The translations under genes and the position numbers were made by a program. From the NCBI RefSeq assembly GCF_017745095.1, contig NZ_JAGHZZ010000002.1:62001-126000 (forward strand): a DNA stretch of 64,000 nucleotides, read 5' to 3'. Positions 1-64,000 of this stretch are shown in pieces. Under the pieces are notes generated by a model. The model was not told the DNA's origin. It was given only the letters and a program-made list of their open reading frames with translations, and made no database searches. The stretch comes from Sporocytophaga sp. (GTDB taxonomy: Bacteria > Bacteroidota > Bacteroidia > Cytophagales > Cytophagaceae). Within the stretch, counting starts at the first letter, position 1, and each line of letters opens with the position of its first letter.

Positions 1-3000
1 CTGATAGGAATTTTAGATACCTGAATAGATATATACCCAGATTCAATTTTGGAAAGATCAAGAATATCATTGATCAATTGTATCAGATCGTCTCCGCATG
101 AATATATGGTGCGAGCGTAATTAACCTGTCTATCCGAAAGATTTCCTTCAGGATTTTCAAACAGCTGTTGTGCAAGTATTAACAAGCTGTTAAGCGGAGT
201 TCTCAGCTCATGTGACATATTCGCCAAGAACTCCGATTTATATTTGGAAGTCAGAGTAAGCTGTTCTGCCTTATCTTCCAGAGATCTTCTTGCTTCTTCA
301 ATAACTCTGTTTTTCTCTTCCACTTCCTGCTTTTGTTTCTCCAACAGGAAGGCTTTATCCTGAAGCTCTTCATTGGTTCTTGTAAGTTCGTCAGCAAGCG
401 ACTGAGACTGTATAAGCAGTTCTTCTGTTCTTGTATTGGTTTCAATAGTATTAATTACTATACCGATACTTTCTGTCAGCTGATCAAGGAAATCAAGGTG
501 AGTGCTGGAGAATGTATCAAAAGAAGCCAGCTCAATTACGGCCTTGATCTGATTTTCGAATAATACCGGAAGCACTATAATTGACAAAGGACTTGCTTCT
601 CCAAGGCTGGAGCTTATTTTAAGATAGTCTATAGGTACATTCTGTAAATGTATTTTCTCTTTTTCAAGCGCACATTGTCCTACCAGGCCTTCTCCAATAT
701 TAAACTCTCTTGGAATGCTGGTATCATCTGCATAGGAGGCAAATAGCTTCAGCTTTACCTGATCCCCTTCATCATTCAGGATATAGAAGGATCCTTTTTG
801 AGCTACCACTACCTGAGCAAGTTCTGAAAGAATTTTCTTAGCAACAGTATTTGTGTCTCTTTGTCCTTGAAGCATTTGAGTGAATTTGGCAAGGTTGGAT
901 TTTAGCCAATCCTGCTCGTGGTTTCTGAGTGTAGTTTCCTTCAGATTGGCAATCATCTGATTGATTGTATCTTTAAGTGCCTCCACTTCTCCACTCGCTT
1001 CTAGCCTGATCGTTCTTGTTAAATCGCCTTTGGTAACAGCAGATGCTACTTCTGAAATAGATCTAACCTGAGTGGTAAGATTTGCAGCAAGCTGGTTTAC
1101 GTTCTCTGTAAGATCTTTCCAGATACCTGAAGCACCTGGTACACTTGCCTGTCCACCCAATCTTCCTTCTACTCCTACTTCCTTCGCCACAGTTGTTACC
1201 TGATCAGCAAAGATCGCAAGGGTATCAATCATTTCATTGATAGTATCAGTCAGCTGCGAAACTTCTCCAGAAGCATTAATATTTAATTTTTGTTTCAGAT
1301 TACCTTTCGCAACAGCAGTTACAACTTTAGCAATTCCACGGACTTGACTTGTAAGGTTTGAAGCCATGAAGTTTACACTGTCTGTCAAATCTTTCCAAGT
1401 ACCTGCAACACCTTTTACCTGTGCCTGTCCTCCTAGTTTACCTTCAGAACCTACTTCCCTTGCAACACGGGTTACCTCAGATGCAAAAGAATTCAGCTGA
1501 TCCACCATGGTATTAATAGTATTTTTCAAATCAAGGATTTCTCCTTTTACATCCACCATGATTGTTTTAGAAAGGTCGCCACTGGCCACGGCTTTAGTTA
1601 CTTCCGCAATGTTACGCACTTGGGAAGTCAGGTTACCGGACATGTGGTTTACAGAATCAGTAAGGTCTTTCCAAATACCAGCAACACCAGGTACAAATGC
1701 CTGACCACCCAACTTACCTTCAGTACCTACTTCCCTTGCCACACGGGTTACTTCTGATGCAAATGCTCTCAACTGGTCCACCATGGTATTGATGGTTTCC
1801 TTTAACTGAAGGATTTCACCACGGACATCAACGGTAATTTTCTTAGACATATCACCGTTTGCCACTGCTATCGCAACATCTGTAATATTACGTACCTGAG
1901 CTGTAAGGTTACCAGCCATCTGGTTTACGGAATCTGTAAGATCTTTCCAAACACCTCCAACACCTTCTACACTGGCCTGGCCACCAAGTTTACCTTCCGT
2001 ACCCACTTCCCTAGCAACACGGGTTACTTCTGATGCAAAGGCTCTAAGCTGGTCCACCATCGTATTGATGGTATTTTTAAGTTCAAGAATTTCTCCTTTT
2101 ACATTTACTTCAATCTTCCTAGAGAGGTCACCTTTTGCTACTGCAGTTGTTACCTCTGCGATATTTCTTACCTGGGCTGTAAGGTTACCTCCCATTTTAT
2201 TAACAGAATCAGTAAGGTCTTTCCAGGTTCCTGCAACACCGGGAACATAAGCTTGCCCACCCAGCTTTCCTTCAGAACCTACCTCACGGGCAACACGTGT
2301 TACTTCAGAACCAAAAGCATTAAGCTGATCCACCATGGTATTAATGGTATTTTTCAATTCAAGAATTTCCCCCTTAACGTCCACAGTAATTTTTCTTGAA
2401 AGATTACCTTTGGCCACGGCTGTTGTTACTTCAGCAATGTTACGCACTTGAGCAGTAAGATTGCTGGCCATCTGATTAACAGAATCAGTCAGATCTTTCC
2501 AAACACCGCCAACGTCTCGTACTTTAGCTTGTCCGCCCAGTTTACCTTCTGTTCCTACTTCCAAAGCTACACGCGTTACTTCTGATGCAAATGAATTAAG
2601 CTGATCCACCATCGTATTGATGGTATTTTTAAGTTCAAGGATTTCTCCTTCAACGTTTACTGTAATTTTCTTGGAAAGGTCTCCATTTGCCACGGCTGTT
2701 GTTACATCTGCAATGTTACGCACCTGAGCAGTAAGGTTACTAGCCATTTGGTTTACGGAATCTGTAAGATCTTTCCATACACCTCCGACATCTCTTACTT
2801 TAGCTTGCCCGCCTAACTTACCTTCAGTTCCCACTTCCACAGCAACTCTGGTTACCTCAGAGGCAAAGGAGTTCAGCTGATCCACCATCGTGTTAATGGT
2901 TTCCTTTAATTCAAGAATCTCCCCTTCGACATTTACTGTGATCTTCTTGGAAAGATCTCCATTTGCCACTGCTGTCGTAACATCAGCGATGTTACGTACC

Positions 3001-4433
3001 TGAGCGGTAAGATTGCTGGCCATTTGATTTACAGAATCTGTAAGATCTTTCCATACACCACCAACTCCTTTTACTTTGGCCTGGCCCCCTAGTTTACCCT
3101 CTGTTCCTACTTCTAGTGCCACACGGGTTACCTCAGATGCAAAAGAGTTCAATTGATCCACCATCGTATTGATGGTATTTTTCAATTCAAGGATTTCTCC
3201 TTCTACATTTACAGTGATTTTCTTCGATAAATCTCCTTTGGCTACAGCGGTCGTTACATCAGCAATGTTACGCACCTGAGCTGTAAGGTTGCTAGCCATT
3301 TGGTTTACTGAATCTGTAAGGTCTTTCCATACACCTCCGACTCCTTTTACCTTAGCCTGTCCACCCAGTTTTCCTTCTGTACCTACTTCCAGCGCCACAC
3401 GGGTTACTTCTGACGCGAAAGAATTCAACTGATCCACCATCGTATTGATGGTATTTTTTAACTCAAGAATTTCGCCTTTTACCTGAACAGTGATTTTTTT
3501 TGATAAGTCCCCTTTTGCTACGGCTGTAGTCACATCAGCAATGTTACGAACCTGAGCTGTAAGATTACTCGCCATTTGGTTTACGGAATCTGTAAGGCCC
3601 TTCCAGGTACCTGCCACACCTTTTACCTGCGCTTGTCCACCTAGCTTACCCTCAGTACCCACTTCAAGAGCCACACGGGTTACCTCAGACGAGAAAGAAT
3701 TAAGCTGATCCACCATCGTATTGATGGTATTTTTCAGCTCTAGAATTTCTCCTTTTACATCGACAGTGATTTTCTTAGACAAATCACCTTTAGCAACCGC
3801 AGTGGTAACTTCAGCAATATTTCTTACCTGGTCAGTAAGGTTGCCTGCCATTAGGTTTACAGAATCTGTAAGATCTTTCCAAACACCTGCTACACCTTTA
3901 ACTTTAGCTTGTCCACCCAATTTTCCTTCTGACCCCACTTCCCTTGCAACACGGGTAACTTCCATTGAAAAGAGGTTAAGCTGCTTAACCATGTCATTAA
4001 CCTCTTTGGCAATCCGGTAAAATTCCCCTTTCAGCTTATGATTACTGACTGCCAGAGGCATTGTATTTGAAAGATTACCTTTAGCCACAGAACTGATTAC
4101 ATCTGCAATTTCTATAGTTGGTTGTACTAAATCAGTGATTAGTGAATTAATAGAATTAGTACCTTCTTTCCAGGCTCCTTTTCCATCGGTAAATGAGATC
4201 CTATGCTCAAGTTGTCCATTTTTACCGATTATGGTAGCAGCTTGAGTTAGCTCAGCCATGAAGCGCTCGTTCATTTCGACAATGGTATTCATGGTATCCG
4301 AAATTTTTCCTTTTATACCAGTCTGGTCCAATGCCATCCGGGCAGAAAAATTCCCATTTTTAATTTCAGTCAAAACTCTGAGCAACTCTTCATCCAAAGA
4401 AGAGATTTCCCTTGTTGCAGCTTTTACTTTCAT
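1..4433 (-). CDS. Soluble histidine kinase with a 13-unit HAMP array, GAF and HisKA domains (3' end outside window)
   Basis: One open frame runs from an ATG at 4431-4433 to the window edge, at least 1477 codons. No signal peptide or membrane segment is seen, so it should be cytosolic. After about 25 residues come 13 HAMP-like units; anchor methionines of the MVDQLN motif recur at residues 148, 240, 332 and so on to 1160, exactly 92 apart. A GAF domain follows at about 1190-1335 (start [12 protein letters not shown]), then a coiled coil at about 1340-1395, then HisKA with the H-box SHELRTPL and phospho-acceptor His1408, and [12 protein letters not shown]. ATPase and any receiver domains lie beyond position 1. 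The architecture resembles fungal group III (Nik1/Os-1) kinases, whose HAMP repeats are also about 90 residues. Signal and partners are unknown. It is separated from thiL by 286 bp and transcribed the same way. Confidence 0.9.
949..4020 (-). repeat. In-gene tandem array of 276-bp HAMP-encoding units
   Basis: The plus-strand marker tccaccat(c/g)gt(a/g)tt starts at 1501, 1777, 2053, 2329, 2605, 2881, 3157, 3433 and 3709, always 276 bp apart. Diverged counterparts sit at about 949, 1225 and 3985, in register. A first, more diverged unit near 4270 is 15 bp out of register. The middle units (about 1500-3990) are visibly most alike in DNA, the outer ones most worn. No indel breaks the register in 3 kb. 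Confidence 0.9.
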
Positions 4434-4719
4434 AAATCAATTACTCTGAAAAATTTACCTGGACTTTTTTCCTTAGTTTGGAAATTTGATAACATGCATC
4501 ATTGACAAGAATACTTTTTTGCCAAAGAGCAAACCTGAAAAGGCATGAAATGTTTTAAATGTAATCTTAAATAGATCCTATTTTAAAAGCAATATATTGC
4601 TTATCAAATGGATTAAAAAATAAAAAAAGTGAAAATTATAGGCGTAATAATCCCTATCAGATTCATGTAAAAACCATAATCTGAAATTTATTCAATTTCA
4701 AATTATGGCCTGAAAACTA
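4434..4719. other. Intergenic region between thiL and the HAMP kinase gene
   Basis: 286 bp of AT-rich DNA without a credible open frame. It should hold the promoter of the HAMP kinase gene and the thiL terminator described separately. No clear TAnnTTTG box was recognised on the minus strand. Confidence 0.6.
4669..4708 (-). terminator. Rho-independent terminator of thiL
   Basis: On the minus strand CCATAAT at 4708-4702 pairs with ATTATGG at 4680-4674, and inner TGAAATT/AATTTCA arms extend the stem around a short loop. A run of five T follows at once. It lies 12 bp past the thiL stop codon. Confidence 0.75.
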
Positions 4720-5751
4720 TTAAAAATGTGCCCAACCTTGAGCTTTTATAGGGAAAAAATTTCCTCCTCCTGTAATCAACTGCACTCCATCTGAATTGTC
4801 AGTTATATGCCCGATGATTGTAATATCAGGATGGTTTTTAATTTTATCAAATGCACTTTGATTAACTGTAAACAATAATTCATAATCTTCTCCTCCATTA
4901 AGAGCAACCGTAGTAGGATCAAGATTAAACTCTCTGGCAGTATCAAAGGTCATGCTATCCACCGGGAGTTTATCCTCATAGATTCTAGCTCCTACATTAG
5001 ATGCTTTGCATATATGAAGAAGCTCACTCGCTAATCCATCTGAAATATCAATCATGGAGGTAGGTTTAATTTTAAGCTCTTTCAGATCATAAGTTACATC
5101 CATTCTAGCCTCAGGCTTGAGTTGTCTTCTTACCACATATTCCTTATCTGAAAGTTGAGGCTGCATTTCAGGATCCTGTTTGAAAACCTGTTTTTCCCTT
5201 TCTAACAATTGTAACCCTATATAAGCGCCGCCTAAGTCACCAGTAACACAAATCAAGTCATTTACCTGAGCGCCTGATCTGTATGCTATTTCTTCTTTTT
5301 TTGCTTCACCAAGCACCGTCACTGAAATAACGAGGCCAGACCTTGAAGAGGTAGTATCTCCACCAGCCAGATCAACTTTATAATCTTCACAAGCTTGATT
5401 AATTCCCTCGTACAACTCTTCAATTGCTTCAAGAGAGAATCTGTTACTTAGTGCTACCCCTACCACAATTTGCTTGGGTATACCATTCATTGCTGCTATA
5501 TCAGAAACATTTACAGCTACAGCCTTATACCCTAAGTGCCTTAATGGGGTATAAGTAAGGTCAAAATGAATACCTTCGGCAAGAATATCTGTAGACACTA
5601 ATGTCAATTCATTCCTGTTTTCAATAACAGCTGCATCATCTCCTATGCCCGTTTGAGTTTCAGGATTCCTTAAAACAACTTTTTCCTTCAAACGATTAAT
5701 TAATCCAAATTCTCCTAAATCACTTAATTCCGTCCTTTTATTATTTTCCAT
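4720..5751 (-). CDS. thiL: Thiamine-monophosphate kinase
   Basis: 343 residues, the usual ThiL length. It phosphorylates thiamine monophosphate with ATP to thiamine diphosphate in the cytosol, the last step of the cofactor pathway. Family motifs are all in order: GIGDDAAVI at 35-43 (Mg-binding aspartates), STDILAEG at 53-60, NVSDIAAMNG at 81-90, DLAGGDTT at 127-134, VTGDLGGAYIG at 169-179, DISDGL at 235-240 and NGGEDYELLF at 285-294. The ATG at 5749-5751 fits the family start. Other thiamine genes are not adjacent. It has its own hairpin terminator and faces a small lipoprotein gene divergently across about 110 bp. No sequence defect is seen. Confidence 0.95.
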   Translation of the reverse strand: MENNKRTELSDLGEFGLINRLKEKVVLRNPETQTGIGDDAAVIENRNELTLVSTDILAEGIHFDLTYTPLRHLGYKAVAVNVSDIAAMNGIPKQIVVGVALSNRFSLEAIEELYEGINQACEDYKVDLAGGDTTSSRSGLVISVTVLGEAKKEEIAYRSGAQVNDLICVTGDLGGAYIGLQLLEREKQVFKQDPEMQPQLSDKEYVVRRQLKPEARMDVTYDLKELKIKPTSMIDISDGLASELLHICKASNVGARIYEDKLPVDSMTFDTAREFNLDPTTVALNGGEDYELLFTVNQSAFDKIKNHPDITIIGHITDNSDGVQLITGGGNFFPIKAQGWAHF

Positions 5752-5796
5752 CAGATTTTTTTTGTATATTGTATAAGTTTTGTAAAATCTTATTTA

Positions 5797-5827
5797 TTTA
5801 CTTTATCTAAGATTTCATTTAAATTTG
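5797..5827 (+). promoter_or_regulatory. Bacteroidota-type promoter of the small lipoprotein gene
   Basis: TAAATTTG at 5820-5827 fits the -7 consensus TAnnTTTG of the Bacteroidota primary sigma factor. TTTA at 5797-5800, 19 bp upstream, is one base from the -33 TTTG. The ATG of the small gene is 35 bp downstream. Confidence 0.55.
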
Positions 5828-5861
5828 CCAAGCCATCAATCAATCGAAAAACATATTAATT

Positions 5862-6008
5862 ATGAAAAAAGCAACGATACTCTCAATTTTCCTTGTTCTT
5901 TTTGCTTTCTCATTTTCGGCAACTTCTTGTGTAAGAGCTAATCCAAAGTGTAAGAAGAATGCTAAGAAGGTAAACAAAATGAGAAAAAGCGGACAAATTA
6001 AGATGTAA
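5862..6008 (+). CDS. Small basic lipoprotein, 48 residues
   Basis: A 48-codon frame starts ATGAAAAAAGCAACG. Residues 1-22 form a type II signal peptide: MKK, a hydrophobic run of Leu/Phe/Ala, then SATSC, with Cys23 as the likely lipidated residue. The mature part is about 26 residues and very rich in Lys/Arg and Asn, ending GQIKM. A good promoter precedes it and a strong terminator follows about 75 bp downstream, which supports an independent transcript. Short basic lipoproteins of this look are common in Bacteroidota and have no assigned function. Localisation to a membrane is inference from the lipobox. Confidence 0.7.
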   Translation: MKKATILSIFLVLFAFSFSATSCVRANPKCKKNAKKVNKMRKSGQIKM

Positions 6009-6083
6009 ATTTATCCTTTTCTTTGGATTTCTCCTATCACTGGTCTATGACCGTTTAAGATAAAACGGATAATAAAACTATTC

Positions 6084-6109
6084 AAAAAGGGATCTTAAGA
6101 TCCCTTTTT
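6084..6109. terminator. Perfect palindromic bidirectional terminator overlapping the mce stop codon
   Basis: A 26-bp perfect palindrome: AAAAAGGGATCTT then its mirror, ending in T5 on both strands. It ends the small lipoprotein transcript on the plus strand and the epimerase transcript on the minus strand. The epimerase stop codon (6095-6097) lies in its centre, so the last codons (KKGS) are part of the stem. Confidence 0.85.
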
Positions 6110-6505
6110 ATTTTCCTGACATAGCTCTATCAAAGTTCCTCCAGTTGTTTTGGGATGCAGAAAACAAATCATTTTATTATCTGCACCTGTTTTGGGTTGG
6201 TCATTCAAAAGAGCAAAACCTTCATCTTTCATTCTCAGCATTTCTTGATTAATGTCTTCTACTTCAAATGCAAGATGATGAATTCCTTCACCTCTTTTTT
6301 CTATAAACTTTGCGATAGCGCCGTCTTCAGTCGTTGATTCCAAAAGTTCTATCTTAACATTTCCACATTTAAAAAAAAGTGTTCTTACCTTTTCCCCTTC
6401 GACAAATTCTTCTTTATAGGGTTCTCTATTTAACAGCTTAGAAAAAAGCGGAATAGCAGCTTCAATACTTTTTACAGCAATGCCTATATGTTCAAGGTTT
6501 TTCAT
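6095..6505 (-). CDS. mce: Methylmalonyl-CoA epimerase
   Basis: 136 residues with the glyoxalase/VOC fold typical of the family. It interconverts the 2R and 2S forms of methylmalonyl-CoA, linking propionyl-CoA and succinyl-CoA metabolism in the cytosol. It opens with MKNLEHIGIAV, and His6, His77 (in GIHHLAFEVEDI) and Glu127 (in TLIELCQ) are the expected metal ligands; KIELLE at 51-56 is also typical. Methylmalonyl-CoA mutase genes are not in the window. It is monocistronic as far as can be seen, with a terminator built into its 3' end. Confidence 0.9.
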   Translation of the reverse strand: MKNLEHIGIAVKSIEAAIPLFSKLLNREPYKEEFVEGEKVRTLFFKCGNVKIELLESTTEDGAIAKFIEKRGEGIHHLAFEVEDINQEMLRMKDEGFALLNDQPKTGADNKMICFLHPKTTGGTLIELCQENKKGS

Positions 6506-6628
6506 AATTATTTAAAGGTTCGCCAATTATCAGGATTTTTTATTAATAATTAGTAAATTTAAGTGTTCTGAAATGAACTTATTCTAAAATAAGTACGTTT
6601 CCGATTTAACCATAAAAATGTTCTAATC

Positions 6629-6955
6629 ATGATTAATATTACAGAAAAAGCTAAAGAACATGTCTTTGACCTGAAACAAAAAGAAGGTTATACGGACGAT
6701 TATAATATCAGAGTAGCTGTTAATGGTGGAGGTTGCTCAGGATTAATGTATGATTTGAAATTTGATAATCAGATCAATCCGGCTGATCAGATTTTTGAAG
6801 ATAAGGGAATTAAAATTCTGGTTGACAAAAAAAGTCTTCTTTACCTTTTAGGCACAACTCTTGATTTTTCTGATGGATTAAACGGAAAAGGTTTCCAGTT
6901 TATTAATCCTAATGCTAGCAGAACTTGCGGCTGCGGTGAGAGCTTTGCAGTTTAA
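6629..6955 (+). CDS. A-type iron-sulfur carrier protein (HesB/IscA family)
   Basis: 108 residues, full length for the family. It holds and hands on Fe-S clusters during cofactor assembly in the cytosol. The three invariant cysteines are present: Cys36 in GGGCSGLMYDL, and Cys100 and Cys102 in the C-terminal CGCGESF. Between them are the LLGTTLDFSDGL and GKGFQFINPNA segments normal for IscA/ErpA/SufA. The family name does not separate IscA, SufA and ErpA, and there are no suf or isc genes beside it, so no symbol is given. It stands alone between divergent mce and convergent purF, with a shared palindromic terminator 35 bp downstream. Confidence 0.9.
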   Translation: MINITEKAKEHVFDLKQKEGYTDDYNIRVAVNGGGCSGLMYDLKFDNQINPADQIFEDKGIKILVDKKSLLYLLGTTLDFSDGLNGKGFQFINPNASRTCGCGESFAV

Positions 6956-6987
6956 GTAATGTGATCAAAAATTATTAAATAAAGACG

Positions 6988-7019
6988 TAAAAAAAGAGCA
7001 GCTAAGCTGCTCTTTTTTT
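6988..7019. terminator. Bidirectional terminator between the IscA-like gene and purF
   Basis: GAGCAGC and GCTGCTC arms around a TAA loop, flanked by A-rich and T-rich tails of seven or more bases. It can act on both strands for the two convergent genes. Confidence 0.85.
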
Positions 7020-7042
7020 ATTATCACTTATGTAAGTTCTTA

Positions 7043-8935
7043 TTAATACGCTCTAACAGTTTTTCCTTCCATAAAGAACATATAGGCTTTATTAGCAACT
7101 CTGTTTCCACCAGGAGTAGCATAATCACCAGTGAAATACCAGTCACCAATATGTTTCGGACAAGCTTTATGAAGGTTATCTATCGTCTGAAATACAACCT
7201 GAACCTCTGCTTTACAGTTTTTAGGAGTTACAATCTCCGATACCTTTTGAGAGATTTCATCATATGAAAACTGAGCATAAAGATTTTTCACATGATTTTC
7301 CATATTCCCACTTAAAGTTTGAATAGCTCCTTTACATTGTTCATATACATCTTCCAGATGAAATTCTCTTCCCGATTCTTTCAACAACTCAAGCACAGCA
7401 CGGAATGCAACGAACTCTTTCATCTTGGACATATCTATTCCATAGCAGTCAGGGAACCTGATCTGAGGAGATGAAGAAACTATTACAATCTTTTTAGGAC
7501 CAAGCTTATCAAGCATCTGAATAATGCTTCTTTCAAGAGTAGTACCGCGAACAATTGAATCATCAATGATGACAATAGTATCTTTACCTTTTTTGATTAC
7601 ATCATAAGTTGTATCATAAAGGTTTGTTACAAACTTGTCACGTTCGCTATCTGCAACAATAAATGATCTTTGTTTTGCATCTTTAATGACAAGTTTCTCT
7701 ACTCTTGGCTTTAAAGACAATACTTTTTCGGGATCAATCCCATTAGGCTTACCTTCAAGAATTACCTTTTTTCTGTACTGAGTCAGGTAATCTTCGATAC
7801 CTTCCATCATACCCAAAAAGGCTGTTTCAGCTGTATTAGGAATATAAGAAAATACTGTATTCTCTAAATCAAAATTAACAGCTTCAAGAACTTGAGGTAC
7901 AAGTAATTTACCGAGCATTTTTCTTTCCTGATAAATTTCAGGATCAGAACCTCTGGAGAAATATATTCTTTCAAAGCTGCAGGATTTTTTCTCTAACTGA
8001 TCGATAAACTGCTTTTGAGCATAGTCACCATTTTTCTCTATTATAAGAGCATGGCCCGGCTCAATTTCTTTTATCTGATCATAGTTGATATTGAAGGCAA
8101 TTTTAATAGCAGGCTTTTCTGATGCTACAACAACCACTTCATCATCAGCATAGTAATAAGCAGGTCTGATACCGGCAGGGTCTCTGGCAACAAAAGAAGC
8201 GCCATAACCAGTCATTCCCGCCATTGCATATCCTCCATCAAAATCTTTGCAAGAACGCATCAAAACTCTTTGAAGATCAAGCTCATCTTCAATTAATGAG
8301 GAGATTTCGTGATTGCTATGCTGGTTTTTAAATTTATTGAATAACAGTTGATTTTCTTCATCAAGGAAGTGCCCTATCTTTTCAAGAACTGTAACTGTAT
8401 CATTCTTTTCCTTAGGATGTTGACCAAGCTCGACGAGTTTATTGAAAAGCTCATCAACGTTAGTCATATTGAAATTTCCTGCCACAACCAGGTTACGGCT
8501 CCTCCAGTTACTTTGTCTGAGGAATGGGTGACAGTTTTCAATTTCATTGCTGCCGTGAGTTCCATAACGGAGGTGCCCTAATAACACTTCTCCTGAAAAT
8601 GCAGTATTTTCAAGGATCCAATCAGCATCCAGGTACTTTTCTTTATTATCTCTTAGAGCTTTTCTGAATTTTCTGTTGATTTTATTAAAAATCACAGAGA
8701 TAGGTTGAGGATCAACAGATCTGTAACGGCTGATGTACCTTTTTCCTTCTGGAACACCTATTTTTACAGCTGCAACACCGGCTCCATCCTGGCCTCTGTT
8801 ATGCTGTTTTTCCATCAGGAGGTACAGCTTATTGATGCCGTACATCGGGGTTCCGTATTTTTCTATATAATAAGAGAAAGGTTTACGTAACCTGATTAAA
8901 GCGATACCGCATTCGTGTTTTATTGCGTCACTCAT
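7043..8935 (-). CDS. purF: Amidophosphoribosyltransferase-type class II glutamine amidotransferase (long form)
   Basis: 630 residues, against about 500 for typical PurF. PurF makes 5-phosphoribosylamine from PRPP and glutamine, the first committed step of purine synthesis. The glutaminase half has Cys9 in HECGIALI, NRGQDGAG at 46-53 and LLGHLRYGTHG near 120. The transferase half has the PRPP motif TIVIIDDSIVRGTT near 455-468. The catalytic Cys is at residue 9, so an N-terminal octapeptide must be removed or the start lies elsewhere; no ATG directly before the Cys is seen. The extra length is spread through insertions. It lies 30 bp behind nuoN with no terminator between, so cotranscription with nuo is likely. 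It may be a Bacteroidota paralogue beside a standard PurF elsewhere. Confidence 0.8.
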   Translation of the reverse strand: MSDAIKHECGIALIRLRKPFSYYIEKYGTPMYGINKLYLLMEKQHNRGQDGAGVAAVKIGVPEGKRYISRYRSVDPQPISVIFNKINRKFRKALRDNKEKYLDADWILENTAFSGEVLLGHLRYGTHGSNEIENCHPFLRQSNWRSRNLVVAGNFNMTNVDELFNKLVELGQHPKEKNDTVTVLEKIGHFLDEENQLLFNKFKNQHSNHEISSLIEDELDLQRVLMRSCKDFDGGYAMAGMTGYGASFVARDPAGIRPAYYYADDEVVVVASEKPAIKIAFNINYDQIKEIEPGHALIIEKNGDYAQKQFIDQLEKKSCSFERIYFSRGSDPEIYQERKMLGKLLVPQVLEAVNFDLENTVFSYIPNTAETAFLGMMEGIEDYLTQYRKKVILEGKPNGIDPEKVLSLKPRVEKLVIKDAKQRSFIVADSERDKFVTNLYDTTYDVIKKGKDTIVIIDDSIVRGTTLERSIIQMLDKLGPKKIVIVSSSPQIRFPDCYGIDMSKMKEFVAFRAVLELLKESGREFHLEDVYEQCKGAIQTLSGNMENHVKNLYAQFSYDEISQKVSEIVTPKNCKAEVQVVFQTIDNLHKACPKHIGDWYFTGDYATPGGNRVANKAYMFFMEGKTVRAY

Positions 8936-8965
8936 ATATTAGCTTAGTAAGCTGCCTGTATTAGA

Positions 8966-10459
8966 TCAATTCAAAAACGTTTCTACTAGATTAATTAACC
9001 AGTTCGGTTTGAAGAATAAAACCAGCAATGGAATCGATAATAAAGATACGAAAATATCAGATGCAGAAATGGTCGATGTAAGTATAAGGTTATTATTTTC
9101 TGCTTTGCGGAAATACAAGTAATATGGTATTCGTAAATAATAAAAAAGTGCCAGCACAGTATTGAGCAAACCAGCCATCAAAATCACCAGATTCAATGTT
9201 AATCCGGATGATTGATAACTTTCCCAAAGTGCTGAAAAAACTAAGAATTTCGCATAAAATCCTGCAGTAGGAGGCAATCCTGTCAATGATATCATTATAA
9301 TTACTGCTAAGGTTCCGATAAATGGTAATTTTCTTCCTGCTCCGTTAAAACCAGATATATCATCTGATCCGGTGTATCCTGCTAATTTTTCAACCAATAA
9401 AAAAGCGGCGAAGTTCATAAGTAAAAGAATTAACAGATAAAACATTAATGCTTTCACTGCCAATTGATTTAATGCAAATAATCCTAAAAGGATAAACCCT
9501 GTATGAGCAATTGAGGAATAAGCCAGCATCCTCTTTGCATTTTTTTGAAATAAAGCCGCAAAATTTCCAACTGTAAGACTTAAAATGGCAAATGCTGCTA
9601 TCATTACTTTCCAATTGTAATGGAAAGGTGATATTTTAAAAAATGTATATGAAAATTTAAAGAGAACAGCCATTGCTCCTGCTTTTGGGGCAATAGAAAA
9701 TAAAGCTGCCACAGGGTAAGGAGCTGCTTCATATACATCAGGGGTCCACTCATGAAATGGTACTGAAGCGATTTTAAAAAGGAAGCCGGAAAGAATTAGT
9801 ATAAATCCAAGAAACAATGGAAATTCCTGTGCTTTTCTCACTCCTTCAATAAAGATGGAATCAGTAAATATCAAAGACCCAGTAAGTCCATAAACAAGAG
9901 AAATCCCATAAAGCATTAATGCTGAAGAAAATGCCCCGAAGATAAAATATTTAAACCCTGCTTCAGCGCTCTTTTCCTTTTTACCATAAAATGTAAGGAC
10001 AAAAGAGGATATAGAAATAAGCTCAATTGCCAGATAAATAATCAGAAAATTATCTGCCATTACAAGAAATGAAAGCCCTGCAATCAGAATTATGATAAAT
10101 GAATTATATTCACCTGTCCCTGATTCCATCTTCTTAGTATCCTGCGAAACTATTGAGAAAAAAGAGGTAACTAATCCCGCTATTGCAAAAAGGAATTTAA
10201 AAAACAGAGACCATTTATCTAATGAAAGCATTTCATAATAGATCTCCCTCGAACCTTCCAATTGAACTAATAACAGCTGATCCAGAACAAGTTTTAAATA
10301 TATTACAAAACCCAGCGAGCTCATTCCTGCAAAAACAGTTTGCCCTGTTTTGGGATATATAATCTGGATTACTAATAGCAATATAAACAGAGAAACCAGA
10401 AATAATTCCGGCCCTATAAATCCGGTACTTTGCAGAATATGAAAGAGTTGTTCTTTCAT
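8966..10459 (-). CDS. nuoN: NADH-quinone oxidoreductase subunit N
   Basis: 497 residues, about 14 predicted membrane helices, of the Mrp antiporter-like family. NuoN is one of three proton-pumping subunits of complex I in the inner membrane. Diagnostic stretches include FEWTPD-type sequence (VPFHEWTPDVYEAAP), the AYSSIAHTGFILLG segment and SLTGLPPTAGFYAKF. It is the last nuo gene of the run; a 92-bp gap separates it from nuoM and 30 bp from purF. Length and motifs are normal, and the ATG start gives a natural hydrophobic N terminus. Confidence 0.93.
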   Translation of the reverse strand: MKEQLFHILQSTGFIGPELFLVSLFILLLVIQIIYPKTGQTVFAGMSSLGFVIYLKLVLDQLLLVQLEGSREIYYEMLSLDKWSLFFKFLFAIAGLVTSFFSIVSQDTKKMESGTGEYNSFIIILIAGLSFLVMADNFLIIYLAIELISISSFVLTFYGKKEKSAEAGFKYFIFGAFSSALMLYGISLVYGLTGSLIFTDSIFIEGVRKAQEFPLFLGFILILSGFLFKIASVPFHEWTPDVYEAAPYPVAALFSIAPKAGAMAVLFKFSYTFFKISPFHYNWKVMIAAFAILSLTVGNFAALFQKNAKRMLAYSSIAHTGFILLGLFALNQLAVKALMFYLLILLLMNFAAFLLVEKLAGYTGSDDISGFNGAGRKLPFIGTLAVIIMISLTGLPPTAGFYAKFLVFSALWESYQSSGLTLNLVILMAGLLNTVLALFYYLRIPYYLYFRKAENNNLILTSTISASDIFVSLLSIPLLVLFFKPNWLINLVETFLN

Positions 10460-10551
10460 TATTTTAAGTATTTGTTTATCTGAAAAACGGACAACTTACT
10501 TGATACATAAATCGTCATTTCCCATTTGTTAAATTTTGTATTTTTCTAACA

Positions 10552-12306
10552 TTACAGAGATCTGAAATTTTGCATTGTTTTCAGATTATCCAATCCTGAG
10601 CTGAAAATCTGTCCTATTAGGACCTCCACCGAATCAGAAACAGGTTCAAGAAGGATACCTGGAAAAACACCAAGCACGAGTGTAATTATAATCAATGGTA
10701 CAAGCATGATCATTTCTCTTGAATTCAGATCATTAAATTTATTATTGAATGTAATATTTTTTGAAATCCAGAATTTTCCGAAAAACATTCTTTGTAATGT
10801 CCACAGGAAATAAGTTGCTCCGATCAGAATACCGAGAACTGCAGTGATGGACATCCAATATGGAACGAGGCCATTGGTGGTTGAGGAATGAAAGGCTCCC
10901 AACAAGGAAAATAATTCTCCTATAAAGCCGGAAAATACAGGTAATCCGAGAGATGCAAAGAATAATATTGTTACTGCAATTGTATAAACAGGCATTTTAG
11001 AAGCAAGGCCTCTGTAGTTTTCGATTCCTCTGTCATGCGTCCTGTCGTAAAGTACGCCAGCAGCAAGAAACAACCCGCTTGACAAGATTCCATGACTGAA
11101 CATCTGAAAGATCGCGCCATTGATACCTTCAGGTGTACCGCTAGCGATACCAAGCAGAACAAAGCCCATATGCGATACTGATGAATATGCTATCATCTTC
11201 TTCAGATCTTTCATTCCCAAAGCATTCATAGCCGCATAAACTATGGATAGCACAGCCAGAAAAGAAATGAATGAGCCGAAATAAACCATACCTTCAGGAA
11301 ATACCGGCAGAACGGTTCTTATCAAACCATATCCTCCTATTTTCAACAGAATCCCTGCCAGAATAACAGATACAGGAGTCGGTGCCTCTACGTGAGCATC
11401 TGGCAACCAAGTATGAAATGGAACAGCCGGCAGTTTAATCAAAAAACCTAATAGTAAGGCGAGGAATGCTGCCATACGAATCGGCAATCCCATAAAGTTG
11501 ATTTTAGTAAATACATGGAAGACAGATCCTGGAATAAAATTTTTAGGACTGGTCATATCCGGTATATTGAATGAATGTACTATTGCCCTTTTGGGAATCT
11601 GCTTGCTTTGAAGCATGCCTTGTACATTCGAAACATCATTTACAGTAACTGCTTCTATGTTTTCTGCCAAGCCTAATCTGACAGAGGTTTCCACTGGATC
11701 TGCAACAGAAAAATATAATCCGATAATTACAGCCAAGATCAATAAAGAACCTGCAAGCGTATATAAAAAAAACTTTATTGAAGCATATTCTCTCCTCGGC
11801 CCTCCCCATATTCCAATAAGGAAATACATCGGAAGAAGCATAAATTCAAAAAACAGAAAAAACAAAAACAGGTCAAGAGAAAGAAAGCAACCTAAAACTG
11901 ATGTGTTCAAAATAAGGAGAAGCGCATAATATCCTTTAAGATGCTTTTCTACCGACCAGGAAGATATTGCTGCAATAAGCATTACAATAGCAGACAATAA
12001 TACCATTGTTACATTTAATCCATCTAGCCCAATGAAATAATTGATTGAAAGGCGTCCTATATTTCCAAGGTCAATGGTAATCCAGTTAAGTCGCTCAGTC
12101 AGTTTAAATAAGCCATATATAGGATCTGTTACAAGGCCAGGTTTTGAGTACAAACAAAAAACAAAAACTGCCAATATGGTTTGCAACAAACATACCGCCA
12201 GGTTAATATATTTATAAATACCAGATCTGCTTTTCGGCAGCACCAGTAAAGGGATTAAACCTACAAGAGGTAAAAAGATCAGTATACTTAACACTTTTTC
12301 CGTCAC
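10552..12306 (-). CDS. nuoM: NADH-quinone oxidoreductase subunit M
   Basis: 584 residues with about 14 membrane helices, antiporter-like proton channel subunit of complex I. Recognised by VPFHTWLPDAHVEAPTPVSV, LLKIGGYGLIRTVLP, KKMIAYSSVSHMGFVLLG and SLGLPVFSGFIGE. It is longer than the E. coli protein (about 510) because of an extra hydrophilic stretch near residues 205-265 between helices. The start codon is GTG at 12304-12306. It sits 53 bp behind nuoL in the same transcript. Confidence 0.93.
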   Translation of the reverse strand: MTEKVLSILIFLPLVGLIPLLVLPKSRSGIYKYINLAVCLLQTILAVFVFCLYSKPGLVTDPIYGLFKLTERLNWITIDLGNIGRLSINYFIGLDGLNVTMVLLSAIVMLIAAISSWSVEKHLKGYYALLLILNTSVLGCFLSLDLFLFFLFFEFMLLPMYFLIGIWGGPRREYASIKFFLYTLAGSLLILAVIIGLYFSVADPVETSVRLGLAENIEAVTVNDVSNVQGMLQSKQIPKRAIVHSFNIPDMTSPKNFIPGSVFHVFTKINFMGLPIRMAAFLALLLGFLIKLPAVPFHTWLPDAHVEAPTPVSVILAGILLKIGGYGLIRTVLPVFPEGMVYFGSFISFLAVLSIVYAAMNALGMKDLKKMIAYSSVSHMGFVLLGIASGTPEGINGAIFQMFSHGILSSGLFLAAGVLYDRTHDRGIENYRGLASKMPVYTIAVTILFFASLGLPVFSGFIGELFSLLGAFHSSTTNGLVPYWMSITAVLGILIGATYFLWTLQRMFFGKFWISKNITFNNKFNDLNSREMIMLVPLIIITLVLGVFPGILLEPVSDSVEVLIGQIFSSGLDNLKTMQNFRSL

Positions 12307-12359
12307 GATGGGTAAGTAAATTATTTCAGCAAATATTTTAATTCATTTTTCATAGCCTG

Positions 12360-14414
12360 CTATTTCATCCAATTGAAAAAGATATAAATCAATATCATTA
12401 CGGTAGCAAGCGTATACACAAAGTATTGTTGAACTTTTCCGGACTGTAAATTCTTGAAAAATCCAGATATAAAGACTGCGAGGGTTGCCATCAACCTAAC
12501 AATACCATCAATAATATTTTTATCAAACCATGCCACAATATGGCTCAATACTACATATGCGATAGCTGTACCTTCTATTAATCTGTCAATCAGATAATCA
12601 ATTTTGGTAGTATAAAAAGCCAATCGAAAACCAGGAAGAACCATTGCTTTGTAGTAGAATTTTTCAAGGTACCAGTTATGGCCGAATAACTCCAATACAT
12701 CTGATTTTTCTGCTTTATCCGATATATAAACTTTATTTCTATATGTAAATATACCAAGTACAATTCCAGCCAAAGCTAATAATACAGTAGTATAAGTTAC
12801 CCAGTGTGCAAACTCGAGATTGCTTTCAAATAATTGGTTAAATTCCTTTAAGAACCAGCTGGATTGAGGGGAAAATGGATTTAAAGAAAATGGTAGCGCA
12901 AAGGATAACACACAAAGTACTACCAAAGGTAACGAAATCAAAAGTGATTGGTGGTGATGCTCGTGTTTTGCATTAAGGTATGGAATCAGGTTCTCAAGTC
13001 TGAAATCGCCGAAAAAAACCATCATCAGTTGTCTTATCATGTATAGAGCAGTAAAGAATGCCGTTACAAAGCAAGATAGTGGAATCAGATAATAAACAAA
13101 GCTATTATTCGTATTACTATACGAATCAGCCCAGTTAAATGCAGCTCCTATAACTGCTTCTTTTGAAAGAAAACCAGACAACAATGGTAATCCGACTAAA
13201 GACGAAGAACATACTATAAAAACAATAAATACGAGTGGTACTCTCTTCCTTAAACCACCCATAAGTCTCATATCCTGGGCATCAAAATCATTATAGACAC
13301 CTTCATGAAACAATACATGTTTTATTTCATGCATATAGTGGATTACAGCACCAGCAGAAAGAAACAAACCTGCTTTGAAAAAAGCATGGGTAAATAAATG
13401 GAACAACGCAGCTTCAGGAACACCGGCTCCGATTCCAACAAACATATACCCTAATTGAGAAATTGTAGAATAGGCCAGCACTTTTTTGATGTCATTCTGA
13501 AACAATGCAGGAATAGCACTCATTAACATAGTTATAGCACCTATTGTCGCTATTGTTGTAAGAACATCTTCACTAAGCAAGAAGAATACTTTTGCCAGAA
13601 GGAATATACCAGCTGCAACCATTGTAGCAGCGTGAATTAATGCCGATACAGGAGTCGGTCCTTCCATTGCATCCGGAAGCCACACATATAAAGGGAATTG
13701 AGCTGACTTACCGATACATGCAAGCACTAAACCTAATCCGGCCAAAGTAAACCATATACTTTGGTCTTCAAAACTATCACCCAGGTATTGAAACTCAAAA
13801 GTTCCCGCAAATGACCATATAATCATCAAAGCCAATAAAAAACCAAGATCCCCTATCCTGTTGAAAAGAAAGGCTTTTTTACTCGCTTTAACAGCCTCTT
13901 CTTTAGTAAACCAGAAGCCAATCAATAAATATGAAGTAAAGCCAACCAATTCCCAGAACATAAAAGTAATCAGAAGATTATCAGAGATAACCAAACCAAG
14001 CATTGCAAAGGTAAATATCGACAGATATGGAAAGTATCGGGTATAATTCAATTTTCCCTTCATATACTCCATTGAGTATAAGTGCACCAACAATGAAATG
14101 AGGCAAACTGTCAGTATCATAAAGCTTGATAACTTATCAATGCTCACAGATATAGAAAAAGCATTTTCCGGAATACCCGACAAGGCTATCCATTGGAATG
14201 TCATGGAACCTGCCCTTCCCTCCCAAACAGAAAAGAAAACAAGTAATGAGAGAATAAAAGAAAGACCTATCAGTAATGTAGCAAGCCAGTCACCTTTGCG
14301 TGGTAATTTTTTGCCGAAAAAAAACAGAATAAAAAAAGCACTTAGCGGTAATAATGCCGCAATCAGAGAGAAATATACGAGGTTGTCAAGGTCTGTTATT
14401 AAATACGAATTCAT
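12360..14414 (-). CDS. nuoL: NADH-quinone oxidoreductase subunit L
   Basis: 684 residues, the largest antiporter-like subunit of complex I, with about 16 helices and the C-terminal lateral helix region. Motifs include YFPYLSIFTFAMLGLVISDN, FMFWELVGFTSYLLIGFW, FPLYVWLPDAMEGPTPVSAL, HAATMVAAG, KKVLAYSTISQLGYMFVG and THAFFKAGLFLSAGAVIH. It pumps protons at the distal end of the membrane arm. A His-rich loop (KHEHHHQ) occurs near residue 485. Seven bases separate it from nuoK, so translation is probably coupled. Confidence 0.95.
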   Translation of the reverse strand: MNSYLITDLDNLVYFSLIAALLPLSAFFILFFFGKKLPRKGDWLATLLIGLSFILSLLVFFSVWEGRAGSMTFQWIALSGIPENAFSISVSIDKLSSFMILTVCLISLLVHLYSMEYMKGKLNYTRYFPYLSIFTFAMLGLVISDNLLITFMFWELVGFTSYLLIGFWFTKEEAVKASKKAFLFNRIGDLGFLLALMIIWSFAGTFEFQYLGDSFEDQSIWFTLAGLGLVLACIGKSAQFPLYVWLPDAMEGPTPVSALIHAATMVAAGIFLLAKVFFLLSEDVLTTIATIGAITMLMSAIPALFQNDIKKVLAYSTISQLGYMFVGIGAGVPEAALFHLFTHAFFKAGLFLSAGAVIHYMHEIKHVLFHEGVYNDFDAQDMRLMGGLRKRVPLVFIVFIVCSSSLVGLPLLSGFLSKEAVIGAAFNWADSYSNTNNSFVYYLIPLSCFVTAFFTALYMIRQLMMVFFGDFRLENLIPYLNAKHEHHHQSLLISLPLVVLCVLSFALPFSLNPFSPQSSWFLKEFNQLFESNLEFAHWVTYTTVLLALAGIVLGIFTYRNKVYISDKAEKSDVLELFGHNWYLEKFYYKAMVLPGFRLAFYTTKIDYLIDRLIEGTAIAYVVLSHIVAWFDKNIIDGIVRLMATLAVFISGFFKNLQSGKVQQYFVYTLATVMILIYIFFNWMK

Positions 14415-14421
14415 GTCTGAC

Positions 14422-14724
14422 CTAGCCTTTTAATTTAGAAATTTTATCCAGGTCTGAAGTTTTATAACTTTTATAAACCTGAAGTAATAAAGCTAATCCT
14501 ACAGCAGCTTCCGCCACAGCAACAACAATCACAAAAATCACAAACATTTGTCCATCCATCTGCCTGTTCAGGTTGCTAAAAACTACAAGATTGATGTTCA
14601 CAGCATTGAGCATCAATTCTATTCCCATCAATGCTGCAATTGCATTTCTTTTTATTATAAGTATTATGATACCTATAGAAAAAAGGAATGCTGCAATTAT
14701 CAGAAAATGCGTAGATGGAATCAT
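14422..14724 (-). CDS. nuoK: NADH-quinone oxidoreductase subunit K
   Basis: 100 residues, three membrane helices, the normal NuoK size. The two functionally important buried glutamates are present: Glu36 in GIELMLNAVN and Glu72 in VVAVAEAAVG. It belongs to the proton-translocating membrane arm of complex I. Its first four bases overlap the 3' end of nuoJ (14721-14724), a typical coupled arrangement. Confidence 0.95.
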   Translation of the reverse strand: MIPSTHFLIIAAFLFSIGIIILIIKRNAIAALMGIELMLNAVNINLVVFSNLNRQMDGQMFVIFVIVVAVAEAAVGLALLLQVYKSYKTSDLDKISKLKG

Positions 14725-15245
14725 TTTTTAATTTTGTCTTTTATTAAATACCCCGCTACAATGGAAGCTCCGATTAATGCTACAAAAAGAAACACTCCTG
14801 CAAATTCAAATGGTAAGACGTACGATGTCATAAGTTCAACTCCGATACCTGAAACCGTGCCCTTATCAGGATAATATGAAAGCTGCTCTTTATACCCTGC
14901 ATTTAAAATAGCTGTGGCAAAAATAATAAAAACCACAATGCCAAGGATAATTCCAGAAAGAAGGTTTTTATGCTCTGTGATGATATAATGCTGTCCTGTA
15001 AGCTTATTTGCAAACATGATCGCAAACATAAAGAGCAATAACACACCACCTATGTAGATGACAATTTGCATGATACCCAGAAAGTCCGCAGATGCCAGTA
15101 CAAACAATCCGGCTACTCCCAGCAAGGTACTCAGTAAGGCAAAAGCCGAGTAAACTACATTTTTTGTAATAAGTAAAAACAAAGCTGAGCCCACAATGAT
15201 GCTGGCAAAGAAATAAAAAAAATATACTTCCGGATTATTGATCAC
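14721..15245 (-). CDS. nuoJ: NADH-quinone oxidoreductase subunit J
   Basis: 174 residues with five predicted helices, inner-membrane subunit of complex I at the quinone-site end of the membrane arm. Family features are VYSAFALLSTLLGVAGLFVLASADFLG-like sequence near residues 31-57 and QIVIYIGGVLLLFMF (helix 3 with the conformationally important bulge). The start codon is GTG at 15243-15245 and lies inside the end of nuoI (11-bp overlap), so it is probably translated by coupling. Confidence 0.92.
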   Translation of the reverse strand: MINNPEVYFFYFFASIIVGSALFLLITKNVVYSAFALLSTLLGVAGLFVLASADFLGIMQIVIYIGGVLLLFMFAIMFANKLTGQHYIITEHKNLLSGIILGIVVFIIFATAILNAGYKEQLSYYPDKGTVSGIGVELMTSYVLPFEFAGVFLFVALIGASIVAGYLIKDKIKK

Positions 15246-16518
15246 CTTGCTCTCCTTCCTGCTTTGGTTTTGGCTTAATTACAGGTTTAAAGATTGGCTT
15301 GGCCGGTTTCTTAACCTCTTCTGATTTGGGTTCTTCTGAACCTTTATTTTTTTCTTCAGCTTTATTTTCCTTATTCTCTTGATCAGCTTGCTCTTCTCCA
15401 GTTTGATGAGCTTTGGGAACAGGTGGTTTTATAACGGGTTTAAAGATTGGCTTCGGAGTTTTCTTCTCTTCCGCCTTCAATTCTCCTGTTTCTGAAGGTT
15501 CTACCGTGTTTTCTGGCTTTTCGCTGCCTTCCTCTGCAGGCTTAGGAGAAGAACTCGGTGCTTTTATTACTGGTTTAAAAACTGGCTTCGGAGCTTTCTT
15601 CTCTTCCGCCTTCACTTCTCCGGAGTCTAATGTCCCAGCCTTGTCCTCTGGCTTGACACCGGTTTCCTCTGCAGGCTTAGGAGTTGAAGTGGGAGATTTT
15701 ATTACTGGCTTAAATACTGGCTTGGCAACCTTCTTTTCCTCTGACTTCACTTCTCCTGACTCTGAGGTTCCAGATATTTCTTCTGATTTCACATTGCTCT
15801 CTTCTGCAGACTTAGGTGGTGAAACTGGAGGTTTTATAGTAGGTTTAAATGCAGGTTTAATGCTTGATTTTTCTCCTACTTCTTTAGTATTCTCAACACC
15901 AGGCTTTGCTGCCTCCTGAGATTTAGGTTTAGCTTTTTCTTTTTGCTTTTCTTCGTAAAGTTTCTTTTTTTCTTCGGCCTGCTCGGGTGTAAGATTGGTG
16001 AAATGGTAAACCATGTTTCTGATGTCTAACTCACTGTAATCGTAAGTTTTGGTCATCGTAAGGCATTCTGTCGGGCAAACTGTAGTGCATAATCCACAGT
16101 AGCAGCATTTGGCCATATCTATGTCAAAAGTACCGGCATAAATCCTTTTAGTAGAGCCATCAGAGGTTTTGCCTATTTCCTCCGTCGATTTGATTGCGTC
16201 TATCTCTATGCAATTTACAGGACAAATCTTTGCACAGAGGTCGCAAACGATACAATCATCTATTTCATTATGAAGACGATATCGACCATTATCTGGAACC
16301 GGAATGGCCTCATGCGGGTATTGAAGCGTAACAATTCCTTTATCAAACGAAAAGTAATCTTTATTTTCAACTCCTATAGGCTCTCTTTTAAATCTCAGAG
16401 CCTGGAATAAATGTTTCAATGTTAACAGTATACCTGTCCAAAGTGAAACGATGCCCTCTGCAATACTTCCCCAGTATGTATTTTTAGCTCCTTTATTTAT
16501 ATGGCCTTTAGTCATCAT
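15235..16518 (-). CDS. nuoI: NADH-quinone oxidoreductase subunit I with a long repeat-rich C-terminal tail
   Basis: 427 residues; ordinary NuoI has 160-220. Residues 1-175 are a normal NuoI: two ferredoxin motifs, Cys89/92/95/99 (CIVCDLCAKICP) and Cys138/141/144/148 (CYCGLCTTVCP), which carry clusters N6a and N6b in the peripheral arm. From about residue 180 the protein turns low-complexity and highly charged (Lys, Glu, Pro, Ser), with five copies of KP-x-FKP-x-IK. Three consecutive units are exactly 45 residues. The tail stays in frame to the stop and overlaps nuoJ by 11 bp, so it is not an annotation artefact. The tail's function is unknown; it would face the cytoplasm. The first ATG at 16516-16518 was used; a second follows directly. 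Confidence 0.93.
   Translation of the reverse strand: MMTKGHINKGAKNTYWGSIAEGIVSLWTGILLTLKHLFQALRFKREPIGVENKDYFSFDKGIVTLQYPHEAIPVPDNGRYRLHNEIDDCIVCDLCAKICPVNCIEIDAIKSTEEIGKTSDGSTKRIYAGTFDIDMAKCCYCGLCTTVCPTECLTMTKTYDYSELDIRNMVYHFTNLTPEQAEEKKKLYEEKQKEKAKPKSQEAAKPGVENTKEVGEKSSIKPAFKPTIKPPVSPPKSAEESNVKSEEISGTSESGEVKSEEKKVAKPVFKPVIKSPTSTPKPAEETGVKPEDKAGTLDSGEVKAEEKKAPKPVFKPVIKAPSSSPKPAEEGSEKPENTVEPSETGELKAEEKKTPKPIFKPVIKPPVPKAHQTGEEQADQENKENKAEEKNKGSEEPKSEEVKKPAKPIFKPVIKPKPKQEGEQGDQ
15260..15860 (-). repeat. 135-bp tandem repeats encoding the NuoI tail
   Basis: Plus-strand blocks of the form tttat(t/a)ac(t/g)ggtttaaa recur near 15425, 15560, 15695 and 15830, 135 bp apart, with another copy near 15272 after a 51-codon spacer. 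The encoded core is KP(A/V/I)FKP(T/V)IK followed by Pro/Ser, then Glu/Lys-rich linker. The copies are diverged at DNA level but keep the frame. Confidence 0.85.
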
Positions 16519-16530
16519 GCATCTCCTCTA

Positions 16531-17631
16531 TTAATTCATCATGAGTCGCCAGAACCCAGAAATTAAAATGATAATCAATGCCAGGGGAGTAAGGACTTTC
16601 CAGCATAAAAACATAAGCTGATCTACTCTAAGCCTTGGATAAGTCCATCTAATTACCATTTGTAAACCAATTAAAGAAAAAGCTTTTGAGATCAACCAGA
16701 AGGTTCCCCAGGCAATACCTGAAAAAGTACCTGGATATCCGTTTGTCCAGTCTGCAAGTCTTAAGAAGCCCATATTGGGAAAAGGGCTGTTCCAGCTTCC
16801 TAAAAATAAGATAGAGGCTAGAAAAGATACAAGCAACATGATTGCATATTCTCCAAGAAACAATATTGCGAATCTGAATCCAGTGTATTCTGTATGAAAA
16901 CCTGCAACAAGCTCTGATTCTGCTTCAGGAATATCAAAAGGAGCTCTATTACATTCTGCAAGTGATGCAACAAAAAATACTACAAAACTTAACATTAAGA
17001 CAGGATTTCTGAAAATATTCCAGGTAAGAAACCCTCCCACTTCTGTGATATTGATACCTAAACTTTCTATGCCCAATAAATAATTTGAATCTGATATTTT
17101 TGAATAATCTCCAATCCACAAACTTTGCTGATAGCTTATTTCCTGCAAATCAAGCGACTGACAGGTCATAACAACTGCTAGAACAGAAAGACTCAATGGC
17201 ACTTCATAGGAGATCATCTGAGCAACCGCTCTAATGGCACCATACAATGAAAACTTATTGTTGGATCCCCAACCAGCCATCAATAAGCCTATTACATCTA
17301 ATGAAATGATTGCCAACAAGTAAAAAACTCCGACTGAAACACGCGAGGCTTCCAAACCTGGAGCAAAAGGTAGGACTGCATACCCAGCAAATATTGCAGA
17401 AAATATAATTGCAGGAGCCGCAATAAATAACTTTCTGTCAGCTGATTGAGGAACTATATCTTCTTTAATAAGAAGCTTGATAAGGTCGGCAATTGTCTGT
17501 AATATTCCATAAGGTCCCACTTCCATAGGCCCGTATCTATCCTGAATAAACCCTGAGATTTTTCGTTCTGCATACACTGCAAATACAGTATAGACAAGGA
17601 TGATTGACAGAAATACCGGAATTAATATCAT
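16531..17631 (-). CDS. nuoH: NADH-quinone oxidoreductase subunit H
   Basis: 366 residues, about eight or nine helices. NuoH forms much of the quinone chamber at the junction of the two arms of complex I. Diagnostic segments are ERKISGFIQDRYGPMEVGPYG at about 23-43, the charged loop AECNRAPFDIPEAESELVAG and FHTEYTGFRFA. An internal stretch near residues 150-200 is longer than in E. coli. It is the first gene of this nuo run, 12 bp before nuoI; no nuoG or other peripheral-arm gene lies upstream, where a divergent response regulator begins. Confidence 0.95.
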   Translation of the reverse strand: MILIPVFLSIILVYTVFAVYAERKISGFIQDRYGPMEVGPYGILQTIADLIKLLIKEDIVPQSADRKLFIAAPAIIFSAIFAGYAVLPFAPGLEASRVSVGVFYLLAIISLDVIGLLMAGWGSNNKFSLYGAIRAVAQMISYEVPLSLSVLAVVMTCQSLDLQEISYQQSLWIGDYSKISDSNYLLGIESLGINITEVGGFLTWNIFRNPVLMLSFVVFFVASLAECNRAPFDIPEAESELVAGFHTEYTGFRFAILFLGEYAIMLLVSFLASILFLGSWNSPFPNMGFLRLADWTNGYPGTFSGIAWGTFWLISKAFSLIGLQMVIRWTYPRLRVDQLMFLCWKVLTPLALIIILISGFWRLMMN

Positions 17632-17998
17632 TACTGTTTAAACCAGGGGAGTAAAGTTACTGCATTGAAAGAATAATAAAAACCAAAAACATATAATTCA
17701 ATAAAGACATTTATCAACAACATTATTAAAAAAAAATCAAAAAACTGAGGATACTTTTTTTCTCTTAAAAGGATTAACCATTTAAGGAAAAAATGAGCAA
17801 CAGTAAGCCCTGGAAAAAGTACATTTTAGGAAAAACCATACATTACTGATTATTAATATTTTAAAAATTTTGTAGATTTTTTTAAAGAAATCTTCTCATT
17901 TTTTTTAAAAAATAGATTAATCTTACACAAATTTTGATTTACCTTTAAAGAAGGAGGAGCCTACTTTCTTTAAAGAATAAAATAGATTTCATACCGCC
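17632..17998. other. Divergent intergenic region between nuoH and the response regulator
   Basis: 367 bp, very AT-rich, with several poly-A/T tracts. It must hold promoters for the nuoHIJKLMN transcript and for the response regulator. I could not fix a convincing TTTG-N19-TAnnTTTG pair for either. No open frame of note. The hairpin near the response regulator is listed separately. Confidence 0.5.
17943..17975 (+). promoter_or_regulatory. Inverted repeat with a GGAGGAG loop upstream of the response regulator
   Basis: CTTTAAAGAA at 17943-17952 and its exact reverse complement TTCTTTAAAG at 17966-17975 flank a 13-nt loop that begins GGAGGAG. It ends 23 bp before the ATG. Strong Shine-Dalgarno-like sequences are unusual in this lineage, so it may be a protein site or an mRNA structure. 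Function is inference. Confidence 0.45.
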
Positions 17999-18406
17999 AT
18001 GAAAAAAATCAAAAGCATTTTATTAGTTGACGATGATAGTATCAATAATTTCATCAATGAAAAACTAATTAAAAGGCTGAATGTAGCAGACGAGGTAAAA
18101 ATAGTTCTTAATGGGGAGGAAGCTTTAAACCTTCTTCAAGAAATAATAAATTCTGGCCAGAAATGTCCTGAGTTAATTTTATTGGATATTAATATGCCGG
18201 TCATGGACGGATTTGAGTTCCTTGAAGCATATAAAACACTTGATTTCCCCGATAAAAAATCTGTAGTAATAGTAATGCTTACCACTTCCACAAATCCTCT
18301 TGATATAAAAAAATTAAACGATTCAGGTGTTTTTGGTTATGTGAACAAACCTCTTACGGATGAAAAATTCTCCAGTATTCTGAATGAGCATTTTGTAATT
18401 AACTGA
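17999..18406 (+). CDS. Single-domain CheY-like response regulator
   Basis: 135 residues, one receiver domain and nothing else. The acidic pocket is Asp11-13 (VDDDS), the phospho-acceptor is Asp63 in LLDINMPVMDG, the switch residue is Thr95/96 in MLTTSTNP and the conserved lysine is Lys117 in NKPL. It should take phosphate from a histidine kinase and act by protein contact, not DNA binding. The family in Bacteroidota is often annotated as a stand-alone regulator with unknown partner. No kinase gene is adjacent; the HAMP kinase is 13 kb away. It is monocistronic, with an unusual inverted repeat in its leader and a hairpin terminator behind it. Confidence 0.88.
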   Translation: MKKIKSILLVDDDSINNFINEKLIKRLNVADEVKIVLNGEEALNLLQEIINSGQKCPELILLDINMPVMDGFEFLEAYKTLDFPDKKSVVIVMLTTSTNPLDIKKLNDSGVFGYVNKPLTDEKFSSILNEHFVIN

Positions 18407-18412
18407 TTAAAT

Positions 18413-18446
18413 AAAAAAGGCTGTACAAATTGCACAGCCCGATATT
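18413..18446. terminator. Bidirectional terminator between the response regulator and the NeuD-like gene
   Basis: GGCTGT at 18419-18424 pairs with ACAGCC at 18434-18439. On the minus strand it is followed by six T; on the plus strand by a T-rich tract (gatattttta). It fits both convergent genes. Confidence 0.75.
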
Positions 18447-18462
18447 TTTAGCAGATTTTTTT

Positions 18463-19104
18463 CTAAACAACTTTTGCTGGATTCCCAAATACTGTTTCTC
18501 CGTCTTTAACATCACTGATTACTACAGAACCGGCTCCCACTCTGGCATTTTTACCAATAGTAACTCCTGAAATAATTATTGCTCCGGACCCTATGAATGC
18601 TCCTTTTTCAATCTTGACACCAGAATTAATAATACTTCCGGCTCCAATCTGAACAAAATCATCAATCTGAGCATCAAAATCTATCAATGCATTGCAACTG
18701 ATTATACAATGATTAGAAATCTTTGCATTGCTATTAATAATAGCTCCTGCATTGATCATATTGCCATAGCCAAGAAAGGAATATTCCGATATAAATGCTT
18801 TGGAATGGACAGCATTTACAGGCATAATCTTTCTTTTCTCCTTAAGCATTTGCACAAGATTCTGCCTTAGTTTATTGTCATCACTGGCAACAAAAGCTGA
18901 GCATTTTTTCCCTAAGTATTTTAAAAAGCCATCATCATCTGTGCGGCCAAGAACTGCGACATCGCATATTTCCTTGCCGTGCAGTTTATCATCGTCATCT
19001 AAAAAACAATAGGTAACAACATTATTACTTTGAAAAATATCCAGAGCAACTTTTCCTAGTCCCTTTGCCCCGAAGATAATTACAGGATTATTATCCATGC
19101 TCAT
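18463..19104 (-). CDS. NeuD/PglD-family sugar O- or N-acyltransferase
   Basis: 213 residues. Residues about 5-85 form the PglD-type Rossmann-like N domain (VIIFGAKGLGKVALDIF). Residues about 95-213 are left-handed beta-helix hexapeptide repeats ending IGKNARVGAGSVVISDVKDG and the usual GNPAKVV end. Such enzymes acetylate nucleotide-linked or surface sugars from acetyl-CoA. In PglD/NeuD the active-site histidine lies in a (V/E)HD motif followed by IGD; here the same place reads IDFDAQIDDF, with Phe instead of His, so activity is doubtful or altered. The start is taken at the first ATG; Met3 is possible. It follows the GT-C glycosyltransferase by 84 bp in the same direction, which suits a role in surface glycans. 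Confidence 0.8.
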   Translation of the reverse strand: MSMDNNPVIIFGAKGLGKVALDIFQSNNVVTYCFLDDDDKLHGKEICDVAVLGRTDDDGFLKYLGKKCSAFVASDDNKLRQNLVQMLKEKRKIMPVNAVHSKAFISEYSFLGYGNMINAGAIINSNAKISNHCIISCNALIDFDAQIDDFVQIGAGSIINSGVKIEKGAFIGSGAIIISGVTIGKNARVGAGSVVISDVKDGETVFGNPAKVV

Positions 19105-19188
19105 ATTTTTTTACCAAATATAAATGTAAAATAGTTTGTTTCTGAAAAGAATTAACGATCCAGTAACATTTAAGAACTCCGATAAAGT

Positions 19189-20877
19189 TCAATTACTTCT
19201 CATATATACTACAACGTACTGATTTTCAATAAATAATTTATATCCTTTATGATAAAAATTGCTATGTGGCTTTAAGATCAGAAAGTCATAATCTACAAAG
19301 GCTTCAAAATTATCATCCACATTCAAAGGTACATGATGCTTTATTCCATAATAGTTTAAAAAGACGTAATATGTGTCTTCCTCACAATATACGTTTTGAG
19401 GAATAGCTTCAAATATTTTTGACAGGGTCTGATTCATTTTATCATAAAACTCGAAATCATTCTTAAACGCTCTGAGATCTATAAATAACGTAGCTACTGT
19501 CAAAGCTAAAATATAAGTCAACTTCAGATAGCTCTTTTTCAAACCTGCACATATGCCACCAATCCAGTAACTTATAACTGGAATCAGATATATCCAGATT
19601 CTGAAAAATGGCAATACTCTTTGAACTCCAATCAGTAGAACAGGACTAAGCAGATGAACTATCGAAAGCAATTGAAAAACCCTTGCAGACCTTTGAGTAT
19701 GTATAAAGATATTACAGATCATAATAAACATCAGTAATAATCCTCCTCCCATTTCTAAATTTAATAACCAATTGGTCGAGTCACCCAAATATGAAGGGAT
19801 CTCCTTGATCCAATTGCTTAACTGCAGAGGCTTTACCCAACTGTTAGAAACTACAGAAGAAACTCCGCTTACCAAAAATACTGGAGCATAAAGCAGCAAA
19901 ACTCCTATAAGAACAGCACAAGACGCAGCATATATTTTAAACAACGGATTAATATTTTTATTCAGAATAAAATAAAAATGAAGAAAGATCATTGAGGCGA
20001 CGAAAGGATAAAGGAAGGTTGGAATTGTATAAAACCCAGCAATAGAAATAAGGATAAATATCCAAATATATGGGCTTTTCTGGGTGATTGTATACTTGAA
20101 ACAAATTATTGTCAGAATGAATACACACAATGTCAGCAGCAAATAACCCCTCCCTTGAACTGCATAAAAATTCATTTCAAAGCTTAATGAATAAAATAAA
20201 TAGGCTGTAATGGCCGTAAAAAATGAAAACTGTTTTTTGTAAAACAGAAATAACAACCCTCCTAGAAATATTGACAAAATAAATGATGGCAAACGCATTA
20301 CCAATAATGCATTATCAGTAAAAAGCTGAACGATACAAGACAACAAGTTACTTAATATATGATTATTCGGAGCAGGGTAATAACTAGCCGTAACAGGAAA
20401 TCCTTTACTTACAAAATACACATATGAAAAGGCTTCATCAACCAAAAAAGGAATTTTAAAGAAATACCAGAGTTTCAAAAGAAGAGATAAAAGGGTTATT
20501 AAGGAAAAAGCAATTACTTCCTCTCTCTTTAAATGAGAAAATTCTTTTTTTACCAATGCAGCGAATCTAAAGGCATTTGCCGTAATTAAGCCTGAGAGTG
20601 AATTTGATTTTCTAAGCAATTTTGGAAAAAGCAGAGAATAAACTAAGGCTACCAATAAAGTAAAATAACGAAATATAATGAAGGTAACCGATGTCAGATA
20701 TTTATTCCTTAATGCAAATTCCTTATCCTGAATATTGTAGCGCAACACTATAGAATGAAGAAAATCATTATAAGTTATAGTCCAGAGGAAAAAAGGAATC
20801 GCGATTACTACTAATAATCCTGTAAGAAATAGTAATTTTAAAACTGAAGAAAAAAAGTATTGGTTTTTAGGATTCAT
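19189..20877 (-). CDS. GT-C type membrane glycosyltransferase (PMT/ArnT-like)
   Basis: 562 residues with about 12 or more hydrophobic helices. The first large loop has FLVDEAFSYVYFVSKG near residue 145, the Asp-Glu motif of lipid-phosphate-sugar-dependent GT-C enzymes such as PMT and ArnT, followed by PNNHILSNLL. The C-terminal part is a soluble-looking tail (about 495-562). It should move a sugar from a polyprenyl carrier to a protein or lipid on the outer face of the inner membrane; donor and acceptor are not readable. It is followed by the NeuD-like gene. Upstream, only 28 bp separate it from the divergent small gene at 20906, so its promoter must overlap that gene. Confidence 0.75.
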   Translation of the reverse strand: MNPKNQYFFSSVLKLLFLTGLLVVIAIPFFLWTITYNDFLHSIVLRYNIQDKEFALRNKYLTSVTFIIFRYFTLLVALVYSLLFPKLLRKSNSLSGLITANAFRFAALVKKEFSHLKREEVIAFSLITLLSLLLKLWYFFKIPFLVDEAFSYVYFVSKGFPVTASYYPAPNNHILSNLLSCIVQLFTDNALLVMRLPSFILSIFLGGLLFLFYKKQFSFFTAITAYLFYSLSFEMNFYAVQGRGYLLLTLCVFILTIICFKYTITQKSPYIWIFILISIAGFYTIPTFLYPFVASMIFLHFYFILNKNINPLFKIYAASCAVLIGVLLLYAPVFLVSGVSSVVSNSWVKPLQLSNWIKEIPSYLGDSTNWLLNLEMGGGLLLMFIMICNIFIHTQRSARVFQLLSIVHLLSPVLLIGVQRVLPFFRIWIYLIPVISYWIGGICAGLKKSYLKLTYILALTVATLFIDLRAFKNDFEFYDKMNQTLSKIFEAIPQNVYCEEDTYYVFLNYYGIKHHVPLNVDDNFEAFVDYDFLILKPHSNFYHKGYKLFIENQYVVVYMRSN

Positions 20878-20905
20878 TTAGCTATCATTCCCGTACGTGT
20901 ATTCA

Positions 20906-21304
20906 ATGAAGATAAAGTTAAAAAATATTATCATTACAGTTTTTATTGCTGCACTTATTCTTCCATTTATTTTAATCACTGATTTTTTTCCATTTGCGAG
21001 ATTTGGCATGTTTGCCGAACCTGTCAGCTCAGTCGACACCCTCAAAATATTTGAAACAGAATATTACCAATATCATCAATGGCATTACCTGGATGGTAAG
21101 CAATTTAATATGGCTTCAGAATCTTTTATGTATCTTGCTGGTAATTACTTCTACAGAAATCAGTCGAAAGAATTTCTCCTCAAATTAAGCCAGGCCATTC
21201 CCGATACTTCTATCTATGCTTGGAGATTAAAGCAAATACAGATTCATGGAAACAATCTGAAACAATCCGATACTGTCATCATTGAAACATTAAAGATACG
21301 ATGA
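20906..21304 (+). CDS. Small membrane-anchored protein, partner of the next gene (unknown function)
   Basis: 132 residues from the ATG at 20906; a GTG three codons earlier is possible. One N-terminal membrane helix (about 8-28), then FPFARFGMFAEPVSS, then a soluble domain of about 100 residues rich in aromatic and charged residues. No family was recognised. The last four bases overlap the start of the following multipass membrane gene (ATGA), indicating coupled translation. The same arrangement, a short single-helix protein followed by a multipass protein of about 380 residues, occurs again at 61782-60258. Its gene lies only 28 bp from the divergent glycosyltransferase. Confidence 0.65.
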   Translation: MKIKLKNIIITVFIAALILPFILITDFFPFARFGMFAEPVSSVDTLKIFETEYYQYHQWHYLDGKQFNMASESFMYLAGNYFYRNQSKEFLLKLSQAIPDTSIYAWRLKQIQIHGNNLKQSDTVIIETLKIR

Positions 21305-22455
21305 GCAAGCAAGACAAGGTATTTATCTTCTTTTTGCTATTTGCAGCCTTTACTATACCTGCAATTTATCTTTCATTCTTTAACCCATTAGTAAAAGAAT
21401 ACTTTAATGGTTCAGCTCCAGATTGGTTTAGCTCATTGGTTGAACATATTTATCCAAGATTGACAACCGAACGAAATCGTTTCCCGGTTTCATTCTTTGA
21501 AGAAAAAGCTATGCAGATCGTTGTACGCATTTCCTTTGTGCTGTCAGCCTTTGCTGTTTTCATTTTTTTAAAAAAGAGATTTATTTCTTTCAGAAAATTC
21601 ACTAAACAATTCTTCCACGGGTATGCGGCTTACCAGCAAATAAATATCCTCAGGATTTTATTCTACTCATCCTTATTATATTTTTCTCTAGAATTCTACA
21701 ATGATCTTCTTGTTTTATCATCAATCAAAGTATTCTTCAAACCTGTACTTTTGCTAAAAATAACGGGGTTAGGGTTTCCTTCTGAACTCTTGGGATTGAG
21801 CTTATATGTGATTTTACTAATCTCTTGTATTCTGTGCATCCTGAATATTTATCCTGTTTTTACAGCTACCACTGCAGTATTAACCTTTTTATATTTCCAG
21901 GCGATATTCTTCAGTTTTGAAAAAATTGACCATGGTTACACTACTTTAAACTATGCTGGCCTGTTAATGCCATTACTTCTTTATCAGCAGAAGAAGAATA
22001 TTAACAGCGAATCCCTACTCCTTCCTGACTGGCCATTAAAACTCATAAAACTTGCATTGTGCCTTTGTTATCTTCTAGCAGGTCTTGAGAAACTATTTAT
22101 ATCCAAAGGTGCATGGCTATCACCTATAACATTCAAAAGTTATCTATATCTTCATCAGGCTCCGTTGGGCATGCAGGTTCTAAATTATCCTGTACTCTGC
22201 GCTGCATTGCCTGTAGCTGCCATGATTTTCCAACTTGGATTTATAAGCATTCTCTGGAATGAAAAACTAAAATGGATATTCCTTCCTGCAGGAATACTGT
22301 TTCACATAGGCACCGTGGTACTTTTGGGCATTTCATCAATTATAAATCCATGGATTTTCACATACCTATTTTTTATTCGATGGGATGAAATCGAGCCATT
22401 AAAGAGGCTTTTTAAACCTATGGACTATTTTTCCAATAGGAGGAGAATACCATAA
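21301..22455 (+). CDS. Multipass membrane protein, HTTM/gamma-carboxylase-like (tentative)
   Basis: 384 residues, about eight to ten helices. Motif-like stretches are AGLEKLFISKGAWLSP near residue 260 and ILFHIGTVVLLGIS near 342, which recall the HTTM/vitamin K-dependent carboxylase-like membrane superfamily (conserved GxxKL, W and FHxGT). That match is by eye and remains tentative. It overlaps the preceding small gene by 4 bp. Its 3' end runs 57 bp into the end of the convergent membrane gene 22399-23661. The second copy of this two-gene arrangement is at 60258-61782. Confidence 0.65.
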   Translation: MSKQDKVFIFFLLFAAFTIPAIYLSFFNPLVKEYFNGSAPDWFSSLVEHIYPRLTTERNRFPVSFFEEKAMQIVVRISFVLSAFAVFIFLKKRFISFRKFTKQFFHGYAAYQQINILRILFYSSLLYFSLEFYNDLLVLSSIKVFFKPVLLLKITGLGFPSELLGLSLYVILLISCILCILNIYPVFTATTAVLTFLYFQAIFFSFEKIDHGYTTLNYAGLLMPLLLYQQKKNINSESLLLPDWPLKLIKLALCLCYLLAGLEKLFISKGAWLSPITFKSYLYLHQAPLGMQVLNYPVLCAALPVAAMIFQLGFISILWNEKLKWIFLPAGILFHIGTVVLLGISSIINPWIFTYLFFIRWDEIEPLKRLFKPMDYFSNRRRIP

Positions 22456-23661
22456 TAAAAGAAAAATGAAGAAAGGTAAAAAGCCAATCTTATATCTAGC
22501 CAGTGTGCCTAAGTTAGGTGATGAGAATGCAAGTAAAGAAGCAAGCAACACAATGTAAAATGTACCACTTGTAACAAGTAAAATATCTGTGTTTCCCTTA
22601 CTCCTCTTCAGATTAAAAAAGACATAAAAAGTTAAAATTACAAGACAGGTGTTTTCGATTCCTGTTATGATCATAAATACATTTCTGGCTTCAAATATCA
22701 ATGGTCTGAAGAGGCCGGCAAATATAGCTATGGGAAGGTTTATCAAAAATGAAGAGATAGCAGGTCTAAGGCTATAAAAATGAATAAGCTTTTCATCTGA
22801 TGATAAAAGAACTGTAGCTACATTATTTTGATAAACTGACTGGAGGAATGTATTGATCGATAGATATGGATTCAGAAACGATACTGCAATAAAGAGGATA
22901 AATAATAGGATAAAAAATGCTGTCACCTGCATTGACGATTTAAGCACTACTCTTCTGCTCAAATACTGTGTAATTCCCAAGGCTATCAGCACAGAGATGA
23001 GTACAACTGCATAGTAGAACTTAATAAAGAAAACAAGACCGCACATCAGCACAGTAAAAATAGCTGACAAAAAATTAATGCTTCTTTTTTCGTATAACCA
23101 TGAAAAAAAATTACCTGTTATAATAAGCATTGCAGGCATTACAATACTTTCCTTTATGAATCCTGAACTCCAGAATACTACAGATGGAAAAAATAAAAAT
23201 GCAACAGCTATATGCCACTTGGATTCTGGCAAAGCTGATACTACTTTATTGGCGAAATAAAAGAAGCCACTAAAAGAAATTAAAGAGAAATATACTGTAG
23301 CAATCCAATAGTTATTAAAAGAGATAAAAGTTATCAGGGATGCAATTTTAATAAAAGCCACCACACGTGGTTGAGAGGTTAAAAACTTATCATCTGTAAC
23401 ATTTTCAAAGAAAAACTCAATAAACCCATAAGGGTCATTTGAGATCATTTTTGAATATTTTACTGCATATTCAAAAAAGCTAAAAGTATCTCCAGTTCCA
23501 TTGTAAAACTTGAGAAAAACAAATCCAAGACAAATTCCGGATATTAATTTCTGTAACAAAGCAGGAAGAAATACTCCACCGAGCGCAGTATTTCTGGTGT
23601 TTTTATAATAAAAAAAACAGATTAACGAAATTAAAATTAAATGGATGCCCCACTGATACAT
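22399..23661 (-). CDS. Multipass inner-membrane protein, possibly a polymerase or glycosyltransferase-like protein
   Basis: 420 residues, about ten or eleven helices. A central motif FFPSVVFWSSGFIKESI near residue 160 is shared by many uncharacterised Bacteroidota envelope-cluster membrane proteins, some annotated as O-antigen polymerase-like. A soluble loop with NGTGDTFSFFEYA lies near residues 55-67. No catalytic residues can be assigned. Its 5' end overlaps the end of the DUF2851 gene by 25 bp, so the two are probably cotranscribed. Its 3' end overlaps the convergent gene at 21301-22455. Confidence 0.65.
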   Translation of the reverse strand: MYQWGIHLILISLICFFYYKNTRNTALGGVFLPALLQKLISGICLGFVFLKFYNGTGDTFSFFEYAVKYSKMISNDPYGFIEFFFENVTDDKFLTSQPRVVAFIKIASLITFISFNNYWIATVYFSLISFSGFFYFANKVVSALPESKWHIAVAFLFFPSVVFWSSGFIKESIVMPAMLIITGNFFSWLYEKRSINFLSAIFTVLMCGLVFFIKFYYAVVLISVLIALGITQYLSRRVVLKSSMQVTAFFILLFILFIAVSFLNPYLSINTFLQSVYQNNVATVLLSSDEKLIHFYSLRPAISSFLINLPIAIFAGLFRPLIFEARNVFMIITGIENTCLVILTFYVFFNLKRSKGNTDILLVTSGTFYIVLLASLLAFSSPNLGTLARYKIGFLPFFIFLLLWYSPPIGKIVHRFKKPL

Positions 23662-24935
23662 GTTTCCTTCAAGATATTTATTCCAATTTTACACTTCAGA
23701 CACTGTTTTTTCAAGCAGAAATTGGTATAAAGTTCTATGGAAGCCTGCGTATCGAATGCTGACTTCAACTTCAGTGTATTTTTTTTCCATTTTTGAGTAA
23801 TGAAATTTTCTTCTGCTGGCAATGCTTCCAGGAATTCAATTGCCTTATCTACCAGACCAGGTATATCCCTTTGCTTTCCATAAGCAGCCATAAGAGGTAC
23901 TACTGAATTAATAATGAGATTATAAATAGAAGTCTTTCCAAGCTTTTTTTCCTTCCCATCTGACAAAACATCAAAAGTATAATGATTTATCCAATATGGA
24001 CCTGTAGCAATATCAAATACTGCAAATAATTCTTTGCGAGATTGGCTTTCAATGAACTTATAAAACAACTTTTGGTGATGGGCCAGCAATGCTGCCAGCT
24101 GAGCAATTCTCATACTTGGAAATCCTGCTGGCCTTACTCGGAGAAATTTCCATTCAGCACCAGACATTTCTTTATTCTGTAGTGAAAACTTCACGGAGAG
24201 ATAGGTAAACTCCTTTTGTAATGCCCGTGGATATTCATCTTCAAAACGTCCTTTCAAAAGACCTGACATTCCAAATAGCAATGCCTCTATCTGGAATTGA
24301 TTGCCCGAACATTTATTGATAAGCTTATAAGGCAGTATTTTACTTAGCCTGAGAAATGGATCATTGTTAAGTTTAAATCCGAAATTGGATGCCAGCATCT
24401 GGTAGCAGGTTTCTTCCCAGTCATTGTTGTTTCTCCCAAGCTCTGAAATTATCTTTTGTGATTTCCTTTCTAGACGCTCTGATAATGCGGAATCCAACAT
24501 ATTGAACTTAATCACCTCAGGAACATCCGAAAATCTGGAAAGACAGGGAATTCCTTCGTCTTGTATAAAAGCTCTGTATTTTTCTATCACTTCCGGAAAG
24601 ATTCTTTCCTTCAGTTCAAGTACCGGAACTATTGTTCCATCTTTCCTATAAACATTTTCATCATTAGAAAAAACTATATGAAGGACTACAGAATTGTATG
24701 TCTCATCCTGCTCATGATGGTGGTCTTTCCAAGCCGAACTATTGACGTGTATTTCAATATTTCCGATCCACTCTACATTCTCAATTCTGATTTTGCCGTT
24801 AAAAAAATCAGGTCCTGCATCTGTATTTGGATGGCCTTGAAAAAGCACATGCAATGGTTTTCCGTCAGTGGTTTGGAGTTCTTCTTTATGGAAGTACTGG
24901 TACTGCCATATAAAATGGAGTAAATCTTCTTTCAT
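23637..24935 (-). CDS. DUF2851 family protein
   Basis: 432 residues, soluble, no signal peptide. Recognised by the N-terminal LLHFIWQYQYFHKEEL, the GHPNTDAGPDFFNGKIRIENVEW-type block near residues 34-57 and the histidine-rich WKDHHHEQDETYNSVVLHIV block near 69-88. The end has cysteines CLKKQCLKCKIG, a possible metal site. The family is widespread in Bacteroidota with unknown function; some conserved D/E/H residues suggest a nuclease-like enzyme, but this is speculation. It lies 75 bp behind pyrF, past a possible hairpin, and overlaps the following membrane gene by 25 bp. Confidence 0.85.
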   Translation of the reverse strand: MKEDLLHFIWQYQYFHKEELQTTDGKPLHVLFQGHPNTDAGPDFFNGKIRIENVEWIGNIEIHVNSSAWKDHHHEQDETYNSVVLHIVFSNDENVYRKDGTIVPVLELKERIFPEVIEKYRAFIQDEGIPCLSRFSDVPEVIKFNMLDSALSERLERKSQKIISELGRNNNDWEETCYQMLASNFGFKLNNDPFLRLSKILPYKLINKCSGNQFQIEALLFGMSGLLKGRFEDEYPRALQKEFTYLSVKFSLQNKEMSGAEWKFLRVRPAGFPSMRIAQLAALLAHHQKLFYKFIESQSRKELFAVFDIATGPYWINHYTFDVLSDGKEKKLGKTSIYNLIINSVVPLMAAYGKQRDIPGLVDKAIEFLEALPAEENFITQKWKKNTLKLKSAFDTQASIELYTNFCLKKQCLKCKIGINILKETCISGASI

Positions 24936-24973
24936 AGCTTATAAAAATTGGTTGAACTGCTGGTAAAAATCAT

Positions 24974-25001
24974 GGAGCTGCTTATTCACTAAAACAGCTC
25001 C
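24974..25001 (-). terminator. Possible terminator or attenuating hairpin after pyrF
   Basis: GGAGCTG and CAGCTCC, exact complements of 7 bp, around a 14-nt loop, followed on the minus strand by ATGATTTTTACC. The T run is offset from the stem, so readthrough into the DUF2851 gene is possible. Confidence 0.5.
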
Positions 25002-25010
25002 GTACTAAAA

Positions 25011-25829
25011 TTACAAATATTTGCTGAGATAAACCTTCATCTCATCTCTGAGCTTAATCGCTTCTTCCTTCGCTTTTGTGGTGAAGTCATCACCTGATGA
25101 AGCATATATAATGCTTCTGGAGGCATTTACCAGCAAGCCACAGTCTTTATTCATTCCATTCAGAGAAACTTCTTCTAAGCTTCCACCTTGCGCACCAACA
25201 CCGGGTACCAGAAGAAAATGATCAGGTATTATTTTTCTGATATCCTTTAATAAACTTGCCTGGGTTGCCCCAACTACATACATTAAGTTAGATGCATTTC
25301 CCCATTTACAGCTTTTCTCTAGGACTTCCTGATAAAGATATTTACCATTTTCAAGTTTCATCATTTGAAAATCTTTACTTCCTGAATTGGATGTCAAAGC
25401 AAGCAAAATAACCCACTTTTCTTTGAAATCAAGAAATGGAGTAACAGAATCTTCTCCCATATAAGGCGCAACAGTGACAGAATCAAAATTCATGTTGTCA
25501 AAAAATGCCCTTGCATATAATCCTGAAGTATTTCCTATATCACCTCTTTTTGCATCAGCAATTGTAAATATTTCTTTAGGTATGTACTCTAATGTTTTTT
25601 CGAGCGTATCCCATCCTTTTGAGCCCATAGCTTCATAAAAGGCAATATTAGGTTTATAAGCAACACAATATTCATGTGTTGCATCAATTATCCTTTTATT
25701 GAATTCGAAAATCGGATCATCATATTTCTGAAGGCTTGCCGGAATTTTTTTAAGATCTGTGTCCAAGCCAATGCACAGATAAGATTCTTTGGATTTTATT
25801 TGCTTTACCAGTTCTTCTCTTTTCATCAT
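25011..25829 (-). CDS. pyrF: Orotidine 5'-phosphate decarboxylase
   Basis: 272 residues, the longer subfamily 2 form. It converts OMP to UMP in the last step of pyrimidine synthesis. The active-site signature is DAKRGDIGN at 92-100 with the catalytic Lys94. [12 protein letters not shown] at 19-30 and [11 protein letters not shown] near 205-215 bind the phosphate and ribose. Two ATGs open the frame; either is possible. pyrD, the preceding step in the pathway, lies 4 kb upstream on the same strand but is separated by ftsK and two lolA-like genes. The upstream gap holds a repeat and the lolA terminator. Confidence 0.95.
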
Positions 25830-25855
25830 AAATCAGGAATGCATAAAAATAAGGC

Positions 25856-25893
25856 GGAAAGTTGAAAGTTGAAAGCAGAAAGTATAAAGTTCG
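25856..25893. repeat. Degenerate (gaaagtt) simple repeat
   Basis: Four or five degenerate copies of a 7-nt word: gaaagttgaaagttgaaagcagaaagta, then taaagtt. Similar words recur near 56463-56496 and 56583-56640. Confidence 0.7.
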
Positions 25894-25895
25894 TA

Positions 25896-25917
25896 GAGAC
25901 GCCATGCATGGCGTCTC
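25896..25917. repeat. Perfect 22-bp intergenic palindrome
   Basis: Two exact arms, GAGACGCCATG and its reverse complement, with no spacer. GC-rich in an AT-rich gap and not followed by a T run on either strand, so it is unlikely to be a simple terminator. Palindromes of the GAGACGC...GCGTCTC type recur between genes in many Bacteroidota and cyanobacteria as dispersed repeats (from memory). Only one copy was noticed here. Confidence 0.7.
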
Positions 25918-25959
25918 ATTTTATTGTGGTAGAAAAACCAATTTAATTATATTAAAAAG

Positions 25960-26008
25960 AAAGAAGCCTGAAGCTAAATTTTCATTTTAGACTTCAGGCT
26001 CTTTTATA
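25960..26008 (-). terminator. Terminator of the ftsK-lolA-lolA transcript
   Basis: AGCCTGAAG at 25965-25973 pairs with CTTCAGGCT at 25992-26000, with an inner CTAAA/TTTAG extension. On the minus strand it continues into a T-rich tail. It lies about 20 bp past the second lolA-like stop. Confidence 0.8.
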
Positions 26009-26022
26009 AATTCTGGGTTAAT

Positions 26023-26667
26023 TTATCTTAAATCGACAACCTCCACATTTTTATACTTTGATTTGTCAAATGAAAACAATGACTCGTCCACTTTAAAATC
26101 AGGGAAAAAGTTTTTCACAGTGTAAAGATATCTGTTACCATTCTTTTCAAATATTTTCCAGCTTCTTATGGTCTTGTCCTTTTTATTAATCTCCAATCTT
26201 ACTTTAAAAAACTGATTGTTTTTATCTTCAGGAATGAGGTCAATAATTTCATAGACTTTGCCACCTTCTTGCTTTTCTTCCAGGAAAGCGTATTTGTACC
26301 CTTTCTTGTATATGCTGTAGATTCTTGAAGGAGTGATATCCTCCTCGCCAGGTTCATAATTAGTAATATTCACTTCGTTGGATTCTTTAAGATAGGTCCA
26401 TACAGTAGTGCCATTATTAATGATTTCCTGCCCACTTAATTTCAGGTTAAATTTGGGTCCCTGAACTATAATTTCTCCTTCAGAGGTTTCATTGATTCCC
26501 GCTGTAGGACTTTCCAATGAATAGGTAAACTTTGCCTTAAAGGATTTTATTTGTTGATACTTTTTACTTACTGCGTCAAGTGTTGCGGCGGCTTTAGGAT
26601 CCTGTTGAGCATAAACTGCTCGGAAACTTAAACAAATTGCTAAAAGCCCCAGGGTGATTTTTTTCAT
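26023..26667 (-). CDS. lolA: LolA-like outer-membrane lipoprotein carrier, copy 2
   Basis: 214 residues with a signal peptide (cleavage after about residue 20, VYAQQ). The mature part is a LolA-type beta sheet that carries lipoproteins across the periplasm. Landmarks are SFKAKFTYSLESP, SEGEIIVQGPKFNLKL, NNGTTVWTYLKESNEVNI and the FSFDKSKYKNVEVVDLR end. It closely resembles the preceding gene of the same length, including the FSFD-(K/V)-SK and VE(V/I)-(D/E)LR endings, so the pair arose by tandem duplication. Eighteen bp separate the two. The pair follows ftsK, a common order in Bacteroidota. Confidence 0.85.
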   Translation of the reverse strand: MKKITLGLLAICLSFRAVYAQQDPKAAATLDAVSKKYQQIKSFKAKFTYSLESPTAGINETSEGEIIVQGPKFNLKLSGQEIINNGTTVWTYLKESNEVNITNYEPGEEDITPSRIYSIYKKGYKYAFLEEKQEGGKVYEIIDLIPEDKNNQFFKVRLEINKKDKTIRSWKIFEKNGNRYLYTVKNFFPDFKVDESLFSFDKSKYKNVEVVDLR

Positions 26668-26685
26668 TGTCTCTTTTTTGACTCT

Positions 26686-27330
26686 CTATCTTAATTCAAT
26701 CACTTCAACGCCTTTATGTTTTGAAACATCAAAACTAAAATAGTTGTCTTCCACTTTAAAATCTGGAATAAATTCTTTTACCGTATAATAATACTTGTTT
26801 CCGTTTTTCTCAAATATTTTCCAGCTTTTCAGAGTTTTATCTTTCTTATTTATTTCCATTCTAACTTTGAAAATCTGAGGTTTTCTGTCTTCAGGGATTA
26901 GATCTACAACTTCGTAAGTTTTGCCATTCTCATTTTTCTCTTCCAGGAAGGTGTATTTATAGCCCTTCTTATACATTGTATAGATCTTTGTCGGACTCAT
27001 ATCATTTTCATCCGGCTCATAATTTGAAACATTCACTTCATTAGCATCCTTAATATAAGTCCATACAGTGGATCCGTTATTAATGATCTCCTGACCGTCA
27101 AGTTTCAATGTAAATTTAGAACCTTTTACAACAATTTCACCCTCAGCTGTTTCTTTTACATTATTTGGAGCTTCAAGTGTATAGACAAATTTTGCCTTAA
27201 ATGAAGGCATGCTTTTATACTTCGAACTCATTGCATCCAATATCGCTGCAGCTTTTGGATCATACTGAGCGAAAGATGCTTTTGAAAGACTAACAAAAAG
27301 GATTATTAGAAGGCTTGCAATTTTTCTCAT
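26686..27330 (-). CDS. lolA: LolA-like outer-membrane lipoprotein carrier, copy 1
   Basis: 214 residues. Signal peptide ends near ASFAQYD. The mature domain has SFKAKFVYTLEAP, AEGEIVVKGSKFTLKL, NNGSTVWTYIKDANEVNV and SWKIFEKNGNKYYYTVKEF, clearly LolA family and most like the gene directly downstream. It starts 20 bp after ftsK. Which of the two is the main LolA cannot be told; the family also includes proteins for other lipid cargo, so divided labour is possible. Confidence 0.85.
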   Translation of the reverse strand: MRKIASLLIILFVSLSKASFAQYDPKAAAILDAMSSKYKSMPSFKAKFVYTLEAPNNVKETAEGEIVVKGSKFTLKLDGQEIINNGSTVWTYIKDANEVNVSNYEPDENDMSPTKIYTMYKKGYKYTFLEEKNENGKTYEVVDLIPEDRKPQIFKVRMEINKKDKTLKSWKIFEKNGNKYYYTVKEFIPDFKVEDNYFSFDVSKHKGVEVIELR

Positions 27331-27350
27331 TTAAATAAAATTTCGTATTC

Positions 27351-29870
27351 CTATTTTTTCTTATCTAACTCATTCAATAATTGTTCCAAACTATATTCGT
27401 CGGTCACAAGTACCTCTCTGGCTTTGCTTCCTTCGAACGGACCAACAACTCCCGCAGACTCCAATTGATCTATGAGACGACCTGCTCTGTTGTATCCCAG
27501 TTTTAATCTCCTTTGTAATAATGAAGTACTTCCCTGTTGGTGTGTAACAATAATCCGGGCTGCTTCTTCAAACAGACTGTCTCTTTCTGCAAAATTGAAT
27601 TCACCCTTATCGCTTCCCTCTCCTTCTTCATCTACATACTCTGGAAGCATATACGCCGAATCGTAACCTCTCTGATTTCCAATAAATTCGCAGACTTTTT
27701 CAACTTCCGGAGTATCTATAAAAGCACATTGAACACGAATTAGTTCAGATCCCATTGAAAATAGCATATCTCCTTGCCCAATAAGCTGCTCTGCGCCTCC
27801 AGCATCTAAAATTGTTCTGGAATCTATTTTAGAAGTCACTTTAAAAGATAACCTCGCCGGGAAGTTCGCTTTTATTATACCCGTAATGACATTGACAGAC
27901 GGTCTTTGCGTTGCAACAACCAAATGAATACCAATAGCACGGGCCAGCTGGGCAAGACGAGCAATTGGGGTTTCTACTTCTTTACCAGCCGTCATCATTA
28001 AGTCGGCAAGCTCATCTATAACGAGTACGATATAAGGCATAAAGCGATGCCCTTTATTCGGATTAAGTTTACGCTCTACGAATTTCTTATTATACTCTTT
28101 TAAATTTCTGCAATTGGCATCTTTGAGAAGATCATAACGCATATCCATTTCCATACAAAGGGAATTTAGAGTATGAATTACCTTCTTAGTATCTGTTATA
28201 ATAGCATCTTGAGTATCAGGAAGTTTAGCCAGAAAATGTCTTTCTATTTTATTAAATAGAGAAAGCTCTACTTTTTTAGGGTCAACCAATACAAATTTTA
28301 ACTGAGATGGGTGCTTCTTATAGATAAGGGAAGCTAACAACACGTTCAAACCTACAGATTTACCTTGCCCTGTAGCTCCTGCCATCAGTAAGTGCGGCAT
28401 CTTAGCAAGGTCACCGACAAATACTTCATTTGAAATAGTTTTACCAAACACAACTGGGAGATCTTTATCACTCTTCAAAAACTTTTCCGTCGAAAGCACT
28501 GAACGGATAGATACTGTTTCCTTATTGCTGTTTGGGACTTCAATACCTATCGTACCTTTTCCCGGAATCGGTGCTATAATCCTTATACCTAAGGCTGCAA
28601 GGCTCAATGCGATATCATCTTCAAGGTTTTTGATTTTTGAAATCCTGATACCAGCATCCGGCACAATCTCGTATAGTGTAACAGTAGGACCAATAGTAGC
28701 TTTGATATTAGAGATACCAATGTTATAATGAGAAAGCGTTTCTACAATTTTATCCTTGTTTGCCTCTAGTTCTTCTTTACTTACCTGAATTTTGGCTCCT
28801 TCGTATTCATTAAGTAAATCAAGTGTAGGATATCTATAAGAAGATAAATCTAGCGTTGGGTCATAGTTTTCAGCAATTCCCTCTTCAACAATTTCTTCTT
28901 CCGGCGCTTTAGCGACCATCAGACCTATCCCGCCTTCTTCATTGGAAGGAATATACTCATGAACCTCATCTTCTTCTGAGTTTTCATCATATTCGTATTC
29001 TTCCTCTGTACCTTCCTCTTCACTAACTTCTTCTTCATATTCTTCTTCCTCATATTCTTCCCCTTCTGCAGTCGCTGCTTCCTCTGATTCTTCTAAAGCT
29101 TCTTCAGCTGTCTCCTCTTTTTCATCTACAACTTTCACCAGCCAGTCTTCATCTGAGATCTCTTCTTCAGCTTCTTCCTCATCTTCAGAAGCAATTTCTT
29201 TCAAATGGTTTTTAGCATCAGCAACATTTTCAGCAAGCACCTCTTTAGCACTTAAAATGGTAGTGATGTTAAAATAAAATATGCTGAAAATTACCAAAGT
29301 GAGAAGCATAACAAGTGGTGTTCCCCAGCCAATCATGGCGTTTGTAATAAATGCAAGTTCAAAGCCAATACCTCCACTCAGAAAACCAAGGACAGACTGA
29401 TTATCAATCGCAAATACAAAATAACCGGAGGTAATAGAAATCCAGAATATAAAAAAGGTACAGAATATAAATACTCTTCTGAAATTGAAGAGGTCCTGTT
29501 GAAATACTAATTTAAAACCTATTAGGAAAACCAGTGGAATAAACAGAAAAGATGCGATTCCAAACCACTTAAATATAAACCAATAGGATAAAATTGATCC
29601 AAATAACCCCAGCCAGTTTCTGGACTCTAGCCCCGACTCCTGAACGTTTGTAGAAAATAATGCCTCTACGACACTTTGATCTTCAGTACCATTAAACAGG
29701 AAAGAGATAAAGGCAATGACCAAACAAAGAGAAAATACCAATAATGTAAATCCTGAAGCAAGCAAAAATCGCCTGTCTTTTACAAAACCTAAATTAATTT
29801 TAGGAAGCTTGCTTCCAGAGCTTTCTTTTTCCTTCTTTTTATTAGGTTTCTTATAGGTATTTTCAGCCAT
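27351..29870 (-). CDS. ftsK: DNA translocase FtsK/SpoIIIE
   Basis: 839 residues. An N-terminal part with four or five membrane helices (about 35-200) anchors it at the septum. A linker of about 120 residues (about 215-335) is extremely acidic, dominated by Glu. The motor follows: alpha and beta domains with Walker A MAGATGQGKSVGLN near residue 495 and Walker B VLVIDELADLM near 612. The last 65 residues are the winged-helix gamma domain (TSLLQRRLKLGYNRAGRLI) that reads KOPS-like sites and contacts XerD. xerD is 4 kb upstream. The gene starts a tight ftsK-lolA-lolA run and lies 85 bp after pyrD. Confidence 0.95.
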   Translation of the reverse strand: MAENTYKKPNKKKEKESSGSKLPKINLGFVKDRRFLLASGFTLLVFSLCLVIAFISFLFNGTEDQSVVEALFSTNVQESGLESRNWLGLFGSILSYWFIFKWFGIASFLFIPLVFLIGFKLVFQQDLFNFRRVFIFCTFFIFWISITSGYFVFAIDNQSVLGFLSGGIGFELAFITNAMIGWGTPLVMLLTLVIFSIFYFNITTILSAKEVLAENVADAKNHLKEIASEDEEEAEEEISDEDWLVKVVDEKEETAEEALEESEEAATAEGEEYEEEEYEEEVSEEEGTEEEYEYDENSEEDEVHEYIPSNEEGGIGLMVAKAPEEEIVEEGIAENYDPTLDLSSYRYPTLDLLNEYEGAKIQVSKEELEANKDKIVETLSHYNIGISNIKATIGPTVTLYEIVPDAGIRISKIKNLEDDIALSLAALGIRIIAPIPGKGTIGIEVPNSNKETVSIRSVLSTEKFLKSDKDLPVVFGKTISNEVFVGDLAKMPHLLMAGATGQGKSVGLNVLLASLIYKKHPSQLKFVLVDPKKVELSLFNKIERHFLAKLPDTQDAIITDTKKVIHTLNSLCMEMDMRYDLLKDANCRNLKEYNKKFVERKLNPNKGHRFMPYIVLVIDELADLMMTAGKEVETPIARLAQLARAIGIHLVVATQRPSVNVITGIIKANFPARLSFKVTSKIDSRTILDAGGAEQLIGQGDMLFSMGSELIRVQCAFIDTPEVEKVCEFIGNQRGYDSAYMLPEYVDEEGEGSDKGEFNFAERDSLFEEAARIIVTHQQGSTSLLQRRLKLGYNRAGRLIDQLESAGVVGPFEGSKAREVLVTDEYSLEQLLNELDKKK

Positions 29871-29955
29871 GGTATTTGAAATAAAGGATTACAAAATTAA
29901 GAATTTTTACCAAAGATTCGGTTTAAAATGTGAGTAGGTCTTACTAATAAAAATC

Positions 29956-30993
29956 CTATTTTTCTTTAAGTAATTTCTTATTAATTGCACTGACGAGCGC
30001 CGGTCCTTCATAAATAAAACCTGTATACAACTGTACCAGGGCAGCACCTGCTCTGAACATCTCCATAGCATCTTCGGCAGAATGAATCCCACCAACGGCA
30101 ATGACAGGAAAGGCATTTCCTGATTTTTGCACTAAGTATTCAACCACTTCTACAGATCTTTTATGTAAAGGTTTTCCGCTTAGACCTCCCAAGGTACCAA
30201 TCTGATCTAACACAGCCTGATCAGTCTTAAGGCCAGACCTTGAAATAGTGGTGTTAGTAGCTATTATACCTTCAATTTTAACATCTTTTAATATAGATAT
30301 AACATCGTCTAATTGTTCATTGGTAAGATCTGGAGCTATCTTAAGAAGGATTGGTTTGGGGGAAGACTTTTTAAAATTTCTTTCCTTTAAAGTTCTTAAT
30401 AATTGAGTAAGAGGTTCTTTATCCTGAAGTGCTCTCAAATTAGGCGTATTAGGAGAACTTACATTCACCACAAAATAATCTACATAGTCAAACAGTACTT
30501 CAAAACTATATTCATAATCCTTCACTGCATCTTCATTTGAAGTCACTTTATTCTTGCCAATGTTTCCTCCAATAATAACTTTTTCCTTTCTGTTTTTCAG
30601 TCTTGCAACTGCTGCCTCTACCCCTTCATTATTAAAGCCCATTCTGTTTATAATGGCTTCATCTTCTCTTAATCTGAACAAGCGTGGTTTATCATTACCG
30701 GGTTGAGGCTTAGGCGTCAGAGTCCCGATTTCTACAAACCCAAATCCCATGCAAGACAGCTCATTGAATAACCTGGCATCTTTATCAAATCCTGCTGCCA
30801 GTCCAACCGGATTAGGAAATGTAATACCAAAAACTTTCCGCTCTAGCCTTTTATCTTTTACCCGATAAAGCAATTTGAACAGCAGTGATATTCCCGGTAT
30901 TTTAAAGAAAAAACGAACTAGGTCGAATGTCAGATGGTGAACTTTTTCAGGATCGATTTGAAAAAGAAGCGGGCGTAGAATTCTTTTATACAA
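29956..30993 (-). CDS. pyrD: Dihydroorotate dehydrogenase (quinone), class 2
   Basis: 345 residues, membrane-associated FMN enzyme that oxidises dihydroorotate and passes electrons to quinone. The N terminus [19 protein letters not shown] matches the class 2 amphipathic start. [15 protein letters not shown] and [17 protein letters not shown] near residues 55-95 bind [15 protein letters not shown] carries the catalytic serine region, and TNTTISR and [12 protein letters not shown] are also present. The start codon is TTG (plus-strand caa at 30991-30993), chosen because it aligns with the family start. A TAAATTTG box lies 21-28 bp upstream. It precedes ftsK on the same strand. Confidence 0.94.
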
Positions 30994-31013
30994 AACTATT
31001 TGTCTTTTTCTAT

Positions 31014-31021
31014 CAAATTTA
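31014..31021 (-). promoter_or_regulatory. Possible -7 box for pyrD
   Basis: TAAATTTG on the minus strand, matching TAnnTTTG. No TTTG was found at the preferred 19-bp distance, so support is partial. Confidence 0.35.
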
Positions 31022-31138
31022 GGTCAGAGAAAGGGATTAAAAAAGCAAGCTTAACAGGTTGACAAAACTTTTTTAAAAAAGACTGGAAAAAGGATTTTTT
31101 ATCACTAAATTATTATTGGTTCTGGTCATTTTTAATTT

Positions 31139-31852
31139 ATGAAAAATATATTTCTGCAAGCTCAATGGAGAAACCTTATTCTAGCCAATTACGAATTCGA
31201 TCCTTCTGATTTAAAAAGATTTCTTCCGCATAAAACCGAAATAGACTTCTTTAATAATAAATGTCTGGTAAGCCTGGTAGGATTTAAATTTTGTAATACA
31301 AAAGTTAAAGGATTGAAAATCCCTTTTCACACAGATTTTGAGGAAGTCAACCTGAGGTTTTATGTAAAATATAAATCACAGAATGGCCAATGGAAACGAG
31401 GTGTTGTATTTATTAAAGAAATTGTTCCCAAACCCGCTATTACACTTGTCGCCAATACACTTTACAATGAAAATTATGAAACGATGCCAATGAGGCATTT
31501 GTGGAAAAATGGAAATAAGTTTGAAGTAGCATATGAATGGAAATTTCAAAACTCCTGGAATCGATTAAAAGTAAGTGCTGATAACCAAACTACCAGTTTT
31601 GCTCCAGATTCAGAAGAGGAATTTATAACTGAACACTATTGGGGTTATACAAAAATTAAAGAGAATAAAACCGCTGAATATGGCGTGGAACATCCAAGGT
31701 GGAATGTATATCCAGTGGAATCCTTTGAAATTGAAGTTAATTGCAAAGAACTTTACGGCAATGAGTTTGCTTGCCTGGGTAATCAAATACCAAACAGCGT
31801 CTTTCTTGCTGAAGGTTCGGAAATTTTTGTACTTAATGGAAATCAAATTTAG
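31139..31852 (+). CDS. DUF2071 (YqjF-like) family protein
   Basis: 237 residues, soluble. The family signature is clear: FLQAQWRNLILANYEFDP at the start, KRFLPHKTEIDFFNNKCLVS near 27-46, VGFKFCNTKVKGLKIPFH and FEEVNLRFYVK near 67-95. The C-terminal half has FITEHYWGY and HPRWNVYPVE, also typical. Its biochemical role is unknown; the family's fold resembles acetoacetate decarboxylase, but the catalytic lysine cannot be placed with confidence. The gene stands alone, divergent from pyrD across 145 bp. Confidence 0.85.
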   Translation: MKNIFLQAQWRNLILANYEFDPSDLKRFLPHKTEIDFFNNKCLVSLVGFKFCNTKVKGLKIPFHTDFEEVNLRFYVKYKSQNGQWKRGVVFIKEIVPKPAITLVANTLYNENYETMPMRHLWKNGNKFEVAYEWKFQNSWNRLKVSADNQTTSFAPDSEEEFITEHYWGYTKIKENKTAEYGVEHPRWNVYPVESFEIEVNCKELYGNEFACLGNQIPNSVFLAEGSEIFVLNGNQI

Positions 31853-31926
31853 CATTCTGATAATGGTCTTTTATATTTAATAATTATATAAATTGCTGCT
31901 TCATTTTTCTTGCTGAAGTTGAGTTT

Positions 31927-32814
31927 ATGAATCATTGTATTGTTTATCAGGCCTATGGCCATAAAAATGTATTAAATGAGTTGATTTATTCCATTTATAC
32001 ATTGATCAGACAACATGATGGTCTACAGCCTCCTTATAAAATCATTATCTACACAGATAGCATTCAGTATCTGAAAGAATTCCTTCCAGAATACATTGAA
32101 TACAAAGAAATTAACAGGCCTCTTATTGAAGAATGGAGTGGCCCGAATAAGTTTGTGCATAGGGTAAAAATTGAAATGCTGAAAGACGTATTGATGTATA
32201 ATCAATGTACATCATTACTTTATGCGGATACTGACACTACATTTCTTTCGAAACCAGATCAGCTGTTTGCCCAGATAGATGCTGGAAATTTTGTGATGCA
32301 CAGAAAAGAAGGCTTGATTGATTCAGGTTCAAATATCATTTTTAAGAAGCTAAAAAGAATTCTAAACGACAAAAATCTCCAGAGGAAAACTACCCTTCCT
32401 TCTCAGACTGATATGTATAATGCAGGAGTGTTAGGAATCCCCTATTCACTTAAACATGTAGTGGATGAAGTTTTAGAACAGACAGATATCTTATATGATC
32501 ATGCCAGTAATCATTGTATGGAACAATTGTCTTTTTCTTATACACTGAATCAACATTCAAAAGAAAAAATCATTGAGGCGGAATCAGACATTTTCCATTA
32601 TTGGAATTTTAAGGAATTCAGAGCGATACTTGATCACTTTTTTACTTTTTATTCAGCCAAACCTTATCAATTTATATTAACTAAAATTGATATCATAAAT
32701 CCAAAAGTGCTCATAAAGCCTAAAATGCATTATGAAAGTCTTCGCTTTTTTCCAAAGACCATCCAGAAACTTAAAAAGAAGAGGTGGAACATGCCTGTTT
32801 ATACACTTGATTGA
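31927..32814 (+). CDS. Putative GT-A fold glycosyltransferase
   Basis: 295 residues, soluble, no signal peptide. The DTD motif at 101-103, in LLYADTDTTFLSKPDQLF, is the metal/nucleotide-sugar site of GT-A enzymes. The N terminus (HCIVYQAYGHKNVLNELIYS, then IIYTD) is the first Rossmann half, and a second acceptor region has QTDMYNAGVLGIP. It is most like GT8-type or capsule-type transferases; sugar and acceptor are unknown. It lies 74 bp after the DUF2071 gene on the same strand, with no glycan cluster directly around it. Confidence 0.6.
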   Translation: MNHCIVYQAYGHKNVLNELIYSIYTLIRQHDGLQPPYKIIIYTDSIQYLKEFLPEYIEYKEINRPLIEEWSGPNKFVHRVKIEMLKDVLMYNQCTSLLYADTDTTFLSKPDQLFAQIDAGNFVMHRKEGLIDSGSNIIFKKLKRILNDKNLQRKTTLPSQTDMYNAGVLGIPYSLKHVVDEVLEQTDILYDHASNHCMEQLSFSYTLNQHSKEKIIEAESDIFHYWNFKEFRAILDHFFTFYSAKPYQFILTKIDIINPKVLIKPKMHYESLRFFPKTIQKLKKKRWNMPVYTLD

Positions 32815-33164
32815 TCTCTCGATTGTATTTTTTTTATTTTTTTTTACAACACAGTTATATTTTTCGTTAAAAAATTGTTAAATTTTATACAAAATACACT
32901 AAAGTATTACATACGTTAGTTATTTTAGCAAACTGCAATTCATCATTTCTAGGGGTATTTATAAATTCCGTTGTTTATCAGGTAAAACCAACGGAGTTCA
33001 TTTCGTAACTAATTAAAAAATAGGGGAAAACCCTCAAAAAAACTGAGGTTAGAAAATTTTAATCTCCTATTATTTTACTTTATATTCAAAAAAATAATAA
33101 AAACTTAAAATTTTTTGATACAGGGATTTGTACAAGAAATTATTTAATTAATAAAATTTGCTAA
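32815..33164 (+). other. 350-bp intergenic region with candidate RNA structure upstream of the XRE-type gene
   Basis: Very AT-rich, no open frame. A T-rich tract (32827-32846) may end the glycosyltransferase transcript. CCGTTG at 32968-32973 pairs with CAACGG near 32990-32995. About 30 bp later GGGG/CCCT and CCTCA/TGAGG form two short adjacent stems (about 33022-33055). Together they could be a structured 5' leader. No known riboswitch was recognised. Confidence 0.4.
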
Positions 33165-33599
33165 ATGGCAAAACATATTGGAAAATTGATTCTTTCGAGA
33201 CTTGCTGAGCTTGGAATGAATAAGAGTGAATTCGCAAGGCGAATAAACAAATCGCGACAGAATGTGCAGGATATATTTAAGAGAGAAAGTGTAGACACAG
33301 ATCTTCTCCTGCAAATTTCAAAAGTATTAAACTTTAACTTCTTCACTTTACTTGCAGCAAATGAGGAGCTTGCAAAAGCAGAAGTACATGAAGACGGAGT
33401 AATGTACAAGAAAAAGCAAAAAGGAGATAAGGTAAATGGTGGTTCTGAAGACATAAAAAAGCAATTAGATATTGCCCGGAGGGAGATCTCTTATCTTGAG
33501 AAAATTAACACATTATTAGAGAGTAAGATTGGTAAAAAATCAGCTAAGCCTGCCTTAAAAGTATCCGCCAAAAAAACTGCCAAAAAGGTTAGAAAATAG
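33165..33599 (+). CDS. XRE-type helix-turn-helix regulator with coiled coil and histone-like tail
   Basis: 144 residues. Residues 6-62 form a Cro/C1-type HTH (LSRLAELGMNKSEFARRINK, then RQNVQDIFKR as the recognition region, then LLLQISKVLNF). Residues about 92-122 are a likely coiled coil (IARREISYLEKINTLLESKI). The last 20 residues are only Lys, Ala, Ser, Val and Arg and resemble histone H1 or HU tails. It likely binds DNA as a dimer with the tail adding non-specific contacts; targets are unknown. It has a long AT-rich upstream region with possible RNA structure. Confidence 0.8.
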   Translation: MAKHIGKLILSRLAELGMNKSEFARRINKSRQNVQDIFKRESVDTDLLLQISKVLNFNFFTLLAANEELAKAEVHEDGVMYKKKQKGDKVNGGSEDIKKQLDIARREISYLEKINTLLESKIGKKSAKPALKVSAKKTAKKVRK

Positions 33600-33671
33600 G
33601 CACTTACGGAAATTCTCTTATTGAAATATATTTCTTGAAAACATTGTGAATCGCTTCTCAATTATTTTAAT

Positions 33672-34046
33672 ATGAGAAGACAGGAGAATATTGAAAACCT
33701 CAGAGCGATTCAGGATCAGATTCATGAAAATATGTTTTCAATACTGGTAAAATCCAAGGTGATTTCCCATTTGAGCTCTACAATAAAGACGCAAAAGCCA
33801 TTATTTCAGTTTACCACATTGTATGATTTGGTAAGAGAAAAAATGCCTACTCACGCGGATAATTTTCTTCAGGCATTTCACAATTTACTAAAAGCTAATT
33901 TTCTCTATCTATTAGTGGTAGACAGGGATTCGCACCAAGTTCAGTTTATGCTGAAATCTGACTATAATGAATTACATCTTGTAGAAAAGATGTCTTTCTC
34001 TATAGTTCCTATGGAAATAGTTTTAAGTATGCAATGCCTTAACTAA
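33672..34046 (+). CDS. Hypothetical protein, 124 residues
   Basis: No family was recognised. It is soluble, starts with a charged helix (MRRQENIENLRAIQDQIHEN) and continues as mixed helix and strand, ending in IVPMEIVLSMQCLN. It starts 72 bp after the XRE-type gene on the same strand and may be cotranscribed with it. Composition is like the neighbours. The short converse frames in this stretch are less credible. Confidence 0.55.
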   Translation: MRRQENIENLRAIQDQIHENMFSILVKSKVISHLSSTIKTQKPLFQFTTLYDLVREKMPTHADNFLQAFHNLLKANFLYLLVVDRDSHQVQFMLKSDYNELHLVEKMSFSIVPMEIVLSMQCLN

Positions 34047-34095
34047 TTATACTGCTTTCCTGCAAATAAAAATCTTTGCACGAGTCTTGGGTGGG

Positions 34096-34995
34096 TTAAC
34101 TTCGAGGATGAAAATCTTTAATAATTTGTTTTAGATAATCTCTGTCCAGGTGGGTATAAATCTCTGTGGTTGTGATGGATTCATGACCGAGCATTTCCTG
34201 GACTGCTCTTAAATCGGCTCCCCCTTCTATCAAATGGGTTGCGAAAGAATGTCTGAAAGTATGGGGACTAATACTTTTTTTCATTCCTAAATTTTTCGCC
34301 AGGTTTTTGATAATTGTAAATACCATTACTCTCGTAAGGCCTGCTCCCCTCCTATTCAGAAATACATGATTTTCTGACCCCGGTTTGGCAACTACGTGAC
34401 AGCGTAATTCTTTCACATAAATATTTATATACTTCAATGCCTCTCTGCCTATCGGCACCAGCCTTTCCTTACTTCCTTTACCTATTACTCTTAGAAAACC
34501 CTGATCTGCAAAAACATTATTAAGTCGGAGTTCTACAAGTTCAGAAACCCTAAGACCTGAGCTGTACAAAGTCTCCAGCATTGCTCGATTTCTCGTTCCT
34601 TCCATGGTTGACAAATCGATAGAGTTAAGTAAGTCTTCTATCTCCGGAAAGCTCAATGTATCTGGCAGTTTCCTTCCTAGCTTTGGACTTTCAAGAAGCG
34701 CTGATGGATCATTTGTGACAATCTCTTCAATCATCAAAAACCTGTAAAAGCCTTTTATTCCTGAAATAATTCTCGCCTGTGAATGAGGAGACATCCCAAG
34801 CTCCGAAAGAAAAACAAGAAAGTCTGCCAGATCATTATAGGTAAGTCTGGCCGGGTTATTTTCCTTATTGGAGATTTCTAAAAACTGTCTTAGTTTTACA
34901 ACGTCATGCACATACGCATCAATAGAATTTATCGATAACGACTTCTCTAACTTAAGATAATTTTTAAATTGCTTTAACAGGAGATCCCAATTCAT
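34096..34995 (-). CDS. xerD: Site-specific tyrosine recombinase XerD
   Basis: 299 residues, standard Xer length. The SAM-like N domain spans about 1-88 and the catalytic domain about 108-299. All active residues are present: Arg149 (GLRVSEL), Lys173 (GKGSKER), His245 and Arg248 (HTFRHSFATHL), His271 (LGHESITTTEIY) and Tyr280. It resolves chromosome dimers with a XerC partner under FtsK control. It is chromosomal housekeeping, not an integron or phage integrase: there is no attachment-site duplication or cargo beside it, and it is divergent from aroQ, a frequent Bacteroidota order. Confidence 0.93.
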   Translation of the reverse strand: MNWDLLLKQFKNYLKLEKSLSINSIDAYVHDVVKLRQFLEISNKENNPARLTYNDLADFLVFLSELGMSPHSQARIISGIKGFYRFLMIEEIVTNDPSALLESPKLGRKLPDTLSFPEIEDLLNSIDLSTMEGTRNRAMLETLYSSGLRVSELVELRLNNVFADQGFLRVIGKGSKERLVPIGREALKYINIYVKELRCHVVAKPGSENHVFLNRRGAGLTRVMVFTIIKNLAKNLGMKKSISPHTFRHSFATHLIEGGADLRAVQEMLGHESITTTEIYTHLDRDYLKQIIKDFHPRS

Positions 34996-35024
34996 ATTAT
35001 AAATTTAACAGCAATAAAGGATTC

Positions 35025-35450
35025 ATGAAAATCATAATTATAAACGGACCAAATTTAAATTTGCTAGGCATCCGCGAGACTTCCATATACGGTTCCGAAT
35101 CATTTGCAGATTATTTTAAAAAATTAACGGCTGAATTCCCTCAAGCTGGATTGGAATATTATCAATCAAATGTTGAAGGTGAAATCATTAATAAATTACA
35201 TGAAACAGGATTCTCCTATGACGGAATCGTGTTGAATGCAGGCGCTTATACTCATACCTCAATTGCCATCTCTGATGCCATTGCTGGTATTAAAACGCCA
35301 GTATATGAGGTACATCTCTCCAATGTGTATTCCAGAGAAGATTACAGACATAAAAGCATGCTCGCCAAAAACTGTAAAGGGGTTATTTCCGGTTTTGGAA
35401 TGGACAGCTACCGTCTTGCTGTGTATCAATTCCTTTCTCTCAAGAAATAA
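35025..35450 (+). CDS. aroQ: 3-dehydroquinate dehydratase, type II
   Basis: 141 residues, the normal type II size (dodecamer). It dehydrates 3-dehydroquinate in the shikimate pathway. It opens KIIIINGPNLNLLGIRE with catalytic Tyr22 (IYGS); NAGAYTHTSIAISDAI near 73-88 and YEVHLSNVYSREDYRHKS near 95-112 carry the substrate-binding Asn, His and Arg. The stop codon overlaps the start of the next gene by one base (TAATG). Confidence 0.95.
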   Translation: MKIIIINGPNLNLLGIRETSIYGSESFADYFKKLTAEFPQAGLEYYQSNVEGEIINKLHETGFSYDGIVLNAGAYTHTSIAISDAIAGIKTPVYEVHLSNVYSREDYRHKSMLAKNCKGVISGFGMDSYRLAVYQFLSLKK

Positions 35451-36508
35451 TGATTACCTTTTATCCCGGACCTTCAAAAATTTATAAACAGGTAAAAGGC
35501 TTTCTGAATGAGGCTTTTGATTCGGGAATATTAAGCATGAACCACAGGAGTTCCGGATTTATGGAACTTTATAAAGACTGCTTAGAGCTAATCAGGAACA
35601 AACTTCTATTACCGGAAGATTATTCGGTTTACTTCGTTTCTTCTGCTACAGAATGTTGGGAAATTATTGCGCAATCTTTTATCAAAGAACAGTCCTTCCA
35701 TTTATACAATGGAGCATTCGGTGAAAAATGGATGGACACTAACGGTAAATTGGGACTTAAAACAATTGGCTATAGATATAATATAAATGAAGTTGTTCAT
35801 ACTGAAATGTTGAAAAATGCTTTAGTATGTGATTTAATAGCTTTAACCCAAAACGAAACCTCCAATGGTACTCAGATTCAGAATGAGCAGCTGTCGGAAA
35901 TCAGAGCTTCTTTTTCCGAAAAACTAATAGCTGTAGATGCAACTTCATCTATGGCTGGTGTCTATCTGGACTTTTCTATGGCTGACATCTGGTATGCTTC
36001 AGTACAAAAGTGTTTTGGTCTTCCATCCGGTCTCTCTCTGTTGATATGCTCCCCAAAGGCTGTTAACAAAGGCCTGGAAATTGGTACCAACAAATATTAC
36101 AACAGCTTTGTGAATCTTCATGAAAATATGCTGAAGTATCAGACAACTCATACGCCCAACATTCTTGATATAGTTTTATTAAAGAAGGTATTGGAAAGTA
36201 TATCTCCTATTGGCAATATTGATCAGAGAATAAAAAAACAAGCAGACGAATGGTATGACTTTCTGCAGGGATTTCAGTCTGTAAAACCATTGGTAATTGA
36301 AAATCAAATGCGTTCAGATACAGTTATAGCTGTAAAGAGTGATGCTTCATATGTAAAAAATATAAAAGAGCAATCGTTAAAAGCTGGCATCACTCTTGGC
36401 AATGGCTATGGAACATGGAAATACGACACATTCAGGATTGCCAATTTTCCTGCGATTGAAGAACAGGAGATAATGCAACTGAAAACTTTCCTAAAAAATA
36501 CATTGTAA
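35450..36508 (+). CDS. SerC-like class V aminotransferase (possible phosphoserine aminotransferase)
   Basis: 352 residues, PLP fold type I. The N-terminal FYPGPSKIY and SMNHRSSGFMELY resemble SerC and related alanine-glyoxylate aminotransferases. Asp163 (AVDATSSMAG) contacts the PLP pyridine and Lys187 (ASVQKCFGLPSG) is the Schiff-base lysine. Phosphoserine aminotransferase is the likeliest activity, but no other serine pathway gene is adjacent, so the symbol is left blank. It overlaps aroQ by 1 bp and is followed after 6 bp by rnhA. Confidence 0.8.
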   Translation: MITFYPGPSKIYKQVKGFLNEAFDSGILSMNHRSSGFMELYKDCLELIRNKLLLPEDYSVYFVSSATECWEIIAQSFIKEQSFHLYNGAFGEKWMDTNGKLGLKTIGYRYNINEVVHTEMLKNALVCDLIALTQNETSNGTQIQNEQLSEIRASFSEKLIAVDATSSMAGVYLDFSMADIWYASVQKCFGLPSGLSLLICSPKAVNKGLEIGTNKYYNSFVNLHENMLKYQTTHTPNILDIVLLKKVLESISPIGNIDQRIKKQADEWYDFLQGFQSVKPLVIENQMRSDTVIAVKSDASYVKNIKEQSLKAGITLGNGYGTWKYDTFRIANFPAIEEQEIMQLKTFLKNTL

Positions 36509-36514
36509 TAAAAC

Positions 36515-36988
36515 ATGATTGTCATTTATACAGACGGCGCTGCAAAAGGAAATCCAGGACCAGGAGGCTATGGCACTGTGCTTAAATACAAGCAGCATAG
36601 AAAAGAGCTTTCTGAAGGGTTCAGACTTACAACTAACAATAGAATGGAGCTTCTTGCTGTGATAAAAGGACTTGAAGCTTTAAAAGAGCCGGGACAACAA
36701 GTGACGATTTACTCAGACTCCAAGTATGTAGTTGATGCTGTAGAAAAAGGTTGGATATGGGGTTGGGTAAAAAAGAATTTTAAAGATAAAAAGAATGAAG
36801 ATCTGTGGAGAAAATTCATTGAAGTCTATAAAAAACATGAAGTCAAATTTCAATGGGTGAAAGGTCATGCGGGGAATGTAGAAAATGAAATCTGCGATAG
36901 GTTGGCCGTAAAAAGCGCAGAAGGTCCGAAGCTATTGATAGATGAAGGTTATGAAAGAAGTGCTAACAACAGAGATAGCTTATTCTGA
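36515..36988 (+). CDS. rnhA: Ribonuclease HI
   Basis: 157 residues. It cuts the RNA strand of RNA-DNA hybrids. The catalytic set is complete: Asp7 (IYTDGAAKGNPGPGG), Glu45 (NNRMELLAV), Asp68 (IYSDSKYV), His118 (VKGHAGN) and Asp128 (CDRLA). The basic protrusion (GWVKKNFKDKKN) is present as in E. coli RNase HI. It sits in a tight run after aroQ and the aminotransferase. Confidence 0.96.
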   Translation: MIVIYTDGAAKGNPGPGGYGTVLKYKQHRKELSEGFRLTTNNRMELLAVIKGLEALKEPGQQVTIYSDSKYVVDAVEKGWIWGWVKKNFKDKKNEDLWRKFIEVYKKHEVKFQWVKGHAGNVENEICDRLAVKSAEGPKLLIDEGYERSANNRDSLF

Positions 36989-37007
36989 TTTAAATTATTT
37001 TATTTAA

Positions 37008-37724
37008 ATGGGTAATTCTTATTTCAGATTCAAGCAATTTCAAGTCAATCAGGAGAAAACTGGTATGAAAGTCTGCACCGACTCATGCATATTCGGTGCT
37101 TATATTGATCCAGGAGAAGCTAAAAATATACTTGATATAGGAAGTGGTACAGGGCTACTTTCATTAATGCTTGCTCAAAAATCAACTGCGGAAATAGACG
37201 CAGTTGAAATAGATGTAGATGCAGCATTACAATCCGAAGAAAATTTTAAAAACTGCCAATGGAAAGACAGACTTCACATATTCTCTTCTTCCATTCAAAA
37301 CTTCAGTGCATCAGCAATGAAGAAATATGATCTTATCATTTCCAATCCACCCTTCTTCTCCAATCATTTATTATCGCCCAATCCTAAACTAAATAAGGCT
37401 ATCCACAACACAACTCTTTCTTTGAAGGACCTTTCGGAATCTGTTGCTAGTCTCTTGTCATGTGAAGGAAAATTTTACGTTTTGCTTCCACCTTATGAAG
37501 CCTCTGTATTTGAAGAGATTCTCGGAGAGGCAAATCTTTTTCTTCAAGACAGACTTGAAATCAAAGATAAGAATGAGGGAAAAATAATACGGGTAATTGA
37601 TTGTTATAGCAATACACGAATAGCTACAACTTCATCTAATAAATCCTTCATTATCAAAAATTCTAAAGGCCAGTATACATCTGAATTTTCCGACCTGCTT
37701 CGCCCTTATTATCTTTTTCTTTAA
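37008..37724 (+). CDS. trmN6: tRNA1(Val) adenine-37 N6-methyltransferase (YfiC/TrmN6 family)
   Basis: 238 residues, class I SAM methyltransferase. It opens SYFRFKQFQVNQEKTGMKVC, the family's substrate-side motif. Motif I is DIGSGTGL at 43-50, the acidic motif II VEIDVDA near 66-72, and NPPFF at 113-117 marks an exocyclic-amine methyltransferase. It methylates A37 of tRNA-Val in E. coli; the same target here is inference. It lies 19 bp behind rnhA and ends 8 bp from the convergent saccharopine dehydrogenase-like gene. Confidence 0.88.
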   Translation: MGNSYFRFKQFQVNQEKTGMKVCTDSCIFGAYIDPGEAKNILDIGSGTGLLSLMLAQKSTAEIDAVEIDVDAALQSEENFKNCQWKDRLHIFSSSIQNFSASAMKKYDLIISNPPFFSNHLLSPNPKLNKAIHNTTLSLKDLSESVASLLSCEGKFYVLLPPYEASVFEEILGEANLFLQDRLEIKDKNEGKIIRVIDCYSNTRIATTSSNKSFIIKNSKGQYTSEFSDLLRPYYLFL

Positions 37725-37732
37725 GATAGTTT

Positions 37733-39061
37733 TTACAACTCTTTCATCTTAAATCTGATTCCTTCCTGTTCTAATTCCCGAAGGATTGGATAATATAATT
37801 CTTTGCTGGTAGGTACATGAACACCGGTAAGTTTGATTTGGCCTTCCATTAAAAGTTTCGCCGCTATACCAAGAGGAAGACCAACTGTTTTTGCCATCGC
37901 AGTATTTATCTGATCATCTCCGTTTACAACCAAAGAAGAAGATTTTCTGAAAAATTCACTTCCAACTTTATATTCAAAATAATGAATCATAACGATTCTG
38001 TCTTTATCATTTGCTTCCAGCTTCCACTTCTCTTCAATTAAGCTCTGTAAGTGCTGAGCTGGTGTAGCATTTGAAAATTTGATTTTATTACCTGGATCAA
38101 ACAAACCAAGCCATTTCATTAGTTGTATTTCATTACTTTGAAGAGCCAAATCAAGGTATTTGCTTGTTCTGTCTGTTACACTTCCTGTTCCTGCAGGCAA
38201 GTATGACTCTACCAGATTAACAAAAGCAGCACCCTCTGGCAGATCAATTGTATAAGAATCTTCTGTAAGACCAAGCTGAATAAGGGAATTCCAGGCACTG
38301 CAATATCCTTCCCCCCTGAGAGTACCTCTGATAAAAGTATCTATGCCATTCAAACCATAGAGATCTATGTATTTTAATGAATCTCTGTTCAGATATCCTT
38401 CAAACATTCCGGCATCATCCACTTCAATATTTTCAATTCTTGAAAAAAGCCGATGATAAGGAACATATTTATAGATTCCATTTTCCAGATATTTTACTGT
38501 ACCTTGTCCAGCAAGGACTACATTGCGTGGGTTCCAGCTTATCTTATAGTGCCACGGATTGGTATCAGATTCCGGAGCAACCAGTCCACCTGTATAGGAC
38601 TTAAAACTAATAAGTGCCCCGCCCTCAGCTTTAATTTTATCAATCTCTTCCATTGCAGACATATGATCAATGCCTGGGTCTAGACCACTTTCCATCAGTA
38701 TTAACAAACCTTTTTCTTTTGCTTCTTTATCAAGCGCTTGTATTTCCGGAGATACATAAGAAGCTGTTATAAACGGAACCGACATATTGAGACATTCCCT
38801 GGCAGCAAGAATATGTAGCTGTGGGGGAAGCAGTGATATTACAAGATGATGACTTCCTATCTCTTTTTTCCTCTGCTCTTCATTATTAATATCAAAAATT
38901 AAAGGAATGCCAGAAGGATGATTCTTTAATTTCCCATTGATCAGTTTTTCATCAGCATCTGCAACTGTTAGCATCCAGCCATTAGTGGCTGAAACTTTTA
39001 AGAGATAAGTGATCAATGCAGAAGAGGATCTTCCAGCTCCTAGTACCAATATTTTTTTCAT
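37733..39061 (-). CDS. Saccharopine dehydrogenase family protein
   Basis: 442 residues. An N-terminal NAD(P) Rossmann fold (KKILVLGAGRSSSALITYLL) is followed by the saccharopine dehydrogenase C domain with ESGLDPGIDHMSAMEEID near 124-141 and SYTGGLVAPESDTNPWHYKISW near 155-176. This matches the LYS9-type (glutamate-forming) enzymes common in Bacteroidota, which take part in lysine turnover. No other lysine gene is adjacent. The start ATG is preceded by a 62-bp gap to the divergent hydrolase gene. Confidence 0.87.
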   Translation of the reverse strand: MKKILVLGAGRSSSALITYLLKVSATNGWMLTVADADEKLINGKLKNHPSGIPLIFDINNEEQRKKEIGSHHLVISLLPPQLHILAARECLNMSVPFITASYVSPEIQALDKEAKEKGLLILMESGLDPGIDHMSAMEEIDKIKAEGGALISFKSYTGGLVAPESDTNPWHYKISWNPRNVVLAGQGTVKYLENGIYKYVPYHRLFSRIENIEVDDAGMFEGYLNRDSLKYIDLYGLNGIDTFIRGTLRGEGYCSAWNSLIQLGLTEDSYTIDLPEGAAFVNLVESYLPAGTGSVTDRTSKYLDLALQSNEIQLMKWLGLFDPGNKIKFSNATPAQHLQSLIEEKWKLEANDKDRIVMIHYFEYKVGSEFFRKSSSLVVNGDDQINTAMAKTVGLPLGIAAKLLMEGQIKLTGVHVPTSKELYYPILRELEQEGIRFKMKEL

Positions 39062-39123
39062 ATCTGAATGATTTGCCTAGTTCGGATATACGAGTCTGCT
39101 CTAAAAATAGAAAATAAATTTTT

Positions 39124-39801
39124 ATGTTTGGACAGATAAGGAATTCTATGAAAACACATTTTCTTAAAGTTGAAAAAACTGCTCGCTATTGTACACTTGG
39201 GGAGATGAATGAGCAAACCAAAAGTATCTGGATTGTTTGTCACGGCTATGGCCAGCTGGCTCCTTATTTTATTGATAAATTTAAAATATTAGACGATGGT
39301 AAAACTTTGATAGTAGCTCCTGAAGCCTTATCAAGGTTCTATCTTGAAGGTTTCAGCGGAAGAGTCGGTGCAACCTGGATGACAAAAGAGGAGCGTGAAA
39401 AAGATATCGAAGATTATGTGGAGTATATTGAAAAGCTTTATAATGAAATAATTCAAGGCTATTCCTCACATCAGTTAAAACTCAACATTTTAGGGTTTTC
39501 ACAGGGCGTGGCAACGGTGTGCCGATGGGTAGTAAGTAAAAAAAAGAACTTTGATAAGCTGATATTATGGGCGGGTATATTTCCTCCAGATTTGAATACA
39601 GACTTTCAGTTTAGTATGGAAACCTTTCAGGAAAAAGATATTTATATAGTATATGGTGATAAAGATCCTTTGCTAAAAGAAGATCATTTGAAAGAGTTAG
39701 AATTACTTGGATCAAAGTTTAAGAATTTAAAAGTATTAACTTTCAATGGAAAACATGAGATTAATCAAGAAGTTTTAATTTTTTTAAAACAAAATAACTA
39801 A
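39124..39801 (+). CDS. Alpha/beta hydrolase, phospholipase/carboxylesterase type
   Basis: 225 residues; a shorter start at Met9 (39148) is also plausible and would fit the family better. VCHGYGQLAPYF is the oxyanion region, GFSQG at 124-128 has the nucleophile Ser126, Asp181 (YGDKDPLL) and His211 (NGKHEI) complete the triad. No signal peptide, so cytosolic. Substrate is unknown; acyl-esters or thioesters are typical for the family. Confidence 0.85.
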   Translation: MFGQIRNSMKTHFLKVEKTARYCTLGEMNEQTKSIWIVCHGYGQLAPYFIDKFKILDDGKTLIVAPEALSRFYLEGFSGRVGATWMTKEEREKDIEDYVEYIEKLYNEIIQGYSSHQLKLNILGFSQGVATVCRWVVSKKKNFDKLILWAGIFPPDLNTDFQFSMETFQEKDIYIVYGDKDPLLKEDHLKELELLGSKFKNLKVLTFNGKHEINQEVLIFLKQNN

Positions 39802-39885
39802 TAATCTTATTTGAAGGGCTATACTATTTTGGCTTCTTTTTAAAAAAAAATTAATCGATGAAGTATATCTAATCTTCAAAAATAT

Positions 39886-39893
39886 TATATTTG
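39886..39893 (+). promoter_or_regulatory. -7 box upstream of the first T9SS-exported protein gene
   Basis: TATATTTG, a full match to TAnnTTTG, 49 bp before the ATG. A TTTG at -33 is not evident. Confidence 0.45.
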
Positions 39894-39942
39894 GCTGTTT
39901 TAAAACTAAAATTTATTTAAATAAACCTTAGAAAAACTCACT

Positions 39943-41019
39943 ATGAAAAAAAGTTTACTAGCGTTTGGTTTTGCATTAGCAAGCTCTGCTTCTTTCGCTC
40001 AGCTTTCAACTACAGCATTGCCAACTCCAGGCCTTCAGCCAACCTACATTTATGATGATATGGCTGATACTGATCCTACTACAGACGGAACTCAGGAATA
40101 TTATGATGCAGCTACTGAAAGAGGTATCTTTTATTTCACAGGAGATGCAGATGGAGATACAGTAGCTAATCCAGTTAGAGCTAATGGAAAACTTAGCATT
40201 GAAGTGAATAATGCAGGTTCTTACAAAAACCTTTTCGGTATTTCTTTTGGAGATGGCAAATCTTTTGATTTTTCAGGAAACTCTGACATTCAACTTGTAA
40301 TCAAAAACGATGGGGCTACTCCAGGCGATACTCTTCTTATTCAAATGCAGTTACAATCTGCAAATGGAAAAGGTGAATACACTCCTTCTAGCGTTGTAGA
40401 AACAAATGCAAATGGTACTTCTTGGGCTAGCCCTCTAAGAAAGAAAAAAATTGAATTCTTTGTTCTTTCTGGAGAAACAAAAAACATCTACCTTGACCTA
40501 ACTCCTGCTGGTGCTGGTGAAGGAACAGGTGGTTATGCTGCTGATCCAGTAGATCCATTCCCTTGCTCATCTCCAGCTACTTGCCCAGTTACAGTTTACA
40601 ATTTAGATCCTTCTCAATTAGAGAAAATTCTTTTCTTCATCAACCCGATCGTAGAACTTCCAGAATCTGACAAAACAGATTATGATCCATTAGGCCCATA
40701 CTCTGGTACAATTGAAATCTCTAGATTACTTGTTGGTACTGATCTTGATGTTACTAGCAACAAAGCTAAAACTGCTGATGTAGCAAACCTTTCAATTTAT
40801 CCAAACCCTTCAACTGATGTTGCAACTGTTTCTTACAATGCAAAAAGCTCAAACGTTGTTGTAAACGTATCTGATCTTAAAGGAAACGTTGTGAAGTCTG
40901 TAAACGGAACTTCTACTTCTGCTAATGTAGCAACTGCTGACCTAACTGCTGGTCTTTATGTAGTTTCTGTACTTGTAGACGGTGTTCCTTCAGCTCCTCA
41001 GAAACTAGTGGTTAAGTAA
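39943..41019 (+). CDS. Secreted protein with T9SS type A sorting domain, paralogue 1
   Basis: 358 residues. Signal peptide MKKSLLAFGFALASSASFAQ. A domain of about 220 residues follows (core FYFTGDADGDT, SYKNLFGISFGD, IEFFVLSGETKN) that looks like a beta-sandwich, possibly carbohydrate-binding, but no family was recognised. Two Cys occur in PCSSPATCP. The last 76 residues are a T9SS type A sorting domain, starting LSIYPNPSTDVATVSY and ending APQKLVVK. The protein should cross the outer membrane through T9SS and stay on the surface or be released. Codon choice is strongly biased to GCT, TCT, CTT and AAC, which hints at high expression. A second, frameshifted copy follows 360 bp downstream. Confidence 0.88.
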   Translation: MKKSLLAFGFALASSASFAQLSTTALPTPGLQPTYIYDDMADTDPTTDGTQEYYDAATERGIFYFTGDADGDTVANPVRANGKLSIEVNNAGSYKNLFGISFGDGKSFDFSGNSDIQLVIKNDGATPGDTLLIQMQLQSANGKGEYTPSSVVETNANGTSWASPLRKKKIEFFVLSGETKNIYLDLTPAGAGEGTGGYAADPVDPFPCSSPATCPVTVYNLDPSQLEKILFFINPIVELPESDKTDYDPLGPYSGTIEISRLLVGTDLDVTSNKAKTADVANLSIYPNPSTDVATVSYNAKSSNVVVNVSDLKGNVVKSVNGTSTSANVATADLTAGLYVVSVLVDGVPSAPQKLVVK

Positions 41020-41038
41020 TTTATTAATCACTTATAAT

Positions 41039-41078
41039 AAAAAGCTATTTCAATGTAAAAGTTGAAATAGCTTTTTTT
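41039..41078 (+). terminator. Strong terminator after the first T9SS-exported gene
   Basis: A 15-bp perfect stem (AAAAAGCTATTTCAA and its complement) around an 8-nt loop, ending in seven or more T. It isolates the first paralogue from the second. Confidence 0.9.
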
Positions 41079-41380
41079 ATGCTCTTTTTTAATGTTACAC
41101 TCAGGTAAATCATTTTTCTACAATCTGTAATTAATCATCTACCCTCAAGCATTTCAAATCACAGGCAAATTCTACTTCTCTTACTCCAAAAACAATTAGA
41201 TTGCATGAGCTTTAAAAATTAAAACTAATACATACAACCCAAAACCAGATATTGCGAAAAAACACAAGATTATAATAAAACATATAAAGCAAAAGGGCAA
41301 TTATAACTAAATCCTTTAATTAAAAAAGCAATTCATTTTTAAAAACTTTGATCTATTTTATTACCCAAGGAAAACTCATT
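41079..41380 (+). other. Intergenic region between the two T9SS paralogues
   Basis: About 300 bp, AT-rich, without an open frame or a clear repeat. The last 20 bp (ggaaaactcatt before ATG) resemble the leader of the first copy (gaaaaactcact), so the duplication included the translation start. Confidence 0.5.
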
Positions 41381-42196
41381 ATGAAAAATAGTATACTGGC
41401 ATTTAGCTTTATATTAGCAAGCACTGCTTCTTTTGCTCAGAATTCACCGGCTTTTCAGCCTACTTACATTTATGACGATATGGCTGATGCCGATCCTTCA
41501 AAAGATGGATATCAGGAATACTATGATTTAGTTACAGAAAGAGGCATTTTTTATTTTACTGGAGATGCAGATGGAGATACAGTAGCCACTCCAGCTAGAG
41601 CTAATGGAAAACTTAGCATCGAGGTGAATCATGCTGGTTCTTACAAAAACCTTTTCGGTATTTCTTTTGGAGATAACAAATCTTTTGATTTTTCAAAAAG
41701 CTCCGACATTCAACTTGTAATCAAAAACAATGGCTCTACACCTGGAGATACTCTTCTCCTTCAGTTACTGCTTCAATCTGCAGACGGCAAAGGAGAATAC
41801 CTTCCATCCAGTGTTATAGAAACAAATGCGAATGGTACTACATGGGCAAGTCCTCTGAGAAAGAAAAAAATTGAGTTCTTTGTCCTTTCTGGAGAAACCA
41901 AAAATATCTTCCTTGACCTAACTCCAGATGGGGCTGGTGAAGGAACAGGAGGTTATACTGCAGTTGAGGATGACCCAAACACTATAGATATAAATGAATC
42001 GTTCCTTTGCTTAGCTCCTAATAGTTGCCCGGTTACAAATTATTCTTTAGATCCTTCTGAATTAGAGAAAATTTTGTTCTTCATCAACCCGATAGTAGGA
42101 CTTTCAGAATCAGAAAAAGCAGACTATGATCCACTAGGTGCTTACTCCGGAACAATTGAAATTTATTCACTACTTGTTGTACAGACCTTGATATAA
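41381..42196 (+). CDS. Paralogue 2 of the T9SS-exported protein, truncated by a frameshift
   Basis: 271 residues from the ATG at 41381, which aligns with the start of paralogue 1; an upstream in-frame ATG at 41348 would spoil the signal peptide MKNSILAFSFILASTASFAQ. Very close to paralogue 1 through the whole body, with a short insertion (VEDDPNTIDINES) before its Cys pair. Near 42179-42180 one G is missing compared with paralogue 1 (CTTGTTG-TAC against CTTGTTGGTAC). The frame then ends at TGA after QTLI, so the product lacks the sorting domain and should stop in the periplasm. Sequencing error, true pseudogene or phase-type change are all possible. Confidence 0.8.
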   Translation: MKNSILAFSFILASTASFAQNSPAFQPTYIYDDMADADPSKDGYQEYYDLVTERGIFYFTGDADGDTVATPARANGKLSIEVNHAGSYKNLFGISFGDNKSFDFSKSSDIQLVIKNNGSTPGDTLLLQLLLQSADGKGEYLPSSVIETNANGTTWASPLRKKKIEFFVLSGETKNIFLDLTPDGAGEGTGGYTAVEDDPNTIDINESFLCLAPNSCPVTNYSLDPSELEKILFFINPIVGLSESEKADYDPLGAYSGTIEIYSLLVVQTLI

Positions 42197-42462
42197 CTAG
42201 CTACAAAGCTAAAACTGGTGAGATAGCAGACCTTTCAATTTATCCAAACCCTTCAACTGATATTGCAACTGTAGCTTACAAAGCAAAGAGCTCAAACGTT
42301 ATAGTTAACGTATCTGATCTAAAAGGGAACGTTGTGAAGTCTGTAAACGGGACGTCTACTTATGCTAATGTAGCAACTGCAGACCTAACTGCTGGTCTTT
42401 ATGTAGTCTCTATCCTTGTTGACGGTTTTCCTTCTTCTCCTCAGAAACTAGTGGTTAAGTAA
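42180..42462 (+). pseudogene. Detached T9SS sorting domain of paralogue 2
   Basis: In the +1-restored frame the sequence runs without a stop from ACAGACCTTGAT to AAACTAGTGGTTAAGTAA at 42460-42462. It encodes LSIYPNPSTDIATVAY, VNVSDLKGNVVKSVNG and a QKLVVK end, nearly the same as paralogue 1. Because the domain is otherwise intact, the lesion looks recent. Confidence 0.8.
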
Positions 42463-42534
42463 TTTATTGAACACTTATAATACTTTATACAATGTCCTAG
42501 CCCCCCTTATCTAACTGGAGCTCCAAGAGGAACG

Positions 42535-43257
42535 CTATTCAAAATTGAGATATAATGTTACGGTATGAGTAAATACTTTTTTCAAGCTCTTACTATAAAT
42601 ATTATCGTCATGGATGAGCATGTTTTTAATCCCATGAGAAAATCTTAATTCAGGAGAAAATTTGAACAGCGGATAATAAATGTCAAAACCAAAGCCATAA
42701 TCTATTCTTAAATCGGTGTTTTGAACTCTAAGATCTGTTTCTTTCTTTTCTTTTTTCTTCGCACCAGCCTCTATACCAGGATTTATTCCTCCGAGAATGT
42801 ACATTCTGGCATTTTTTCTTCTCTGAGACTTGAATTTCAAAAGAAGCGGTAAGTTAATATACGATGATTCGGTAATCTGATCTGATTTATACTTATTCCT
42901 AAATTCATATGCTACATTCCTAGTGTATAATGAAAAGTTAGGTAAAAGCCTTAAATCCCAGTGATCATGAAGTTTCAAATTAACAATAAATCCTATTGTA
43001 AGGGCTCCATTATTTCCAGGAGCTGCCTGTGTAATGGAATCCAGCTGAAAATAATAGTCAGAATGTACCACGTCAAACTTGGTAAACCCGGCAGCAAGGA
43101 AAAATCCATAGTGCAAAAGCTTGTCGTCATAAAAAGGCAGATTCGTATTTGCCGTATATTGACCAAATGACTTGCTCAGGGTAAATAAACAAAAAAATAG
43201 AGCTATTGTTTTTTTGCCACGTAAATTGAGGCTATTCCTAAACTTAAAGATTGACAT
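42535..43257 (-). CDS. porT: Type IX secretion system outer-membrane protein PorT
   Basis: 240 residues with a signal peptide (about 1-33, [10 protein letters not shown]). The mature part is an eight-stranded barrel; [20 protein letters not shown] is the typical PorT start and the gene position after ubiE matches other Bacteroidota. PorT (SprT) is required for T9SS export, probably by assisting assembly. A lysine-rich loop ([11 protein letters not shown]) is unusual but in frame. The 5' end overlaps ubiE by 55 bp, so the two are cotranscribed. An internal start cannot be excluded. Confidence 0.85.
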
Positions 43258-43928
43258 GTTGCTGATTTAAATCCAATTCTGTTTAAAATACCGACAAACT
43301 CTTTTCCATAAGGAAATTTCTTAACTGATTCAGGAAGATATGTATATGCAGCCTTGTCTCTTGATACCAGTCTTCCGATGAGAGGAAGAATTTGTTTACT
43401 ATAAAAAGAATACAATTGTTTAAAGGGAAATTTCTCCGGCTGAGAAAACTCGAGTATCATCACTTCGCCGCCTGGTTTCAGAACTCTAAGAATCTCACTA
43501 AGGCCTTTTTCCAAATGCTCAAAGTTCCTTACTCCAAAGGCAACGGTAACAGCATCAAAATAATTGTCCGGAAATATAATATTTTCCGAATCGCCTTGCT
43601 GAAGCAATATTTTACTAGAAAGCCCAAGTTTGGCAATTTTTTCTTTTCCGATGGTAAGCATCCCCTCAGAAATATCAATACCGATGATCCTTTCAGGATT
43701 AAGGCTAAGAGCTTCAATAGCCAGGTCTCCTGTTCCTGTAGCTATATCCAGTATCAGTTTAGGCTTATTTGCTTTTAATTTACCAATAGCTTTTTTTCTC
43801 CATCTGATATCGATTCCTGCGCTTAAAACCCTGTTTAACAGGTCATATTTAGGGGCAATATTATCGAACATCTGAGAAACCTGTTCCTTTTTGCCTTTGC
43901 TTAAATCGTCCTTATAAGGTAATACCAT
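43203..43928 (-). CDS. ubiE: Demethylmenaquinone methyltransferase
   Basis: 241 residues, class I SAM methyltransferase. It makes menaquinone from demethylmenaquinone, the quinone that complex I (nuo, same window) would reduce. [20 protein letters not shown] near 22-41 is the UbiE/MenG signature; [15 protein letters not shown] is motif I and [13 protein letters not shown] near 130 is a second signature. The C-terminal end overlaps the porT start by 55 bp. In a menaquinone organism the name menG is equivalent. Confidence 0.95.
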
Positions 43929-43954
43929 CAGTCAAAATTTTGCGCAAAATAAAT

Positions 43955-43986
43955 AAAAAAAGGCTAAACCGAATGGTTTAGCCTTT
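43955..43986 (-). terminator. Terminator of the PorE-like triplet
   Basis: 12-bp perfect stem, AAAGGCTAAACC at 43959-43970 with GGTTTAGCCTTT at 43975-43986, four-base loop, then a T-rich tail on the minus strand. It separates the triplet from ubiE-porT. Confidence 0.85.
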
Positions 43987-44007
43987 ATAAACTTTTCAGA
44001 TTGAAAT

Positions 44008-46272
44008 TTACTTTCCCAAAATCCTGATCTCTGTCCTTCTATTCAATATCCTCCCACCCTCTGTATCATTTGGAGCAAGGGGACTGGCTTCCCCATAACC
44101 TACAACCGATAAGTGGCTTTTATCTATGCCATTAGTCAATAGATATTCTTCAACTGATTTAGCTCTTTTTTCTGACAATATCTGATTTGCAGCATCTTCT
44201 CCAAGATTATCAGTATACCCACCTATCTCAATATTTAATGAAGGATTTTCTTTCAAAATACTGATCAACAGATCAAGTTCATTCCTTGACACTTCATTTA
44301 AATCCCACTTAGCTGTCTCAAAGTGAACATTTCTTAATATAAAAGATGCTCCCACAGCTGCTGAGTTAATGATACTCTTGTCAAATTCCATCGTAGGCGT
44401 ACCTTTAAAATTGCTTTCAAGTCCTACAATGCTGCCATCTGTAAAGCCATCAACAACTTCCAGCTGTGTAGTAGACACGCCTCTGCTTTTTAAATATTCA
44501 GAAACACTCTTACTTCTTTCTTGTGCAAGCGTTGGGTTTTCATTAGTTTGTACAGATCCTTTTATTTTGAGTTTTGCCTCAGGATTTTTCTTTAAAATCT
44601 CTGCTGCCTTGTCCAGCTCATTTTGATTTAGAGTATTTAAAACTGATTTCCCTGTTTCAAAATGAATATCTCTTAAAAGAAATTTTCCCGAGTAAAACTT
44701 CTCAGGCAATATAATCGCTACACCTGAATCTTTCTGAACAAATGGAATCACGAAATCTCTTGTTATTGTCATGTTTTCATCGGCTGTAAAAGGAATATCC
44801 AGCTCTTGAGTCAACAATGTATCCTTCCCGTCTATAAGCTTTATCCTATATGAATTATACGCTGTAAGACTAGCTGAATATCTTCCATCCTGAGTGAATG
44901 TTGATTCATTTACAGGCTTAGTGGTATTTCTTGTGGAGACAAATAACATCTGAAGATTATTTACTTTTCTGCCTGTCCGGTCTTCCGTAACAATCCCATT
45001 GATTTTTACTGATGGTATATATGAAATTTCGTAGATATCCTTTTCTCCATATCCACCTTCGCGGTATGAGGATATATAAGATTTTTTTGATATGGATGAT
45101 AGATAAAAGTACACATCATCATCCGGTGTATTGATCGGATAGCCCATATTTTCAGGTTCTGACCATTTACCGCTATCACCTAGCACGGATTTGAATACAT
45201 CATACCCTCCCATATTTTTATGTCCTCTTGAACTAAAATAAAGGGTTTTTCCATCTGGCGTAATAAAAGGAGCATCTTCATCTTCATCACTGTTGATTCC
45301 ACCTCTGAGTTCAGAGGGTTCCCCCCAAGAACCATCTGCATTTTTCTTTACATAGTAAATATCAAGATCTCCATTTCTTTTATAGTGATTAGTAGCAAAA
45401 TAGGCAGTTTTACCATCGGCAGAAATGAATGCATCTGCTTCAAAATCTCGGGAATTAATACCTGCAAAAGGCTTAAGATCTCCCCATTTATCCCCATCCC
45501 TTTCAGTATAATAAATATCTCCACCTTTTGTAAATTTATACACAAGCAGCTTGGTATCATTATCAAAAAGCTGAATTGAAGCATCGTGTCCACCTGAATT
45601 CAGTTGTATTTTCTGCGGTTCTGACCATTTACCTTCATCAATTTTCTTTGATTGAAAGATATCTTCAAAAGGCTCACCATCCAGGTCTTCTTTACTTGTT
45701 TCATTTGACCTTCTAGAGGTAAATAAAAGTAATTTGTCATCCATCGAAGTAACAGGACTGTGCTCTGAATAAGAACTATTAATGGTAGGCCCAAGGTTTG
45801 AAACCAAATAGTTCTGATTATTCTTAAGAAATTCTTTAGCTGTATTTACCTGATTGATATATTTTTCCAGGTCTTTCTGACGAAGATCCTTTTGGGATAG
45901 ATTGGACTGATAAATATTGTATTGTTCAAGAGCCTTATCAAACATATAGTTTTGATGATATACTCTCCCCATCCAAAAATGAATATGTTTATCTACCGCA
46001 GAATCCAGTGCATAAACCTTTTCTATATATGTCAGCGCTTTTTCTTTAGAATATCTGTGCAGGTAACAAACAGCTGCGCCAAACAAAGCTTTTGTATTTT
46101 TAGGCTCCTTAGTCAAAATCCTTTCAAAAAAAGGCAGAGCATTTCTGTAATGCTCTTGCTTCAAAAGACGTTGCCCTTCCCTCAAATCATTCGAAACATC
46201 CTGACTATTTGCCTGGGCTAAAAGCCCAAGAGACATTACCAGGATTAAAAAAAATCTGACATTCAACTTCAT
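44008..46272 (-). CDS. PorE-like OmpA family protein with two OmpA-like domains
   Basis: 754 residues. Signal peptide (about 1-24); TPR repeats (about 28-150); PD40/WD40-like propeller (about 160-420, blocks such as FITPDGKTLYFSSRG and GGYDVFKS); a regulatory beta-sandwich (about 425-520); then two OmpA C-terminal domains. The last (about 640-754, GYTDNLGED, LSEKRAKSVEEYL, NRRTEI) has the peptidoglycan-binding Asp and Arg. The one before it (about 535-625) keeps HFETGKSVLN and ERSKSVSEYL but has lost the GxTD segment. TPR-propeller-CRD-OmpA is the design of T9SS PorE, which anchors the machine to peptidoglycan. Third in a tandem run, 30 bp behind its neighbour. Confidence 0.82.
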   Translation of the reverse strand: MKLNVRFFLILVMSLGLLAQANSQDVSNDLREGQRLLKQEHYRNALPFFERILTKEPKNTKALFGAAVCYLHRYSKEKALTYIEKVYALDSAVDKHIHFWMGRVYHQNYMFDKALEQYNIYQSNLSQKDLRQKDLEKYINQVNTAKEFLKNNQNYLVSNLGPTINSSYSEHSPVTSMDDKLLLFTSRRSNETSKEDLDGEPFEDIFQSKKIDEGKWSEPQKIQLNSGGHDASIQLFDNDTKLLVYKFTKGGDIYYTERDGDKWGDLKPFAGINSRDFEADAFISADGKTAYFATNHYKRNGDLDIYYVKKNADGSWGEPSELRGGINSDEDEDAPFITPDGKTLYFSSRGHKNMGGYDVFKSVLGDSGKWSEPENMGYPINTPDDDVYFYLSSISKKSYISSYREGGYGEKDIYEISYIPSVKINGIVTEDRTGRKVNNLQMLFVSTRNTTKPVNESTFTQDGRYSASLTAYNSYRIKLIDGKDTLLTQELDIPFTADENMTITRDFVIPFVQKDSGVAIILPEKFYSGKFLLRDIHFETGKSVLNTLNQNELDKAAEILKKNPEAKLKIKGSVQTNENPTLAQERSKSVSEYLKSRGVSTTQLEVVDGFTDGSIVGLESNFKGTPTMEFDKSIINSAAVGASFILRNVHFETAKWDLNEVSRNELDLLISILKENPSLNIEIGGYTDNLGEDAANQILSEKRAKSVEEYLLTNGIDKSHLSVVGYGEASPLAPNDTEGGRILNRRTEIRILGK

Positions 46273-46302
46273 AGTATTATTTACTCTTAAATTACGGTAT
46301 AA

Positions 46303-48288
46303 TTACTTATCTATGATTACAAACTCTGTTCTTCTGCTTGCTTCTTCCTCTTTTACGTGCTGACCATTATTAACAGGTGTACTTTCTCCATATCCTTTTG
46401 CTACCAATCTCTTTTTAGAGATACCTCTTGATACAAGATAATTCAACACGGCCTCTGCTCTTTTTTGAGACAAATTCTGATTATATTCCTTTTCACCTTT
46501 ACTATCTGTATACCCTGCGATTTCTATACTTACAGATGGATTGTCATTCAAAAGTATGATTAAATTTTCCAGATCCGACTTAGATTCTGGTTTTAATTCA
46601 GATTTATCAAAATCAAAATAAATATTTCTGAGGACAAATCTTTCACCTAAATTCAGTTTTTTCAAATTTATATCATTAACCTGACTATTGGCTGTTTTCT
46701 TGTCTTTAGGTATTTCAATATCTTTCGAAAACGGACCATAACCTTTTACATAAGCGGTAAGCAAATATGCATCTGCAGAATCAACTATTATTTTAAAATG
46801 ATAATCTCCAGCTGAACTACTGGTTATTTCACTGATGACATTTCCTTTATTATCTTTTAGCTTTACCAATGCATTAGATACTGGTTTATTTGTACCAGAA
46901 TCCAATACCTTTCCTGAAAATAAATAAGATTGGTTCTTGGCAACAGATTGATTGGAGTATCTCTTTTCTCTAATCGTTTGTAATCTTCCCTGAAGGTCCT
47001 GAAAGTCAGATCTGGGTGGCATTGATATTCGGTAAATGTCTTTGTCGCCATAGCCTCCTTCTTTTACAGATGCATAATATCCATGTCTCCCATCTCCAGA
47101 TAGTATAAAGTAAAGATCATTATCAGCTGAGTTTATGGGGTATCCAAGATTTTCAGGTATTGACCATTTTTTTGATTCTTCACTGAAAACAGATTTGAAT
47201 ATATCAAAACCACCCATCCCCTTGTGAGCACGTGAACTAAAATAAAGTGTCTTTCCATCCAGATCCATAAAAGGACTTTCCTCATCTGCATCAGTATTAA
47301 TCGGAATACCCAGATTAGAAGGTTTACCCCAGCTTCCATTATCCTTTTTCTCTACCACCCAAATATCATTTCCACCTGCTCCCCCTTCGCGATTGCTTGC
47401 AAAGAAGAATTTCTTTCCATCAAAAGAAAGACAAGCACCGTTCTCAAAATATTTCGCAGAATTTACTTCACTGCCTACAGAAACCGGTTTTGACCATTTG
47501 TGCTCTTCAGAAAAGCTGCAGGCATAAATATCTCCGTTTCCATTATCTTTATAAATAAATAATTGATTTCCGTCAGGAGAGATTCCCACAGATGCCTCGT
47601 GTGAGCTAGTATTTACAGGGAAACCTAAATTTTGGGGTATACTCCAACCACCTTCTATTTTTTTGCTTGAATACAAATCCTCGAAATACATTCCCGACTG
47701 ATCAGTTGCTCCGCCTGTAGAACCTTGTCGTCTTGAAGTAAAAATAAGAAGAGAATCATCTGCTGAAATAACAGGAGCATATTCGGGAAAAGATGAATTG
47801 ATAACAGGTCCTAAATTATCAATTTTCACAGGAACAGGATTTGAGATAAACTCTAGTCCATTATTGCATTCATAAATTCTGCGGTCAACTTTTTTAATTT
47901 CTTCTTTATCTGTTATAGAAGCCTTGTAATTCTGATAATTTTCTATTGCCTTTTCAAAGTTGTGATTGAGCTGATTGGCAATTCCAAGGTATTTGTTGAT
48001 TTGGTAATCAGGAGAAAGTCCCAATGATGAAGCCTTTTCCAAATAAGGCAAGGCCTTAAATTTAAAATCGCTTTCCAGATATAAGATTCCTATTTTATAA
48101 TTGACATCGGATTTATTGGGATTTATTTCCCAAGCTTTGAGATATAAATCGAGAGCCTTCTTTTTATCTTTTTGAATCAATGCGGCTTCTGCTTCTTTAA
48201 TAAGTTTCTTCTCTCCCTGAGCTTGCACCGATACGCTTGCCATCAGAGAGAATGAAAGACATATTATAAAAAAACAAAGCTTTTTCAT
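46303..48288 (-). CDS. PorE-like OmpA family protein, middle copy
   Basis: 661 residues. Signal peptide ends at VSVQAQ; TPR at about 25-150; PD40 propeller at about 160-420 (ISPDGNQLFIYKDNGNGDIY, MDLDGKTLYFSSRAHKGMGG); a carboxypeptidase-type regulatory domain at about 455-545 (FSGKVLDSGTNKPVSNALV); OmpA C domain at about 555-661 (YFDFDKSELKPES, GYTDSKGEKEYNQNLSQKRA, RRTEFV). Closest to the copy directly upstream. Expected to sit in the periplasm, bound to peptidoglycan and outer-membrane partners. The paralogue that serves T9SS, if any, cannot be told from sequence. Confidence 0.82.
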   Translation of the reverse strand: MKKLCFFIICLSFSLMASVSVQAQGEKKLIKEAEAALIQKDKKKALDLYLKAWEINPNKSDVNYKIGILYLESDFKFKALPYLEKASSLGLSPDYQINKYLGIANQLNHNFEKAIENYQNYKASITDKEEIKKVDRRIYECNNGLEFISNPVPVKIDNLGPVINSSFPEYAPVISADDSLLIFTSRRQGSTGGATDQSGMYFEDLYSSKKIEGGWSIPQNLGFPVNTSSHEASVGISPDGNQLFIYKDNGNGDIYACSFSEEHKWSKPVSVGSEVNSAKYFENGACLSFDGKKFFFASNREGGAGGNDIWVVEKKDNGSWGKPSNLGIPINTDADEESPFMDLDGKTLYFSSRAHKGMGGFDIFKSVFSEESKKWSIPENLGYPINSADNDLYFILSGDGRHGYYASVKEGGYGDKDIYRISMPPRSDFQDLQGRLQTIREKRYSNQSVAKNQSYLFSGKVLDSGTNKPVSNALVKLKDNKGNVISEITSSSAGDYHFKIIVDSADAYLLTAYVKGYGPFSKDIEIPKDKKTANSQVNDINLKKLNLGERFVLRNIYFDFDKSELKPESKSDLENLIILLNDNPSVSIEIAGYTDSKGEKEYNQNLSQKRAEAVLNYLVSRGISKKRLVAKGYGESTPVNNGQHVKEEEASRRTEFVIIDK

Positions 48289-48348
48289 TTCACCTTATAT
48301 ACTTATCCTGCCTAAATAGTAAATGCAAGATAGGTAATTAAAACCTAA

Positions 48349-50340
48349 TCAGTTTCCGATGATTTCAAATTCTGTTCTTCGGTTGAGCTGACGGCCTTCC
48401 TCGGTATCATTGGTTTCCATTGGCCTATCAAATCCATATCCGGCATATTTCAATCTTGCAGGATCAATTCCCTTTTTGATAAGATAGTCTACCACCGCCT
48501 GTGCTCTTTTCTGCGAAAGATTTTTGTTATAATCCGCAGATCCTTTGTTATCTGTGTGGCCAGAAATTTCTATTTTTAAAGTTGGAACCTGAACTAGCAA
48601 GTCATACAATCTTTCTAATTCAGCAGTTGAAGCAGGTCTTAAAGTCGCTTTATCAAAATCAAAAAATATGTTTCTCAACACAATCTTCGTTCCAACAGCT
48701 ACCTTCTTGAGTTCCACATCCTTTACAATTTCCTGATAGTTAGTACTTGCTGGAATATCAAAATTTTCAGAATGAAATAAATAGTCTTTCTTTTCAACAG
48801 CTATTCCATAATTCTTACCGGAAGGAAGAATAACAAGGTAGCCGCCGGTAAGACTATTTGTTGTTACTTCATGAATGACTTCATTTTTTTCATTGTCAAT
48901 GATAAGCAATTTACTTTCAAGAGGAGCTTTGGTAAGAGCATCTGTAACTGTACCTTTTAGTATAGTAATAGGGTTAAAAGCTTCTACTTTGGCTATTGAG
49001 ACAAGTTTCTTCTTTCCCGGTTCCTTAGTTTCATTAACACTTTTTCCTGAAACCTCTGCAAGTTCTTCAGGCTTTGGCATACTGATCATATATACATCTG
49101 TCTCTCCTTGACCTCCCTCTCTTTCACTTGCATAATAACCATGCTTATTGTCCGCTGAAAGTACAAAGTAAATATCATCATCAGCGGTATTGATAGGATA
49201 ACCTAGGTTTTCAGGAGTAGACCATGTTCCATCTGTTTTTAGGGTGGATTTATAAATATCATACCAACCCATGCCGGCATGGCCTTTTGAGCTAAAATAT
49301 AGGGTCTTTCCATCAGGGTGGATAAAAGGAGCGTCGTCGTCATATTCAGTGTTGATGCTCTTTCCCAAGTTTACAGCTACTCCCCATTTTCCTTTTTTAT
49401 CCTTTTTACTCATGTAAATATCAAGCCCGCCTAAGCCGCCTTCTCTATCGCTTGTGAAATATATAGTATTACCATCTGCAGTCATCGAAATGGATTTTTC
49501 ATCCGCTTTGGTATTGACGTTTTTACCAAGATCCTGAGGTTTAGACCATTTTCCTTCTTGCAATGTAGACAAAAATATATCTCCCTTACTATCGTCGCTA
49601 TCCCTATAAATAAATATCTGACTTCCGTCCGGAGAGATGGCTATACTGGCATCATGCACTTCAGTATTGATTGGTTTTCCAATGTTCTGAGGCGCAGTCC
49701 ACTGGCCATTTTTATTATAGGAAATATAGATGTCTTCAAAAAGTAGTCCCTGTTCATCAAGAGCCTCTCCAGTTCCCCCTTCTCTTCTGCTGGTAAATAC
49801 TAGTACAGATTCGTCAGCGGAAATGACCGGACCATGGTCAATAAACTTGGTATTAATTACAGGGCCCATGTTTTCAATCTTAGCTTTAACAGGGTGTTTT
49901 ACATAAACAGCACCGTTCTCACATTCGAATATTTTCCTATCCGTTTTTTTGATCTCTTCTAAGTCCTTCTTATCAATTTTTACTTTGTAATCCTGAAAAT
50001 ATTTTAATGCTTCCTCAAACCGGTGATTGTATTGATACGATTTACCAAGAAGCTGAAGAATTTTTGGGTCTATATCAGGATTTACTTCATAGGCTTTTGT
50101 CAGATAAGGTAGAGACTTGGTGTGGTGAATAGTATTCAGATATGAAACACCAAGTTTAAAATTGGCTTCTGCATTACTTTTTTCAAGATCAAGTACCTCA
50201 AGGTAAGCAGCAATGGCTTCCTTATACTTGTGTTCATCGTAATAATAATTCGCCTTTTTTAAAGATTTTTTAATATTAGGTTGAGCGATTCCGACAAAGG
50301 AACAAAGCAGGAACAGGAATAGGAGATACAATTTTCGCAT
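48349..50340 (-). CDS. PorE-like OmpA family protein, first copy
   Basis: 663 residues. Signal peptide MRKLYLLFLFLLCSFVGIAQ; TPR at about 22-150; PD40 propeller at about 160-415 (ISPDGSQIFIYRDSDD, MTADGNTIYFTSDREGGLGG, IHPDGKTLYFSSKG); regulatory domain at about 455-545 (LKGTVTDALTKAPLESKL); OmpA C domain at about 555-663 (FFDFDKATLRPAS, GHTDNKGSADYNKNLSQKRA, NRRTEFEI). It heads the tandem triplet. Domain order matches PorE of Porphyromonas gingivalis. The upstream 315 bp are divergent with engB. Confidence 0.83.
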   Translation of the reverse strand: MRKLYLLFLFLLCSFVGIAQPNIKKSLKKANYYYDEHKYKEAIAAYLEVLDLEKSNAEANFKLGVSYLNTIHHTKSLPYLTKAYEVNPDIDPKILQLLGKSYQYNHRFEEALKYFQDYKVKIDKKDLEEIKKTDRKIFECENGAVYVKHPVKAKIENMGPVINTKFIDHGPVISADESVLVFTSRREGGTGEALDEQGLLFEDIYISYNKNGQWTAPQNIGKPINTEVHDASIAISPDGSQIFIYRDSDDSKGDIFLSTLQEGKWSKPQDLGKNVNTKADEKSISMTADGNTIYFTSDREGGLGGLDIYMSKKDKKGKWGVAVNLGKSINTEYDDDAPFIHPDGKTLYFSSKGHAGMGWYDIYKSTLKTDGTWSTPENLGYPINTADDDIYFVLSADNKHGYYASEREGGQGETDVYMISMPKPEELAEVSGKSVNETKEPGKKKLVSIAKVEAFNPITILKGTVTDALTKAPLESKLLIIDNEKNEVIHEVTTNSLTGGYLVILPSGKNYGIAVEKKDYLFHSENFDIPASTNYQEIVKDVELKKVAVGTKIVLRNIFFDFDKATLRPASTAELERLYDLLVQVPTLKIEISGHTDNKGSADYNKNLSQKRAQAVVDYLIKKGIDPARLKYAGYGFDRPMETNDTEEGRQLNRRTEFEIIGN

Positions 50341-50655
50341 ATTTGATAATCTTAAGCTTGGATAAGGCAGGATAATAACGAAGAGATTTAGAATATCTGA
50401 GAGTTCCCCATCACTAATTCTTAATTTGATAATATTTTTTCTACCTTAAAGTCAATTTAAAATATTTTTTTCAATCAAGAAATATTTTGAGAAATTATTC
50501 CAATCCAATCAATACGGTCTAGATTGAAATTGGTTTTGATATATCCTAGAGAGTAATTCTTAAAATACGCTATGATATATTAAGTCATTTCTCTTAATTT
50601 TGCCATTCTTATAGAAATTCCAACAGGCGAAATTCCGCATTGAAAGGTTATAGTT
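50341..50655. other. Divergent intergenic region between the PorE-like triplet and engB
   Basis: 315 bp, AT-rich. TAATTTTG at 50595-50602 is a good -7 box for engB. An imperfect inverted repeat, CCAATC with GATTG and ATTGG nearby (about 50498-50534), could be an operator or small hairpin. No clear promoter was found for the minus-strand triplet. Confidence 0.5.
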
Positions 50656-51267
50656 ATGATAATAAAAAAGGCTGATTTTGTCCAAAGTAAAACCAATTAC
50701 AAAGATTGTCCCGAGCCAGATAAGTGTGAATTTGCATTTATCGGCAGGTCAAATGTTGGTAAATCTTCTCTGATAAATATGCTTACCGGACAAAAAGGAT
50801 TGGCCAAAACCAGTGCAAAACCCGGTAAGACACAGTTGATCAACCATTTTATTATCAATGAAAAATGGTATCTGGTCGACTTACCAGGCTATGGATGGGC
50901 CAAGGTAAGCAAGGAATCTAAAGCTAAGTGGGAAAAAATGGTTAAAGATTACCTTACTTTAAGGGAAAATTTATTTTGTGTATTTGTACTGATTGATAAC
51001 CGTTTAGAACCACAAGCTATTGATATAGAATTTATTAATTGGCTTGGAGAAAAAGGAATACCTTTTTCATTGATATTTACGAAATACGATAAACTATCAA
51101 AAACGCAGGCAAATAATAACTTAGTGAAATTTGAGAATGAGATGTCAAAGACTTGGCAAGAACTCCCGCCGATTTTCGTTACTTCATCCGAAACAGGCTT
51201 TGGCAAAGAAGAGGTGCTCAATTATCTGGATAGCCTGGTAAAAAATTTCGAAGAACAGAAAAATTAA
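50656..51267 (+). CDS. engB: Ribosome biogenesis GTPase YsxC/EngB
   Basis: 203 residues, full length. It helps 50S subunit assembly. G1 is GRSNVGKSS at 30-38, G2 the TSAKPGKTQ loop at 52-60, G3 DLPGYGWAKV at 75-84 and G4 TKYDK near 142. The ATG at 50656 gives the family's IIKKADFVQSKTN start. A -7 box lies 54 bp upstream. The next gene has its own promoter. Confidence 0.95.
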   Translation: MIIKKADFVQSKTNYKDCPEPDKCEFAFIGRSNVGKSSLINMLTGQKGLAKTSAKPGKTQLINHFIINEKWYLVDLPGYGWAKVSKESKAKWEKMVKDYLTLRENLFCVFVLIDNRLEPQAIDIEFINWLGEKGIPFSLIFTKYDKLSKTQANNNLVKFENEMSKTWQELPPIFVTSSETGFGKEEVLNYLDSLVKNFEEQKN

Positions 51268-51269
51268 AA

Positions 51270-51300
51270 TTTGGTTAGTAAATAATTCAAAGTATTTTTG
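51270..51300 (+). promoter_or_regulatory. Textbook Bacteroidota promoter of the TonB-C gene
   Basis: TTTG at 51270-51273, 19-bp spacer, TATTTTTG at 51293-51300. Both elements match the -33/-7 consensus with the preferred spacing. The ATG is 33 bp downstream. Confidence 0.75.
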
Positions 51301-51332
51301 CAAATGCTTTTAATATAATTTCGAGTAAAAAT

Positions 51333-51686
51333 ATGAAAAAACTAATTTTATCATCCCTTCTTTTCCTAGGAATAAACTTTGTGATTTTTGCTCAAAGTGG
51401 AAAAGTTATACCAGCAGCAGAATTTTATCCAGGCGGACAAGATTCTATGTATGCCTTCATTGAGAAACATAAGGTATACCCTATTCTGGCAAAGAAAAAC
51501 AGAATTTCGGGAGAATGTATTATCAATTTCATCCTTAATGAAGACGGAACTATTTATAGTCCTACGATAGTAAAAAATATCGGAGGAGGTTGTGGTCAGG
51601 AAGCATTAAGGGTAGCCAAATTATTGAAATTCAAAGCTCCAGGATATAAAATTCAAACTAGTATTCCTATATATTTCAAACTATAG
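51333..51686 (+). CDS. Secreted TonB C-terminal domain protein
   Basis: 117 residues. Signal peptide (about 1-20, FVIFAQ). The rest is one TonB-C domain: FIEKHKVYPILAKKNRISGECIINFILNEDG and a final aromatic strand IPIYFKL. It lacks the N-terminal helix and proline linker of a true TonB, so it is a free periplasmic TonB-C-like protein. Many Bacteroidota have such proteins; the partner is unknown. A cysteine pair of possible redox use is at CGQ and ECI. Transcribed from its own strong promoter, 25 bp before the DUF5606 gene. Confidence 0.8.
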   Translation: MKKLILSSLLFLGINFVIFAQSGKVIPAAEFYPGGQDSMYAFIEKHKVYPILAKKNRISGECIINFILNEDGTIYSPTIVKNIGGGCGQEALRVAKLLKFKAPGYKIQTSIPIYFKL

Positions 51687-51710
51687 ATTTTTAACCTTAT
51701 TTAATTTAAA

Positions 51711-52271
51711 ATGGATTTAAAAGATATTGCAGCAGTTTCAGGAAAAAGTGGTCTTTACAAAGTTTTAAAACCTACGAGGAATGGTGTAATCCTGGAAAGT
51801 ATTGATGAGCAAAAAACTAAATTCATTGCCAATGCTAACACCAGAGTTTCTCTTTTAAAAGAAATTTCAATTTATACAGACGGCAAAGAAGCTTCTCTTC
51901 CTTTAGAGGACGTATTTTCGAGAATTTTTGAAAAATACGGAAAAACTATCGATGTTTCTGGGAAATCTACTCCTGTAGAATTGCAAAAATTTGTAGAGTC
52001 AGTTGTTCCTGATTACGACAAAGAAAAAGTATACCAATCAGATATGAAGAAATTAGTTGTATGGTACACAACTATTTCAACTTATTTCCCTGAAAGATTT
52101 ACTGCAGCATCTTCATCCGAGACTGCTTCTGCAGAAACTTCAGAAACAAATGAAGAGGCAGAACCACTAAAAGCAGCCAAGCCAAAAGCTAAAGCAGCTA
52201 AAGAAAAAGTAGCCGACAAAGAAGAAAAAGAAGCTAAACCAAAAGCCAAGGCAGCAGCTAAAAAATCATAA
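51711..52271 (+). CDS. DUF5606 family protein with Ala/Lys-rich tail
   Basis: 186 residues. Residues 1-125 are the conserved domain (LKDIAAVSGKSGLYKVLKP, RVSLLKEISIYTDG, TYFPERF), widespread in Bacteroidota with unknown function. Residues about 128-186 are low complexity: first Ser/Glu/Thr, then repeated AKPKAKAA-type units, like a histone-like or DNA/RNA-binding tail. It follows the TonB-C gene by 24 bp and ends at a strong terminator. Confidence 0.88.
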   Translation: MDLKDIAAVSGKSGLYKVLKPTRNGVILESIDEQKTKFIANANTRVSLLKEISIYTDGKEASLPLEDVFSRIFEKYGKTIDVSGKSTPVELQKFVESVVPDYDKEKVYQSDMKKLVVWYTTISTYFPERFTAASSSETASAETSETNEEAEPLKAAKPKAKAAKEKVADKEEKEAKPKAKAAAKKS

Positions 52272-52278
52272 ATAAAAA

Positions 52279-52303
52279 AAACCGGAATCACTTCCGGTTT
52301 TTT
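52279..52303 (+). terminator. Terminator of the DUF5606 gene
   Basis: ACCGGAA/TTCCGGT stem with a 4-nt loop, A-run before and seven T after. Confidence 0.9.
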
Positions 52304-52390
52304 TATGTAATTTTTTAAAAAATAACCCTTAATTTTCTTGGAATCCGTCGAAATCCCTGACTACACTTGGATTACTTTTTTACTTTGAGC

Positions 52391-52993
52391 TTACTCTACT
52401 TTATTCAATGTTAGCCTTAATGATAAAGACAAAGTACTTGTATAAAATTTGCGGCTATACGAAGAGTTTTCTTTTGAATTGATAGGCATAACAGATCTTG
52501 AGTAGCGTAAATTCAAATCCAGTCCACGTACAATCCTAAATTCTAAACCGCCTAGGAAACATAGATTGACTTTATCAAAATCCTTAGTATTATCATCATA
52601 TCCAGTACCCAAATCCATTTTGGACTTTAATAAAAAATTGGGGGAAACTCCAGCATCTATTCCAAACCTTTTTACAATTCTAAAATGAAATACTACAGGA
52701 GTTTCTATGTAATTTAATCTCCACCTGAAATACGCAGGGTTATTTTCACTGTTCTTCGCGCCTTTCTGAGAATAGAAGACCTCTGGTTGAAGAAATACTT
52801 TTTTAGATAAAGGAAATGTTGCTGCAGCTCCTAGTATCAGTCCAGGTTTATCAAAACCAGAATAATCATCACCATCCACCTGACCAGCATTGATGCCTCC
52901 GATAAGTTTGCCACTGATTGACTGAGCAGAAGTTTTATAACTTAAAAAGAATAAGGCAGTTAAAGCCCAAAAAGAAATAATTGCTTTTTTCAT
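52391..52993 (-). CDS. Outer-membrane beta-barrel protein (PorT/OmpX-like fold)
   Basis: 200 residues, signal peptide ending TSAQS near residue 24. About eight amphipathic strands with aromatic ends (KLIGGINAGQVDGDDYSGF, VFLQPEVFYSQKGAK, WRLNYIETPVVFHF, LNLRYSRSVMP), typical of the outer-membrane beta-barrel family. It is a distinct barrel, not a second PorT. Function unknown. It lies between convergent DUF5606 and a divergent small gene. Confidence 0.8.
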   Translation of the reverse strand: MKKAIISFWALTALFFLSYKTSAQSISGKLIGGINAGQVDGDDYSGFDKPGLILGAAATFPLSKKVFLQPEVFYSQKGAKNSENNPAYFRWRLNYIETPVVFHFRIVKRFGIDAGVSPNFLLKSKMDLGTGYDDNTKDFDKVNLCFLGGLEFRIVRGLDLNLRYSRSVMPINSKENSSYSRKFYTSTLSLSLRLTLNKVE

Positions 52994-53073
52994 AATACAA
53001 TGTGGGGATAAATATTCAAAAGTAATTACTTATTTGCAAGCAGATTTGGTCCTTATACCATTCCTTATATATA

Positions 53074-53412
53074 ATGCCAGCCAACAAAGAAGAAATTGAA
53101 CACCTTGCAGGAATTAGTCTGAGACAGGAGTTTGGTCTTTCAACTCCAAATGATTTAAATAGCTCAGTAGATGACCTTATATCCGCTCTAGGCAGAGCTA
53201 TTGCACAACTTTTGCAAAGCCAGCCAGAGAAGCTGTTTCAGATCCTTTACAGACTTGATGTAAATGAAAATATTGTGAAAACTGCATTTAAAGAAAAAGC
53301 CGGAGAAGAGCTCTGTTTAACTCTTGCTCAAAAAATGGTGGAAAGGCAGATTCAAAGAATTCAGATCAGACAAAAGTACTCAGGCAAATCTTCTGAGGAT
53401 AGTCATCACTGA
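53074..53412 (+). CDS. Conserved hypothetical protein, 112 residues
   Basis: Small, soluble, mostly helical. It starts NKEEIEHLAGISLRQEFG and has LYRLDVNEN and KMVERQIQRIQIRQKY; I recall similar uncharacterised proteins in Cytophagales, but name no domain. The 3' end overlaps the convergent fructosamine-kinase-family gene by 33 bp. Confidence 0.7.
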   Translation: MPANKEEIEHLAGISLRQEFGLSTPNDLNSSVDDLISALGRAIAQLLQSQPEKLFQILYRLDVNENIVKTAFKEKAGEELCLTLAQKMVERQIQRIQIRQKYSGKSSEDSHH

Positions 53413-54222
53413 ATTGGAATAACCACCGCCAAATAAATTTGCATGAACCAGCAATGGATAGAGATTATAAAGATCTTTCCTTTTATCAAAATATTTCTCC
53501 AGAGGAAAGGTATCTTGGTAAGACTCATAAAATGAGGAATCAAAGCCACCAAACAAAGTCGTAAAAGCAATTTCAATTTCCCTGTTTCCATAATATACTG
53601 CAGGATCTACAAGTACAGGTTCCCCTGAGAATCCTGCCATTACATTGCCACTCCAGAGATCTCCGTGCAGTAATGATGGTTTTTCATGAACTAAAAGGTC
53701 TTTGATTTTCTTAGAAAGTTGTTCAATCAGCTCTATTCCTCTTCTTTCAAGTCTTCCAACTTCTAGTGCACGATGAGCTAGTGGTAAAAGCCTTCTTTCC
53801 ACAAAAAATTCAGGCCAATTGCTGAACCAGCCATTGAGCTGTTCAAGACTACCTATATAGTTGTTATTATCTAATCCGAATGAAGAGGCAGTAACTTTAT
53901 GTATCTCAGCAAGGCGATGCCCCAAACTACTCCAATATTCTTTACATTCTCTTCCCCTTTCAATAAACTCCAGTATCAATAGATTCTTTCCTATGAAAAT
54001 TACTTCAGGAGTCCTGATCTTGTTTGTCTTTGATAATAAACTCAAGCCTTCCGCTTCCTTTTCAAAAAAATCCTCTGGTATACTTTTGTTAATCTTTACA
54101 AAATATGTCTTATTGGAAGTTGTTACTTTATAAGTATTGTTAATACTTCCACCACCGACAGGTATAATTGCATATATTTCTTCCTTAATACCTTCTTTTA
54201 TAAGATTAACAAAATCGTCCAT
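53380..54222 (-). CDS. Fructosamine kinase family protein
   Basis: 280 residues from the ATG at 54220-54222. An open frame extends to 54366 but that part lies inside the tyrosine phosphatase gene and does not match the family, so the shorter start was chosen. The fold is aminoglycoside-phosphotransferase-like: LLHGDLWSGNVMAG is the catalytic loop and LVDPAVYYGNREIEIA the metal-binding aspartate segment. The family phosphorylates ketosamines (protein repair after glycation) or ribulosamines. Seven bp separate it from the phosphatase gene; ketosamine-kinase plus LMW phosphatase neighbours fit a deglycation role, by inference. Confidence 0.88.
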   Translation of the reverse strand: MDDFVNLIKEGIKEEIYAIIPVGGGSINNTYKVTTSNKTYFVKINKSIPEDFFEKEAEGLSLLSKTNKIRTPEVIFIGKNLLILEFIERGRECKEYWSSLGHRLAEIHKVTASSFGLDNNNYIGSLEQLNGWFSNWPEFFVERRLLPLAHRALEVGRLERRGIELIEQLSKKIKDLLVHEKPSLLHGDLWSGNVMAGFSGEPVLVDPAVYYGNREIEIAFTTLFGGFDSSFYESYQDTFPLEKYFDKRKDLYNLYPLLVHANLFGGGYSNSVMTILRRFA

Positions 54223-54229
54223 TCCACTT

Positions 54230-54706
54230 TTAGATTTTTTGCTCTTCTGAAATATAATTGTAAAAATTATTGCAACATCTCCAGAGGATCTCATAAACAT
54301 CATGAAATCCAGACATGCCACCATAATACGGATCAGGAACATCCATAGTACTTTTATCCGAATCAAATGCTCTCATCATAAAGACCTTATCTTGTCTGGA
54401 TTTATCCTTGGTAAGGTTTCTGATATTGTTGTAATTAGAAGTATCCATTGCAAGGATATAATCAAAGTCATCAAAATCTTTAACTGTAATTTGTCTTGCA
54501 CAATGATCCAATATAATTCCTCGTTCTTGAGCTATTGCCCGCATTCGCTCATCCGGCAGAGCACCAATATGATAGGCAGAGGTCCCTGCAGAATCACAAT
54601 AAAACTTATTTGCTACAGCCTTATTTTCAATCACTTTCTTAAAAACACCTTCTGCCATTGGGGAACGACAAATATTTCCCAAACAGACAAATAAAATTTT
54701 CTTCAT
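54230..54706 (-). CDS. Low-molecular-weight protein-tyrosine phosphatase
   Basis: 158 residues from the ATG at 54704-54706 (an upstream TTG adds three residues and is less likely). The P-loop VCLGNICRSPMAEG has Cys8 and Arg14 (CX5R), and VPDPYYGG near residue 125 holds the general acid. In this lineage the family acts on phosphotyrosine proteins or on phosphorylated ketosamine products. It directly precedes the fructosamine-kinase-family gene, 7 bp apart. Confidence 0.92.
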   Translation of the reverse strand: MKKILFVCLGNICRSPMAEGVFKKVIENKAVANKFYCDSAGTSAYHIGALPDERMRAIAQERGIILDHCARQITVKDFDDFDYILAMDTSNYNNIRNLTKDKSRQDKVFMMRAFDSDKSTMDVPDPYYGGMSGFHDVYEILWRCCNNFYNYISEEQKI

Positions 54707-54895
54707 TATCAGCAAATTATAAATATGGTCAAATAAATAATAACACTATTTATCGAATAAATTGAAATTTATTAATAATTTTAGACACTTTTCACTAAAT
54801 TTAGTATGAGAAAATTAATAAAAACTCTTTTTTAAGTTACCTTTTATTAATTTCAGGTATTAAAATTAAAATTCTGTAGGCCTAATATAGAGGTT

Positions 54896-55057
54896 ATGTC
54901 AAATTTGAGATTTCTGTTAAAAATATTTTGTCTCTTTGTGCTTCTGGGTATTTCTATTCTTCACAAAAAAATGGACACCTCACAATTAGCAGATAAAAAA
55001 GTTGAAATGGAAAAGTTAGCCATGACTCAACACTTACTTAAAAAAGTAAAATTTTAA
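54896..55057 (+). CDS. Small membrane protein, 53 residues
   Basis: Frame MSNLRFLLKIFCLFVLLGISI, one membrane helix (about 5-21), then a charged helix (MDTSQLADKKVEMEKL) and the end KKVKF. It is closely followed by a strong terminator, which supports a transcript. AGAGG lies 4 bp before the ATG. No homologue was recognised. Confidence 0.5.
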   Translation: MSNLRFLLKIFCLFVLLGISILHKKMDTSQLADKKVEMEKLAMTQHLLKKVKF

Positions 55058-55086
55058 CATTCATTTAAAATATTTAAAGAATTTTC

Positions 55087-55113
55087 AAAAAACCTCTCTC
55101 GCAGAGGTTTTTT
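55087..55113 (+). terminator. Terminator after the 53-residue protein gene
   Basis: AAACCTCT/AGAGGTTT stem, 5-nt loop, A-run before and T7 after; it can act on both strands. Confidence 0.85.
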
Positions 55114-55247
55114 TATGAATCTTTTTTTAAAGCAATTGGTTACATTTTGTAACGTTTCTGTATTAATATTCAGAATACACTAAATAATTTTATTCATAAC
55201 CTGTTTAATTTCTTCTAGGAAAAGCCCTTTCACCAGGGCTTTTTTTA
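55114..55247 (+). ncRNA. Candidate small RNA ended by a second terminator
   Basis: About 105 bp without a protein frame lie between one terminator and a second (AAAGCCCT/AGGGCTTT stem at 55221-55242, 6-nt loop, T7). A terminator with no gene before it suggests a short transcript. No promoter was fixed, and the second terminator might instead act against readthrough. Weak evidence. Confidence 0.3.
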
Positions 55248-55275
55248 GTTTTATCCCCTTCCTGTTTATCTACCA

Positions 55276-55306
55276 TTTGATTTTTCTTTTAATCCGTCTA
55301 TTTTTG
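55276..55306 (+). promoter_or_regulatory. Consensus promoter of the perR-like gene
   Basis: TTTG at 55276-55279, exact 19-bp spacer, TATTTTTG at 55299-55306: both boxes match the Bacteroidota -33/-7 consensus. Confidence 0.75.
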
Positions 55307-55321
55307 TCTTTCTAAAAATTC

Positions 55322-55346
55322 TTAAATAGGAATTATTCCTATTTAA
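55322..55346. promoter_or_regulatory. Perfect 12-1-12 palindrome, probable PerR-type operator
   Basis: TTAAATAGGAAT, one base, then its exact reverse complement. The 7-1-7 core TAGGAAT-T-ATTCCTA fits the size of PerR/Fur boxes. It starts 16 bp after the -7 box and ends 16 bp before the gene, so a bound repressor would block the start of transcription. Confidence 0.7.
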
Positions 55347-55362
55347 AATACATAGAGGGAAC

Positions 55363-55806
55363 ATGGAAAAAAGTTTTTCTGAAATAAAAGAATTACTAAT
55401 AAGGAAAGGATTAAAAGCCACACATCAAAGAATTGTGATTTATCATCTGCTATTTAATTCTTTTGAGCATCCTACAGCAGAACTTCTTTTTGATAAACTA
55501 AAAATCAATAATCCCAGCATATCTTTAGGCACAGTATACAAGACACTTGATACATTTGTACAAACGGGACTTGCGGAGAAAGTCCTTTCCGAAACTGGCA
55601 GTGACAGGTATGATGCTAATCTAAGTTCACATCATCATATTTATTATACTGATACGAAAGAAATAGTTGACTTTTACGATTCAGAGTTGCAGGATCTGAT
55701 TATTGCTTTTTTAAACAAAAAAAGCATCCCGAATTTAAAAATTAAGGATTTTAAGATCCAGATTCATGGAGAAAAAATCGACATGGTAGAAAATCAAATT
55801 AACTAA
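55363..55806 (+). CDS. perR: PerR-like Fur family peroxide regulator lacking structural cysteines
   Basis: 147 residues. Winged-helix DNA-binding half at 1-80 (GLKATHQRIVIYHLL, SLGTVYKTLDTF as recognition helix) and a dimer half. Residues His36, Asp84, His90, His92 and Asp103 line up, one number lower, with the five metal ligands of Bacillus PerR (His37, Asp85, His91, His93, Asp104); Asp103 favours PerR over Fur. There is no cysteine at all, so the usual Cys4 structural zinc site is absent. It has a strong promoter with a perfect palindrome behind it, pointing to self-repression, and is followed 27 bp later by a peroxiredoxin gene. Confidence 0.85.
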   Translation: MEKSFSEIKELLIRKGLKATHQRIVIYHLLFNSFEHPTAELLFDKLKINNPSISLGTVYKTLDTFVQTGLAEKVLSETGSDRYDANLSSHHHIYYTDTKEIVDFYDSELQDLIIAFLNKKSIPNLKIKDFKIQIHGEKIDMVENQIN

Positions 55807-55833
55807 TATTAACCTAAAACTTTAGAAATAATC

Positions 55834-56463
55834 ATGGCATTAGTAGGAAGAAAAGCTCCTTTATTCAATGCTCCGGCGGTAATTAACGGAGAAGAAATTG
55901 TTGAAAGTTTCAGCCTTCAACAGTATTTGGGAAAAAGAGATGTAATCTTTTTCTTTTATCCAAAAGACTTCACATTTGTATGCCCTACTGAAATCCTTGC
56001 TTTTCAGGAAAAACTGGCAGAATTTGAAAAAAGAAATGTGGCTGTTGTAGGATGTTCTACAGATACTGAAAACTCTCACCTGGCTTGGCTTACAACTCCT
56101 AAGGCTCAAGGTGGTATTCAAGGTGTAACTTATCCGATCGTTGCAGACGTTGCAAAGACAATTTCATTAAACTATGGTGTACTTGCTGGTGAATATGAAT
56201 ATAACGAAGAAGGAATGATGGAATTCAAAGGTATTCCAATTGCTTACAGAGCAACTTTCCTTATTGACAAAAACGGTATAGTAAGACACGAACTAGTAAA
56301 CGATCTTCCACTTGGTAGAAACATAGATGAGGCAATCAGAATCGTTGATGCTCTTCGTCATAACGAAAAATACGGTGAGGTTTGTCCTGCAAACTGGGAA
56401 GAAGGTAAAGATGCAATGAAAGCATCAAGAGAAGGTGTTGCTGATTATTTGGCGAAACATTAA
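55834..56463 (+). CDS. 2-Cys peroxiredoxin
   Basis: 209 residues, typical 2-Cys Prx of the Prx1/AhpC group, cytosolic. The peroxidatic Cys50 is in FYPKDFTFVCPTE and the resolving Cys near residue 184 in YGEVCPANW. It reduces hydrogen peroxide and alkyl peroxides with a thioredoxin-type donor. Cotranscription with the PerR-like gene (27-bp gap, no terminator between) suggests peroxide induction. It is followed by a strong hairpin terminator. The symbol ahpC is often used, but the C-terminal motif is nearer the eukaryote-like Prx. Confidence 0.93.
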   Translation: MALVGRKAPLFNAPAVINGEEIVESFSLQQYLGKRDVIFFFYPKDFTFVCPTEILAFQEKLAEFEKRNVAVVGCSTDTENSHLAWLTTPKAQGGIQGVTYPIVADVAKTISLNYGVLAGEYEYNEEGMMEFKGIPIAYRATFLIDKNGIVRHELVNDLPLGRNIDEAIRIVDALRHNEKYGEVCPANWEEGKDAMKASREGVADYLAKH

Positions 56464-56496
56464 TTTAAGCTGAAAGCTGAAAGCCAAAAGCTTAAA
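56463..56496. repeat. (agctgaa) simple repeat, left arm
   Basis: Degenerate copies of agctgaaagctgaaagcc directly after the peroxiredoxin stop codon. The reverse-oriented counterpart lies at 56583-56640. Confidence 0.6.
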
Positions 56497-56498
56497 GT

Positions 56499-56534
56499 AA
56501 AAAGCCCTGCAAATCCGTATTTGCAGGGCTTTTC
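56499..56534. terminator. Terminator after the peroxiredoxin gene
   Basis: 15-bp perfect stem AAAAGCCCTGCAAAT with its complement and a 4-nt loop (ccgt), T-rich tails on both sides; bidirectional. Confidence 0.9.
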
Positions 56535-56582
56535 GATAAAAACAAATGCTTCTCATTGCTTCATGGTATTCTCAACTTTAAC

Positions 56583-56640
56583 ACTTTTTCAGCTTTACGC
56601 TTTTAGCTTTATGCCTTCCGCTTTAAGCTTTCCGCTTTCT
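56583..56640. repeat. Simple repeat, right arm, forming the C terminus of the MFS gene
   Basis: cagctttacgcttttagctt and related words, the reverse of the left arm. On the minus strand the last codons of the MFS gene (SGKLKAEGIKLKA) are made of this repeat. Confidence 0.6.
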
Positions 56641-57893
56641 TCATCTTCAAGATAATCAAGATCTTTTCCGAAAGTTTCATCAAGGTTATATAAAGCTATT
56701 AAGGATATCACTATTATTATTCCAGTTACTATATAGCTAGTATTAATCAATCCAAATTCCTTTTCTAATAGATAGTCAAACAAAATGGAAATAGGCACCA
56801 GGGAACCTCTGACAAAATTTGGTACTGTAGTAGTAACAGTAGCACGAATATTTGTACCAAACTGTTCTGAAGCCACAGTTACAAAGATTGCCCAGAAACC
56901 TACTGAAAATCCTAAGCTGAAGATAAACATATAAAATGTTGCTACAGATGCATTATATTGTCTTAGATAAAAGACGATAATCACTGTTGATAGCAAGTAA
57001 AAAAAGTAAAACACTTTTTTTCTGCTTTTCAAAGCCTGACTCATCATCCCACTACACAGATCTCCGAAAACTAACCCCCCATAACAAAGCATTACTGCAT
57101 AGCCCTGCTCTATCTTTCCTTGCACTCCTAGTTCTTTTGCAATCAATCCCGCACGTCCAATTAGAATTCCTATGATAAACCATACTGGCAGTCCGATTAA
57201 AATGCAGTTTAAATATTTAATTGCTCTTTCTTTATTTTGAAAAAGCATCATAAACTCTCCTTGCTTCACTTTCTTTTCTGTCAGGCCCTGAAACATTCCC
57301 GATTCAAAAACCCCAATTCGAAGCAAGAGAAGAGAGATACCTAATCCTCCACCGATAAAATATGACAACTCCCATCCTATTTTGCCTACCAGTGCAGCTA
57401 CTACCGCTCCTGTAACACCCACGGAGGCAATTATCATTGTACCATACCCCCTGGTTTCTTTAGGCATTGTTTCTGAAACAAGCGTGATCCCCGCGCCCAA
57501 CTCTCCTGCCAGTCCTAGGCCGGCTAAAAATCGCAGCACCGCATAAGTCTCCATTGGAGAGAAACCTGTGAATTCACTGATCTGGGCCACCATTCCGTTG
57601 GCAAGATTTGCAAGAGAGTAAAGCAATATAGATCCGAAAAGTACAGAAAGACGTCCTTTTTTATCTCCAAGAACTCCCCAGAATATTCCCCCTATCAGCA
57701 TACCGATCATCTGAACATTCAGTAAAAACTGGAAATTTTTCACCGGCTCCCCAGGAATTTTCAAGTCTTCCAAGCTTTTTAGTCCTACTATAAGGAATAA
57801 AACAAGGTCATAAACATCTACAAAATAGCCTAAAGCGGCAACAATGACAGCAAGATTGAGGGCATCTTTATAGCTGACTTTTTCTTTATTCAT
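56595..57893 (-). CDS. MFS transporter, metabolite:proton symporter type
   Basis: 432 residues with 12 helices. The MFS loop 2-3 signature is IFWGVLGDKKGRLSVLFG near residues 70-87 and the mid-membrane FLAGLGLAGELGAGITLVSE near 122-141 resembles sugar or dicarboxylate symporters. The substrate cannot be read. The tail after about residue 415 is hydrophilic and ends with a segment encoded by simple repeats. Divergent from waaA across 109 bp. Confidence 0.85.
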   Translation of the reverse strand: MNKEKVSYKDALNLAVIVAALGYFVDVYDLVLFLIVGLKSLEDLKIPGEPVKNFQFLLNVQMIGMLIGGIFWGVLGDKKGRLSVLFGSILLYSLANLANGMVAQISEFTGFSPMETYAVLRFLAGLGLAGELGAGITLVSETMPKETRGYGTMIIASVGVTGAVVAALVGKIGWELSYFIGGGLGISLLLLRIGVFESGMFQGLTEKKVKQGEFMMLFQNKERAIKYLNCILIGLPVWFIIGILIGRAGLIAKELGVQGKIEQGYAVMLCYGGLVFGDLCSGMMSQALKSRKKVFYFFYLLSTVIIVFYLRQYNASVATFYMFIFSLGFSVGFWAIFVTVASEQFGTNIRATVTTTVPNFVRGSLVPISILFDYLLEKEFGLINTSYIVTGIIIVISLIALYNLDETFGKDLDYLEDEESGKLKAEGIKLKA

Positions 57894-58002
57894 AATAAAC
57901 CTTTATGGTAATTAGATTCGTCTTTTTTCGTTAATTTTAACCTCCTAAAATAAATAAAAAATTTCACTTAGAAGATGACTTTTAGTCATTTTAGTATCCT
58001 CA

Positions 58003-59247
58003 ATGATTATATTCTATAACGCCGGAATTTATCTCTACTATCTGCTCATTTTCATTATTTCACCATTTAATTCCAAAGCTAAATTATGGCTTAGAGGAAG
58101 GAAAAAGTGGAAAGAAAAACTTGCAGTTAAATTTGACAATAATAAAGCTCCGGTAGCCTGGTTTCATTGTGCTTCATTAGGTGAATTTGAGCAGGCCAGA
58201 CCTGTACTTGAAAATTTCAGGGAAAAATTTCCCGAATACAAGATTCTCCTGACCTTCTTTTCTCCAAGTGGTTATGAAATCAGGAAAAATTATCCCAAAG
58301 CTGATTTTATTGAATACCTGCCTCTCGATACTCATGCAAACGCAAAGCTTTTTGTTGAAATTACGAGACCTAAAATTGCTTTTTTTGTTAAATATGAGTT
58401 CTGGCATCATTACATCCAATACCTGAGTGAGTCTGGAATCCCTGTGATCTCATTTTCTACAATTTTCAGAAAGGACCAGCTTTTCTTTAAACCTTATGGG
58501 AAGTTCTATCTGGCAATCCTTAATAGGCTTTCTAAAATTTTTGTCCAGAATAAAGAATCTTTGGATCTGCTTACAGAACATCAAATTAATAACGGTGAAA
58601 TCGCCGGCGATACTCGTTTTGACAGAGTTCTGGAGATTAGAAAATCAATCAAGCCTCTCCCGATTGTTGAATCATTTAAGGATAATTCAAAAGTTTTTAT
58701 TGCTGGAAGTACATGGCCAAAAGATCTGGAAATCTTATTGCCATTAATCAACAAAGGTCTTAAAGACTTAAAATTTATAATAGCACCACATGAAATTCAT
58801 GAGCATGAAATTAATAATTTTATGCAAAGCTGTAAACTTAAAAGTATAAGATATACTAAGGCTGAAGAGGAACACGTAAGTGATTTTCAAGTGCTGATAA
58901 TAGATTGTATAGGTATCTTGTCTGGTGTTTATGCCTATGGTGATTTTGGATATATTGGTGGTGCATTCGGAAAAGGATTGCATAATACGCTTGAAGCAGC
59001 AACCTTTGGATTACCATTATTCTTTGGTCCTAACTATAGAAAGTTTCAGGAAGCAAAGGACCTGATAAGCATTGGAGGAGCTTTTTCAATAACATCTGCT
59101 ACAGAATTTGAAAATGCTTTTCTAAAAGTTATGAATAGCCAAAACATTCATCAGGAAATCATCAATAAAAATAAAAACTATATAGAAGCCAATAAAGGCG
59201 CTACTGATAAAATAATTGGTTATTCAGGTTTATTACTGAACAAATAA
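58003..59247 (+). CDS. waaA: 3-deoxy-D-manno-octulosonic acid (Kdo) transferase
   Basis: 414 residues, GT-B fold, one N-terminal membrane anchor (about 3-21). It adds Kdo from CMP-Kdo to lipid A precursor at the inner face of the inner membrane, an early LPS step. The catalytic Glu61 is in GEFEQARPV, followed by LLTFFSPSGYEI, and the CMP-Kdo site includes IGGAFGKGLHNTLEAATFGLPLFFGPNY near 312-339. The promoter gap contains ATGACT-TTT-AGTCAT at 57974-57988, a possible operator. Confidence 0.93.
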   Translation: MIIFYNAGIYLYYLLIFIISPFNSKAKLWLRGRKKWKEKLAVKFDNNKAPVAWFHCASLGEFEQARPVLENFREKFPEYKILLTFFSPSGYEIRKNYPKADFIEYLPLDTHANAKLFVEITRPKIAFFVKYEFWHHYIQYLSESGIPVISFSTIFRKDQLFFKPYGKFYLAILNRLSKIFVQNKESLDLLTEHQINNGEIAGDTRFDRVLEIRKSIKPLPIVESFKDNSKVFIAGSTWPKDLEILLPLINKGLKDLKFIIAPHEIHEHEINNFMQSCKLKSIRYTKAEEEHVSDFQVLIIDCIGILSGVYAYGDFGYIGGAFGKGLHNTLEAATFGLPLFFGPNYRKFQEAKDLISIGGAFSITSATEFENAFLKVMNSQNIHQEIINKNKNYIEANKGATDKIIGYSGLLLNK

Positions 59248-59296
59248 AAGAGACTTACAAGATTCTCTTATTTAAAGATAAAATCCAGGGCTGAAT

Positions 59297-60220
59297 ATGC
59301 AAGGAATGATAATGAGATCCACAGGATCATGGTATGAAATAATAACGGATCAAAAAGAGATCTTTAAGGGCAGGCTTCCCGGCAAATTCAAACTGAAAAA
59401 CTTCAAAGTAACCAATCCCATTGCTGTGGGGGATTATGTTGATTTTACCATTGAGAATACTGCTGAACGCACTGTTCTCATTGAAAAAATTCATCCAAGA
59501 GAAAATTACATGATCAGAAAGTCTGTCCATAAGACAGGCCATGGTCACATGATTGCAGCAAATATAGACCAGAGTATTCTGGTTGTTACACTTGTACTTC
59601 CAAGAACATCACTGGGATTCATTGACAGATTTCTTGTCTCCTGTGAAGCTTTCAGAATACCGGCCGTTTTGGTCTTCAATAAAATAGACTTATACGATGA
59701 AGCCCTTTATGCTTATCAACAGGATCTTATAAACATATATGAAGGCCTGGGATACAAGTGCATATTGACTTCTGTACAAACAGGCCAAGGTATTGAAGAA
59801 TTCAAAAATATTCTGAAAAATAAAAAAAGTCTTATAAGCGGCCACTCAGGAGTTGGTAAATCTTCCCTTGTCAATTTAATTGCTCCAGACCTCGAACTTA
59901 AAACCGGGGACATATCAGATTTCAGCCTAAAAGGCAAACACACTACTACCTTTGCCGAAATGTTTGAACTGGAACCTGGCACCTACATTATTGATACTCC
60001 AGGAATTAAAGAACTTGGGATCTTTGATATGGAGGAAGAAGAAATCAGCCATTATTTCCCTGAAATGAGAGAACTTCTGGGGCATTGCAGATTTCATAAC
60101 TGCAAGCACTTCAACGAGCCAGGATGCACCATTATTCAACAGGTAGAAAAAGGTGAAATTGCTTTATCCAGGTATGAAAGCTATCTAAGCATGCTTATTA
60201 ATGAAGATACCAGAAGATAA
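59297..60220 (+). CDS. rsgA: Ribosome small subunit-dependent GTPase A
   Basis: 307 residues. Order OB fold (about 1-75), circularly permuted GTPase, zinc domain. G4 NKID at 128-131 precedes G1 GHSGVGKSSL at 182-191, then G3 DTPG at 233-236; the zinc ligands are Cys264, Cys269, His271 and Cys277. It checks late 30S maturation. It follows waaA by 49 bp. The ATG at 59297 fits the OB-fold start; the second Met (residue 4) is an alternative. Confidence 0.95.
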   Translation: MQGMIMRSTGSWYEIITDQKEIFKGRLPGKFKLKNFKVTNPIAVGDYVDFTIENTAERTVLIEKIHPRENYMIRKSVHKTGHGHMIAANIDQSILVVTLVLPRTSLGFIDRFLVSCEAFRIPAVLVFNKIDLYDEALYAYQQDLINIYEGLGYKCILTSVQTGQGIEEFKNILKNKKSLISGHSGVGKSSLVNLIAPDLELKTGDISDFSLKGKHTTTFAEMFELEPGTYIIDTPGIKELGIFDMEEEEISHYFPEMRELLGHCRFHNCKHFNEPGCTIIQQVEKGEIALSRYESYLSMLINEDTRR

Positions 60221-60239
60221 TCAATATTATGAATATGAC

Positions 60240-60274
60240 TTTTTGTTAAAAAGTAAATTACTTTTTAACAAAAA
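60240..60274. terminator. 35-bp near-perfect palindrome, bidirectional terminator overlapping a stop codon
   Basis: Arms of 17 bp starting TTTTTGTTAAAAAGTAA around a single central base. It ends rsgA on the plus strand and the membrane-protein gene on the minus strand, whose stop codon (60258-60260) lies at the centre. Confidence 0.85.
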
Positions 60275-61394
60275 AATAGAGGTTAGCAAATAGAGAAATA
60301 CCGGGGAAAAACAAAAAGCCATAATACCACTTTCTGCTATCCCTGCATTGTTCACGGAATGCATGGAAGCCAGTAAACTCATCAGATATTCCGTTCTCGT
60401 AAATCCTTTTGTATTTAAAATCCTTCCCTTCTCCATTTTTTTGAATTTCAAAATTCAAATGTTCTATAGTTGCTGATTTCTTTTTTAATATCAGATGATA
60501 TGGGAAAAAAAGTATTGCGATGATCGTTGGAGTTACATAGAATTCCGTTCTCATAAACACTATGTTGTGAATATGAAAGATGATAGTCGCCAAGCCAATC
60601 CAATAAAATAAAGGCAAACGGACTGTAGCAGTAAAACTAATGAGCTGCAGATACAATGTAACCAAAAAAAGTATCTGCCAAATAATAGGATAATCATAAG
60701 CCTGGAGCAAAAAACCTAATTGGTTATCCCAGAATCTATATCCTGAAACTGCATTAACTAATGCGGCCTGAGGATGCAACCAGTGAATTACTTGTGAATG
60801 AAAAACAAGCTTTTGAATTAATCCACCTAACTTCCAAATTCCAGATATGGTATATGTGACCATTAATCCAAAAAAGAAAAACCTGATAGCACTTATTTGA
60901 AAACCTAGGTTTGAGGAATCTGTACTTTTAGCTGGAATAAATAAACAAAAGAGATTAGTAAGTATAAAAAAATGTCCTACGTGTGATGCAAAGCCGTAGC
61001 TCCATTTCAGACAAGTGAACCACATTATACAAAATAGCAATATTGCTTTATTCAATATAGAGCTTGAATTTTTAATAGAAAAACCATTAGAAATTAAAGC
61101 AACGATAATAATACTAAAGAAATAAGCCGAGGATGGAAATTCAGGTATGAATAATTTGGAGAAATAATTCATTCGTATGAATAATTCCTTGGGTCTATCC
61201 TGAAGCTGAAAATAAATATAGACCTGGTAGAATAACCAGAAAAATGTAAAAATCCTCAGACATCTATCGGCATAATAGAAATTGAAGGCAAGTTCTTTTT
61301 CTTCCTTGTCACCATAGTGGTGCGAATGTCTCTCTATTCGAAAAAAATCAATAAATCTCGACAACAGGTTTTCTTTCATAATTTTCAAAGTCAT
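60258..61394 (-). CDS. Multipass membrane protein, HTTM-like (tentative), second locus
   Basis: 378 residues, about eight helices; Met6 (61379) is an alternative start. GIWKLGGLIQKL near residue 200 and IIFHIHNIVFMRTEFYV near 288 recall the GxxKL and FHI segments of the protein at 21301-22455, and the length is similar. A basic His-rich N terminus (IERHSHHYGDKEE) precedes the first helix. The family call (HTTM or gamma-carboxylase-like) is by eye and tentative. It overlaps the upstream small gene by 47 bp. Function unknown. Confidence 0.6.
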   Translation of the reverse strand: MTLKIMKENLLSRFIDFFRIERHSHHYGDKEEKELAFNFYYADRCLRIFTFFWLFYQVYIYFQLQDRPKELFIRMNYFSKLFIPEFPSSAYFFSIIIVALISNGFSIKNSSSILNKAILLFCIMWFTCLKWSYGFASHVGHFFILTNLFCLFIPAKSTDSSNLGFQISAIRFFFFGLMVTYTISGIWKLGGLIQKLVFHSQVIHWLHPQAALVNAVSGYRFWDNQLGFLLQAYDYPIIWQILFLVTLYLQLISFTATVRLPLFYWIGLATIIFHIHNIVFMRTEFYVTPTIIAILFFPYHLILKKKSATIEHLNFEIQKNGEGKDFKYKRIYENGISDEFTGFHAFREQCRDSRKWYYGFLFFPGISLFANLYFFVKK

Positions 61395-61782
61395 TCATTA
61401 TTACAAGAGGATTGTAAATCTCCTCCACCACTCTGTAACTTTTAAACTCCGGAGCAATGTACCTGCATAGTATCCTCAGCTTTTCATTCCTTGTTTTCAC
61501 ATCTGAAAGCTGCATAAGATAACTTACCAGATAATTGATATCGTCACTTGAAAAAGTTTTCCTCTGTTCGTTTTTTATTCTGATATATTCGCCTGTATTA
61601 GTTTTTCCGTAAAGTCGGTACTCATGGACTTGTAAATCCCATCCTGTCGGCTGACTGAATAATTTCCAGTGAAAAAAAGGATATGGTTCTCCCCAGTCCA
61701 TCCTCACTGTAAACAGGGTGCCTACAGAAGCAAATAAACTCAAGGTCATTAATACTTTTGTAGCCAATAGTCTTTTCTTCAT
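61348..61782 (-). CDS. Small membrane-anchored protein, partner of the second HTTM-like gene
   Basis: 144 residues, one N-terminal helix (about 9-27), then a soluble domain with TVRMDWGEPYPFFHWKLFSQP and EYRLYGKTNTGEYIRI. The protein at 20906-21304 has the same layout and a comparable motif PFARFGMFAEP, so the two may be distant relatives. It is 47 bp into the next gene and 10 bp behind the glycosyltransferase. Function unknown. Confidence 0.65.
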   Translation of the reverse strand: MKKRLLATKVLMTLSLFASVGTLFTVRMDWGEPYPFFHWKLFSQPTGWDLQVHEYRLYGKTNTGEYIRIKNEQRKTFSSDDINYLVSYLMQLSDVKTRNEKLRILCRYIAPEFKSYRVVEEIYNPLVIMNDFENYERKPVVEIY

Positions 61783-61792
61783 CTCTATAGAT

Positions 61793-62728
61793 TTACGATA
61801 ACTTTTTATAAAGTTTGTAAAATAAAAAAGTCGGGGCTTTTATTTCTGCTAATTTACTTATGAAAAAAGCCCTTAAACCAACTTCCTCCATTTCTTTTAA
61901 AATCTTATAATAAACCTTTACAGCATCATAAGCCTGCACCAATAAAGCATGCCGCATTTCAAGTAATATCCTTTTTTTAAGTGCTTTTTTTTCTGCGTCA
62001 TTTTTTATCAGCCAATTTGCCTTTTCACAAACCCTTGCCGTAGATGCCTGAATCTTGTTATTTCCTTTTTGGTCTCCTTTTGTTGACAACGATTTTTTTA
62101 CCACACGTTTCACAGTTAGATTATCTGGAGAATAAAAATATTTGAATTTTAAAGATGATCTAACCCAAAAATCAAAATCTTCATAAGCAAGAGATTCATC
62201 ATAGCCTCCAAGATACTCCAGCACGTCTCTCCTGATCATCATGGTCGGAGGACAAATAAAGCTTTTTTTCAATATTGATTCAAATACCAATCCATTATCG
62301 ATCTTTACATGTTTGTCGCTCCACTTGCATAGAAAACTCCCCTCTTCATCAATAATTGTTGCATCAGAATGAACTACGCCAAAGCTTTCTCCAAGGTGTT
62401 CAAATAAATTTACCTGATTTTGAATCCTACCCGGACTCAACACATCATCCAGAGCGAAATCTATAATATAACATCCTTTACTTTGAGCAAAAGCCTTGTT
62501 AAATGATCGACAGTTTCCAAGATTTATTTCATTTCTGATATACTTCACTTCCCTTCCGGAAATCATTCTCTCTATTTCTTCAGATGATTTATCTTCACTC
62601 GCATCATCTACAATGATCACTTCAATATTTTCATAAGTCTGGCGAAATAAAGATTCTAGCGCCTCTTTAATATATCTTTCATGATTATATGAAAGACAGA
62701 TGACCGAAACCAATGGCAAGTTACTCAT
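61793..62728 (-). CDS. Glycosyltransferase family 2
   Basis: 311 residues from the ATG at 62726-62728; an upstream frame to 62881 exists but lies inside the flippase gene and does not match the family. PLVSVICLSYNHERYIKEAL and VIIVDDASEDKSSE near 5-48 bind the nucleotide sugar; IDFALDDVLSPGRI near 95 is the DxD-like site. The start overlaps the flippase stop (ATGA), so translation is coupled. Typical of surface-glycan assembly; sugar unknown. Confidence 0.9.
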   Translation of the reverse strand: MSNLPLVSVICLSYNHERYIKEALESLFRQTYENIEVIIVDDASEDKSSEEIERMISGREVKYIRNEINLGNCRSFNKAFAQSKGCYIIDFALDDVLSPGRIQNQVNLFEHLGESFGVVHSDATIIDEEGSFLCKWSDKHVKIDNGLVFESILKKSFICPPTMMIRRDVLEYLGGYDESLAYEDFDFWVRSSLKFKYFYSPDNLTVKRVVKKSLSTKGDQKGNNKIQASTARVCEKANWLIKNDAEKKALKKRILLEMRHALLVQAYDAVKVYYKILKEMEEVGLRAFFISKLAEIKAPTFLFYKLYKKLS

Positions 62729-63969
62729 GAGAAAAGAAGCTTCCTTTGTATATAAACTAGAACGAGCAAATAGATCAAAAAGCGTACAGCATGTGCCATT
62801 GAAAACCCTTCCAGCCCGAATACCGGTATCAGCAAATAGATCGAAACCAGATAAACCGCTGCAGATAACGCTTGAATACAAATAAACATCCAGGTTCTAG
62901 CTTGAGCAGAAAGCAAAAATGCCAATACAAAAGAATATACTTTAAACAGATCACCGACAACCTGGAAATCAAATAAATAAGCCCCTGCAACAAAACTTTC
63001 ATCAAAGAAAAAATACAGGATTTCTGATTTAAAAAAATAAATGAATGCTAAAGTGATGACTGCAAAAGGAGTTACAACTATCAATACGTGCCAGACAAAC
63101 TTTTTCAGAGCTAGTTGTCTATGCATTAATTCCGAAGCTTTAGGATAAAAAGCAACTGACAAGATGCTAGTACATGCAATGGCATAATAATCTGAAAACT
63201 TAACAACAGCCTGCCATAGGCCGGTATCATATACACTGAATTCATTAAAAGCAATGATCCTCACCACAAACTCTACAACCCTTGCAAATAATACCATACT
63301 GGCTGCCATAAGTATAAAACCACTCAGGTCTTTTATAGCTCCCAGACTAAAATGAAATCTGAATTTGTAGGTTAGATCTTTTAAAGCAATGTATATGCTG
63401 AGAAAGAATAATAGTGCTGGACCTGCTCCTAAGAGCAATAATACAGCACTAAAGTTCTTGAAGAGGGAAATAACATAAAGCAAACCTACAAGCAGCAAAG
63501 TTGACAGAGTCGTCAATAATACATAGGTTTTTATTTTCTGGGCAGATAACAATATAGAAAATGAGAAATAGCTGACTAGGTTGATTACTATAACTCCGAG
63601 AAATAAAACCATCCACAGACGAGGACTAATATTCCCAGTAATAAAGAGGCTTTCCAGATAATCATATTTAATAACCAAGCCGATGGCTGCTATTATAAAT
63701 ACAATTAAATTAAGTAAGATAGCTGTACCAAGATACTTTGTATACTCATTTTCTGTCAGGCCTTTATCTGATAAATACTTTACCAACCCCTTATTGATCC
63801 CATCCGAGGGAATCATAAGAATGATATTCATCAGGTTCTGGAAATGAGATATAAGTGCAAAATCTGATGGCAAAAAAAAGCGAGCAATGATTTTATTAAC
63901 GATTACACTTCCAATCGTTTTCGCCCCCACGGAAATACCGGTCCACAAAGATGACTTAATAAATTTCAT
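62725..63969 (-). CDS. Polysaccharide flippase, Wzx/MVF type
   Basis: 414 residues, about 12 helices. The N-terminal SLWTGISVGAKTIGSVIVNKIIARFFLP-like sequence (about 7-34) and LISHFQNLMNIILMIPSDGINKGLVKYLS are the usual start of oligosaccharide flippases. It moves undecaprenyl-linked sugars across the inner membrane. It is coupled to the family 2 glycosyltransferase. The first 31 bp of the window's end hold only upstream sequence. Confidence 0.88.
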   Translation of the reverse strand: MKFIKSSLWTGISVGAKTIGSVIVNKIIARFFLPSDFALISHFQNLMNIILMIPSDGINKGLVKYLSDKGLTENEYTKYLGTAILLNLIVFIIAAIGLVIKYDYLESLFITGNISPRLWMVLFLGVIVINLVSYFSFSILLSAQKIKTYVLLTTLSTLLLVGLLYVISLFKNFSAVLLLLGAGPALLFFLSIYIALKDLTYKFRFHFSLGAIKDLSGFILMAASMVLFARVVEFVVRIIAFNEFSVYDTGLWQAVVKFSDYYAIACTSILSVAFYPKASELMHRQLALKKFVWHVLIVVTPFAVITLAFIYFFKSEILYFFFDESFVAGAYLFDFQVVGDLFKVYSFVLAFLLSAQARTWMFICIQALSAAVYLVSIYLLIPVFGLEGFSMAHAVRFLIYLLVLVYIQRKLLFS

Positions 63970-64000
63970 TCCTGGATTTGAAATTACATCTTTTTATAGA

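What the first reader, a model, noticed from the sequence alone, without database searches (positions are those of the whole stretch)
1..4433. Giant cytosolic kinase with 13 HAMP-like units in strict 92-residue register
Anchor methionines recur every 92 residues from 148 to 1160 without a single indel, followed by GAF and HisKA. Poly-HAMP soluble kinases are known from fungal Nik1 (about five or six repeats); this count is high, and the strict spacing suggests selection for coiled-coil phase or rotational transmission along a rod. Signal, partner and full length are unknown because the end lies outside the window.
Basis: partly seen in the sequence, partly recalled or inferred. Interest (0 to 1): 0.7.

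Follow-up and report, generated by a model that had tools for sequence, protein, structure and literature searches.

The report
Long HAMP-rod kinase plus partner kinase
The gene encodes a very long soluble bacterial sensor kinase whose front half is a chain of about 25 linked HAMP modules; the type is already known from myxobacteria and fungi, but its neighbours in relatives suggest that it often works with a second kinase that it switches on.

Summary
Twelve Met anchors (148 to 1160) enclose 11 units of exactly 92 residues. Each unit is read as a pair of HAMPs, not one. With a 97-residue cap unit and one leading HAMP, the array has about 25 HAMPs. The full gene (2097 aa, recovered from the contig) is HAMP array–GAF–HisKA–HATPase_c–three REC, with no predicted transmembrane segment.

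It belongs to a known kind: bacterial group III hybrid kinases (Myxococcus AskA/AskB) and fungal Nik1. CaNik1 is published as four 92-residue HAMP pairs plus one. PDB constructs 9trk/9trj cover the homologous N-terminus. The count is ordinary: 12 units is the commonest number among relatives and some have 15.

The register is strikingly fixed: 708 of 713 intervals are 92; four of the five exceptions are assembly gaps. Unit number varies by whole units. Units are old; the array has conserved ends and an interchangeable middle.

New here: a receiver-first kinase lies just downstream in 52 of 65 complete genes (29 of 29 Bacteroidota) and just upstream in 0 of 58. Best reading: the HAMP-rod kinase phosphorylates this REC-controlled kinase, as LvrA does LvrB. 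That cascade is inferred, not shown. Relatives are mostly the 80 with the most similar N-termini.

The parts
1..4433 (-). N-terminal 1477 residues of the 2097-aa poly-HAMP hybrid histidine kinase; the remainder (HATPase_c, three REC) lies beyond the window's left edge, to contig C22 position 60140, followed by the partner kinase
4272..4388 (-). Leading canonical-type HAMP (residues about 16-54)
   Evidence: no Pfam hit here; assigned from the sequence, from the 42-row alignment A1 and from 11 relatives in which the B-half profile finds it
3993..4283 (-). Cap unit, HAMP pair of 97 residues (51-147) with 5 extra residues in its second half
   Evidence: first interval 97 in 70 of 78 cases
957..3992 (-). 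Eleven exact 92-residue HAMP-pair units (residues 148-1159)
   Evidence: tandem repeat of 276 bp
957..1508 (-). Last two units (residues 976-1159), conserved in relatives as a distinct C-terminal end of the array
   Evidence: a relative's last unit best matches the window's last in 58 of 59, its penultimate the window's penultimate in 57 of 59
453..860 (-). GAF domain (PF13185, residues 1192-1327)
   Evidence: also in 10 of 10 relatives scanned
36..239 (-). HisKA domain (residues 1399-1466) with the H-box

Best explanation
It is a cytosolic hybrid histidine kinase of the bacterial group III (AskA/AskB, Nik1-like) kind. Two chains pair along a rod of about 25 HAMP four-helix bundles, roughly 60 nm long (my estimate from helix geometry, not computed). 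The rod sets the balance of conformations that reaches GAF and HisKA and so the kinase/phosphatase state; GAF may take a small ligand. Phosphoryl groups pass to its own three REC domains and to the N-terminal REC of the kinase encoded 33 nt downstream, switching that second kinase on. The array has fixed end units and an interchangeable middle. Unit number can change, but in whole HAMP pairs, so helix phase and the alternation of the two HAMP types are kept. Shown here: domains, register, age of units, fixed ends, gene pairing, intact receiver Asp. Inferred: dimeric rod, signal direction, phosphotransfer to the neighbour. Unknown: the signal.
For: Domains. PDB 9trk/9trj, Gcn4 fusions of the homologous N-terminus, E 1.4e-107 for 9trk; the two chains differ in length by 92 residues; I did not see the coordinates. 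Register 708/713 plus 211/211 in 20 further Myxococcus genes. Each of 11 units best matches the unit at the same position in 3 of 3 congeners. Synonymous codon identity between the window's units is not far from that expected from codon usage, 0.51 against 0.42, at 78% protein identity. REC-first kinase just downstream (same strand, frame beginning between 700 nt before and 450 nt after the kinase's end) in 51 of 65 genes, 52 with the overlap limit widened to 1300 nt; upstream 0 of 58 with enough sequence; 3 of 24 other kinases in the same loci (Fisher p 7.8e-9). Partner REC phospho-Asp kept in 52 of 52. Precedents: LvrA phosphorylates LvrB from an adjacent gene (PMC5863495 abstract and passages); REC phosphorylation activates LvrB (PMC13269768 abstract and passages); AskB and AskC bind each other, and Rec3 of AskA interacts with the receiver of AskC in a two-hybrid test (PMC7643160 passages).
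Against: No phosphotransfer or structure was tested; structure prediction never ran (13 busy replies). 13 of 65 genes lack the immediate partner, 9 of them cyanobacteria. The 65 include the window and three congeners, are not independent, and come mostly from the 80 N-termini most similar to the window. In L068 a REC-bearing protein like the partner (41% over residues 8-168) lies directly upstream instead, and 7 further genes have some kinase or REC protein upstream on the same strand within 1.5 kb. The partner's receiver Lys is missing in 9 of 52. Synonymous identity exceeds expectation in 72 of 72 arrays, so some copying or conversion after the first duplications is likely. The divergent half's HAMP fold is weak by sequence alone. 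One 9-residue deletion not due to an assembly gap exists (L081).
Confidence: 0.7

Rival explanations
1. The HAMP array is itself the sensor (of osmolarity, crowding or a hydrophobic compound) rather than a relay, as argued for fungal Nik1, and the downstream kinase is an independent gene carried along in the operon.
For: No sensor domain lies before the array. Deleting all HAMPs of CaNik1 activates Hog1 without a stimulus (PMC3848655 passages).
Against: GAF is present in 10 of 10 relatives scanned. The partner lies in the same place in 29 of 29 Bacteroidota and keeps its receiver Asp in 52 of 52.
Confidence: 0.2
2. The strict register is a by-product of recent tandem duplication of a 276-bp unit and says nothing about selection.
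For: Units of the window are up to 98% identical in protein, and synonymous identity exceeds expectation in 72 of 72 arrays; TRF finds a 276-bp array.
Against: The synonymous excess is small (window 0.51 against 0.42), units are positionally orthologous across the genus, and the same register holds in relatives that record titles place in nine or more phyla.
Confidence: 0.05
3. The array is mainly a scaffold or DNA-binding rod, as suggested for AskA/AskB, and kinase control is secondary.
For: AskB bound PmrpC DNA in EMSA and pull-down, and putative HTH matches were reported in AskA/AskB (PMC7643160 passages). FrzCD, a di-HAMP receptor, binds DNA (PMC12077210 abstract start in the listing).
Against: The same kind of SpoIIID match appears here only as a whole-protein sum with 0 stretches passing alone, overlapping HAMP, which looks like a repeat artefact.
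Confidence: 0.08

Closest known systems
AskA / AskB (with AskC) of Myxococcus xanthus
   Same: Soluble, poly-HAMP, HK, several RECs; AskC lies directly downstream of AskB (PMC7643160 passages). In 11 of 11 Myxococcus genomes one paralog has 15 units and a REC-HK 22-95 nt downstream.
   Different: Different phylum. The window protein has 12 units, against 15 and 7-12 in the two Myxococcus paralogs; its partner is shorter (409 aa). That the 15-unit paralog is AskB is my inference; a published length change in AskB's tract between two species (PMC4603909 passage) sits uneasily with its constant 15 here.
Fungal group III hybrid kinases (CaNik1, Bos1, TcsC)
   Same: Cytosolic or without membrane segments. 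CaNik1 has nine HAMPs as four 92-residue pairs plus one single HAMP (PMC3848655 passages), the same odd layout as the window's 12 pairs plus one.
   Different: About a third as many HAMPs; one REC and no GAF in the fungal proteins (recalled).
LvrA-LvrB of Leptospira
   Same: Adjacent genes for a hybrid kinase and a REC-controlled kinase, with phosphotransfer shown (PMC5863495 passages).
   Different: LvrA is described with PAS input and no HAMP array is mentioned in the passages seen; resemblance in mode of action only.
Poly-HAMP chemoreceptors (Aer2; di-HAMP MCPs)
   Same: Concatenated HAMPs. An MCP of this phylum repeats at 91 residues (L122), and L121 carries the same 92-residue array on an MCP output.
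   Different: Chemotaxis output instead of a histidine kinase.

Membership tests
Group III hybrid histidine kinase (bacterial AskA/AskB and fungal Nik1 type) | N-terminal tandem HAMP repeats of about 90 residues | tested here: met
   period 92; HAMP and HAMP_2 by Pfam
Group III hybrid histidine kinase (bacterial AskA/AskB and fungal Nik1 type) | No transmembrane segments | tested here: met
   maximum 19-residue hydropathy 1.52
Group III hybrid histidine kinase (bacterial AskA/AskB and fungal Nik1 type) | HisKA, HATPase_c and receiver domain(s) | tested here: met
Group III hybrid histidine kinase (bacterial AskA/AskB and fungal Nik1 type) | Response to ambruticin, phenylpyrroles or osmolarity | not testable with these tools
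   needs experiment
REC-controlled histidine kinase (LvrB type), for the downstream gene | REC at the N-terminus followed by HisKA and HATPase_c | tested here: met
   (409-aa protein: REC 9-122, HisKA 182-248, HATPase_c 297-402)
REC-controlled histidine kinase (LvrB type), for the downstream gene | Activated by phosphotransfer from an upstream kinase | not testable with these tools
   inferred from gene order and intact Asp

The most novel reading that the evidence does not exclude
Poly-HAMP hybrid kinases of several phyla are the first half of a conserved two-kinase cascade: a register-locked HAMP rod with fixed ends and a middle that evolves in whole pairs controls a kinase whose main output is to switch on a second, REC-controlled kinase. 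The odd HAMP number (2n+1) and invariant phase would be needed because neighbouring HAMPs alternate conformation, so that adding or losing a pair leaves the sign of the signal unchanged while losing a single HAMP would invert it.
Probability: 0.4. Interest if true: 0.65.

Novelty: new member of a known kind. Interest (0 to 1): 0.42.

Why it matters
How a signal can pass through many HAMP domains, and whether each one inverts it, is to my knowledge open. A family in which array length varies in whole HAMP pairs, even between congeneric species (7, 10 or 12 units in one Myxococcus paralog), gives ready-made constructs to test it. The recurring REC-controlled partner gives a concrete output to measure.

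Tried and rejected
Recent duplication as the cause of strict spacing: largely rejected, though some later copying is likely. Unusually high copy number: rejected. DNA-binding HTH motifs in the array: the SpoIIID hit is judged an artefact. Homology of the two halves by profile comparison: only weakly above shuffles, so not claimed as shown. CheR/CheB as general partners: CheR or CheB near the kinase in 5 of 87 loci, four of them on the same strand directly downstream, and in 8 of 10 Myxococcus paralog-1 loci, one of which (L043) is among the four. Promoter scan between the two kinases: nothing telling. Structure prediction: never started. Whole-genome scripting: not available. PHROGs and PADLOC, viral and plasmid collections: not searched.
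Full report
What was checked. The frame at window 3..4433 (minus) is real and open at the window edge. The contig gives the whole gene: 2097 aa, G000:C22:60140-66433. Met anchors stand at 148, 240 ... 1160, giving 11 exact intervals of 92. Residue identity within residues 1-1180 is 72% at lag 92 against a 7.0% (sd 1.9%) background, and the half-period lags 45 and 47 reach 12%, so each unit has a hidden two-part structure. TRF sees 9.4 copies of a 276-bp unit at 78% matches.

What the units are. Pfam finds HAMP (E 1.2e-114, 11 stretches) and HAMP_2 (E 4.9e-101, 12 stretches), then GAF_2 1192-1327, HisKA 1399-1466, HATPase_c 1513-1636 and three receiver stretches. By eye in the printed sequence, the three RECs keep an acidic pair, a phospho-Asp motif, Ser/Thr and Lys. 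Profiles made from the window's two halves (A, divergent; B, canonical type) give strict ABAB order from the cap on. With the leading HAMP that makes 13 B and 12 A; the leading one is not hit by Pfam or by the B profile in the window protein, but the B profile finds it in 11 relatives. The A half is only weakly similar to B (hhalign 13.7 against a best of 12.6 in 20 shuffles). For C. albicans Nik1 the literature describes nine HAMPs as four pairs of 92 residues plus a single HAMP (PMC3848655, passages seen). Two PDB entries, 9trk and 9trj (molecule name 'histidine kinase,Gcn4p'), match residues 11-292 and 11-200 of the window protein, and their chains differ in length by exactly 92. Of three queries, 9trk is nearest to a Myxococcus paralog (E 1.6e-171; other Myxococcus paralog 3.5e-109; window 1.4e-107). 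A search of the paper library for the two codes found nothing.

Register in relatives. In 91 array-bearing frames of 87 loci, the window's gene included, 708 of 713 intervals between full-strength A halves are 92. Four exceptions run through N; one is a 9-residue deletion in a metagenome contig, L081. The first interval is 97 in 70 of 78 cases, the rest being 92 (4), 96 (2), 98 and 99. Of 71 frames complete at the 3' end, 68 end in B; the other three are pieces of broken genes, L077 (two) and L096. Two of the 71 print a repeated letter: L032 across a run of N and L035 in its weak cap. Twenty further Myxococcus genes give 97 once each and 92 in 211 of 211 further intervals. As a rough yardstick, the GAF-kinase-REC part shows a median of 1.1 indel events per 100 aligned residues against the window protein in 60 relatives; this is a pairwise measure, the array figure a within-array one, so they are not strictly comparable.

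Unit number. In 64 complete genes, the window's included, the A-half count is 12 in 23, 10 in 14, 13 in 11, 9 in 7, 7 in 3, 11 in 2, 14 in 2, 15 in 1 and 3 in 1. In 11 of the 64 the cap half was not detected and the true number is one higher; 12 stays the commonest. Within Myxococcus one paralog has 7, 10 or 12 units (2, 7 and 1 of the 10 genomes fetched out of 11), the other 15 in 11 of 11. A poly-HAMP tract length change between the pair MXAN_6735/LILAB_12790 was already reported (PMC4603909, passage). The window's genus has 12 in 4 of 4.

Age and selection. Each of the window's 11 units best matches the unit at the same position in each of three congeners, and the array diverges at about the rate of the rest of the gene (array 0.872-0.899 identity, rest 0.882-0.897). 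Between units of one array, codons at identical residues agree more than codon usage predicts in 72 of 72 arrays, but not by much (window 0.51 against 0.42; mean 0.59 against 0.49), while neighbouring units share 83% of residues on average. So the units are mostly old and held by purifying selection, with some later copying likely. The last unit of relatives best matches the window's last in 58 of 59, the penultimate in 57 of 59 and the first in 45 of 59; a relative's middle units are 88% alike but only 61% like their own last unit. The array has defined ends and an interchangeable middle.

Other outputs and registers. In 118 genomes drawn from the phylum, 17 have HAMP_2 (E up to 1e-5); three besides the window's have the large 92-residue type. 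Two are kinases with a REC-HK downstream (L119, L120). The third, L121, carries ten units at 92 (no 97 cap seen) on an MCP signalling domain, next to CheY-like and CheA/CheW-like genes. A transmembrane-type MCP, L122, repeats at 91 residues, and L123, an MCP by eye, likewise. So 92 looks like a property of this array lineage, not of the kinase.

The partner. 33 nt after the kinase stop, on the same strand, lies a 409-aa protein (TTG start): REC 9-122, HisKA 182-248, HATPase_c 297-402. Among 65 genes complete at the 3' end with at least 1.5 kb beyond (window and three congeners included), 51 have a REC-first kinase just downstream on the same strand, 52 with a wider overlap limit: 29 of 29 in Bacteroidota, 2 of 11 in cyanobacteria, 10 of 12 (11 with the wider limit) in Pseudomonadota, 4 of 5 in Acidobacteriota, 2 of 3 in Myxococcota, 2 of 2 in Planctomycetota, 1 of 1 each in Elusimicrobiota and Dormibacterota, 0 of 1 in Verrucomicrobiota. 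Upstream the count is 0 of the 58 with enough sequence; 8 of the 65 have some other kinase or REC protein upstream on the same strand within 1.5 kb, among them L068, where a partner-like REC protein precedes the kinase. Other kinases in the same loci, those not beginning with REC, have a REC-first kinase downstream in 3 of 24 (Fisher p 7.8e-9); the genes are not independent, so p is only indicative. REC and kinase domains were found with small profiles built here; Pfam confirmed REC and HATPase_c in 9 of 9 partners scanned and HisKA in 8 of 9. The partner's phospho-Asp is present in 52 of 52, its conserved Lys in 43 of 52. The stretch between REC and HisKA varies: none, PAS or GAF. In 11 of 11 Myxococcus genomes the 15-unit paralog has a REC-HK 22-95 nt downstream, like the published position of AskC behind AskB (PMC7643160, passages). 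A general poly-HAMP/REC-HK pairing did not appear in my paper searches (open-access library, listings and passages only); subscription papers, including the HAMP survey of 2010 cited in PMC3570549, could not be read.

How it probably works. HAMP conformers can send opposite signals (PMC3570549, passages). In CaNik1, removing all HAMPs activates the pathway without stimulus. LvrA phosphorylates LvrB from a neighbouring gene (PMC5863495, abstract and passages), and REC phosphorylation makes LvrB's linker helices form a coiled coil and frees its catalytic domains (PMC13269768, abstract and passages). By analogy the rod sets the state of the first kinase, and the second kinase reads it through its REC. 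This chain is inference; the signal remains unknown.

Limits. Relatives were chosen by similarity, mostly to the N-terminus; profiles were built from the window, so distant arrays would be missed. Phylum labels come from record titles or kinship rows. Structure prediction was requested 13 times and never ran. After checking, the upstream control was corrected to 0 of 58, and confidence in the main reading was lowered slightly (0.72 to 0.70) because of L068 and the consistent synonymous excess.

Noticed in passing
L121 (G090:C22:449200-461200), 1269-5720 +: The same 92-residue HAMP array (ten units) is fused to an MCP signalling domain instead of a kinase, beside CheY-like and CheA/CheW-like genes: the array looks like a portable module.
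   Followed up: partly
L122, L123: Chemoreceptors in the same phylum-level sample repeat at 91 rather than 92 residues (L123 judged an MCP by eye).
   Followed up: partly
L038, L040, L043, L044 and Myxococcus L100, L102, L104-L108: CheR, mostly with CheB, lies directly downstream of the poly-HAMP kinase in these loci, often ahead of a REC protein.
   Followed up: partly
L096 (G001) and L077: Arrays split over several frames; one search reports a TGA inside one match of G001. Broken genes or sequencing errors; described only.
   Followed up: no
window 3..4433: Pfam's SpoIIID model scores E 1.3e-19 on the whole protein with no stretch passing alone, overlapping HAMPs, and weakly on L121 too; similar matches were read as DNA-binding domains in AskA/AskB (PMC7643160), possibly the same repeat artefact.
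   Followed up: partly
L009 2479-2865 + (left of the window): A 128-aa CheY-like receiver gene ends 12 nt from the partner kinase's end, on the opposite strand; a possible further receiver, not tested.
   Followed up: no
L068: A REC-bearing protein similar to the partner lies directly upstream of the poly-HAMP kinase instead of downstream.
   Followed up: no
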